Of a stretch of DNA of 36,207 nt, positions 1-36,207 are shown piece after piece. Position 1 is the first letter of the stretch. Each line of letters begins with the position of its first letter. The stretch is from Terriglobia bacterium. Its GTDB lineage: Bacteria > Acidobacteriota > Terriglobia > JAIQFV01. Below the pieces are notes generated by a model. That model was not told the DNA's origin. It worked only from the letters and a program-made list of their open reading frames with translations, and ran no database searches. Location of the stretch: contig JAIQFY010000052.1 in assembly GCA_020072965.1 (NCBI GenBank), forward strand, positions 1 through 36,207, given 5' to 3'. Made by a program: the position numbers and the translations under genes.

Positions 1-385
1 CAGCACCTGGTGCAGTTCCTTTTGGTCGTGGGGCGAGACATGAATTTGTAAAGGATGTCGTGACATGCCCCGAGTATAGAATGAAACATCTTATAATACA
101 ATTACTTTATAGAACCGTTTCAGGCGGTCAAATACCTAGTGACCCACTAAGGCCACACAGGCCAGTGAGCCTGTATTCGGTAATTACAGGCTATTTCACG
201 ATTGTGGGGGTCAGGCACAGATTGCGGGGGTCAGGCACTAACAAATGGTAAAATTCACGTTAGTGTTGTAAGTCGCAGACCCGCCCGCATCTCTTCATTT
301 TCTATTTTTCCTTTCTATTCCAGACGTATACACTATCTCTTGCGTCTCTCCGTGCCTCGGCGGTGCCGCTCTCTTCGGATGTTTT
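1..385. other. Left edge, no gene recognised
   Basis: No convincing gene here. An open frame runs from the window edge (base 3) to base 251, but its translation is low in complexity, has no family signature, and passes through the tandem repeat at 200-239, so I do not call it. Bases 335-370 carry a phrase resembling a short intergenic repeat common in environmental genomes (tcttgcgtctctccgtgcc). The stretch looks like repeat-rich intergenic DNA or the tail of a mobile element outside the window. Confidence 0.5.
200..239. repeat. Two tandem 20-bp repeats
   Basis: Two back-to-back copies of gATTGyGGGGGTCAGGCACn (200-219 and 220-239) differ at only one internal base and the last base. I recall similar GGGGTCAGGCAC phrases beside REP-associated tyrosine transposase genes in other genomes. 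That link comes from memory and is an inference; no such transposase is visible here. Confidence 0.65.
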
Positions 386-1234
386 ATGAGAAAAAACTCC
401 ATCCTGATTCTTCTCCTGCTAACTCCGCTGATCGTATCAGGGCAAACACAGCCTTCAGCACCGAACCCCGCGCCAGGTAGAAGTCAGCCGGCTCCGCCTC
501 CCGCGCTGACACACAATGCGGTGGTTGAATCGGCCCTCGAGGTAAAACACGCCTCCGTGAGCTCCGCCCAAAGTTCGACTCAACCTGCCGGGGTCACGAT
601 GGTGTCCCTCGCGATTGAGTTTCAAAACAATTCCCGCCAGGTGATCACTGCATTCAACTACCATCTTCGGCTCCGGTTTGCTGACGGCAGGGGAGCTCCG
701 AGCGAGGGCGGGGAAGATCTCATCAAGAATCTGGCGATCGCCAAGAATCAGCCGGAGATTGCGAGCCCTTCTTTGACTTTTTCTCCCGCAACGACCCGTC
801 AAATAACGAGGAATTTTACAGTGCGGTCGGGCGGTGCTGTCCCGGTGTCGGTTGAAGTGTATCCCTCGCTGGTGGTATTCGAGGATCGAACCGCACTCGG
901 AAACCCCGGCGAAATGGCAAAGATGGAGGCGTCTCGGAAGAGCGAGGCTCAAAACCTGGCGGGCTTGATTGCGGATCTGGAAAGTGTGGCGGCTTCCAAA
1001 GATCCAGCGGCGGCCCTCACCACTCGAATTGCCCGCCTTAAGCAAGAGGGGCCCTCGGGCACGAATTCCAAGCAGGCCAAAGATCTGGAAGGTTTTTCCG
1101 ACGTGGTGGGGCTCTTTGGAAAAATCAATAACGGACACGATATCGGCAGGGAGGCGTTCAAGGGCCAGCTCGACGAGATACGCGCCCAGCAGAAAATGCT
1201 GGCCGAGCACTCCGGCCTCAAACGGACCGAGTAG
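386..1234 (+). CDS. Secreted hypothetical protein, 282 aa
   Basis: The function is not recognised. The N-terminus is a clear Sec signal peptide: MRKN followed by a leucine-rich core and a likely cleavage after VSG or SGQ, near residue 20. A Pro/Ala-rich linker (about 21-45) follows. Residues about 60-170 alternate hydrophobic and polar residues and look like a beta-sandwich (SLAIEFQNNSRQVITAFNY, then LRLRFADG). The last 100 residues are predicted helical and rich in Lys, Glu and Gln. The protein is probably periplasmic. There is no obvious Shine-Dalgarno site before the ATG, but the signal peptide fixes the start. A strong stem-loop lies just after the stop, so the gene appears to be transcribed alone. 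Confidence 0.7.
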   Translation: MRKNSILILLLLTPLIVSGQTQPSAPNPAPGRSQPAPPPALTHNAVVESALEVKHASVSSAQSSTQPAGVTMVSLAIEFQNNSRQVITAFNYHLRLRFADGRGAPSEGGEDLIKNLAIAKNQPEIASPSLTFSPATTRQITRNFTVRSGGAVPVSVEVYPSLVVFEDRTALGNPGEMAKMEASRKSEAQNLAGLIADLESVAASKDPAAALTTRIARLKQEGPSGTNSKQAKDLEGFSDVVGLFGKINNGHDIGREAFKGQLDEIRAQQKMLAEHSGLKRTE

Positions 1235-1236
1235 AA

Positions 1237-1262
1237 GGGGCGTCCGCCGCAGCGGACGCCCC
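1237..1262 (+). terminator. Stem-loop after secreted protein gene
   Basis: A perfect 11-bp GC-rich stem, GGGGCGTCCGC (1237-1247) with GCGGACGCCCC (1252-1262), closes on a 4-base loop three bases after the stop codon. There is no T-tract behind it, so it may be an mRNA-stabilising hairpin or a terminator of the kind common in high-GC genomes. Confidence 0.6.
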
Positions 1263-1324
1263 TGCGTTGAAGCAAACAGGATCTCGTAACATTTTAAATG
1301 ACGTTTGTATTAGAAGGGGGCACT

Positions 1325-1978
1325 ATGAGTAGTCCCGACAGAGAATCAACACACTTGGGCGAGCGGCGTCTTCAAAAACAGAACGCGAGGTGCTTCCAAC
1401 AAGGGCTGACCGAGGAATTAGGGAAGGTTCGAGGCAGGGAAATGCTTGCAAAGGTCCAGACGCGGTATTCTGACCTCCTCTGTCATTCGGTTCAATATCC
1501 TGAACGGGCTTTGCGCATGCATCTGGAGACGAAAATTCTGCCGGGCCTCGCCTTGTACCAAGCCCTTCGCGAGGAGGGAATCAACCAGGCGCCGGCCCTG
1601 GAAGTGGTGGACCGAATCATCGAGATTCGAGTGGAGGCCCTGCGGAAGAGACTGGTCTGGGTGGGGAAGTTCGCGTTTTTCTATCATCTGATTCGACGGT
1701 TAACACGGCCGATAATGCGCGTCTGCTACCCCGATGCCGGGTGGAAAGTGGAATGGCTGGAAGTGAGCCCGAAACAAGTAGCCTTCAATATTCATCGGTG
1801 CTTTTACTGGGAAGTCTTGAAGTCGCACGGCGCTGCTGAACTCACCCCCTCATTCTGCCGGGGCGATGATCTGCTCTACAAAGATGTTTCTCGGCATCTT
1901 CGATTCGAACGCACCAAGACGATTGGCCAAGGGGACGATTGTTGCGACTTCCGGTTCGTCCGGATCAAACCCAACTGA
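1325..1978 (+). CDS. L-2-amino-thiazoline-4-carboxylic acid hydrolase family protein
   Basis: The C-terminal third carries the signature of the ATC-hydrolase family: CRGDDLLYKDVSR, then RFERTKTIGQGDDCCDFRF. The founding member opens the thiazoline ring during bacterial conversion of DL-ATC to L-cysteine, but most family members have no tested substrate. An ATG at 1325, with gggggc about six bases upstream, is preferred over the ATG at 1298 and gives 217 residues. There is no signal peptide, so the protein should be cytoplasmic. A hydrophobic stretch near residues 110-125 (VGKFAFFYHLI) may pack against a membrane. The usual partner genes, ATC racemase and N-carbamoyl-cysteine hydrolase, are absent, so the true substrate is open. 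Confidence 0.75.
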   Translation: MSSPDRESTHLGERRLQKQNARCFQQGLTEELGKVRGREMLAKVQTRYSDLLCHSVQYPERALRMHLETKILPGLALYQALREEGINQAPALEVVDRIIEIRVEALRKRLVWVGKFAFFYHLIRRLTRPIMRVCYPDAGWKVEWLEVSPKQVAFNIHRCFYWEVLKSHGAAELTPSFCRGDDLLYKDVSRHLRFERTKTIGQGDDCCDFRFVRIKPN

Positions 1979-2030
1979 CATTGATAGATCATAGTGACGG
2001 GTGACAGCATCTCACGAAGGGGTACGTTTT

Positions 2031-2147
2031 GGTAGCCAGGATGCTCCGCTCTTTGGAGTATCCCGGGAATGCGTAGACCGCAAGTTTCCCGGCCCTGAAC
2101 GAACAACAAAAGCCCGGGATTCGCCAAAGAAGCGAATCCCGGCTACC
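2031..2147. repeat. Compound palindromic element (inverted REP-like pair)
   Basis: A 117-bp element begins with GGTAGCC (2031-2037) and ends with its reverse complement GGCTACC (2141-2147). It holds three hairpins: GGATGCTCC/GGAGTATCC (2039-2047 and 2055-2063, one G-T pair), CCGGGAA/TTCCCGG (2063-2069 and 2086-2092), and CCGGGATTCGC/GCGAATCCCGG (2114-2124 and 2132-2142). Read on opposite strands, the first and third hairpins share the loop core CCAAAGA and the GGCTACC tail while their stems differ with matching changes on both arms. This looks like a bacterial interspersed mosaic element. It lies between the ATC-hydrolase-like gene and the lipoprotein gene. Confidence 0.75.
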
Positions 2148-2266
2148 AAAGCATGCATAATTCAACATTATCCATCCCTCTCGCGCGGGGCGTGAGATCC
2201 TGTCAGAGAGGTTCAAATCCGAAGTCATTATTTCAAGTAGGAGTTTATTACCCAAAGGGAGGCGTC

Positions 2267-2788
2267 ATGATGAAGCGTTTTGTTGTGTGGGGCTCGATCT
2301 TCCTTCTGGTCATGGTGACAAGCTGCCAGAAGGCAAGGACCCCTCCGGAGGTGATCAAATCGATCCCAATCGAGAACATGGATGGGGTTTTGACCCAGTC
2401 CGGGGTTACCTTTGACAAAAGTACTTCGAGTGATGGGAATGGCTCTTTGAGAATCGATACATCGCAACCAGTCACCGTCAGGTTGTATGAAGTCAGAGAT
2501 GTCAGTGTCGAAAATGCACGCCTCACCTATCGGGCCCATTTAAGAACACAAAATGTGATCGGCAAGGTTTATCTTGAAATGTGGTGTGTGTTTCCCGGAT
2601 CCGGAGAGGCCTTTTCCAGGGCCTTGCAGAACCCTCTTTCCGGGACCATTAACTGGACGACCATGGAAACGCCTTTCTTTTTGCAGAAAGGGCAGAAGCC
2701 TGAATTGATCAAGTTGAACGTCGTTATTGACGGCAAAGGGACGGTGTGGGTCGACGACATCACATTGACTAAAGGACCTCTGAAATAA
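2267..2788 (+). CDS. Lipoprotein with a carbohydrate-binding-like beta domain
   Basis: The protein has a lipoprotein signal peptide: MMKRF, a hydrophobic core, and a lipobox VTSC ending at Cys20. The mature part is about 150 residues of beta-rich sequence (GNGSLRIDTSQPVTVRLYE, LTYRAHLRTQNVIGKVYLE, GTVWVDDITLTKG) like the jelly-roll domains seen in carbohydrate-binding modules. The closing W-V-D-D strand is typical of that fold. The start is set by gggagg at 2257-2262. A second ATG at 2270 has better spacing and would shorten the protein by one residue. Likely anchored in the outer or inner membrane facing the periplasm. The ligand is unknown. Confidence 0.7.
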   Translation: MMKRFVVWGSIFLLVMVTSCQKARTPPEVIKSIPIENMDGVLTQSGVTFDKSTSSDGNGSLRIDTSQPVTVRLYEVRDVSVENARLTYRAHLRTQNVIGKVYLEMWCVFPGSGEAFSRALQNPLSGTINWTTMETPFFLQKGQKPELIKLNVVIDGKGTVWVDDITLTKGPLK

Positions 2789-2811
2789 GACCCAGTTGAG
2801 CTGTTAGCACC

Positions 2812-3004
2812 TTATCAACAGAATTTGTGCTGATATGGGTAAAAATAATTATCATTAGGAGGCCAGGAATACAGGAAGTTAAAGACCTTCCATCGGAAGA
2901 GAATGGAATGATCCCGCCGCGGTGGCTTTCCATCGAGGACCAATTTCCCGGGTTCCTGGATTCCTAATAAAAAATGGTTTGGGTTCCGGCTCGTCAGGAT
3001 TAGG
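2812..3004 (+). other. Leader element, copy A
   Basis: This gene-free stretch starts with TTATCAACAGAATTTG (2812-2827) and ends with a TGGTTTGGGTTCCGGC...TCGTCAGGATTAGG segment (2975-3004), 27 bases before the tRNA-binding protein gene. Both ends recur in the same order at 5392-5536, again just before a start codon, while the middles differ. It may be a mobile leader or promoter cassette; its function is unknown. Confidence 0.45.
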
Positions 3005-3031
3005 GCCAAGTCTCCATTCAAGTGAGGAACT

Positions 3032-3382
3032 ATGGCAGCTCCCGTCAAGCCCATCATCTCGATCGACCTTCTGAACCAGGTGGATATTCGAGTAGGTACC
3101 ATCCTGAGAGTGGAAGAGGTTCCCCAATCTACCAAGCTGGTCAGATTGATTGTTGATTTCGGAGACTTCCAGCGGTCCATCCTGGCCGGTATGAAACAAG
3201 AACGGCAGAACCCCCATGAAGTGGTAGGCAGGCAGGCACTGTTTGTAGTGAACCTGGCTCCCAAGAAGATGCTGGGGGAGCTGTCGGAAGGCATGCTGTT
3301 TGATATCGGGTACGCCGATGGCGTTCGACCGGTGCTGGCCGTCCCGGAAGGTCTGGTTCCCAACGGCTCCCGGGCGGGATGA
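3032..3382 (+). CDS. CsaA-like tRNA-binding domain protein
   Basis: A stand-alone OB-fold of the tRNA-binding family (EMAP-II, CsaA, MetRS C-terminal domain). Nearly the whole 116-residue protein matches the domain: VDIRVGTILRVEEVP (about 18-32), TKLVRLIVDFGD (about 35-46), RSILAGMKQ (about 49-57), FVVNLAPKKMLGELSEGMLF (about 72-91) and VPNGSRAG at the C-terminus. Family members bind tRNA as dimers, in trans to or as part of methionyl-tRNA synthetase, and CsaA has been linked to chaperone or export roles. There is no MetRS gene nearby. A gtgagg site lies about eight bases before the ATG. Confidence 0.85.
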   Translation: MAAPVKPIISIDLLNQVDIRVGTILRVEEVPQSTKLVRLIVDFGDFQRSILAGMKQERQNPHEVVGRQALFVVNLAPKKMLGELSEGMLFDIGYADGVRPVLAVPEGLVPNGSRAG

Positions 3383-3486
3383 TGCGAACCCGGCGAATGG
3401 CCCGGCATGGAAGCAAGCGAAAAAGGTTGTGTCCCGCTCGATTTCTTCGAATGTCAATTTAGCGCGTCAAGAGCGAGCTTTCCACT

Positions 3487-3921
3487 ATGTTGAGGACTCT
3501 CTCTATTTTGGGACTGGCCATCATGGTGCTCGCCTTGGCAGGCCTGATTTCCACCCATTCGCTCTTTTCGGCATCGCCTGCAATGATGGCCGTTCAGGCG
3601 TGCGCGCTCGTCCTCTTGATATGGGCACGGCTGACATTTGGAATCCGCAGTTTTCACGCCAGTGCCGGTCCGACCAAGGGCGGGCTGGTAACAACCGGTC
3701 CTTACGCTTTCATCCGTCATCCGATCTACACATCCGTGTCCTTGTTCGGATGGGCTGGCATTCTGGCGCACTGGTCCCTGCTGTCAATATTCTTTGGTTT
3801 ACTCTTACTGGCCGGCGCGCTTGTGCGAATGCTGTGTGAGGAGAGACTTGTCGCCGAACGCTACCCGGAGTACTGGCAATACATGGCGCGCACAAAACGC
3901 ATGGTGCCCTATTTGTTCTGA
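3487..3921 (+). CDS. Isoprenylcysteine carboxyl methyltransferase-family membrane protein
   Basis: A 144-residue integral membrane protein of the ICMT/phospholipid methyltransferase family. Hydrophobic helices lie at about 5-22, 32-50, 81-96 and 98-115. The family signature is GPYAFIRHPIYTS (71-83) followed by EERLVAERYPEYW (118-130), which in known members forms the SAM and substrate site at the cytoplasmic face. Bacterial members methylate small molecules or lipids; the substrate here is unknown. The gene starts 104 bases after the CsaA-like gene with no clear terminator between them, so the two may be cotranscribed. The Shine-Dalgarno site is weak. Confidence 0.8.
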   Translation: MLRTLSILGLAIMVLALAGLISTHSLFSASPAMMAVQACALVLLIWARLTFGIRSFHASAGPTKGGLVTTGPYAFIRHPIYTSVSLFGWAGILAHWSLLSIFFGLLLLAGALVRMLCEERLVAERYPEYWQYMARTKRMVPYLF

Positions 3922-3948
3922 GTCGCTCCCGCAGACGTTTGGATTCTA

Positions 3949-3983
3949 AAATGTCGAATGTGTGAAGAGATAGTTCGACATTT
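3949..3983 (+). terminator. Hairpin with 10-bp perfect arms
   Basis: AAATGTCGAA (3949-3958) and TTCGACATTT (3974-3983) are perfect inverted repeats with a 15-base loop, 28 bases after the ICMT-family stop codon. Their A-start and T-end fit a bidirectional terminator. A protein-binding site is also possible because the loop is long. Confidence 0.45.
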
Positions 3984-4019
3984 GGTGACGATGTGGTTGA
4001 GGACATCCATCGCGGCAGA

Positions 4020-4054
4020 AGAAGTCAGAAGTCAGAGGTCAGAAGTCAGAAGAA
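4020..4054. repeat. Heptamer tandem repeat
   Basis: Four to five head-to-tail copies of AGAAGTC with one AGAGGTC variant. It is a simple repeat in the gap before the hydrolase gene, and copy number may vary by slippage. No function is apparent. Confidence 0.8.
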
Positions 4055-4107
4055 AGGCACGTCCTCATTTAATCTGAACCTTTTTGCACTCTCCCAGGCA
4101 CAGCCCG

Positions 4108-4983
4108 ATGGATAGGGAGCGCCCAGGCCCTTCACACGAAGGAGGATTACCGCTTCTGCAATCCCACGACGAATACCTCACCACGCCGGATGGTCTGCGA
4201 CTCTTCACGCGGAGGTGCGCTTATGCCGATCCCGCTGCGGAAATTGTCCTGGCGCACGGCTTTGGCGAGCACAGCGGGCGTTACACGGCGCTCGTTGAAC
4301 ACCTGAGTGCGCACAACATTGCAGTGACTGTCTATGATCACCGCGGGCATGGGAAATCAGAGGGGTTGGAGGGACACGTCGACCGTTTCAGCGATTACGT
4401 GGATGACTTGGATCTGTTCATATCCCGGGTGAGAGTTGAGGATCATCCGCGACGGCTGTTTGTTATCGGCCACAGCATGGGCGGGCTCATTGCGCTCGGC
4501 TACGCGGCGGCTCACGGGGAGCGCGTCGATGGCATGGTCATTTCAGCCCCGCTTTTGGGGGTCGCAGCCCCGATCCCTCCACTCAAGTTGATGACTGGAC
4601 GAATAGCAGCACGATTGATGCCGCGCCTGCGATTGCACAATGGATTGAACCCGTCTCATCTCAGCCGCTCGCCGGAAGTTGCCCTGGCTTACACGTCCGA
4701 TCCGCTCGTCAATTTTCGAGTCAGTGCCCGCTGGTTCACGGAAGCCACAAAAGCGATGAGTGAGGTCATGGAAGCGGCCCCACGAATCCTCCTTCCAATG
4801 CTCATTCTTCAGGGAGGCGAGGATCGAATTGCCTGCCCCGGAACCACCAGGCAATTCGTAAGACGTCTTGGGTCAAGCGACAAGGAATTCGGGCTATATC
4901 AGGGCCTTTACCACGAACTCTTCAACGAGCCCGAGAAATATGAGATCTACGATCGCGTGAGCCGGTGGCTGGAAGCGCATTGA
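4108..4983 (+). CDS. Alpha/beta hydrolase, monoacylglycerol lipase-like
   Basis: A serine hydrolase with the full set of monoacylglycerol lipase marks. The oxyanion-loop motif is LAHGFGEHSGRY (48-59) and the strand-turn motif is YDHRGHGKSEG (76-86). The nucleophile Ser123 sits in GHSMGG, Asp239 in GGEDRI and His269 in LYHEL. The length of 291 residues is normal for the family, and the lid region near 150-190 has no transmembrane helix. There is no signal peptide, so it is cytoplasmic. It probably cleaves monoacylglycerols or lysophospholipids, but the substrate is inferred only from family. ATG 4108 is preferred to an in-frame TTG at 4084; neither has a strong ribosome site. Confidence 0.85.
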   Translation: MDRERPGPSHEGGLPLLQSHDEYLTTPDGLRLFTRRCAYADPAAEIVLAHGFGEHSGRYTALVEHLSAHNIAVTVYDHRGHGKSEGLEGHVDRFSDYVDDLDLFISRVRVEDHPRRLFVIGHSMGGLIALGYAAAHGERVDGMVISAPLLGVAAPIPPLKLMTGRIAARLMPRLRLHNGLNPSHLSRSPEVALAYTSDPLVNFRVSARWFTEATKAMSEVMEAAPRILLPMLILQGGEDRIACPGTTRQFVRRLGSSDKEFGLYQGLYHELFNEPEKYEIYDRVSRWLEAH

Positions 4984-5088
4984 AGAATGGCGTCAGGGAG
5001 GGCGGAGCTCCACGAAGTTCAAAGGCTATTAAGTGTAGAAATGATTGTCCACTGGGTTAAGAAATTGAGAGTCCGGCTGGAAAAGGAT

Positions 5089-5367
5089 AGTCCCCTTTGA
5101 GGGGACTTGCCTTCGTACAGCCCGCCGCTTTAGCGGCGGGGACAGGCAAACTGGAAGTCGTACCCCGATTCATCCGGGTTGGTGGGGCATGGGTCGGTCG
5201 TTAACGGCCGACCCGGGTATGAGGTCAACCCCGATGATTCGGGGTGAAAAACCGATGGGGCGTGGGATTTCCCGCCGGTAAACCAGCGGGCTGTACACAC
5301 CCAAGCCCGCCGAGGCGGACTGTGATCCTGCGCAGGGGTCTCCATCCGGCCCATAAGTCCTGCGGAC
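5089..5367. repeat. Palindrome array I
   Basis: Part of a 565-base gap (4984-5548) with no gene before the small ORF at 5549. At least eight short palindromes occur in 280 bases: 5089-5107 (AGTCCCC/GGGGACT), 5121-5140 (CCCGCCGCT tt AGCGGCGGG), 5162-5179 (one mismatch), 5191-5214 (GGGTCGG...CCGACCC, one T-G pair), 5228-5245 (ACCCCGA/TCGGGGT), 5271-5290 (CCCGC and GGT arms around aa, one mismatch), 5327-5336 and 5357-5367. Arms are mostly 7-9 bp around a 2- to 5-base, mainly A/T-rich centre. The sequences differ but the architecture is shared with the array at 17316-17496. Confidence 0.7.
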
Positions 5368-5391
5368 CGGTTCAGGGTAGGGATTAGTCAT

Positions 5392-5536
5392 TTATCAACA
5401 GAACTTGCGTTTTTACTGGCAAGAAATTCTTCACAAGCGGCTTTCGGTTCTTTGTTTATGTTGGTCTCAGGCCTCTTTGCAAAACGTCGAACCAAGGCAA
5501 ATTAACCCTGGTTGGATCCTGGTCGTCCGGGTTAGG
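5392..5536 (+). other. Leader element, copy B
   Basis: Begins TTATCAACAGAACTTG (5392-5407), 15 of 16 bases identical to the start of copy A at 2812. It ends TGGTTGGATCCTGG then TCGTCCGGGTTAGG (5509-5536), matching the end of copy A with small gaps. The end is 12 bases before the start codon of the small membrane protein gene, and its AGG may serve as part of the ribosome site. The middle is unrelated to copy A. Confidence 0.45.
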
Positions 5537-5548
5537 AAGAAATAGGGC

Positions 5549-5713
5549 ATGAACAGAAAGATAGCGGCCTATATATTTCTGGGAATCTGTTTGATCCTGG
5601 CGGTCCTGCTCTTGACCAAAACGATCACAACTCTGACAGCTTCATATGTTTTTGCGATTGCTCTGGTGGTGCTGGGAGGACTCTCGCGGGGATTCAGAGC
5701 GGAGAAACCGTAG
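5549..5713 (+). CDS. Small membrane protein, 54 aa
   Basis: A short gene read directly from the sequence: ATG at 5549, TAG at 5711-5713. The product begins MNRKIAAYIFLGICLILAVL and ends RGFRAEKP. It has two hydrophobic helices (about 7-23 and 31-46) joined by a short TKTITTLT turn, with basic residues at both ends, so both termini should be cytoplasmic. An aggaag/aggg stretch precedes the ATG. It ends 28 bases from the stop of the convergent 501-residue gene. No function can be assigned. The clean two-helix pattern and the leader element upstream argue that it is real. Confidence 0.6.
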   Translation: MNRKIAAYIFLGICLILAVLLLTKTITTLTASYVFAIALVVLGGLSRGFRAEKP

Positions 5714-5740
5714 TGCTGCTGCGCCAGGGAGGGTGACTCC

Positions 5741-7246
5741 TCACTCTTTGGCCGGACTCTTGATTTCGGACAGCGTCTCGATGTTGAATTTTTTGTACTG
5801 GCTGTAATGAAGGACCAGATTTGCGGAGGCGCTCTTAAACAACAGGAACTTTCCCGAGAGGTTGAGTTCCGCATGGGACGGCAACCAGATTTCATTGTTG
5901 ACCAGTTCCTGTTCGAACACAAAGGCTGACCCGGGCAGGATGGTGACCAGCATGCCCCCGGCCACTTTGAAGGAATCGCTGAGACGTCCCTCCAACCGGG
6001 CCACCTGGTTGGCGTGTTCATCAATCCAGACAACACCGACCAGCTTCTGGACGAGGTTTTCTCCACGGGTCTTGGATTTATAGCCGGGTTTCGGCTCGAA
6101 GTCGAAGACAACCACGTCTTGACCGCGAAAACGCTCTCGCCTTGGATTAACGAACCGGGAGACCTTGAGGAAGGTGGAAATCGTCACCTCATCCTCATCG
6201 TTCTTTTTCTTTCCTTGCTTCTCCTGTTCCGCCTCTTTCTTGTGCCGCTCTTCAATTTCGCGAATCTCCTTACTTACTCGATCCTGTTCTTTCTTCTGTT
6301 CGGCGGGGCTTAGTTCCTGACCATTCTTCTTGATGAGTCGTTTCACCTCTTTGCCGTGGACGTAGAAAACCTCTGATTCTTCCTCAGATTTGTCCTTAAG
6401 GGTTCCCTTTTTGTCGACTTCGATTTCGCGACTGGCCTCTGTGTAGGTGTAGTTCTCGACAATCTCTTCGAGGTGTTTCTGGTTGGCGGTCACCGCCGCC
6501 AGCAGCGACGCAATGTCGGGGATCGGATCCGAAGAGACCTTGGGAATGTCGAAGAGCCGATCATCGAGGGCTGCATTGTGGGTTACTTCGATGAGGGTGA
6601 CGTCGTAGGATTTTGACCCTTCCTTCCACGAGAATCGGAAGGGCTCCTTCACACCGTCCACCGTCCGATAATCGGAGAAGAGCAGTTCCCTGGACACACT
6701 CGAGAGGGAATCCCTTTCAGCAATCAGAAGGGAAGTCTTCACATCGAACCAGAGCTTGTATTTCAGACCGGACCGCGTGGTGACCTCAATCGCATTGGTG
6801 CTCACCCCGTTTATCTCTTCGCGTCCCAGGAAGCGGAGCCGCGTTTTCTCTTTCTTATAGGAGAGCAGATGATCGTTGCGGAATGAGGCGGTCGTCTTCA
6901 ACCGGGTGCTGTCCGGGCCGATGAGGGTACTCAAGCCCGAGGCAGGATCCTGGCGCCACGCGGATTTCCCGTTAAACCCCTCGCTCCACCGGGTCTTTGT
7001 CCAGAGGATCTCGGTGTAAATTCGATTCGGCGCCTTCAGCTGCAGGCGATAAGACCCGGTCCCGTTGGCGGCGGGATCGACAATTTTTCCGGCATAGGTC
7101 GTGCTAGCAATACTGCGGAGCGCCCTGGCGCCGCCCAGCGCCTTGATGTAATCATTGACAAGGCGTTGAGGGGACTGCGCGGATATTATCGCGGGAACGC
7201 CGGTCAACAAGGCCGATGCGAAAAAGGCGTGGACGAGACGTTTCAC
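5741..7246 (-). CDS. Exported two-domain protein, LolA-like N-terminal half
   Basis: A 501-residue protein with a Sec signal peptide (MKRLVHAFFASALL to about Ala23). The first 240 residues contain an LolA/LppX-like beta pattern common in acidobacterial outer-membrane lipoprotein-sorting homologues: YIKALGGARALRSIASTTY, then FNGKSAWRQDP, GREEINGVSTNAIEVTTR, LWFDVKTSLLIAERD and DYRTVDGVKEPFRF. A helical, highly charged segment (about 290-355, rich in Lys, Glu and Gln) follows. A second beta-rich domain (about 360-490) starts FLKVSRFVNPRRERFRGQDV and includes VVWIDEHANQVARLEGRL. It probably acts in the periplasm on lipid or lipoprotein traffic, but this is inference from fold. No lipobox is seen. 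Confidence 0.65.
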   Translation of the reverse strand: MKRLVHAFFASALLTGVPAIISAQSPQRLVNDYIKALGGARALRSIASTTYAGKIVDPAANGTGSYRLQLKAPNRIYTEILWTKTRWSEGFNGKSAWRQDPASGLSTLIGPDSTRLKTTASFRNDHLLSYKKEKTRLRFLGREEINGVSTNAIEVTTRSGLKYKLWFDVKTSLLIAERDSLSSVSRELLFSDYRTVDGVKEPFRFSWKEGSKSYDVTLIEVTHNAALDDRLFDIPKVSSDPIPDIASLLAAVTANQKHLEEIVENYTYTEASREIEVDKKGTLKDKSEEESEVFYVHGKEVKRLIKKNGQELSPAEQKKEQDRVSKEIREIEERHKKEAEQEKQGKKKNDEDEVTISTFLKVSRFVNPRRERFRGQDVVVFDFEPKPGYKSKTRGENLVQKLVGVVWIDEHANQVARLEGRLSDSFKVAGGMLVTILPGSAFVFEQELVNNEIWLPSHAELNLSGKFLLFKSASANLVLHYSQYKKFNIETLSEIKSPAKE

Positions 7247-7316
7247 AGGATCTCCTTATGCCATCATTGTATTGCCAAGCCTTACACGGATCAATGGTTC
7301 CGGATCGACCGACGAT

Positions 7317-7353
7317 TTGACAATATGGTCAGGCGACTGTACAGTAATGTACA
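7317..7353 (+). promoter_or_regulatory. Toxin-antitoxin promoter and candidate operator
   Basis: A sigma70-type promoter, TTGACA (7317-7322), 17 bases, TACAGT (7340-7345), lies just before the antitoxin gene. The -10 box is overlapped by TGTACA (7338-7343), repeated at 7348-7353, giving TGTACAgtaaTGTACA. Two palindromic half-sites over the -10 fit self-repression by the antitoxin. A strong ribosome site, ggaggagg (7359-7366), follows. Confidence 0.65.
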
Positions 7354-7374
7354 TTTCTGGAGGAGGACCAGGTC

Positions 7375-7605
7375 ATGAAGACCGTCACGTTCACGGAATT
7401 TCGCAAAAGCGCCTCAAGTCTGATTTCCGATGTGGAGAGCGGTGAGGTGGTGGTCATCTTGCGGCATGGCAGGCCTGTCGCGGAGATCTTGCCTTATGAC
7501 ACGGGAGAAGCCAGGGAACCGTCGTGGAAGATGCCGGGGCTCAAGCTGGCCGTGAAGGGTGCCGGTCTGTCGAGAGCCATTCTCAAAGAGCGTGAGGCAT
7601 CGTGA
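7375..7605 (+). CDS. Phd/YefM-type antitoxin
   Basis: A 76-residue antitoxin. The N-terminal half matches the Phd/YefM DNA-binding fold: MKTVTFTEFRKSASSLISDV (1-20), then GEVVVILRHGRPVAEILPY (about 23-41). The C-terminal half (about 45-76) is the flexible toxin-wrapping part. It is encoded one base ahead of the PIN toxin gene. It should bind the operator overlapping its own promoter and neutralise the toxin by direct contact. The ggaggagg ribosome site is strong, as expected when antitoxin must be made in excess. Confidence 0.85.
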   Translation: MKTVTFTEFRKSASSLISDVESGEVVVILRHGRPVAEILPYDTGEAREPSWKMPGLKLAVKGAGLSRAILKEREAS

Positions 7606-7606
7606 C

Positions 7607-8026
7607 ATGAAGACACTCTTTGACTCCTCGGCCTTTGCGAAGCGCTATACGGACGAAGAAGGCAGCGAGAAGGTGGATAAGATTTGCCGGGAAACGTCCA
7701 TCCTCGGGCTCAGTGTCCTCTGCGTTCCGGAGATCATTTCAGCGTTGAACCGGGGAGTAAGAGAGAAGCGGGTATCCGCCCGGGACTACCTCGTTGCAAA
7801 GAGCCGGTTGTCGGAGGATGTGGCTGATGCCGTCATGATCAACCTCACCCCCGCGGTAATCGCCCGATCGACCTTCCTTTTGGAAACCAACGTGTTACGA
7901 GCCATGGATGCGCTCCATGTCGCTTGCGCACTGGAGTGGGGTGCGGAACTCTTCGTCACCTGCGATGAGCGTCAAATCAAAGCGGCACGGAAGGCTGGGC
8001 TTCGGACCCGGCATATCAAGCCCTGA
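7607..8026 (+). CDS. PIN-domain toxin (VapC-like ribonuclease)
   Basis: A 139-residue PIN-domain protein. The expected acidic metal-binding residues are visible: Asp6 in LFDSSAF, Glu42 in VPEIISAL, Asp101 in MDALHVACAL and Asp120 in TCDERQ. PIN toxins of this class cut specific RNAs, often tRNA or rRNA, with Mg2+ or Mn2+. The ATG at 7607 lies one base after the antitoxin stop, which supports this start over an upstream in-frame ATG at 7559. All catalytic positions are intact, so the toxin is probably active. Confidence 0.85.
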   Translation: MKTLFDSSAFAKRYTDEEGSEKVDKICRETSILGLSVLCVPEIISALNRGVREKRVSARDYLVAKSRLSEDVADAVMINLTPAVIARSTFLLETNVLRAMDALHVACALEWGAELFVTCDERQIKAARKAGLRTRHIKP

Positions 8027-8073
8027 TGACCGGAGGTATTCGGGGAGGGGCTGTCAATTCACGGAGGGGTTTG

Positions 8074-8493
8074 ATGAGAATCACCGCCCGCGTTGAGAAT
8101 GGTCGGAACCGGCATCAGGTGGCTTTGGCAACGAACGATCGTATGCAATCCATCCCCATTCCTCCCAAGCCCGACGAATTCGGCTCGAGCGTCAATGGAG
8201 GAGAGTTGCTGTTTTTGGCCCTGGCCACGTGCTACCGCAATGACATCTACCGCGAAGGCGCCAAGAGGGGGATAGCCGTCGAGAGGGTAGAGGTTGAAGT
8301 GACCGGCGATTTTGAGACCGAGGGAGCCGCTGCCACGAATGTCACTTACCGCCCTCGAGTGATGGCCAAGACAAGCGAGGAGTCAATCCGGGAGCTCATG
8401 GTCCACACTGATCGGGTGGCAGAGATCCACAATACCCTGAGAACCGCAACACCCGTTACGCTCAGCCGCGTGGAAGCGGTTCGGGTGGATTGA
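8074..8493 (+). CDS. OsmC-family protein with a single cysteine
   Basis: A 139-residue OsmC/Ohr-family protein. The markers are GGELLFLALATCYRNDIYRE (about 48-67) and the beta-alpha pattern after it (VERVEVEVTGDFE, then TYRPRVMAKTSEESIREL). Classical OsmC and Ohr proteins reduce organic hydroperoxides with two cysteines. Here the first is present (ATCYRND), but the second is missing: the usual Cys-Pro stretch reads VAEIHNTLRTATPV. So either it uses one cysteine or it is not a peroxidase. ATG 8074 follows a strong ggagggg site and is preferred over an ATG at 8026 that overlaps the toxin stop. Confidence 0.8.
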   Translation: MRITARVENGRNRHQVALATNDRMQSIPIPPKPDEFGSSVNGGELLFLALATCYRNDIYREGAKRGIAVERVEVEVTGDFETEGAAATNVTYRPRVMAKTSEESIRELMVHTDRVAEIHNTLRTATPVTLSRVEAVRVD

Positions 8494-8772
8494 ATTCATC
8501 GGTGAACACGGTTCAACGAACACACGCGGCTCCCCCTTCGGCGTGGTCCATGCGGTCAGGGCATGAGTCCTTCCGCCAAAAGCCTTGCGTAACGACCTTC
8601 CCGGTCGGTCAATTCTCCCCACCGCGACCTGACTCCAGCGGACATTTCAATTGCTGTCTGCACCGGACCCATCAGGTGCTAACGACATGGCTCTGACATC
8701 CACTTGCCCGAACGTGCAACCTGTGTTTTAATGACGCTGGCAAATTCCAAACCTCAAGAATTCGATCGCAAT

Positions 8773-9504
8773 ATGGCGGCGAAAGTTCAACTGTTCATCA
8801 CATGCCTCGCGGAGCAGTTCTTCCCCGGAGTACTCGAGCGGATGGTTGAGTTGCTGGAGCGCCTTGATGTGCAGGTGGAGTTTCCGGAAGAGCAAACCTG
8901 TTGCGGCCAACCCTTCTTCAACAGCGGTTTTCAGAGTGAAGCGCGCCAGGTGGCCCGCAAATGGCTGGACATCTTTGCGCGCACGGAAGGCTTCATTGTT
9001 TCTCCTTCAGGATCCTGTGTCGACCTCGTCCGCCATCATTATCCGGAGCTTTTTCCTGCCGGAACCCCTGAGCATGCCCGCGCTCTCGAAGTCACCTCTC
9101 GCGTGCGAGAGTTCAGCGAGTTCCTGGTCAAAGAACTCCACGTCACCGACCTGGAAGCTCGTTTCCCCCACAAGGTGACCTACCATGCCTCCTGTCATTT
9201 GCTGCGCGGGTTAGGCGTTTCCGAGGAACCCAAGACCCTCCTCAAGAATGTGCGCGGCCTGGAGCTGGTGCCGCTGGAAGGCGAGCAGACCTGTTGCGGT
9301 TTCGGTGGAGTGTTCAGCGTGATCTACCCTGAAGTCAGCAGGTCCATGATGGAAGATAAAATCCGCGCGATTGAAGCAAGCGGCGCTGAAGCCGTGGTCG
9401 CCTGCGACGCGGGATGCCTGATGAATATTGCCGGCGGCATGAGGAAGGCCGGATCGCGACTGAAAGCCTTACATCTCATTGAAGTTTTGACTGCGGGACA
9501 GTAA
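8773..9504 (+). CDS. lutA: L-lactate oxidation iron-sulfur subunit LutA (LldE)
   Basis: A 243-residue CCG-domain protein of the LutA/LldE/YkgE family, part of the LutABC complex that oxidises L-lactate to pyruvate. Both cysteine-rich motifs are present: EEQTCCGQPFFNSG (CCG at 43-45) and GEQTCCGFGG (CCG at 174-176), with partner cysteines at 82, 141, 211 and 215 (VACDAGCLMNI). These bind Fe-S or heterodisulfide-reductase-like clusters. The family normally starts just before the strand V-Q-L-F-I-T-C, so ATG 8773 is chosen over an ATG at 8731 and a TTG at 8704. It leads the lutABC-lctP-D-LDH run. The 279-base gap before it shows no clear promoter. Confidence 0.9.
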   Translation: MAAKVQLFITCLAEQFFPGVLERMVELLERLDVQVEFPEEQTCCGQPFFNSGFQSEARQVARKWLDIFARTEGFIVSPSGSCVDLVRHHYPELFPAGTPEHARALEVTSRVREFSEFLVKELHVTDLEARFPHKVTYHASCHLLRGLGVSEEPKTLLKNVRGLELVPLEGEQTCCGFGGVFSVIYPEVSRSMMEDKIRAIEASGAEAVVACDAGCLMNIAGGMRKAGSRLKALHLIEVLTAGQ

Positions 9505-9562
9505 TCCTTCACAACACCGGGACATGTCCATTGCTCCGGGCCGATCTACACAGGTGTCGTAG

Positions 9563-10996
9563 ATGAACCCCAGCTCAGCCCCGATTGATTTCCGGACCAA
9601 TACACAGCGGGTGCCCCGACAGATCGTGACGTCGGTTCGCAAGGCGACCACCCGGTTCCTGGGAACGCGTGCCGGAGTCGTGGGTCAAGTTGAAAACTGG
9701 GAGGAGTTGAGGGAAGCAGGACATAACATTCGTCTCCATGCGATCAACCATCTCGACCACTACCTCGAACAGATGGAGCGGCGCGTTACCGAGGCCGGCG
9801 GTCATGTCCATTGGGCGAGCACGGCGGCAGAGGCCCGCGAGATCGTCCTTTCGATCGCCCGCCAGCATCAAGCGAAATCGGTCGTCAAAGCGAAGTCGAT
9901 GGCGACCGAGGAGATCGGCTTGAATCATTTCCTTGAGGCCGCAGGAATTCGTGCCCTGGAGACCGACCTGGGCGAGTACATCGTCCAGATGGCGGGCACC
10001 GGTCCCTCGCATATCATCGTCCCGGCCGTCCATCTGACTAAAGAAGACATCGCCGACCTGTTTTCGGAAAAGCTGCACATGGACGCCCCCGCGGATCCGA
10101 TTCGCCTGGCGGAGATCGCACGACAAAAACTGCGGCAAGAGTTTATTGCCGCCGATATGGGGATTTCGGGCGCTAATTTTCTGGTGGCGGAGACGGGCAC
10201 CGTGGTGATGGTGACCAATGAGGGCAATGGACGGATGTGCACGACCCTGCCCCGGGTCCACGTGGCGGTGGCCGGAATCGACAAGATTGTTCCGGACTGG
10301 GAAAGCCTGACCGTTCTGCTCAAGCTGTTGGCGCGCAGTGCCACCGGGCAGAAGATCACTACCTATACTTCGTTCATCACCGGACCCCGGCGTTCTGCGG
10401 CGGAGCACGGCCCGCAGGAATTTCACCTCGTCCTGCTCGACAACGGCCGCTCTCCCGCATTGCGCGATCCTCTGACGCGCGAGACCTTACTTTGCATCCG
10501 CTGTGGAGCGTGCCTGAACGTTTGTCCGGTCTACAACCACGTGGGCGGCCATGCCTATGGTTGGGTCTACTCCGGGCCGATCGGATCATTGCTGTCGCCC
10601 CAGTTGCTGGGGACGAAGCTTGCAGGGGACCTGCCTTTTGCGTCCTCTTTGTGCGGCGCCTGTGGCGACATCTGCCCTGTGAAGCTCCCTATTCCTCAAA
10701 TATTGTTGCACCTCCGTCGCCGCGTTTCAGAGGGTGATGAGATCGAACCTGCCAGATCTTCACGCTTCGCGCGATGGGGAGCCCGGGTCGGCGCCGGTGT
10801 GTTGACTCGGCCGTGGCTCTATCGCCTGACTGGTTCCGTCCTCAAGCTGGTCCAGGTTCCGTTTCGCCATGACGGTTGGCTCGCGGCGCTTCCACCGCCG
10901 CTCAATCGGTGGACGATGTCCCGGCCCCTTCCTGCATTCAACGCGCGGTTCCGGGGATGGTGGTCACAGCACCAGAGCACTGTAAAGAGAAGCTGA
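9563..10996 (+). CDS. lutB: L-lactate oxidation iron-sulfur protein LutB (LldF)
   Basis: A 477-residue LutB/LldF protein. Residues about 65-290 form the LUD domain (KSMATEEIGLNHFLEAAGI, FLVAETGTVVMVTNEGNGR). A ferredoxin-like module follows with two cluster motifs: CIRCGACLNVCP (Cys311, 314, 317, 321) and LCGACGDICP (Cys364, 367, 371). The C-terminal part is helical. It passes electrons from lactate within LutABC. The length is normal for the family. It sits 58 bases after lutA and one base before lutC, so translation of lutB and lutC is probably coupled. Confidence 0.93.
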   Translation: MNPSSAPIDFRTNTQRVPRQIVTSVRKATTRFLGTRAGVVGQVENWEELREAGHNIRLHAINHLDHYLEQMERRVTEAGGHVHWASTAAEAREIVLSIARQHQAKSVVKAKSMATEEIGLNHFLEAAGIRALETDLGEYIVQMAGTGPSHIIVPAVHLTKEDIADLFSEKLHMDAPADPIRLAEIARQKLRQEFIAADMGISGANFLVAETGTVVMVTNEGNGRMCTTLPRVHVAVAGIDKIVPDWESLTVLLKLLARSATGQKITTYTSFITGPRRSAAEHGPQEFHLVLLDNGRSPALRDPLTRETLLCIRCGACLNVCPVYNHVGGHAYGWVYSGPIGSLLSPQLLGTKLAGDLPFASSLCGACGDICPVKLPIPQILLHLRRRVSEGDEIEPARSSRFARWGARVGAGVLTRPWLYRLTGSVLKLVQVPFRHDGWLAALPPPLNRWTMSRPLPAFNARFRGWWSQHQSTVKRS

Positions 10997-10997
10997 C

Positions 10998-11636
10998 ATG
11001 AGCGACAGTCGAGAGACGATTCTGGCCAATGTCCGGGGAGCGCTGGGTCGCGCGCCGGGCGCCCCGATAGCAAACCGTCCGCCGGTCCTGGCGCCGCGCG
11101 TGGCCGGCCCTCCGGATGTGGAGATTGATCGATTGTTGAGCGAAGTCTCCGCGCTCACTGGAGTGACTCGCCGGGTGTCAAGCGGAGAAATCGATGCGGC
11201 GCTCCGGGGGTTGGTCGAATCGCAATCGGTTCGAAAAGCCACTCTGTGGAATACATCGCGGTTGGGGCAATTGGGTGTCGCCCGCCGCTTGAGTGCCCTG
11301 GGAGTTGAGGTGGTGCCTCCGGATGCCGGGGCCGCGGCCCTGGCGGACGTCGATCTGAGCATAACGGAAGCAGACTTTGCGCTGCCGGAGACCGGGACCC
11401 TGGGTTTGTTTTCCTCCCCCTCGCAGCCCCGCCAGGTTTCACTCGTGCCCCGCATTCATTTGGCGATTGTGCATCCCAGCGCCTTGCGGGCTGACCTGCA
11501 CGAGGTGTTCGCGGAGGCGAAGACACACCCGTACATGGTCTTTGTCACCGGTCCGAGCCGCACCGCCGACATCGAGTTAACGGTCACCATTGGAGTGCAT
11601 GGCCCCAAAGTATTGCACGTCTGGGTTGTGGATTGA
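10998..11636 (+). CDS. lutC: L-lactate oxidation protein LutC (LldG)
   Basis: A 212-residue LUD-domain protein, the third subunit of the LutABC system. It starts with MSDSRETILANVRGALGR, typical of LutC, and carries the domain motifs ITEADFALPETGTLGLFSS (about 119-137), FVTGPSRTADIELTVTIGVH (about 181-200) and a closing GPKVLHVWVVD. The ATG follows the lutB stop by one base. A short hairpin, AGACTT/AAGTCT (11640-11654), follows the stop and may end the lutABC transcript or trim it. Confidence 0.92.
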   Translation: MSDSRETILANVRGALGRAPGAPIANRPPVLAPRVAGPPDVEIDRLLSEVSALTGVTRRVSSGEIDAALRGLVESQSVRKATLWNTSRLGQLGVARRLSALGVEVVPPDAGAAALADVDLSITEADFALPETGTLGLFSSPSQPRQVSLVPRIHLAIVHPSALRADLHEVFAEAKTHPYMVFVTGPSRTADIELTVTIGVHGPKVLHVWVVD

Positions 11637-11993
11637 GAGAGACTTCGGAAGTCTGAACACGACGCCTGATTTTGTCCAAGGGAATTAAAGAAGACAGATC
11701 GAACTCCCGTTTTATGATTGTCATGTTGGGGTGCGAGTCCTGAACCATCTTAATGGCCTGATTCGATTCATGGCTTGATCCCGTACATTCGACTGGTTGG
11801 TTTTTCAACTGCTCCACCCAACGCCTCCCGGCCAGGGCCCGGGAGAAACAAGACTGGAGGTTCGAGATGTATCCTGATTGGAGTACCAGACCGGGACCTG
11901 CAAGTGCTCTTCGGTCCGTACCACCTCTGGCAAGAGTTCCTGATCCGGCGCTGAGGCGGGTTGTCATCGTCGGAATCGGTACAGGGAGGTGCT
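11637..11993. other. Gap between lutC and lactate permease
   Basis: A 357-base stretch with no supported gene. It holds a hairpin just after lutC (11640-11654) and a second stem, CTCCCGG/CCGGGAG (11825-11845), but no T-tract and no clear promoter boxes. A leader or promoter for the permease probably lies here, because the gap is too long for simple cotranscription without processing. Confidence 0.5.
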
Positions 11994-13796
11994 ATGTACC
12001 ATCAGAACTATAATCCCTTGGGGAGCGTGTTTCTCTCCACGCTGGTCGCCGCCATTCCGATTGTTGTGCTGCTGTACTTCATCGCCCTGCATCCCCACCG
12101 TGACAAGCAGGGTGTGAGGCATCTGGGCATCAGCGCTCCCTACGCAGCTTTTTACGGCGTCCTGGCGGCGTTCCTGGTGTCCTGTGTCGCGTTCCGAATG
12201 CCGCTCGGCTCAGCGATCTCAGCGTTTGTCCTGGGTACTTTCTCAGGGTACTTGGGAATCATCTGGATCGTGCTGGCGGCCATGTTCCTTTACACCATGA
12301 CCGTCATCACCGGGAAGTTCGAGATCGTGAAGGAGTCCATCATTCACATCTCCTTCGACCGCCGCCTCCAGGTTCTGTTGATCGCGTTCTCTTTCGGGGC
12401 GATCATCGAAGGGACCTCGGGCTTTGGGACCCCCGTGGCCATCGCCGGCGCGGTGATGGTGGGACTGGGATTCTCGCCCTTCCAATCGGCCGTCCTGAAC
12501 CTGCTGGCAAACACCGCTCCCGTCGCGTGGGGGGCCATTGGTACACCCATCGTGACGCTGGCGGCAGTGAGCGGCCTGGACCAATTAAAGTTGTCGTCCA
12601 TGGCGGGTCACCAACTCCCCTTCGTCTCGGTGCTGGTTCCCTTCTGGCTGGTCACCACCTTCGTGCTGATGGAAGGGGGAACGTGGAAAGAGGCCTGGGA
12701 GGTATGGCCCGGGACGCTGTGTTCGGGCCTATCTTTCGCTGTCATGCAGTGGTTCGCCTCCTCACACAGTGCGACACACCTGATGACCGACGTCGTCTCG
12801 GGCGTTTTTTCTGTCATCTGCACGGCGATCTTCCTGCGCTTCGTGTGGCACCCCAAGACGAGATTTTTGCTGAGGTCGGAGCGGGAGGCAGCGAAGAACA
12901 AAGCCAACGCGAAGGGTGCGGCGGCTCACGCGACTGACACCGAGTGGGAGTATCCGTACACCCTCGGCCAGACGGCGCATGCATGGACGCCCTGGGCGAT
13001 CCTCATTATCTGTTGCGCTCTTTGGGGCTTTCCGGCCAATAAAACGCGTCTGGACAAACTCTTCGCCGGAACCACGATTAAAACGACTATCCTCGGTTCC
13101 AATTTTTCCGGCCCGCTTTCCGTGCCGGTATGGGAGATGCCGGACCTCCATAAGAAGGTGCAGCGCATGCCGCCTGTGGCCCCGCCCAACGCCCCTCCGG
13201 AGGCCGCCGCATTCAGAATCAACTGGCTCTCTGCGGCAGGGACCGGGGTGTTCGTGGCAGCCCTCCTGTCGGGTTTGGTGCTGGGATTAAGCTCCAAGCA
13301 GTGGTGGGAGGCCACCGTCCGCACGCTGAAGCGGATGAAGATCCCTGTGCTGGTGATCGGGCAGGTTCTCGGGCTGGGATTCCTCACGCGGTATGCCGGC
13401 ACGGATGCCGTCCTCGGTTTGGCGTTCACCAGTGCGGGCGTTATGTACCCGTTCTTCGCGGCCTACCTTGGATGGCTCGGCGTGTTCCTGACCGGCTCGG
13501 ACACGGCTTCGAACGCACTTTTCGGCAGCTTGCAGCGGATCACCGCCCAGCAACTTCATCTCAACGAGATCCTGATCGTGGCCACCAACTCGACGGGCGG
13601 TGTGATGGGAAAGATGATCGACGCGCAGTCGATCATGGTGGCTTGTGCTGCATGCTACGACGATCCGTACGAGCGCTCGCATGCCCTCGGGCCCATCTTC
13701 CGGACGGTGTGGTGGCACTCGATCTCCGGGGCCGCGGTGATCGGTTTGATCGCTTTGCTCCAGGCCTACGTATTCACGGGCCTGATACCCAAGTAA
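11994..13796 (+). CDS. lctP: L-lactate permease (LctP/LldP family)
   Basis: A 600-residue transporter of the lactate permease family, which brings in L-lactate, D-lactate and glycolate with protons. The core motif is IIEGTSGFGTPVAIAGAVMV (about 137-156), followed by NTAPVAWGAIGTP. There are about 13-14 hydrophobic helices. The C-terminal third repeats the fold (GTDAVLGLAFTSAG, then FLTGSDTASNALFGSLQ and STGGVMGKMIDAQSI). The ATG at 11994 with acagggaggtgct before it is the clear start. An insert of about 80 polar residues (about 305-400) between helices is longer than in the enterobacterial protein. It supplies substrate to the oxidases on either side. Confidence 0.93.
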   Translation: MYHQNYNPLGSVFLSTLVAAIPIVVLLYFIALHPHRDKQGVRHLGISAPYAAFYGVLAAFLVSCVAFRMPLGSAISAFVLGTFSGYLGIIWIVLAAMFLYTMTVITGKFEIVKESIIHISFDRRLQVLLIAFSFGAIIEGTSGFGTPVAIAGAVMVGLGFSPFQSAVLNLLANTAPVAWGAIGTPIVTLAAVSGLDQLKLSSMAGHQLPFVSVLVPFWLVTTFVLMEGGTWKEAWEVWPGTLCSGLSFAVMQWFASSHSATHLMTDVVSGVFSVICTAIFLRFVWHPKTRFLLRSEREAAKNKANAKGAAAHATDTEWEYPYTLGQTAHAWTPWAILIICCALWGFPANKTRLDKLFAGTTIKTTILGSNFSGPLSVPVWEMPDLHKKVQRMPPVAPPNAPPEAAAFRINWLSAAGTGVFVAALLSGLVLGLSSKQWWEATVRTLKRMKIPVLVIGQVLGLGFLTRYAGTDAVLGLAFTSAGVMYPFFAAYLGWLGVFLTGSDTASNALFGSLQRITAQQLHLNEILIVATNSTGGVMGKMIDAQSIMVACAACYDDPYERSHALGPIFRTVWWHSISGAAVIGLIALLQAYVFTGLIPK

Positions 13797-13801
13797 CTCA
13801 A

Positions 13802-13830
13802 GGGAGGGGCAGCGCCGGGCTGCCCCTCCC
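13802..13830 (+). terminator. Terminator after lactate permease
   Basis: A perfect 12-bp stem, GGGAGGGGCAGC (13802-13813) with GCTGCCCCTCCC (13819-13830), and a 5-base loop begin six bases after the stop codon. There is little T-tract (ctcatttcc), but the stem is very stable. It should separate the permease transcript from the D-lactate dehydrogenase gene. Confidence 0.8.
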
Positions 13831-13987
13831 CTCATTTCCTCCGGCAGGGCGATTGTCATAGAGGAAAATCTCTGCATGATGTGCTCTCGCCCGTCAAGGC
13901 ACGGGTTTCCTGAGCAGAATGATTGATCCGTTCGCTCGGTTGCGTTTTCCTCCTTCCAGGGTTGGTGGTATGCTGAAATGCGGAAAG

Positions 13988-14003
13988 TTCTTTCATGAAA
14001 GAA
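13988..14003. promoter_or_regulatory. 16-bp perfect palindrome, candidate operator
   Basis: TTCTTTCATGAAAGAA is a perfect palindrome ending 41 bases before the D-lactate dehydrogenase start. Its length and position suit a dimeric repressor or activator of lactate genes. I do not see a second copy upstream of lutA or the permease, and no regulator gene is near, so the binding protein is unknown. Confidence 0.45.
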
Positions 14004-14044
14004 TATTATTCCGCTGAGCCAAACGGTTCTTCCATCACCGCGCC

Positions 14045-16960
14045 ATGACCAGCCCTACACGATCGACTCAAGATGATCTTGCCCGTCACCCTAACCCGGC
14101 GACAGTCGATATTTCTCCCGGCCCCGAGGCGCTCAAGCAGGCGCTTGGCCGCGTCATCGACCCCCGGCGAATTCTCACTCGGCCCATTGACTTGGTTGCA
14201 TTTGCGGCGGACGCCAGCTTTTATCGCCTGATCCCCCGTGCCGTCGTGCTGGCCCGGTCGGTCGAGGAGATCCAGTCCCTCTTCCGTTTCAGCCACGAGC
14301 AAACCATACCGCTGACCTTCCGCGCCGCAGGCACCAGCCTGTCCGGTCAGGCAATCACTGATGGAATACTGGTTGAAGTGGGGCATTACTGGCGTTGGTC
14401 ACGGGTGGAAGAGGAGGGCCGGAAGGTTCGATTCCAGCCAGGAGTCATCGGTGGCCACATTAACTACTCCCTGCGCCCCTATCGCGTCAAGATGGGACCC
14501 GATCCGGCTTCCATCAATGCCTGCATGATGGGCGGCATCCTCTCCAACAATTCCAGCGGGATGTGTTGCGGCGTCACCCAGAACGCTTACCACACACTCG
14601 ATTCGCTGACCTTTGTCCTCCCTTCGGGCACGGTCGTCAACACGGCCGACACGCGCGCCGACGAAATGTTCCTCGCCTCGGAGCCGCGTCTCGTGGAAGG
14701 TCTGCGGGAACTCAAGCGACAGATTGAAGCGAACCCGGCACTCCACCAGCGTATCCGCGCCAAGTACCGCATGAAGAACACTACCGGGTACTCACTGAAC
14801 GCCTTCGTCGACTTTGAGCGACCGCTGGACATCTTTCAACACTTGCTCATAGGGGCCGAAGGAACGCTCGCATTTATCGCCGAGGCCGTGCTCAACACGG
14901 TACCGGACCTTCTAGTCAAATACACGGGCCTGTTGCTGTTCCCCGATCTCTACGCCGCGGCGGCCTCGATCGTTCCTCTTCGCGACGCCGGTGCAGCGGC
15001 GCTCGAGATCATGGACCGCGCGTCCCTTCGATCAGTGGAAGACCAGCCGGGGATCCCACCCTCGATTAAAAAACTCGCGGAGGGCGCCACCGGAGTGCTC
15101 GCCGAGTTTCAGGCGGCGGAAGAAGGCGAAAGGTCTGCGCTCGAGGCGAAGGCCCGTGAAGCGATCCAGGGACTCAAGTTGGTGGAACCACCGCTCTTCA
15201 CCCACGAGCCAGCGGAGCAGGCGGCCCTGTGGAAGATCCGTCAAGGCATGTTTCCCTCGGTGGGTGCAGTGCGCGAAAGCGGTACGACGGTCATCATCGA
15301 GGACGTCGCTTTCCCCATTGAGCGACTCGCCGATGCCACCCTGGAACTGCAACAGCTCTTCGGAAAGCATGGCTATGAAAAGGGGATCATCTTCGGCCAC
15401 GCCAAGGATGGCAATCTGCACTTTGTGATCACGCAATCCTTCAACGATCAGGTGGCCGTGGATCAGTACGCGCGCTTCATGGACGACGTGGTGCGGCTGG
15501 TGGTCGAGCGGTATGATGGCGCGCTCAAGGGCGAGCATGGCACCGGCCGGAACATGGCCCCGTTTGTGGAGGCGGAGTGGGGCCGCGAGGCCTACGCCAT
15601 CATGAAGCGGCTCAAAGAACTCGTGGATCCCGAAAATCTACTGAATCCGGGCGTGATTATCAACCCCGATCCTGCAGCCCACTTGGCCGACCTCAAACAC
15701 ATGCCTGTGGTCGAGGAAGAGGTCGACAAGTGCATCGAGTGCGGCTATTGCGAATCCAAGTGCCCGAGCCGCGACCTGACGCTGACACCGCGGCAGCGCA
15801 TTGTGGTGCGCCGCGAGATCCAGCGACTTAGAGAAAGTGACGGCGAGCAAACGCTCCTGTTCGGCTTAGAGGCTGATTTCCCTTACATGGCGTTGGACAC
15901 CTGTGCCGTCGATGGTCTGTGTGCCACCGCTTGCCCCGTCTCGATCGATACGGGACAACTCACCAAGCGATTGCGAAAAATCCGCCATTCGCCTTCGGCA
16001 CAGGGCTTCGCACGCTACCTGGCAGAGCATTTCGGGCTGGTGGAACACGCGATGCGATTTGGGCTCTCGCTGGGGCATGGGGTTCAGTACCTGCTCGGGG
16101 GAGAAACCTTGACGGCAATCACCCGAGCGCTTCGCGCCCTGGCAAAAGAACCCCTGCCGCTCTGGACGGCGGATGTCCCTCGGCGGGCGCGCCGGCTTCC
16201 GGCCACGAAGAAGACCGGGGCCCAGGCGGTCTATTATCCCGCCTGCATCTCTCGAGTGCTGGGCCGCCTGCCCGGTGAGCCCGACGATATGTCGCTCATG
16301 GAAGCGTTCGTTACCGTCGCACGCCGCGCCGGGATGGAGATCTTTATTCCGCCCGAGGTTGGCGGCACCTGCTGTGGGGTACCCTTTTCTTCAAAAGGAT
16401 ATGAAGCCGCCCACGAGGTTTCTCTGAATCGCGCCATCGAGCGTTTCTGGGATTGGTCGGAGCAAGGCAAGCTTCCCATTGTGGTGGACACCAGTCCGTG
16501 TGTTTATGGCCTCACCACCAGCCGGTCCCATCTGACGGCTGACAATCAGAAGAAGTTTGATCAACTGAAGATCCTCGACAGTGTCGCCTTCGTCCACGAT
16601 GAACTTCTGCCCCGGCTGACTGTCACCCGAAAGGTGAATTCGGTCGCGTTGCACCCCGTGTGTTCATTGATCAAGATGAATCTTTCACCCAAGCTCAATG
16701 CACTAGCTTCGGCTTGCAGCGAAAAGGTGGAGGTGCCGCTCAATGCGGGCTGTTGTGGATTTGCGGGGGACCGGGGGTTCTTGTTTCCCGAACTCACTGA
16801 ATCCGCGACGCGACTGGAGGCCGCGGAGCTTGGAGATCGAAAGCAGGACGGCTTCTACTCCAGCAGTCGCACCTGCGAGATTGGTATGACCCGCGCCACG
16901 GGACAGGTTTACCGCTCCTACCTCTACCTTCTCGAACAAGTGACACGGGAAAAGAAGTAG
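14045..16960 (+). CDS. FAD/Fe-S D-lactate dehydrogenase (Dld-II type)
   Basis: A 971-residue respiratory FAD/Fe-S oxidoreductase. Order of parts: FAD-binding domain (about 55-290; TFRAAGTSLSGQAITDG at 91-107), FAD-oxidase C-terminal domain (about 295-542; FGHAKDGNLHFV at 450-461, KGEHGTGRNMAPF at 495-507), a ferredoxin-like module (Cys563, 566, 569, 573 and Cys620, 626, 630), then a CCG-domain pair (GGTCCGVPF at 773-781; NAGCCGFAG at 900-908). This matches the Shewanella Dld-II type that oxidises D-lactate to pyruvate and passes electrons to quinone. The long single-chain form is normal for this type. It has its own upstream region with a palindrome and lies beyond a terminator, so it may be controlled separately from lutABC. 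Confidence 0.9.
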   Translation: MTSPTRSTQDDLARHPNPATVDISPGPEALKQALGRVIDPRRILTRPIDLVAFAADASFYRLIPRAVVLARSVEEIQSLFRFSHEQTIPLTFRAAGTSLSGQAITDGILVEVGHYWRWSRVEEEGRKVRFQPGVIGGHINYSLRPYRVKMGPDPASINACMMGGILSNNSSGMCCGVTQNAYHTLDSLTFVLPSGTVVNTADTRADEMFLASEPRLVEGLRELKRQIEANPALHQRIRAKYRMKNTTGYSLNAFVDFERPLDIFQHLLIGAEGTLAFIAEAVLNTVPDLLVKYTGLLLFPDLYAAAASIVPLRDAGAAALEIMDRASLRSVEDQPGIPPSIKKLAEGATGVLAEFQAAEEGERSALEAKAREAIQGLKLVEPPLFTHEPAEQAALWKIRQGMFPSVGAVRESGTTVIIEDVAFPIERLADATLELQQLFGKHGYEKGIIFGHAKDGNLHFVITQSFNDQVAVDQYARFMDDVVRLVVERYDGALKGEHGTGRNMAPFVEAEWGREAYAIMKRLKELVDPENLLNPGVIINPDPAAHLADLKHMPVVEEEVDKCIECGYCESKCPSRDLTLTPRQRIVVRREIQRLRESDGEQTLLFGLEADFPYMALDTCAVDGLCATACPVSIDTGQLTKRLRKIRHSPSAQGFARYLAEHFGLVEHAMRFGLSLGHGVQYLLGGETLTAITRALRALAKEPLPLWTADVPRRARRLPATKKTGAQAVYYPACISRVLGRLPGEPDDMSLMEAFVTVARRAGMEIFIPPEVGGTCCGVPFSSKGYEAAHEVSLNRAIERFWDWSEQGKLPIVVDTSPCVYGLTTSRSHLTADNQKKFDQLKILDSVAFVHDELLPRLTVTRKVNSVALHPVCSLIKMNLSPKLNALASACSEKVEVPLNAGCCGFAGDRGFLFPELTESATRLEAAELGDRKQDGFYSSSRTCEIGMTRATGQVYRSYLYLLEQVTREKK

Positions 16961-17015
16961 AGATACGAACGCCCTTCAAACTCTCAATCATTCGCACTCA
17001 CCGCTGTTGCTCTAG

Positions 17016-17117
17016 GCCCGTAGGGCTCGAAGAATGTAGCCCCGTCTGAGGCTCCGCGTTTGCGGAGCGAGGGCGAGGTACCGATGAGAGAAAATGTGAG
17101 AGCCCCGCTGGCGGGGC
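17016..17117. repeat. Hairpin cluster
   Basis: Three hairpins within 102 bases: GCCC/GGGC (17016-17026), GCTCCGC/GCGGAGC with loop gttt (17051-17068), and GCCCCGC/GCGGGGC (17102-17117). The intervening text (gaatgtagccccg, gagggcgaggtaccgatgag) looks like a dispersed genomic repeat. It differs from the element at 2031-2147 in sequence. Confidence 0.55.
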
Positions 17118-17315
17118 GAAACGATGTCCCAGGTCCAAGTATAAGGAATGTCCTCTTCGATGTCTTGCACTCGGAAGGAGTTCGCGGTTGGCGCAGACAT
17201 GCGGTGTATGCATGTCTGCGATGAGTGGCTCTTGAGAGCTCACGATCGAGACGCAAGCATGGATAGAGCGCTTGGGTGCGGAACCCCGGCAGCTGTTCTC
17301 TTTCCCTTTCCCCAG

Positions 17316-17496
17316 CACCCCGATTTATCGGGGTGTTAGCCGTTCACTTTCCACTTGCTATCAAACCGATTCATCGGTTTCTGCTGATGAGGAATCCGCC
17401 TTTTTCAAAAGAACTCGATCCTTCACAGTGGGAAGCCGTTAAAACGGCTTCAAGTGGCCCCTGATGATTTCCTGGTCACCCCGATAAATCGGGATG
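17316..17496. repeat. Palindrome array II
   Basis: Four near-perfect palindromes with a 2-base centre: CACCCCGAT tt ATCGGGGTG (17316-17335), AAACCGAT tc ATCGGTTT (17363-17380), GAAGCCGTT aa AACGGCTTC (17432-17451) and CCCGAT aa ATCGGG (17480-17493, extended to 17477-17496 with a mismatch). Start-to-start spacing is roughly 45-70 bases. The centres are A/T-rich and the outer arms vary, the same build as palindromes in array I. Confidence 0.75.
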
Positions 17497-17651
17497 CTTT
17501 TCAAGACAGAACCGCTTGAGGACAAGAAGGGACCGTGACAGGATCCGAGCATTCGGGAGCACAAAGCACGGGGGGATTATTGCGAACTTGGCATCACTGT
17601 GGTCCATCATGCTCAATGAGCGCGATTCGCGGCATATCTCCGCTCATGAGC

Positions 17652-18644
17652 TCAGGAGGAAGTGCCAGCCTCTAATTTCTCAAAAATTGCTGCAATCTCA
17701 CGATCGGAACGAACCGCTGAAGATTTCTCCATTCTTCGTGCGGGGAGTACTTTCGGGAGCCGGCCCACTGCTTGAAAGAAAGACCTCCACATGGGCAGAT
17801 CCAAGGTCAACGCCGCCCCCAGCAACTTCAATCCCAACCATGCCACATGACTAATGAACCAGAAGGGGTCGTGCAAATTGACCCAGGTCATAAGTAATCG
17901 GTTTCGTTCTGCGACGACTTTGAGCTTGGATTCTGCGATCTCTTTCTTCATCGTGGCGCTGCCAAGATGGTACACCGTGCTCGCTGGCTCATATTCCACG
18001 ACCCATCCGTGTTTCCAGGCGCGATAGCAGACCTCGACGTCTTCCCAGTAATAAGGAGCCAAAAGCTCGTTGAATCCTCCCAGGAGAGAAAGCTTCTTCG
18101 CGTCGTAAGCAGTGTAGCCGCCACTGCCGAAAAACGATGGCCATCGCTCTCCGGGGCGAGATTCGTGTTCGTCTCGAACCTCATAGTTTTCAAACACACG
18201 CCAAAAGCCATTTTTGAAACTGCCCAGTTTCCCGGCTCCATCGAGTTCGTTGGTTTCTATCCGGAGCGCCCTGGAGCAAACAGCAAATACCCTCTCATCC
18301 TCAAAATGGCGGACCAGGGGAGCGATAGCATCGGGAGATAAACCCACATCGTTATTGATCAGGAAAACGATCCGGTGGCGGGCGGCGGCAAAACCGCTGT
18401 TAGCGGCAGGAACGAACCCCCCGTTGTGATCCCGCACTACAAGGCGCATCAGAGGGTCATGGACATATTCTTTCTTAAACCACTCGACACTGTCGTCCGT
18501 GCTTCCATCATCCACGACGACGATCTCTGTCTCTTGTCCGAATTGTTCTTGATACCGATTGGCAGCATTCAGTGCAGAGGGAAGAAACCTATGAAGCAGT
18601 TCCCGCCCATTCCAGTTCGGTATGACGATGCTGACGTCGTGCAT
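17652..18644 (-). CDS. Family 2 glycosyltransferase
   Basis: A 330-residue GT-A glycosyltransferase. It starts MHDVSIVIPNWNGRELL, with IVVVDDGSTDDS (41-52) for nucleotide-sugar binding, FLINNDVGL (94-102) as the metal-binding region, and YYWEDVEVCYRAWKHGW (198-214) as the acceptor and catalytic segment. The C-terminal part has a hydrophobic stretch (about 255-275) that may touch the membrane. An upstream in-frame GTG at 18704 is rejected because it lies between the -35 and -10 of a strong promoter, so ATG 18644 is the start. No Shine-Dalgarno site is clear. The product probably adds a sugar to a cell-surface polysaccharide; its target is not shown by the neighbours. Confidence 0.82.
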   Translation of the reverse strand: MHDVSIVIPNWNGRELLHRFLPSALNAANRYQEQFGQETEIVVVDDGSTDDSVEWFKKEYVHDPLMRLVVRDHNGGFVPAANSGFAAARHRIVFLINNDVGLSPDAIAPLVRHFEDERVFAVCSRALRIETNELDGAGKLGSFKNGFWRVFENYEVRDEHESRPGERWPSFFGSGGYTAYDAKKLSLLGGFNELLAPYYWEDVEVCYRAWKHGWVVEYEPASTVYHLGSATMKKEIAESKLKVVAERNRLLMTWVNLHDPFWFISHVAWLGLKLLGAALTLDLPMWRSFFQAVGRLPKVLPARRMEKSSAVRSDREIAAIFEKLEAGTSS

Positions 18645-18683
18645 AAGGAGAACGAAGGAGGCTTTCGAAGTCTCGACGGGCCG

Positions 18684-18712
18684 CTTATACGTGAGGGCCG
18701 CCACTTTGTCAA
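18684..18712 (-). promoter_or_regulatory. Sigma70-type promoter for glycosyltransferase gene
   Basis: On the minus strand TTGACA (18707-18712), a 17-base spacer and TATAAG (18684-18689) give a near-consensus promoter. Transcription should begin near 18677, leaving a leader of about 33 bases before the ATG at 18644. Confidence 0.7.
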
Positions 18713-18940
18713 GGCGGAGCTGTGCTAGAATTGCTTCTCTTGAAACAAACTGATCTTGAGATCGATTCCATCAATCTAAGCGACCCGTGGGGACCATCGA
18801 GGCACTGGTCATGCGGAAGAAGAAGTCAGCTAACCATTTCCGGACTGAGACCAAACCGGTCTTGGATTCATAAGAGCAGCTGTTGGAATGACGATGGTGT
18901 GAGACGGAAAGACAAAGCAAATCAACCGGGGGGCGGAAAG

Positions 18941-19663
18941 TTGAACGATCTGGAAGAGTACTTTCTGAAAAATTCAGGGCACCGCACGGTCAAGTGGAAG
19001 CATTATCTTGAGATCTATGACCGGTATTTCTCGAGATTCAGGGGGACCGAAGTTCACTTGCTGGAAATCGGCGTGTTCGACGGCGGGTCCTTGCAGATGT
19101 GGAAAAGCTACTTCGGCCCGAAGGCCAGGATCTATGGAGTCGATGTTGACCCCAACTGTAAGCAACTGGAGGAAGAACAAATTTCCATTTTCATCGGGGA
19201 TCAGTCCGATGAGAGGTTCTTAAGCTATCTGGCAAAGACTCTCCCCAGAATCGACATTTTAATTGATGATGGGGGCCACAAGATGAAAGAGCAGATTGCG
19301 ACCTTCCGCGTGCTCTTCCCCCATATTGACAAGCAAGGAATCTATGTGTGCGAAGATCTCCACACCTCTTACTGGAGAAAATTTGGCGGGGGTTTCCGAA
19401 AGAGAGGAACCTTCATTGAATACAGCAAGGGTTTCATCGATTCTATCCACGCCTGGCATTCCAAGGAACCACGGAAGCTCGCGGTGTCGGACCTGACGAG
19501 ATCCATTTATTCACTCCATTATTACGACAGCCTCTTCGTGATAGAGAAGAGACCCATGGAACCGCCCAGTCCGATCACCAGTGGATGTCCCACCCTGGAC
19601 CGATCCCGGAAGCCATCCTCCCTTCGCCGCTTAGTCCGGTCCATAAACTCCAGGTTGAAGTGA
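18941..19663 (+). CDS. Class I SAM-dependent methyltransferase
   Basis: A 240-residue methyltransferase of the kind found in polysaccharide and natural-product loci. It opens (M)NDLEEYFLKNSG, then KWKHYLEIYDRYFSRFRG, LLEIGVFDGGSLQMWKSYFG (SAM motif I, about 40-59), ARIYGVDVDPNC (62-73) and IDILIDDGGH (104-113). These features resemble macrocin-type and cephalosporin-hydroxylase-like families. A TTG at 18941 preceded by ggggggcgg is the best start; the in-frame sequence upstream to 18722 is not conserved in character. It points away from the glycosyltransferase gene, and the two probably act on the same surface sugar, though that is inference from location. Confidence 0.75.
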   Translation: MNDLEEYFLKNSGHRTVKWKHYLEIYDRYFSRFRGTEVHLLEIGVFDGGSLQMWKSYFGPKARIYGVDVDPNCKQLEEEQISIFIGDQSDERFLSYLAKTLPRIDILIDDGGHKMKEQIATFRVLFPHIDKQGIYVCEDLHTSYWRKFGGGFRKRGTFIEYSKGFIDSIHAWHSKEPRKLAVSDLTRSIYSLHYYDSLFVIEKRPMEPPSPITSGCPTLDRSRKPSSLRRLVRSINSRLK

Positions 19664-19736
19664 ACCGGGTCACTATCCTTGAAGGGTTGCAATCTTCGTT
19701 GGCAGTGAAGTTTCTTGATAAGCGGATACACCCGTT

Positions 19737-20315
19737 ATGAAGATGTCCAAGACGTTGTACGTCTCCACCGGAGCGGCATGGCGGGCATGGCTCGCACGGA
19801 ATCATGAAAGTGAAACGGAGATCTGGCTCATCCATTATAAGAAACACACCGGGCGGCCCAGCCTTCCATACGAGGAAGCTGTCAATGAGGCCCTGTGTTT
19901 TGGGTGGATCGACAGCCTAGTGCAACGGATTGATTCAGAGAAATATGCGCGAAAGTTCACACCCCGCAAGGCCCAAAGCCGCTGGTCAGAATTGAATAAA
20001 CGCCGCGTCAAAGCGTTGATTGGTGCAGGCCGGATGACGTCAGTGGGGTCGGCTAAGATCCCGGATGAAGTGCCTCACGGTAGGGTGGTTCCTGAAACTC
20101 AGCGGCAAACGAGAACATCGGCCATTCCCCATTCGATCAAACAGGTCCTCATAGCCAACTCGCAGGCTTGGAAGAACTTCAAAGGCCTTGCCCCGTCTTA
20201 TCAGCGGCTGTACGTGAAATGGATCACCGCTGCTCAAAAGGAAGAAACTCGGGCGCGACGGACGCGAGAAGCCATCGCGCTTCTGTCGAAAGGCAGGAAA
20301 CTGGGCTTGAAATAG
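19737..20315 (+). CDS. YdeI/OmpD-associated family protein
   Basis: A 192-residue protein of the YdeI/OmdA family. The diagnostic stretch is IWLIHYKKHTGRPSLPYEEA (about 29-48), then NEALCFGWIDSLVQRIDSEK and YARKFTPRKAQSRWSELNKR. The C-terminal third ends in a basic helical tail with a TAAQKEETRARRTREAIALL segment typical of the OmdA domain. Family members have been linked to resistance to cationic peptides and porin-related phenotypes in enterobacteria, but the biochemical role is not known. The N-terminus has two possible ATG starts (19737 and 19743). Cytoplasmic. Confidence 0.85.
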   Translation: MKMSKTLYVSTGAAWRAWLARNHESETEIWLIHYKKHTGRPSLPYEEAVNEALCFGWIDSLVQRIDSEKYARKFTPRKAQSRWSELNKRRVKALIGAGRMTSVGSAKIPDEVPHGRVVPETQRQTRTSAIPHSIKQVLIANSQAWKNFKGLAPSYQRLYVKWITAAQKEETRARRTREAIALLSKGRKLGLK

Positions 20316-20329
20316 AGACAGGTTCCTAT

Positions 20330-20357
20330 TGCGGATTTCTGAATGCGGATTTCGGAA
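20330..20357. repeat. Tandem 14-bp direct repeat
   Basis: TGCGGATTTCtGAA (20330-20343) and TGCGGATTTCgGAA (20344-20357) sit side by side with one mismatch, just after the YdeI-like gene. Simple tandem repeat; no function apparent. Confidence 0.75.
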
Positions 20358-20533
20358 TGAAAGCGCGGCATCATCAGTCCCCTCGGCCGGTTGGAATGGC
20401 GCAAGGCAAATTGAATCCTTTCAGGGCGATTTCACCGTTTCTGCTTCCCGGCCTTCTGGAACAAGTCCCGGTTTTCACCCATCCGTACTTGATATCTATA
20501 CAGCGCTCATCATTAGTCTGACAAGGAGGTCGA

Positions 20534-20925
20534 ATGGCCAAGAAAGAACTTCCCAAACCCGGCACCATCGCCTGGGTGGACCTGACGGTCCCCCATGCGG
20601 CAAAAGTCCGGGACTTTTACGCCGCGGTGACCGGATGGAAACCGGAAGCGGTGTCGATGGGATCATACCAGGACTACAACATGACCAAACCGGGGAGGGG
20701 CGGCCGATGGCAGGGATCTGCCATGCGCGCGGCAGCAACGCCGATCTTCCGCCGCAGTGGCTCGTGTATATTGTCGTGAAAGATCTCAATGCCAGCCTTG
20801 TCGAATGTGAAGCGCGAGGTGGTGTAGTAGTAGCTGGCCCGAAAAGCATGGGTGGCCAGGCGCGCTATGCAGTCATCCGCGATCCCGCTGGGGCAGTGGC
20901 AGCGCTTTATAAGCCGGCTTCGTGA
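20534..20925 (+). pseudogene. Frameshifted VOC-family (glyoxalase-like) gene
   Basis: The N-terminal half reads in one frame: MAKKELPKPGTIAWVDLTVP, then RDFYAAVTGWKPEAVSMGSY and DYNMTKPG. After a G-rich run near 20692-20706, the rest of the same domain continues in another frame: AGICHARGSNADLPPQWLVY, VVKDLNASLVECEARGG, YAVIRDPAGAVAALYKPAS, stop at 20923-20925. A single lost base, most simply a G in GGGGAGGGGCGG, explains this. Restored, the product is about 130 residues, full length for a single VOC domain that typically binds a metal and a small substrate. A good ribosome site (aaggagg) precedes the ATG. Either a recent pseudogene or a sequencing error in the homopolymer. Confidence 0.8.
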
Positions 20926-20964
20926 AAAAATCAAAATGCCAATTCAATGCCTACAAAGAACTGT

Positions 20965-22530
20965 TCAGTGTGCAGGCGGCCCTCCCCCTCGATGTTGGGG
21001 TCTTTTGAAGAGGAGAAGCAGCGGAAGTACGGCGACGAAAATAATTCCGAGGATGCGGAAGGTTTCCAGAAAGGACAAGATCGACGCTTGTTGCTGGACC
21101 ATCCCGAACAGGGTGCCATACGCCTCCCGGGTCGCAGTGTAAGCGTCTGCCCCGCGTGCCATCATGGCCCGCCTGAGATTCTCCAACATCAATTGGGATT
21201 GCGGGCTATACACGTTGACGTGAGCGCCCAAGGTGTTAATGTTCCTCTGTGAATCACGCGCCAACATGGTCGTCGAAATCGCGATTCCCACACTCCCGCC
21301 AATATTTCGCATCAGGTTGAAGATGCTGGTAGCATTGCCCATTTCCTCTTTTGGAATGGGATCCATGGTCACAGTGGTCAGCGGGATAAAAAGAGGAGCT
21401 AGGCAAAGCCCCTGGAGAAACTGGGGCCAGAAGATGTCCCAATAGCCCGTGTTAAGATTCAACCAGGAAAGCTGGAAGAGGGTAAACGCGGCCCCGATCA
21501 GTCCGAATGCCAGGAGTTTCCGGGGATCAAAACGGGACATGATGGCGCCCACGATCGGCATGGCGATGAAGGAACCGAGACCACGCGGGAACATTGCAAT
21601 GCCAGCATCTAGCGCTGGGTATCCCAGCAGCGTTTGAAGCAGGATGGGAAGCAGTACCAGGCTCCCGTACAGCACAAATCCCAGCACGGTCATCAGAAAT
21701 ACCCCGGCACTAAAGGTCCGCACCTTGAGCACGCGGAGGTTGACCACAGGATTCTTCGCCCGCAATTGGTGGATTATAAAAATGATCAGGGTCGCTGAAG
21801 AGACGATGGCGAGGATCGTGATCCAGTTTGAAGAGAACCAGTCTTCCTCCTGGCCTTTGTCGAGGACGATCTGCAAGGCGCCGATTCCGACCGCCAGCAG
21901 GCCAATCCCCCAATAATCCACCCGGGAAGTGGATCGACGGATGTACGGGGGGTCAAAAATAAACAGCTTGGTCATGATGATGGAAGCGACCCCGACCGGG
22001 ATATTGATATAGAAAACCCAGCGCCAACTGTAAGTATCCGTCAGCCATCCTCCCAACACGGGTCCCAGCATGGGCGCCACCACGATTCCCAAGCCCCAGA
22101 AGGCCATGGCCTTCCCGCGGTCCTGCGGAGGGAAGGCCTCGAGCATCACGGCTTGCGAGATGGGCTGCAAGGCGCCTCCCGTGGCGCCCTGGACAATTCG
22201 GAAGAAGATCAGCACCGGCAGGCTCGGAGACAAGCCGCAGAGGAACGAGGCCGAAGTAAATCCGACGACGGCGGCCATCAGGAGGCGCTTGCGGCCAAAG
22301 TAATTGGCCAGCCAACCGGTGATCGGGAGGACGATCGCGTTCGCGACCAGATAGGAAGTGAGCGCCCAGGTGGCCTCATCGACGCTGGCGGAAAGGCTGC
22401 CGGCAATGTGGGGGAGCGAGACGTTCACTACCGTCGTGTCCAGCACTTCCATGAAGGTGGCAAACATCACTGCGACGGCGATGATCCAGGGATTGACCTG
22501 CGGGGTCAGGGTCGGCGTGTCGGCGGTCAT
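20965..22530 (-). CDS. MFS multidrug exporter, DHA2 (EmrB/QacA) family
   Basis: A 521-residue inner-membrane transporter with 14 predicted helices, as in the 14-TM drug:H+ antiporter family. It begins with a short polar tail and MFATFMEVLDTTVVNVSLPH (helix 1 with the conserved acidic D-T-T-V-V-N-V motif), followed by WLANYFGRKRLLM (loop 2-3) and RIVQGATGGALQP. A mid-protein GPVLGGWLTDTYSWRWVFYI is motif C-like. It likely exports a drug or metabolite using the proton gradient. ATG 22530 overlaps the stop of the cytidylate-kinase-like gene (ATGA), so it is probably translationally coupled. No periplasmic adaptor (EmrA) gene is near. Confidence 0.88.
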   Translation of the reverse strand: MTADTPTLTPQVNPWIIAVAVMFATFMEVLDTTVVNVSLPHIAGSLSASVDEATWALTSYLVANAIVLPITGWLANYFGRKRLLMAAVVGFTSASFLCGLSPSLPVLIFFRIVQGATGGALQPISQAVMLEAFPPQDRGKAMAFWGLGIVVAPMLGPVLGGWLTDTYSWRWVFYINIPVGVASIIMTKLFIFDPPYIRRSTSRVDYWGIGLLAVGIGALQIVLDKGQEEDWFSSNWITILAIVSSATLIIFIIHQLRAKNPVVNLRVLKVRTFSAGVFLMTVLGFVLYGSLVLLPILLQTLLGYPALDAGIAMFPRGLGSFIAMPIVGAIMSRFDPRKLLAFGLIGAAFTLFQLSWLNLNTGYWDIFWPQFLQGLCLAPLFIPLTTVTMDPIPKEEMGNATSIFNLMRNIGGSVGIAISTTMLARDSQRNINTLGAHVNVYSPQSQLMLENLRRAMMARGADAYTATREAYGTLFGMVQQQASILSFLETFRILGIIFVAVLPLLLLFKRPQHRGGGPPAH

Positions 22531-23156
22531 GCTCTGGGTCCGCTCTCCAACAATCCGGCTGCACACAAAATGGTAGTGGCCACCGCATCCAGTCCAATTC
22601 TCGAACTGATCATCAAATCGTAGAGGTGACGGTTAGTCACGTCCTGCCCGAAATAGTGTTCAATGTATACAGTGCGTCGGCGGTCAGTTTCCCGCGCATA
22701 AGCCACGGGATCCGTGCCGGCAGGAATCCGGTCTCGAATCCGCTGGACGCGCTCCGCCATCGGCGCATAAATCGCCACATGGAAGGCATCTTCACGTTTC
22801 TGGAGGGTGCACTGACCTCCGCGGCCGACGGTGACACAGTGTCCGATCGTGGCCGCTTCCTCCAGGACGCGGCGACACAGCGCCGCCATGGCTTCGGCAT
22901 CAAACATGTCAGAATCCACGCGAGTGGCAACCCCTTCATATCCGCCGCGCCACAACGCTTTATTCAGCTGGTGAAACCACGGGTCAACCGATTCGTCGAG
23001 GCGTTTTGCGACATCGGGGTTCACTTTCGCAGTTTTGGCGATTTCTGTAATCAAGGACTGGTCCACGAGTTTCCAGCCCAGACGCTCTGCGAGCATCCGG
23101 GCGACCGTACCTCCGCCACTTCCATATTCCCTGCTGATTGTAATCACCCGGATCAT
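22527..23156 (-). CDS. Cytidylate kinase-like protein
   Basis: A 209-residue P-loop protein of the cytidylate kinase-like family. The N-terminus is MIRVITISREYGSGGGTVA, where the REYGSGGG loop replaces the classical GPxGxGKS of CMP kinase. Next come RLGWKLVDQSLITEIAK (about 24-41), then RRVLEEAATIGHCVTVGRGG (about 94-113) and YAPMAERVQRI. Close homologues are widespread, often of unproven substrate; they may phosphorylate a nucleotide or another small molecule. A strong aggagagg ribosome site precedes the ATG. The stop overlaps the MFS exporter start, which ties this kinase to an exporter. Confidence 0.85.
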   Translation of the reverse strand: MIRVITISREYGSGGGTVARMLAERLGWKLVDQSLITEIAKTAKVNPDVAKRLDESVDPWFHQLNKALWRGGYEGVATRVDSDMFDAEAMAALCRRVLEEAATIGHCVTVGRGGQCTLQKREDAFHVAIYAPMAERVQRIRDRIPAGTDPVAYARETDRRRTVYIEHYFGQDVTNRHLYDLMISSRIGLDAVATTILCAAGLLESGPRA

Positions 23157-23432
23157 AGCCTCTCCTCAGATTCCACGCCCGCGTAGGGCGAATTCCTGAA
23201 CTGCACGATGAACCCTCAAGGCAGATCGTCCCGAAATGTAGCGGCTCCGCGCAGGAGCCCGGGGCGAAGTGCGCCTTTAGCATTATGGTCAGAAGGATAA
23301 AGCAGCACACGGCACGGGCGCAAACCCTAATTCTAAATGAGAGTAATGAGCAGGCGCACACCCGGCGGCAACACCCGTGGACTACACTCCGCCCACACAG
23401 GAGAGCCTGCCGGAGCACACGCGCAGACATGA

Positions 23433-24011
23433 TCAGTGCGAAGCGAAGTACTCAAATCGGCGGGGATACGTGATCTGGACCCCTTCAACTTGGGCCCAGG
23501 GCGTGAGCGTGTGAGGGTGAGTTTGACCTTTGCCCAGGATGTCTTCCACCCGGATACCTCGAACCACGAGGGCGTCCCCAATCAGGGAGCGGTGGCAGCG
23601 CCAGGGCAGAGCCTCCGCGCACATCACCGCGATCCGTTCCTGTTGAGCAAGGTCGATCAATTCCTCCAGGTTCTTGCGAAACTCGTCACTCTGCATGTAG
23701 TCGGCATACCCTCGAAAGCTGAGGTTCCGCCATCCGGTGTTAATCGAATCCTTATGGGGGTGCCGAAGGCCGCCCAATCCGGCTTTGTGCAGGTAGCCGA
23801 TCCTCGCAGCCTTCAACGCGGAAGCCAGTTCTTCGGCATTGAATTGAGGGTTGTGCCGGGAGCGCGGAATCGTCCTCACATCGACCAGGCGCCGCACATC
23901 CTGTCCCTCCAGAAGCTGGATGAGTTCTTCTACCGTCCGGGTGGAGTGGCCGATGGTCAGCACAACCCGGGGTTGTGTCGGTTGGCTTCTCCCTTTCATC
24001 CGATTTTCCAA
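23433..24011 (-). CDS. DUF488 family protein
   Basis: A 192-residue DUF488 protein. Motifs are VVLTIGHSTRTVEELIQLL (about 16-34), VDVRTIPRSRHNPQF (about 43-57), YADYMQSDEFRKNLEELIDL (about 101-120) and MCAEALPWRCHRSLIGDALV (about 129-148). The conserved Cys-Ala-Glu and Cys-His-Arg form what looks like an active site, but no reaction is known for the family. It is cytoplasmic. Start may be Met1 (24011) or Met5 (23999). The 276 bases between it and the cytidylate-kinase-like gene hold no clear gene. Confidence 0.85.
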   Translation of the reverse strand: MENRMKGRSQPTQPRVVLTIGHSTRTVEELIQLLEGQDVRRLVDVRTIPRSRHNPQFNAEELASALKAARIGYLHKAGLGGLRHPHKDSINTGWRNLSFRGYADYMQSDEFRKNLEELIDLAQQERIAVMCAEALPWRCHRSLIGDALVVRGIRVEDILGKGQTHPHTLTPWAQVEGVQITYPRRFEYFASH

Positions 24012-24062
24012 GAGGTCACGAGCCTGGTCACAAGTTCAGGGTTCAACGCGAGATCTGTCTCA

Positions 24063-24290
24063 CTACGCTCGACCTTGACCATGGGTCGTACGGTCAACCA
24101 AGAACCTTATTCTCAATCCACCGTGGCCCGAAGCGATTCTGGTCATGGAATGCATAATCTTGCGCTGGGCGGCGTACAACAGCCTCGGCATTTCCATGAC
24201 AATCAAAAGAAGGGCACATAGCAAGCAGAGACACAGTGCGAGAACGCCTAATAACATGATGTCGTTGAGAAGGTCATAGAAGATATACAT
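24063..24290 (-). CDS. Possible small single-helix membrane protein
   Basis: A short frame with one strong hydrophobic segment, LLGVLALCLCLLCALLLIVM, following MYIFYDLLNDIM and followed by a basic tail (RLLYAAQRKIMHSM). A start at 24290 gives about 75 residues. There is no convincing Shine-Dalgarno site and no family, and the frame could extend upstream. Listed because the hydrophobic run and the flanking charges are like those of real small membrane proteins. A chance open frame is a fair alternative. Confidence 0.3.
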   Translation of the reverse strand: MYIFYDLLNDIMLLGVLALCLCLLCALLLIVMEMPRLLYAAQRKIMHSMTRIASGHGGLRIRFLVDRTTHGQGRA

Positions 24291-24539
24291 GGCGCTACCC
24301 CATGAATTCTCCATCGGCTGAAGCATCGGGATGCAGCGGAGCCGGGAAGTGGGGTGAAATTTGCTCTTGCTTCTGAAAAAATGAGAAATCTGACCCCGCA
24401 CTTTTCCCGGTTCCTAACCACTTGTATCACCCACCATTTCAGATTCTGAATGGGCGACTTTCGTTGCCTGTGAGGAAGTACGGAAGCCAACCCGGCGAGG
24501 ATGGTCTCTTCTTTGAGGCTTCAACTTTGAAATCTAGGT

Positions 24540-25070
24540 TCATTGGACCCCTTTGAACCCTGCTAAGGCGAGGCAATAGCCCTCGCGCCTTGGCCAACCG
24601 CGTCGCTCCTCCTGAGACATTTTTATGCTGGGTCCCAGCGTGAGCTGCTCGGCGGTCGAAAAGGCGTGGCTACGAATGAGCAGGGTGCTGACCAAAGACG
24701 TGAGGCCGGAAGCGGCAAAAATCATGGAGAGAATCACGAATTGGTAGATAGCTGCATAGACGGGCTTCGCGCCCGAGAGCAACATTCCCATCATCAGGCC
24801 GGGGATCCAGACGATGCCAAGTGAACGCAGGGAATCGATGGCCGGGATCAGGCTTGCCTGGAGTGAAGACTGGACGTAGGGAGCCACGGTTTGCTTGGAG
24901 CCGGCTCCCAGGGCCAGTCCCGTCTCAATAAGCCCGACATTAGCCATCACATCTCCTCTTTCGACCTGAATGCTGATGTCTTCAACCACGTGCTTGCCGG
25001 AAACGACGCGGCTCAGATGCTTCGTCTCAAGGATCAAGGATTCCTTGCTCCTCTTGTCTTGCTCCATCAT
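24540..25070 (-). pseudogene. In-frame fetA-fetB deletion remnant
   Basis: A 176-residue frame with two pieces of different genes. Residues 1-42 look like the start of an ABC ATPase (SLILETKHLSRVVSGKHVVE, then DISIQVERGDVMA), broken off before the Walker A motif. Residues 43 to about 145 match the C-terminal half of a FetB/YbbM (UPF0014) membrane permease: VGLIETGLALGAGSKQTV, then PAIDSLRSLGIVWIPGLMMG, YAAIYQFVILSMIFAASGL and LVSTLLIRSHAF. FetA and FetB together export iron in E. coli. An internal deletion of most of fetA and the first half of fetB, at about 24935-24952, fits. ATP binding is lost, so iron export is not expected. Confidence 0.72.
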
Positions 25071-25095
25071 TTAGCCTTCGGTGAGAGTTGTTGTG

Positions 25096-25116
25096 GGGCA
25101 GGCGTCCTCGCCTGCC
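25096..25116. repeat. Short palindromic repeat
   Basis: GGCAGGCG/CGCCTGCC with loop tcct, followed by a T-rich stretch (cttttgtc). I recall phrases of this type (gcaggcgtcctcgcctgcc) as dispersed repeats in other genomes. On the plus strand it could also act as a terminator, but no plus-strand gene ends here. Confidence 0.5.
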
Positions 25117-25163
25117 TCTTTTGTCGGGAGGTGCGGAGACGGGACGCCTGCACCACCCCGTCT

Positions 25164-26309
25164 TCAGGCGTGGTCGTCGTCCAGCGCCTTAGAAGCTGAC
25201 GTCTGGCGGGCGGCGGTTGCCACTCTCCCCCAGGCGCTCGTCTTCCAGTTATCAACGGAGGTGGACGCAGCTCCCCAGGATGGAAGCGGCATAAGCAACC
25301 GCTCGGAAAATCCGAACAGGAACGGCTCGTACATCTCTCGTTGTCGCTTCAACGTTTCTTCGCCAGTCCGGGCCCGGCAAAGAGGCGCGCCCGCCGCGCC
25401 AAGGATCTCGCGCAGCTCGGCGAGGGTGGCCTCATTGAACCGGTCAATATATTCTGACTGGGGTGGAATACCGAGAACCTGTGCCAGATCCACCAGCGCA
25501 TGTCGCGAGATGGCAAAGGTCAATCCGGCCTGCCACTGGAGCACTCCCTCGGTATGGGCGATGAACAGGGCGCAGGTGTCCAGAATCGTTGCCAGGGCTA
25601 AGACCCAGGATTGGTTATTGTGTTGAGAACGAAAGTAGCACAAGACAGGAAACGAGATATGGCTCTCCATCAATTCCGCGGCCCACGACTCCCAGGCCCG
25701 CAGGTATTCCCCCAGCGCTTCCAGATTTTGTTGGCTGGCGTGTCTGCGCAAAAGTTCCTCGGCTGTCGGCGGGGAACCGGCTCGCGCATCCAGCAATGAA
25801 ATATTGACCTCTCGCCGTGAAAACGCCCCATAGAGCACGGGCAGGTAGGAAATCACGACCGCCAAAAAGCCGAAGCCGGTCCCGGCCTCTGCAACTGTCA
25901 CCACACGGGCCAGAGTGGTATGGGGTGTAACGTCTCCGAGGCCGAGCGTAAAAAAGGAGGTTCCGCTCATGTAAAGCTGGGTGCGAAAGGATTGAAGGCG
26001 ACTGGACCCCACAATCATCGAGCCGGCCGCCCATTGCAGCATCGCGAATCCGAGCACGAGCCCCAGTGCCCATACCCCAAAGAGCATTAAGACCGACAGG
26101 GGACCATAGACGCTGAGGAAATCTTCCCGGCCCTTCCCGGATTTCATCCGACGTGCGATCAGCAGCCAGGGAATTCCTGTGATTCGGTAAAACGTCCGGG
26201 TCAGCCGGAAGCGGCGAGTCACGCGCCGCGGCAGGATCATGGTTTCGAAGCAATCCCAGAGAATGGTGAGAAGCAGAAAGACGCCAAGAACGCCGATGAG
26301 CACAGCCAT
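25164..26309 (-). CDS. Two-TM potassium-channel-like protein with large C-terminal region
   Basis: A 381-residue membrane protein. A hydrophobic N-terminus (1-17) leads into a basic region, then two helices (about 70-95 and 136-160) flank a pore loop SGTSFFTLGLGDVTPHTTL (115-133). The filter reads TLGLGD rather than TVGYGD, so the central Tyr or Phe is replaced by Leu. A helical cytoplasmic part of about 210 residues follows (EELLRRHASQQNLEALGEYL, then FPVLCYFRSQHNNQSWVLAL). Probably a K+ or cation channel; ion choice is uncertain given the filter change. The ATG at 26309, nine bases after aaagga, is the best start; an ATG three codons upstream is possible. Confidence 0.75.
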   Translation of the reverse strand: MAVLIGVLGVFLLLTILWDCFETMILPRRVTRRFRLTRTFYRITGIPWLLIARRMKSGKGREDFLSVYGPLSVLMLFGVWALGLVLGFAMLQWAAGSMIVGSSRLQSFRTQLYMSGTSFFTLGLGDVTPHTTLARVVTVAEAGTGFGFLAVVISYLPVLYGAFSRREVNISLLDARAGSPPTAEELLRRHASQQNLEALGEYLRAWESWAAELMESHISFPVLCYFRSQHNNQSWVLALATILDTCALFIAHTEGVLQWQAGLTFAISRHALVDLAQVLGIPPQSEYIDRFNEATLAELREILGAAGAPLCRARTGEETLKRQREMYEPFLFGFSERLLMPLPSWGAASTSVDNWKTSAWGRVATAARQTSASKALDDDHA

Positions 26310-26628
26310 CGTCAACATTCCTTTCAGCTGCGGATCTGCCGGGCAGGTCCGCCATTCCTTGTTCCAGTGGCAAGCGGTTGGCGGGCACCTCGCTGGGTTA
26401 TGCCGCCCCTGGCGTACGCGCCCCCTTGCCGGGGCTGCCATATGTGACCCGAATGAGACTGGACGGTGCTCACTTTACTTGTAGAAGGAGTTGAAGGCAA
26501 GGGTCTAATGTGAGGGGAGCGGAGAGTGGAGGAATCGGTCCCTGGGAGCAGGCAATCTCTGCGACGCATGACGAATGAAGCATGCTTCTATTGATGATCC
26601 GGGCAAGACATCAACGATTGGAAAGCTA
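26310..26628. other. 319-base gap, nothing recognised
   Basis: This stretch lies upstream of the channel gene and downstream of the zinc-finger gene, both on the minus strand. I see no gene, clear promoter boxes or notable hairpins. The channel promoter is presumably in it. Confidence 0.45.
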
Positions 26629-26886
26629 TCAAACATACGCCGAGTCGATGTAGCACCAGCGCCAGGTCTGTCCAGGCTCATGGGATTCCATGACCGGGTG
26701 ACCGCTCTTCCGAAAATGTTCGGTTGCGTGCCGCCCCCTCGAAGAATCGCAACAGCCGACATGGCCACAGACCAGGCACATTCGTAACTGGACCCACGAC
26801 CATCCGAGCTTGAGGCACTCCTCACAGCCGTTAGATTTCGGGTTGACGGTGCGAATTTGATCGAGATGAGTGCATTGATTGGACAA
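26629..26886 (-). CDS. UBP-type zinc finger protein
   Basis: An 85-residue protein that is essentially one ZnF-UBP domain: CTHLDQIRTVNPKS, NGCEECLKLGWSWVQLRMCL, VCGHVGCCDSSRGRHATEHF, then HPVMESHEPGQTWRWCYID. All the paired Cys and His ligands expected for two or three zinc ions are present. In eukaryotes this domain reads the free end of ubiquitin; in bacteria the stand-alone form has no proven partner. The start is a TTG (26884-26886) with gggaggat close by. It sits 51 bases downstream of the DNA glycosylase gene on the same strand, so the two may share a transcript. Confidence 0.85.
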   Translation of the reverse strand: MSNQCTHLDQIRTVNPKSNGCEECLKLGWSWVQLRMCLVCGHVGCCDSSRGRHATEHFRKSGHPVMESHEPGQTWRWCYIDSAYV

Positions 26887-26937
26887 TTGATCCTCCCGCT
26901 CACGAAGTAGTAACGACTTACGTCATTACTACGAGAT

Positions 26938-27561
26938 TCACGCGCGCAACCGCCGGGGACCACTCACAAAAGGATTTTCACGCTCATAGACGCGAAGCAA
27001 GCGGTCAACTTCGCGTGTAATGCCGATGCGCACACTCCGGCCTATCGGGCCGCGTGTTCCCACCGCCGCTCCCAGCCAAAGTGGCCCCTTGTTACACAGA
27101 TCAATGCCGTCAAAACGTTTGTCGATCTGCATGGCGGCGGCAAGTCGTCCCGGCCCACGGGCAAGGTCGAGCAGTTTTGTCGTGCCCCGGTGATGTTCCA
27201 TCAAAATGATCCCATCCATGGGTTCGACGGCCCGCAATAAAACCCCAGCGCCGATCCCGGCCCGCTCGCTCGTGACGTTCATCATGAAGGACGAGCCATA
27301 GGTGAAATAGACGTAGGCATATCCGTGTCCGAAAAACAAGGAGCGGTTTCCCGGTGTCTCTCCGCGAAAGGCATGCCCGGCGGAATCCCCCGGGGGATAC
27401 GCCTCAGCTTCGACGATGCGACCGCTGATCCTGCCCTTCGGGAGATCGTGGACCAGTGTTTTTCCGATGAGATAGCGCGCCAGCTCGACAGTATCGAGAG
27501 GCAGTTCAGCGCGGCGAAGCCGACGGATCCGACGGCCCTCCATTCCAGAACCCGGGTGCAT
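26938..27561 (-). CDS. 3-methyladenine DNA glycosylase (AAG/MPG family)
   Basis: A 207-residue base-excision repair enzyme of the alkyladenine glycosylase family. It removes alkylated purines from DNA. The catalytic segment is GRIVEAEAYPPGDSAGHAFRG (47-67, split here as VEAEAY then SAGHAFRG), where a Glu of EAEAY activates water. Next are TPGNRSLFFGHGYAYVYFTY (69-88), MMNVTSE (93-99), GVLLRAVEPMDG (106-117) and ARGPGRLAAAM (134-144). The length is normal for bacterial members. ATG 27561 follows gagagg at a good distance and is preferred over in-frame starts at 27600 and 27543. Probably cotranscribed with the zinc-finger gene. Confidence 0.92.
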   Translation of the reverse strand: MHPGSGMEGRRIRRLRRAELPLDTVELARYLIGKTLVHDLPKGRISGRIVEAEAYPPGDSAGHAFRGETPGNRSLFFGHGYAYVYFTYGSSFMMNVTSERAGIGAGVLLRAVEPMDGIILMEHHRGTTKLLDLARGPGRLAAAMQIDKRFDGIDLCNKGPLWLGAAVGTRGPIGRSVRIGITREVDRLLRVYERENPFVSGPRRLRA

Positions 27562-27947
27562 AGGTTTACCTCTCGAAGGGATCCAGTGGGCACTCCACAC
27601 TCGCGGATAAAATCAGCCCTCGCGTCGGTTCACAGTCCCTCACCGGGCTGGGTCCCACGAGTGGGAATGATGTTTGTGCCTTGGAGCAAGCTGTAAGGAC
27701 ATCGACGAAAGATGGTGCCTCAATAAGAGTTTTTCGGAGCCTTGAAAAGTCTATGATTTGCTATGCACGAGTTCAAGCGAAATGTTCCGCACGGCTTCCG
27801 AAGCCTTAAGTTCTTGGGATCGAGGGGTCGTAACCTTTTTTCAAAGGGGCAGTATACAGGTACAGGGATCGCGGGAGAACCCTGCCCTATTTAGTTTGAA
27901 CCCGGAAGGGAGGAATTTCGTATTCTTCCAATAACCCGAGGTGAATC
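27562..27947. other. Divergent gap before the ADOP permease gene
   Basis: A 386-base region between two divergent genes. It must hold promoters for both, but no pair of boxes stands out. A short palindrome (GGCTTC/GAAGCC) lies near 27793-27805. No gene is supported. Confidence 0.45.
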
Positions 27948-30416
27948 ATGGAAATCCTTTGGAATGACATCAAGTTCGGGATCCGGATGTTGGCGAAAAA
28001 CCCCGGATTTACTGCGGTTGCAATCCTGACGCTCGCTCTCGGCATCGGCGCGAACGCGGCGATTTTCAGCGTCGTCAACGCGGTCCTGCTGCGGCCCCTC
28101 CCTTACAAGGACCCATCGCAATTGGTGAAAGTATGGGGAAAGCTCGAAAAGCACGGCCTCCCCCAGAACTGGATCTCCGAGCCGGAATGGTGGGAACTCA
28201 AGGACACCAACCAGGCATTTTCGGCGGTGGCCGCCTACTCCTCCGGCGACGGGGCCAACCTCACCCGCGAGGCAGGTGAACCCATCCGCGTAACCGCAGC
28301 TTCGTCCACCGCGGATCTGTTTCCGATCTTGGGGGTACGCCCTCACATGGGACGCGCGTTTAGCGCCGAGGAAGACCTTCCGGGTCACAACCATGTAGTG
28401 GTGCTGAGTTATAACCTGTGGAAAAACCTGTTTGCCGGCAACCCGAACATCGTCGGTAGCTCGGTCCGTCTGGATTCCGAAAGCTACACAGTTGTCGGTG
28501 TGCTCCCGGACGGGTTTGACTTCTCTGGGAAGAACGACATCTGGACGCCATTGGCCCTTGACCGAAACCGGCCAAGAAATCGTGGTTCGCACTACCTCGA
28601 AGTCCTGGGGCGGCTGAAGCCGGGTTTGACTGCGGCCCGGGGCTCCGAGGATATGAACCGCTTTGCCCTGATGCTGGCGCGCGAGTACCCTGACTATTAC
28701 ACTCAGAATTCCGGTTGGGGAGTGTTCCTGATTCCCTTGCAGCAGGAGTTGGTCGGCAGCGTTCGCACGGCGCTTTACGTTCTTCTCGGGGCCGTCGGTT
28801 GTGTACTGCTGATTGCTTGCACCAATATTGCCAACCTCCTCCTGGCGCGCGCCTCGGCGCGGGAGAAGGAAGTTTCCATCCGCGTCTCGCTGGGCGCGAG
28901 TCCGTGGCGGCTGGTTCGACAGCTACTCACGGAGAGCATCCTGCTTGCAGTCCTCGGGGGAGGGATCGGCCTACTCCTTGCCGGCTGGGGAGTGAAGCTG
29001 CTCAAGATTTTTGCTCCAAACGATCTCCCCCGGATGGCAGAGATCGGTCTGGATACCCGCGTCCTTGCGTTCACGTTTATGGTGGCAGTGTTGACCGGCC
29101 TGATGTTCGGACTGGCGCCAGCCATTCATGCGGTCAGATCAAACCTGCAGGATTTACTCAAGGAAGGCGGCCGCGGGTCCTCGGCGGGCTTAAAGAGTCA
29201 ATGGCTGCGGGGCGCGCTGGTTGTGGTTGAAGTCGCCCTGGCACTGATGCTATTGGTCGGGGCGGGACTGCTCATCCGAAGCTTTCGGCACCTCATCGCA
29301 GTCAATCCCGGATTTCAAACCGAGCACTTGTTGACCCTGCAACTCTCCCTCCCCCGGGAGAAGTACAAGGACGACGCGCCGATCGCAGGATTTTATCGGC
29401 AGCTTCTCGATCGGGTCCGGGGCCTGCCCGGTGTTGAGGCTGCCGGGGCGATTACTCAACTCCCGCTGAGCGGCGCGAATTCCTCCGGTTCGGTGTTCAT
29501 TGAGGAGAGTTCCGCAACCAACCTGATGAGGGTTCCCAGGTTCAATTTCCCCTTCCTGGAGATTGACCGGCGGATAGTCACACCGGGGTATTTTGAGGCA
29601 ATGCGAATTCCTCTAATGGAGGGGCGACTCCTGACTGATGCGGACAACGATCAAGCACCTTACGTGGCGGTCGTCGATATCGACTTCGCCCGGCATATCT
29701 GGCAGAACCAGGATCCCCTGGGCAAGCACATCGCAATCGATACAGTTCCCCAAAGCAATCCGCCGATCCCGCGATGGCGGACGGTGGTCGGGGTGGTTGG
29801 CCATGTGAAGCATTACGCCCTCGATACCCAGGGGCGTCAGCAAGCCTATTTTCCGCAGGGACAATCCTCGAAGGTGAGACAGATGTACTTCGTCGCGCGC
29901 ACGCATGTGAATTCCACCAGCCTCATCAGTGCGATCCGCTCGCAGGTGCAGGCACTCGACCGCGACCAACCCGTTTATGACGAGAACACTATGGACGGAC
30001 TGCTTTCCACCTCACTGGCCCAACCACGCCTGAATCTTCTGCTGATGGGCGTATTCGCCGCCCTGTCCATGGCGCTCGCGGCGGTGGGGATCTACGGCGT
30101 CATAGCTTGTTCGGTCAGCGAACGGACTCATGAAATCGGCATTCGAATGGCCCTGGGGGCACAGCCCCGCGATGTTTGGCGGCTGGTTCTCGGGAGCGGG
30201 GCACGACTGACAGCCGCCGGCCTGGTGCTCGGACTTGCTGGCGCTCTCGCGTTAACACGCCTGGGGCGAACGCTGCTGTTCGAGGTAAGCCCGATCGACC
30301 CGGCGACGATCCTGACCGTGTCTGTAATACTAGCGGTCACGGGTCTGATCGCTTGTTACATTCCAGCGAGACGGGCCACCCGGGTCGACCCTGTGGTGTC
30401 CCTGAGGTACGAGTGA
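27948..30416 (+). CDS. ADOP-type ABC transporter permease
   Basis: An 822-residue permease of the MacB/FtsX type with two permease units in one chain, the layout called acidobacterial duplicated orphan permease. It starts MEILWNDIKFGIRMLAKNPG, then FTAVAILTLALGIGANAAIF and VNAVLLRPLPYKDPSQLVKV. A periplasmic core domain follows (to about 260), then three helices (KEVSIRVSLGASPWRLVRQL, HAVRSNLQDLLKEGGRGSS after them), a second periplasmic domain, and three more helices (HEIGIRMALGAQPRDVW; RRATRVDPVVSLRYE at the end). No ATPase subunit is adjacent, so it is an orphan as named. It likely moves lipids, peptides or drugs across the inner membrane with a distant ATPase. A gaggtga site precedes the ATG. 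Confidence 0.92.
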   Translation: MEILWNDIKFGIRMLAKNPGFTAVAILTLALGIGANAAIFSVVNAVLLRPLPYKDPSQLVKVWGKLEKHGLPQNWISEPEWWELKDTNQAFSAVAAYSSGDGANLTREAGEPIRVTAASSTADLFPILGVRPHMGRAFSAEEDLPGHNHVVVLSYNLWKNLFAGNPNIVGSSVRLDSESYTVVGVLPDGFDFSGKNDIWTPLALDRNRPRNRGSHYLEVLGRLKPGLTAARGSEDMNRFALMLAREYPDYYTQNSGWGVFLIPLQQELVGSVRTALYVLLGAVGCVLLIACTNIANLLLARASAREKEVSIRVSLGASPWRLVRQLLTESILLAVLGGGIGLLLAGWGVKLLKIFAPNDLPRMAEIGLDTRVLAFTFMVAVLTGLMFGLAPAIHAVRSNLQDLLKEGGRGSSAGLKSQWLRGALVVVEVALALMLLVGAGLLIRSFRHLIAVNPGFQTEHLLTLQLSLPREKYKDDAPIAGFYRQLLDRVRGLPGVEAAGAITQLPLSGANSSGSVFIEESSATNLMRVPRFNFPFLEIDRRIVTPGYFEAMRIPLMEGRLLTDADNDQAPYVAVVDIDFARHIWQNQDPLGKHIAIDTVPQSNPPIPRWRTVVGVVGHVKHYALDTQGRQQAYFPQGQSSKVRQMYFVARTHVNSTSLISAIRSQVQALDRDQPVYDENTMDGLLSTSLAQPRLNLLLMGVFAALSMALAAVGIYGVIACSVSERTHEIGIRMALGAQPRDVWRLVLGSGARLTAAGLVLGLAGALALTRLGRTLLFEVSPIDPATILTVSVILAVTGLIACYIPARRATRVDPVVSLRYE

Positions 30417-30539
30417 GCATAGCAGTTTGATTTTGGTAACCCCCCGACTTCCGCCTGACCCATTCGGGTCCAACCCTAACAGTGTTACAATCCAGCCGTC
30501 ACTCGTTGAGAACAATTCGTTCACCCCAGGTGGAATCCG

Positions 30540-32462
30540 ATGAAAGCTGGAATCAGCATCGCTCCGTCGACCCAACCCGCAAAGAAAAGGCACTCCTGGG
30601 AGTTGTTGCCTGACGTCATAGCGCTGATCAAACCCAGACGCGGGATTCTCGCTGTAGGTCTTGTGTTGATGGGCATCAACCGCGTCTCGGGGCTGATTCT
30701 GCCGGCTTCGACAAAGTACCTGATCGACGATGTCATCACCAAGAAACAGATCCAGCTGCTCACGCCCATCGTGCTGATCGTGGCGGGGGCTACGGTCGTG
30801 CAGGGGATCACATCGTTCACGTTGACGCAGTTGCTTTCCAAGTCGGCACAGAAGATGATTGCCGACCTGCGCCGCCAGGTGCAGGCGCACATCGGACGAC
30901 TTCCGGTGTCGTTCTACGACTCCAATAAAACGGGAACGCTCGTATCACGCATCATGAGCGACGTCGAAGGGGTTCGCAATCTCATTGGAACCGGCCTGGT
31001 TGAACTTGTCGGCGGGCTGATGACCGCGGTTTTGGCACTCGTGATCCTGCTGCGTATCAGCGTCACCATGACGGCCGTCGCCTTTGCGGTTTTGTTGGTT
31101 TTCGGAGTCGGGCTGAACAAGGCGTTCAAGACGATTCGGCCGATTTTTAGGGCACGCCCTAAGATCAATGCGGAAGTTACGGGCCGGCTCACGGAGTCGC
31201 TGGGCGGGGTTCGGGTGGTGAAGGGCTACCACGCGGAAGAGCGCGAAGCGAAGGTCTTTGCGTCCGGGGTCCAGCGCCTGCTCGACAACGTACTCAAGAC
31301 ACTGACCGCCACTTCGCTGATGAGCCTCTCGGCAACGGCCCTGATGGGCTTGGTCAGCGCTGTGATTATGCTTCTGGGCGCGCATCGAATCCTCTCCGAC
31401 AGTATGACGCTGGGCACCTTCATCAAATACACGATTTTCCTGGGGATGCTGGTGGCACCCGTCTTTCAGATCGTTGCCATCGGCACTCAGATTACCGAAG
31501 CCATCGCGGGCCTCGAACGAACACGTGAGATCCTGAACGAGAAGCCCGAAGACACCGACCCCCAGCGAACCGTGAACCTCGACCGCATCCGCGGGCAGGT
31601 GTTGTTCGAGCATGTCGGGTTTGCTTACGACTCTGGAAAGCCGGTGTTGATGGACATCAGCTTTGAATCGAAGCCGGGGACAGTGACGGCGCTGGTGGGG
31701 CCCTCGGGCGCAGGCAAATCCACCGTGATCGGGCTCATCGCGGCATTTTATGTGCCGACCGAGGGACGCGCGCTGGTGGACGGGATAGACCTGGCGAAGG
31801 TGCGGCTCGATTCCTACCGCACACAGCTCGGCGTGGTGCTCCAGGAGACGTTTCTCTTCGACGGATCCATTCGCGAAAATGTCTCTTTCGGCCGTCCCGA
31901 GGCGAGGGAGGAAGAGATCCTCGCTGCGTGCCGTATCGCGCGCGTGGATGAATTCGCGGAGACCTTTGAGAAGAAGTACGACACGGTGGTGGGGGAGCGC
32001 GGCGTCAGACTTTCCGGGGGCCAAAAGCAGCGCGTCTCCATGGCCCGGGCCATCCTGGCCGATCCACGGATCCTCATCCTGGATGAAGCCACGTCAAGTC
32101 TGGACTCCGAAGCCGAGGCGCTAATCCAGGAAGGACTGCGCTACCTGATGCAAGGGCGAACCACCTTCGTCATCGCCCACCGCTTATCCACCATCCGCCG
32201 TGCCGACCAGATCCTGGTGATCGAGGCCGGCCGGATCATCGAGCGCGGTACCCACGAATCCCTGTATGCCGCCGGCGGCCGCTATTACGACCTCTATACG
32301 AAACAGCATGGCATGGAGGCTAATCTTTTTCTGTCGCCCGGGGAAGCGGCAGGGGAGACCGATGAGGCCAGTACGAATGCTGAGATCGAGATTCCTTCCG
32401 CCGGACAGAAAGACTCAGCGCTTCCCGAAGCCATCCGCCTGATCCGAGAACGGCGACCGTAA
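30540..32462 (+). CDS. MsbA-like ABC exporter (fused permease and ATPase)
   Basis: A 640-residue half-transporter that should form a homodimer. Six helices lie in residues about 35-320. The nucleotide-binding domain has Walker A GPSGAGKST (387-395), Q-loop VVLQETFLFDGSI (432-444), signature LSGGQKQR (491-498), Walker B ILILDEATSSLD (511-522) and H-loop VIAHRLST (544-551). All are intact. A hydrophilic tail of about 50 residues follows the ATPase domain. The substrate is probably a lipid or drug. It starts 123 bases after the ADOP gene; an aggtgg site precedes the ATG. It cannot simply be the missing ATPase of the ADOP permease, since it already carries its own membrane domain. Confidence 0.92.
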   Translation: MKAGISIAPSTQPAKKRHSWELLPDVIALIKPRRGILAVGLVLMGINRVSGLILPASTKYLIDDVITKKQIQLLTPIVLIVAGATVVQGITSFTLTQLLSKSAQKMIADLRRQVQAHIGRLPVSFYDSNKTGTLVSRIMSDVEGVRNLIGTGLVELVGGLMTAVLALVILLRISVTMTAVAFAVLLVFGVGLNKAFKTIRPIFRARPKINAEVTGRLTESLGGVRVVKGYHAEEREAKVFASGVQRLLDNVLKTLTATSLMSLSATALMGLVSAVIMLLGAHRILSDSMTLGTFIKYTIFLGMLVAPVFQIVAIGTQITEAIAGLERTREILNEKPEDTDPQRTVNLDRIRGQVLFEHVGFAYDSGKPVLMDISFESKPGTVTALVGPSGAGKSTVIGLIAAFYVPTEGRALVDGIDLAKVRLDSYRTQLGVVLQETFLFDGSIRENVSFGRPEAREEEILAACRIARVDEFAETFEKKYDTVVGERGVRLSGGQKQRVSMARAILADPRILILDEATSSLDSEAEALIQEGLRYLMQGRTTFVIAHRLSTIRRADQILVIEAGRIIERGTHESLYAAGGRYYDLYTKQHGMEANLFLSPGEAAGETDEASTNAEIEIPSAGQKDSALPEAIRLIRERRP

Positions 32463-32622
32463 TCTCGGTAGTTAGCCGCAGGAATGGGGACCTAAAATTG
32501 GAACCCTCCGCCACTCCGTCCGATCGAAGCTGACCCGCTCCCAAAGTAAGAAGCGATGTCATGTCAAAATTCTTTAAGAATGTCGTTGCATGACGCTGTC
32601 CTACAACGTATTATGGCGTGAT

Positions 32623-32865
32623 ATGGATAAGCAGACCGTTAGCTTTCGTTTGGATTCCGATAAGGTGAGCACCCTTGACACCTTAGCCGAGGCTCTCGAC
32701 CGCGATCGTAGCTATTTGCTCAATGAGGCGGTGGCTGCCTACCTTAAGGTTCAGGAGTGGCAGATTGAGCAGATCAAGGAAGGCTTGCGACAGGCCAACC
32801 GCGGGAAGCTGGTTGATCACGCGAGAGTCACGAAGATGGCTGCTGGATGGCGGCGACACCGGTGA
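32623..32865 (+). CDS. CopG-type antitoxin
   Basis: An 80-residue ribbon-helix-helix protein: MDKQTVSFRLDSDKVSTLDT (strand and first helix), AEALDRDRSYLLNEAVAAYL (second helix), then a basic C-terminal part (LRQANRGKLVDHARVTKMAA). The strand VSFRL would contact DNA as a dimer. ATG 32623 is chosen over an upstream ATG at 32590. It overlaps the toxin gene by 19 bases, which supports coupling. It should repress its own operon and bind the toxin with its C-terminal half. Confidence 0.82.
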   Translation: MDKQTVSFRLDSDKVSTLDTLAEALDRDRSYLLNEAVAAYLKVQEWQIEQIKEGLRQANRGKLVDHARVTKMAAGWRRHR

Positions 32866-33146
32866 AGGTGCGCTGGACGTCTTTGGCGGTCGGACACCTG
32901 AAGTGCACCCATGAGTATGTTGCTGCGGAAAGCCCGATCTCGGCGGATAAAGTGATCCAACGCATTCTCACCGCCGTCACGGTATTGGAAGAACACCCTA
33001 GCCTCGGCCGTTCAGGCCGCGTTGAGGGAACCCGTGAACTCATCATTGCCGGTACACCCTTTATTGTTCCCTACCGCATTCGGCGGGACCAAGTCGAGGT
33101 TCTCGCGGTGCTACATTCGGCGCGGCGCTCGCCGGAGACATTTTAA
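32847..33146 (+). CDS. ParE/RelE-type toxin
   Basis: A 99-residue RelE/ParE-superfamily toxin: KVRWTSLAVGHLKCTHEYVA, then RILTAVTVLEEHPSLGRSGR, VEGTRELIIAGTPFIVPYRI and VEVLAVLHSARRSPETF. The closing HSAR with the preceding FIVPYR strand is typical of ParE rather than RelE, so gyrase may be the target. ATG 32847 overlaps the antitoxin gene; a GTG at 32862 with a 4-base overlap of the antitoxin stop is an equally good start. No catalytic motif is visibly lost. Confidence 0.85.
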   Translation: MAATPVKVRWTSLAVGHLKCTHEYVAAESPISADKVIQRILTAVTVLEEHPSLGRSGRVEGTRELIIAGTPFIVPYRIRRDQVEVLAVLHSARRSPETF

Positions 33147-33147
33147 G

Positions 33148-33182
33148 TGAAGACTGTCCCCGTTGCGGGGGGACAGTCTTCA
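33148..33182. terminator. Bidirectional terminator
   Basis: A perfect 14-bp stem, TGAAGACTGTCCCC (33148-33161) with GGGGACAGTCTTCA (33169-33182), and a 7-base loop sit between the convergent toxin and Spy-like genes. The A-rich and T-rich ends suit termination from either side. The strongest hairpin in the window. Confidence 0.85.
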
Positions 33183-33187
33183 TGACT

Positions 33188-33745
33188 TCAAAGCGCGGGT
33201 GGAGGAGCAGCAGGTGGCGCAGGGGGCCCAAATCCTCGCCCGCCACGGTTCGGTGCGATGCCCGGCTGGTCTCGAAGCTGTTTCCACTGATCGACCGTGA
33301 GAACGCGGCGGATCGCGAGGAGCATCTGGGCATTTGACTTTTCAAGGTTTGCTCTCGCCTGGGCGACCTTGTCGATCTGAGCGAACACTTGCGATTCGTC
33401 CGGCTGGTCCGCTTCAACGAGCGGCTCGAGGATCGCTTCCTGCTTGTCGAGCGCGGCATGCAGATCGATGAGCTGAAGGCGCTGATCTTGAAAAATCTTT
33501 TCGATTCTCTGGATCTGGTCATCTCGGACGCCTAACTTCTGCATCAGCTCGGAGTTTTTCCACCATTTTCCCGGGCCTCGCAGACCCATGGCGGATGCAG
33601 GCCCAGCCGACCGGCGCATCATCGGTGGAGGCATAGTTTTGGCGGCCGGCGCCTGGGCAGGCGGAGGGGTCTCCTGGGCAAGGGCCAACCCTCCGATGGG
33701 GAGAATAAAGATCATAACGGCGAACAGGATGATTGATTTTTTCAT
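33188..33745 (-). CDS. Spy/CpxP-like periplasmic protein
   Basis: A 185-residue exported protein with a Sec signal peptide (MKKSIILFAVMIFILPIGGL then ALA, cleavage near residue 23). A Pro/Met-rich linker (about 26-55) leads to a helical core: NSELMQKLGVRDDQIQRIEK, then IFQDQRLQLIDLHAALDKQE, DESQVFAQIDKVAQARANLE and LLAIRRVLTVDQWKQLRD. LTVDQWKQL matches the LTxxQ motif of Spy/CpxP proteins, which act as periplasmic chaperones or stress sensors. The C-terminus is Pro/Ala/Gly-rich. Few His or Cys residues occur, so metal binding of the CnrX type is not supported. It follows the anti-sigma gene and has its own aaggag site. Confidence 0.82.
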   Translation of the reverse strand: MKKSIILFAVMIFILPIGGLALAQETPPPAQAPAAKTMPPPMMRRSAGPASAMGLRGPGKWWKNSELMQKLGVRDDQIQRIEKIFQDQRLQLIDLHAALDKQEAILEPLVEADQPDESQVFAQIDKVAQARANLEKSNAQMLLAIRRVLTVDQWKQLRDQPGIAPNRGGRGFGPPAPPAAPPPAL

Positions 33746-33746
33746 T

Positions 33747-34244
33747 TCACTGGACTCCTTCTCTTGATGTGTTCTTTGATGGGTGACTGCTTTTTCGGTT
33801 TAAGATCTCATTTCTCTCTTCGGCGATCAGCACCGCGGGGGCTAAGGCCTCGGGGTACTCCCGGGCAATGTCCCCTTGAACCTCCTGCAACAGGATTTCG
33901 TCTGCCGCCTCGGTTGTGCCATACCGAGGAATCCTTGAAGTGCGCATCATGAGCAGGGAAGCCACCAGCACTACAAGCATTGCCGTCGCCCATACCCAGG
34001 AGGCTGAAGGGAACCAGGATTTCACCGAGAGACGTTCCCGGATGGCAAACTGCTGCCTTCTCCAGAAACTGTCATCCCGTTGAGCCAGGGCGTGGACCGA
34101 ATCGTGAAAACCGGCGAGTGTCGCCCGCACGCGCTCCACTTCGAAACGGCAAACATCGCAGGCCTCGAGATGGAGCTTCACGCCCTCCTCATTTGTGCCG
34201 GAGACCCATTCGGTGACTTGATCCCGGCTGAGATGGTTACTCAT
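33747..34244 (-). CDS. ZAS-type anti-sigma factor
   Basis: A 165-residue inner-membrane anti-sigma factor. The cytoplasmic part (1-80) has the zinc-binding HLEACDVC motif (His25, Cys29, Cys32) that holds ECF sigma factors. A single helix spans about 82-101 (SWVWATAMLVVLVASLLMM). The periplasmic tail (102-165) is helical and charged. ATG 34244 follows ggagcc and overlaps the sigma stop by 8 bases (ATGAGTAA), so sigma and anti-sigma are made in step. It likely binds the ECF sigma factor encoded just before it and releases it on envelope stress. Confidence 0.85.
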   Translation of the reverse strand: MSNHLSRDQVTEWVSGTNEEGVKLHLEACDVCRFEVERVRATLAGFHDSVHALAQRDDSFWRRQQFAIRERLSVKSWFPSASWVWATAMLVVLVASLLMMRTSRIPRYGTTEAADEILLQEVQGDIAREYPEALAPAVLIAEERNEILNRKSSHPSKNTSREGVQ

Positions 34245-34833
34245 CTTTGGCTCCTTCCTGAAGTCGCTGCCGGACAGCGCTGACAGCACGGAACAAATGG
34301 GCCTTGACCGTTCCCACTTTCAGGGACGTCGACTCAGCGATTTCTCCGAGGCTCATCTCCTCAACAAAGCGAAGGATGAAGACCGCGCGCTGTCGGGGGG
34401 GAAGCAGTTCGACGGTATCCCAAACTTTGGCAATTCCCTCCTTTGCCAGTAGCATCTGCTCTGGAGAGGCATGAGGGTCGGGCAGCTTTTCCCCAGCTTC
34501 GGCAACCTCGCTTGGACCAGAAAACACGTTGTGCCAGAATTGTCGAAAGCGGCTTCGTCGATGATCCCGAGCCAGGTTTATTGCGATCTTGAAGAGCCAG
34601 ACACCCGCACTCGCCTCACCTCTGAAAGAAGCACGATTCTGGTAGGCCCTCAGAAAGCATTCTTGAGTCAAGATCTCTGCTGCATCGACATCGCGGACCA
34701 TGCCGAGCAGAACCCGGTAGATACGGCGCTGATGGTTTCGTACCAGGAGGTCGAAGTCATCAAGTTCTGCCATACCGATGCATGCCCTCTCTTGAACCGT
34801 GCTCAAAACGACCCCCTCTTCATTCTGCCCCAT
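34237..34833 (-). CDS. ECF RNA polymerase sigma factor
   Basis: A 198-residue ECF (sigma70 group 4) factor. Region 2 covers about 22-95 (LLVRNHQRRIYRVLLGMVRD, then DAAEILTQECFLRAYQNRAS and VWLFKIAINLARDHRR), binding the -10 box. Region 4 covers about 130-190 (LLPPRQRAVFILRFVEEMSL, GEIAESTSLKVGTVKAHLFR), with the helix-turn-helix for the -35 box. The linker (about 97-128) is Pro/Glu-rich. A gggagaagat site sits just before ATG 34833. It heads a sigma/anti-sigma/Spy operon and may drive its own promoter. Confidence 0.92.
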   Translation of the reverse strand: MGQNEEGVVLSTVQERACIGMAELDDFDLLVRNHQRRIYRVLLGMVRDVDAAEILTQECFLRAYQNRASFRGEASAGVWLFKIAINLARDHRRSRFRQFWHNVFSGPSEVAEAGEKLPDPHASPEQMLLAKEGIAKVWDTVELLPPRQRAVFILRFVEEMSLGEIAESTSLKVGTVKAHLFRAVSAVRQRLQEGAKDE

Positions 34834-34854
34834 ATCTTCTCCCTGTTTGATAAA

Positions 34855-34881
34855 GACGAATCAGACCAGGAAAGGATTACA
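34855..34881 (-). promoter_or_regulatory. Candidate ECF-type promoter for sigma operon
   Basis: On the minus strand, TGTAAT (34876-34881), 17 bases, CGTC (34855-34858) matches the general form of ECF promoters (TGtAAC, N16-17, CGtC). The predicted start is about 15 bases upstream of the sigma ATG. This would make the operon self-activating. It rests on one match by eye. Confidence 0.45.
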
Positions 34882-35099
34882 CGGTACCCTGGCTGTCTGT
34901 ATATTGAAAATTTGACTTATATGAGGTGGGATGCAAGGTCGGTGAGCGAAAATAGGGAAGACGGCCCAAGGCTTGAAGACCAGAGTGGGTCATTAGCTCG
35001 CTCGGTTCGCTGTCATGTACATCGGTGGGCGCTTCAGGTAGAATAACAATAGTGATGTGCGATCGGGTCACCCAAACCCGTGCGAAGGAGGACTTCCCA

Positions 35100-35366
35100 A
35101 TGACTTTCACTTTTGTACTAGCAATCGCGGCGGGGCTGGTGTCCTGGCTCGCCGTGGGCTATGCCATCTGGCAATGGGGCCCGGGCCTGAGGAAACGCTC
35201 TGTGAAGTGCCCCACGTTAAAGAAAAAAGCCAAAGTTCTTGCAGACCAGAGGGAGGCGGATTTCGTGTGTTCTTATGCCGGACTGAAGATGACCGATGTC
35301 CAGTATTGCTCTCTGCTCAATGGGCCTCCACTGACGTGTGATAAAGCATGCCTCCAGCACCTCTAG
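35100..35366 (+). CDS. Small membrane-anchored Cys-rich protein, 88 aa
   Basis: The function is unknown. The protein starts MTFTFVLAIAAGLVSWLAVG, one N-terminal helix (about 3-26), then a basic hinge (GLRKRSVKCP) and a small domain with five cysteines: KCPTLKKKAKV, ADFVCSYAGLK, QYCSLLNG and PLTCDKACLQHL. The CxxxC at the end and the spaced Cys residues suggest a metal or disulfide site. A very good gaaggagg site precedes the ATG. Topology is probably N-out or N-in anchor with the Cys domain in the cytoplasm; the RKR after the helix favours a cytoplasmic Cys domain. Confidence 0.6.
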   Translation: MTFTFVLAIAAGLVSWLAVGYAIWQWGPGLRKRSVKCPTLKKKAKVLADQREADFVCSYAGLKMTDVQYCSLLNGPPLTCDKACLQHL

Positions 35367-35494
35367 GACATGCGTCGGTCACACAGGGAGCAGGTCGCTG
35401 ACTCTCGCCGCGACGGCCGATATCCCTGCCTCGGGCCAGCTGACTTCTGGCAATAATCTCAGTTTTGGCCGGAAACAGAGGATTGGGCGCAACA

Positions 35495-35740
35495 ATGATG
35501 ATCGTGCAAGTGGATTGCTATTCGGGCTTCAAGGCAGACGAGCGGCCACTCCGCTTTCAGCTGGGCGAGCGTTGGTTGACGGTGGAAGAAGTGATGGACC
35601 GGTGGTATGACCCGGATGCGATCTACTTCCGGATTCGAGCCGGGGACGGAGACCTCTACATCCTTCGCCACTCCGAGAAGGACGACATATGGACGCTTGA
35701 ATCGTTTCGCAAGGGGGAACCCCCTGGCCCGATGATATGA
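35495..35740 (+). CDS. Conserved small hypothetical protein, 81 aa
   Basis: An 81-residue cytoplasmic protein: MMIVQVDCYSGFKADERPLR, then FQLGERWLTVEEVMDRWYDP, YFRIRAGDGDLYILRHSEKD and WTLESFRK. The pattern CYSGxKADERP...F and the R-x-R-A-x-D-G-x-x-Y-I-L-R-H stretch occur, from memory, in a family of short hypothetical proteins in many bacteria. It looks like a small beta barrel. No function is known. There are two adjacent ATG codons and a weak ribosome site. Confidence 0.65.
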   Translation: MMIVQVDCYSGFKADERPLRFQLGERWLTVEEVMDRWYDPDAIYFRIRAGDGDLYILRHSEKDDIWTLESFRKGEPPGPMI

Positions 35741-35872
35741 TCATCTCGAATGCCCGATTTTCCTCACGTGGTGTGCAAACGTGACGGCCAGATAACTGAG
35801 CCATTCCCCCAGGGTGGCGCTAATCCTTGCACACGCTAATGGGTTGATGAGTGGTTGCAGGGAGGGTGACAG

Positions 35873-36100
35873 GTGAAGGATTTTTGGCGCGGTGTCTTTG
35901 GTGGCATCGCCCTGATGGGGATGCGGGATGTCGCCCTGGATGACCTTCAGGATGAAGAACCCTGGTTGTTTGACGAACCAGATTTCAATAATGAGCTGCG
36001 ATGTTTGTTGTGTGGATACCATGAATCCGAGTGTCTATGTTTTGATCTTGATCCTCTCGGGCAGAGGGTGGAGTGGACCCCAAAACTGAGACATGGATAA
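35873..36100 (+). CDS. Small Cys-motif protein, 3' end replaced by IS element
   Basis: The start is GTG 35873, following a gggagg site. The product begins MKDFWRGVFGGIALMGMRDV and carries the acidic stretch LDDLQDEEPWLFDEPDFNN, then CLLCGYHESECLCFDLDP. The four cysteines in C-x2-C-x6-C-x-C may bind zinc. The last eight codons (WTPKLRHG) are read from DNA that looks like the left end of an IS3-family element beginning at about 36072-36075, so the original C-terminus is probably lost. Function unknown. Confidence 0.55.
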   Translation: MKDFWRGVFGGIALMGMRDVALDDLQDEEPWLFDEPDFNNELRCLLCGYHESECLCFDLDPLGQRVEWTPKLRHG

Positions 36101-36207
36101 TAGGGACGGTGCTCACAAAGGAGAGCCATGTCCCAGACGAAGAAAAGGCGAGTTTTCAGTCGAGAGTTTAAAAGGCTCGCAGTGGATCGGATGCTGGCGG
36201 GAGAAGG
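36074..36207 (+). mobile_element. IS3-family insertion sequence, left end (partial)
   Basis: TGGACCCCAAAACTGAGACA at 36074-36093 resembles left inverted repeats of IS3-family elements, which commonly hold a TGxACCCCAAAA core. A transposase OrfA start follows 54 bases downstream. The rest of the element lies beyond the window, so the right end and target duplication cannot be seen. Confidence 0.7.
36128..36207 (+). CDS. IS3-family transposase OrfA (partial)
   Basis: Only the first 26 residues are inside the window: MSQTKKRRVFSREFKRLAVD then RMLAGE. This is the first part of the helix-turn-helix of IS3/IS911-type OrfA proteins, which bind the IS ends. An aaaggagagcc site precedes the ATG. OrfB, the DDE catalytic part, would follow beyond the window, normally reached by a -1 frameshift. 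Confidence 0.85.
   Translation, partial: MSQTKKRRVFSREFKRLAVDRMLAGE

Follow-up and report, generated by a model that had tools for sequence, protein, structure and literature searches.

The open frame at 24540-25070 on the minus strand of the 36,207-nucleotide stretch of Terriglobia DNA analysed here (the window) is very probably a young pseudogene, left by a lineage-specific deletion of 1033 bp that fused the start of a fetA gene to the end of a fetB gene. It runs without interruption for 176 codons from ATG to stop. The first 43 or so residues align with the N-terminus of FetA from G001, the sole other genome of the window's genus among those compared, and from about residue 44 onwards the frame corresponds to G001 FetB. 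These alignments, together with Pfam, bear out the sequence-only reading made earlier of this DNA, according to which a fetA start and a fetB end share one frame. The ABC ATPase start is followed by some 110 residues that correspond to the final 46% of a UPF0014/FetB-type permease, and the permease piece is 86% identical to residues 144-266 of G001 FetB. In Pfam terms, UPF0014 (PF03649) is found at frame residues 40-137 (E 2.7e-29), where the match covers no more of the 242-position profile than positions 145-242, whereas the G001 relative spans positions 2-242. The parts of the frame are set out in Table 1.

Table 1. Components of the fused frame and their positions in the window.
Feature	Coordinates	Strand	Remarks
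Retained 5' end of fetA-type ABC ATPase gene	24947..25070	-	About 41 codons, stopping short of Walker A; ungapped against G001 L010 from 8688
Deletion junction, imperfect repeat common to fetA and fetB	24932..24946	-	15-base overlap of the BLAST pieces; an offset of 1033 brings the two G001 copies, of fetA and of fetB, into register
Retained 3' 46% of fetB-type permease gene	24609..24946	-	PF03649 match; GAG at 24611-24609 in place of stop
Read-through tail past the lost fetB stop	24540..24608	-	Reaches the next in-frame TGA; G001 BLAST similarity stops at 24587

A motif search for Walker A, the signature and Walker B found none of the three in the fusion product and all three in G001 FetA, and simple hydropathy indicates about two hydrophobic segments in the remnant against six or so in the intact permease. 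ABC transporter activity is impossible without the nucleotide-binding motifs and with half a permease. Because these motifs are gone and only about two hydrophobic segments are left, the remnant is, to judge from its sequence, unable to act as an ABC transporter.

The syntenic region of G001 (C12, locus L010, 8688-10179) contains fetA and fetB as an intact, overlapping pair. Its fetA, with an ATG at L010 8688, encodes 237 amino acids including GPSGSGKS, LSGG and VLLLDE, and overlaps the start of a fetB of 266 amino acids at L010 9379-10179. When the fusion is used as query its two halves match two places in G001 about 1 kb apart. BLAST alignment of the DNA yields two pieces: one spans 24932-26509 at 88.4% identity, the other 24587-24946 at 86.9%, and they have 15 window bases in common. 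Upstream, and again as far as fetB extends, similarity between the two genomes is unbroken. There is thus an intact orthologue, at the same place and in a close relative, as is looked for in a deletion pseudogene. Both window pieces derive from an operon of the kind that encodes a FetAB-type ABC transporter (UPF0014/PF03649 permease plus ABC_tran ATPase), complete and with overlapping genes in G001; the window copy differs in having neither the ATPase core nor the first half of the permease.

The name 'FetAB', used in the earlier reading, holds at the level of the family and no further, because the intact G001 proteins themselves score below the NCBI cut-offs for both names. Against TIGR00245, the FetB equivalog (cut-off 410 bits), the window frame scores 60.6 and the intact G001 protein 120.2; against NF007601 for FetA (cut-off 292), G001 FetA scores 165.9. 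A comparison of G001 FetB with solved structures gave no match at E values up to 1. PMC6928379 describes FetAB of E. coli as an iron exporter, and iron export by the intact form is something that we infer from the family name.

Alignment of the pieces in register with G001 shows that 1033 bp are absent from the window. The intact G001 pair and the continuous flanks support the internal deletion proposed from the sequence, the size of which had been put slightly too high, at about 1.1 kb. In G001 the permease frame lies at +1 relative to the ATPase frame; the offset of 1033 is of the form 3n+1 and matches this difference, and the join is therefore in frame. Such an outcome is expected for about one in three random deletions. 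When the fetA and fetB copies of G001 are placed in register, they have TGGC in common, differ in two of the next three bases, and then again have TGTCGGGC in common. The window tracks fetA as far as TGGC and fetB beyond it, so that the crossover is most simply placed, on this alignment, in TGGC at 24946-24943.

Very probably the deletion ran from a short imperfect repeat in fetA, immediately ahead of Walker A, to its counterpart midway through fetB. The bulk of fetA was lost together with the first half of fetB, and the ends happened to meet in frame. Slippage or micro-homology joining would be the route, the deletion itself being evident from the comparison. As to the micro-homology that the sequence-only reading had proposed looking for, the junction repeat in G001 matches at 13 of 16 bases and is, jointly with one other place, the best repeat between fetA and fetB. 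It is not beyond chance, since a best repeat of at least 13 was reached in 165 of 200 shuffles of the genes by codon. Micro-homology is accordingly compatible with the junction but unproven: the repeat can account for the position of the deletion's end and is in itself unremarkable. No direct repeat was found within 24000-25200 of the window. Deletion pseudogenes and fusions formed between short direct repeats are a general class which the present case resembles in that neighbouring genes are joined by a deletion whose end lies in a short imperfect repeat, and from which it differs in that the join is in frame. Insertions and deletions at short direct repeats are mentioned, for example, for H. 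pylori (PMC3046158).

The same junction could be produced by an assembly artefact or a sequencing chimera, if the genome had an intact fetAB and the contig skipped 1033 bp. We consider this unlikely, and nothing in the analysis speaks positively for it. The exact bases in the shared repeat number only 4-8, which is too short to confuse an assembler, and a misjoin is improbable because the repeat is so short. In addition, the genome is rated 100% complete, and none of its 108 contigs carries the missing DNA elsewhere: within the 5.9-Mb assembly the lost stretch of about 1 kb matches nothing save its two edges at the junction. Nor does that assembly contain a second FetB, FetB matches being confined to the fusion locus. 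FetA paralogues are many in the window's genome, as expected for ABC ATPases, the best-scoring one having 41% identity.

When the window's own genome and those of 100 relatives, 101 in all, were searched with the fusion, matches were obtained in six, and over the whole length in its own genome only; a scan of the genome contigs with the fusion found no relative. Occurrence of the same short gene in relatives had been named at the outset as evidence against a deletion, and it was not seen in any of the other 100. At 22 other loci of the same phylum a FetB-like frame is present in every case, complete in length, and is accompanied by a FetA-like frame upstream on the same strand in 21. Because of these frames the short form is most simply taken, on the sequence comparison, as derived. 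Long stop-to-stop frames around FetB at five loci (L034, L035, L037, L038 and L039) were considered as further fusions and set aside: a separate fetA frame overlaps each, and they are read as spurious upstream openings.

FetB-type permeases are patchily distributed in the phylum, with matches in 23 of 396 genomes, the window's own included. Such patchiness would suit an ancestral short gene and later acquisition of the full operon by G001, a history whose probability we nevertheless put at virtually nil: the window keeps pieces of both genes in the place and order of the complete operon, and the other loci have FetB of complete length, 21 of the 22 with a fetA frame as well.

Beyond the deletion, the remnant differs from fetB at its end. 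Where the G001 gene stops with TAG the window has GAG, and the frame continues for 23 codons to a TGA, an extension past the normal end of FetB seen in none of six aligned outgroup FetB proteins. The sequence-only reading, right in taking the retained 3' part as FetB, had overlooked that these last codons result from loss of the stop. On our preferred reading of recent deletion, the young remnant would then also have come to be without its normal stop codon.

Comparison with G001 gives a dN/dS ratio of 0.076 for the retained FetB piece (dN 0.037, dS 0.480) and of 0.128 for the retained FetA piece (dN 0.056, dS 0.437, over 39 codons), the four flanking genes having ratios of 0.089, 0.123, 0.089 and 0.166. 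Pairwise dN/dS thus shows no sign of relaxed constraint in the FetB piece. Since the ratio is as low as in the flanking genes, either the deletion happened recently or its product is being retained, the alternative already posed from the sequence and with both sides of which the low ratio agrees. Neutral evolution of the FetB piece along the entire window branch would predict about 57 amino-acid-changing substitutions, and neutrality over 20% of that branch about 11, with P(6 or fewer) = 0.06, equal branches being assumed. Under neutrality, and on the same assumption of equal branches, the age of the deletion would be at most roughly 20% of the window branch. Polarisation by outgroups of the nine FetB differences from G001 assigns four to the window and none to G001, with four ambiguous and one, in the junction, set aside. 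The window-derived residues are K, M, T and G, the last replacing an Arg common to all seven other proteins. These changes and the lost stop lean towards recent decay, short of proof, four to none being too few for significance.

The other side of the alternative, in which the expressed fusion is retained as a small membrane protein and has its own role, perhaps that of a regulator or partner for another ABC transporter, appears decidedly unlikely. It would account for the conserved upstream flank, the low dN/dS of the retained parts and the frame open from ATG to stop, but a recent deletion would leave an open frame anyway; moreover, conserved sites have changed and the stop is lost, the whole fusion is confined to one genome in 101, and the sole congener compared has the intact pair. 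That a single in-frame deletion made a new small membrane protein, in which an ABC ATPase leader is followed by half a permease and then a new tail, and which is now under purifying selection in the species, is very unlikely indeed. Were the product kept, a new gene would have been born from one deletion, and the evidence does not ask for that. The locus is most likely a case of ordinary gene loss and not a new gene. As such it shows one lineage losing an operon of metal-transporter type whose distribution is patchy, and carries a warning, since automatic annotation would report here a credible-looking member of the 'FetB family' for which transport is impossible.

Gene content downstream of fetB differs between the window species and G001. 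Among G001, G002 and G013, only G001 matched the flank at the frame end, over the neighbouring 24063-24236. The 350 bases by the frame end (24237-24590) were considered as a repeated or mobile element and rejected, being single-copy in their own genome. A short hydrophobic ORF, with no match in Pfam or NCBIfam, lies downstream of the fetB remnant at 24063-24401 on the minus strand, and its portion at 24063-24236 has a 77% DNA match adjoining fetB in G001. Further downstream in the window is a DUF488 gene (23433-24011), other genes being found there in G001.
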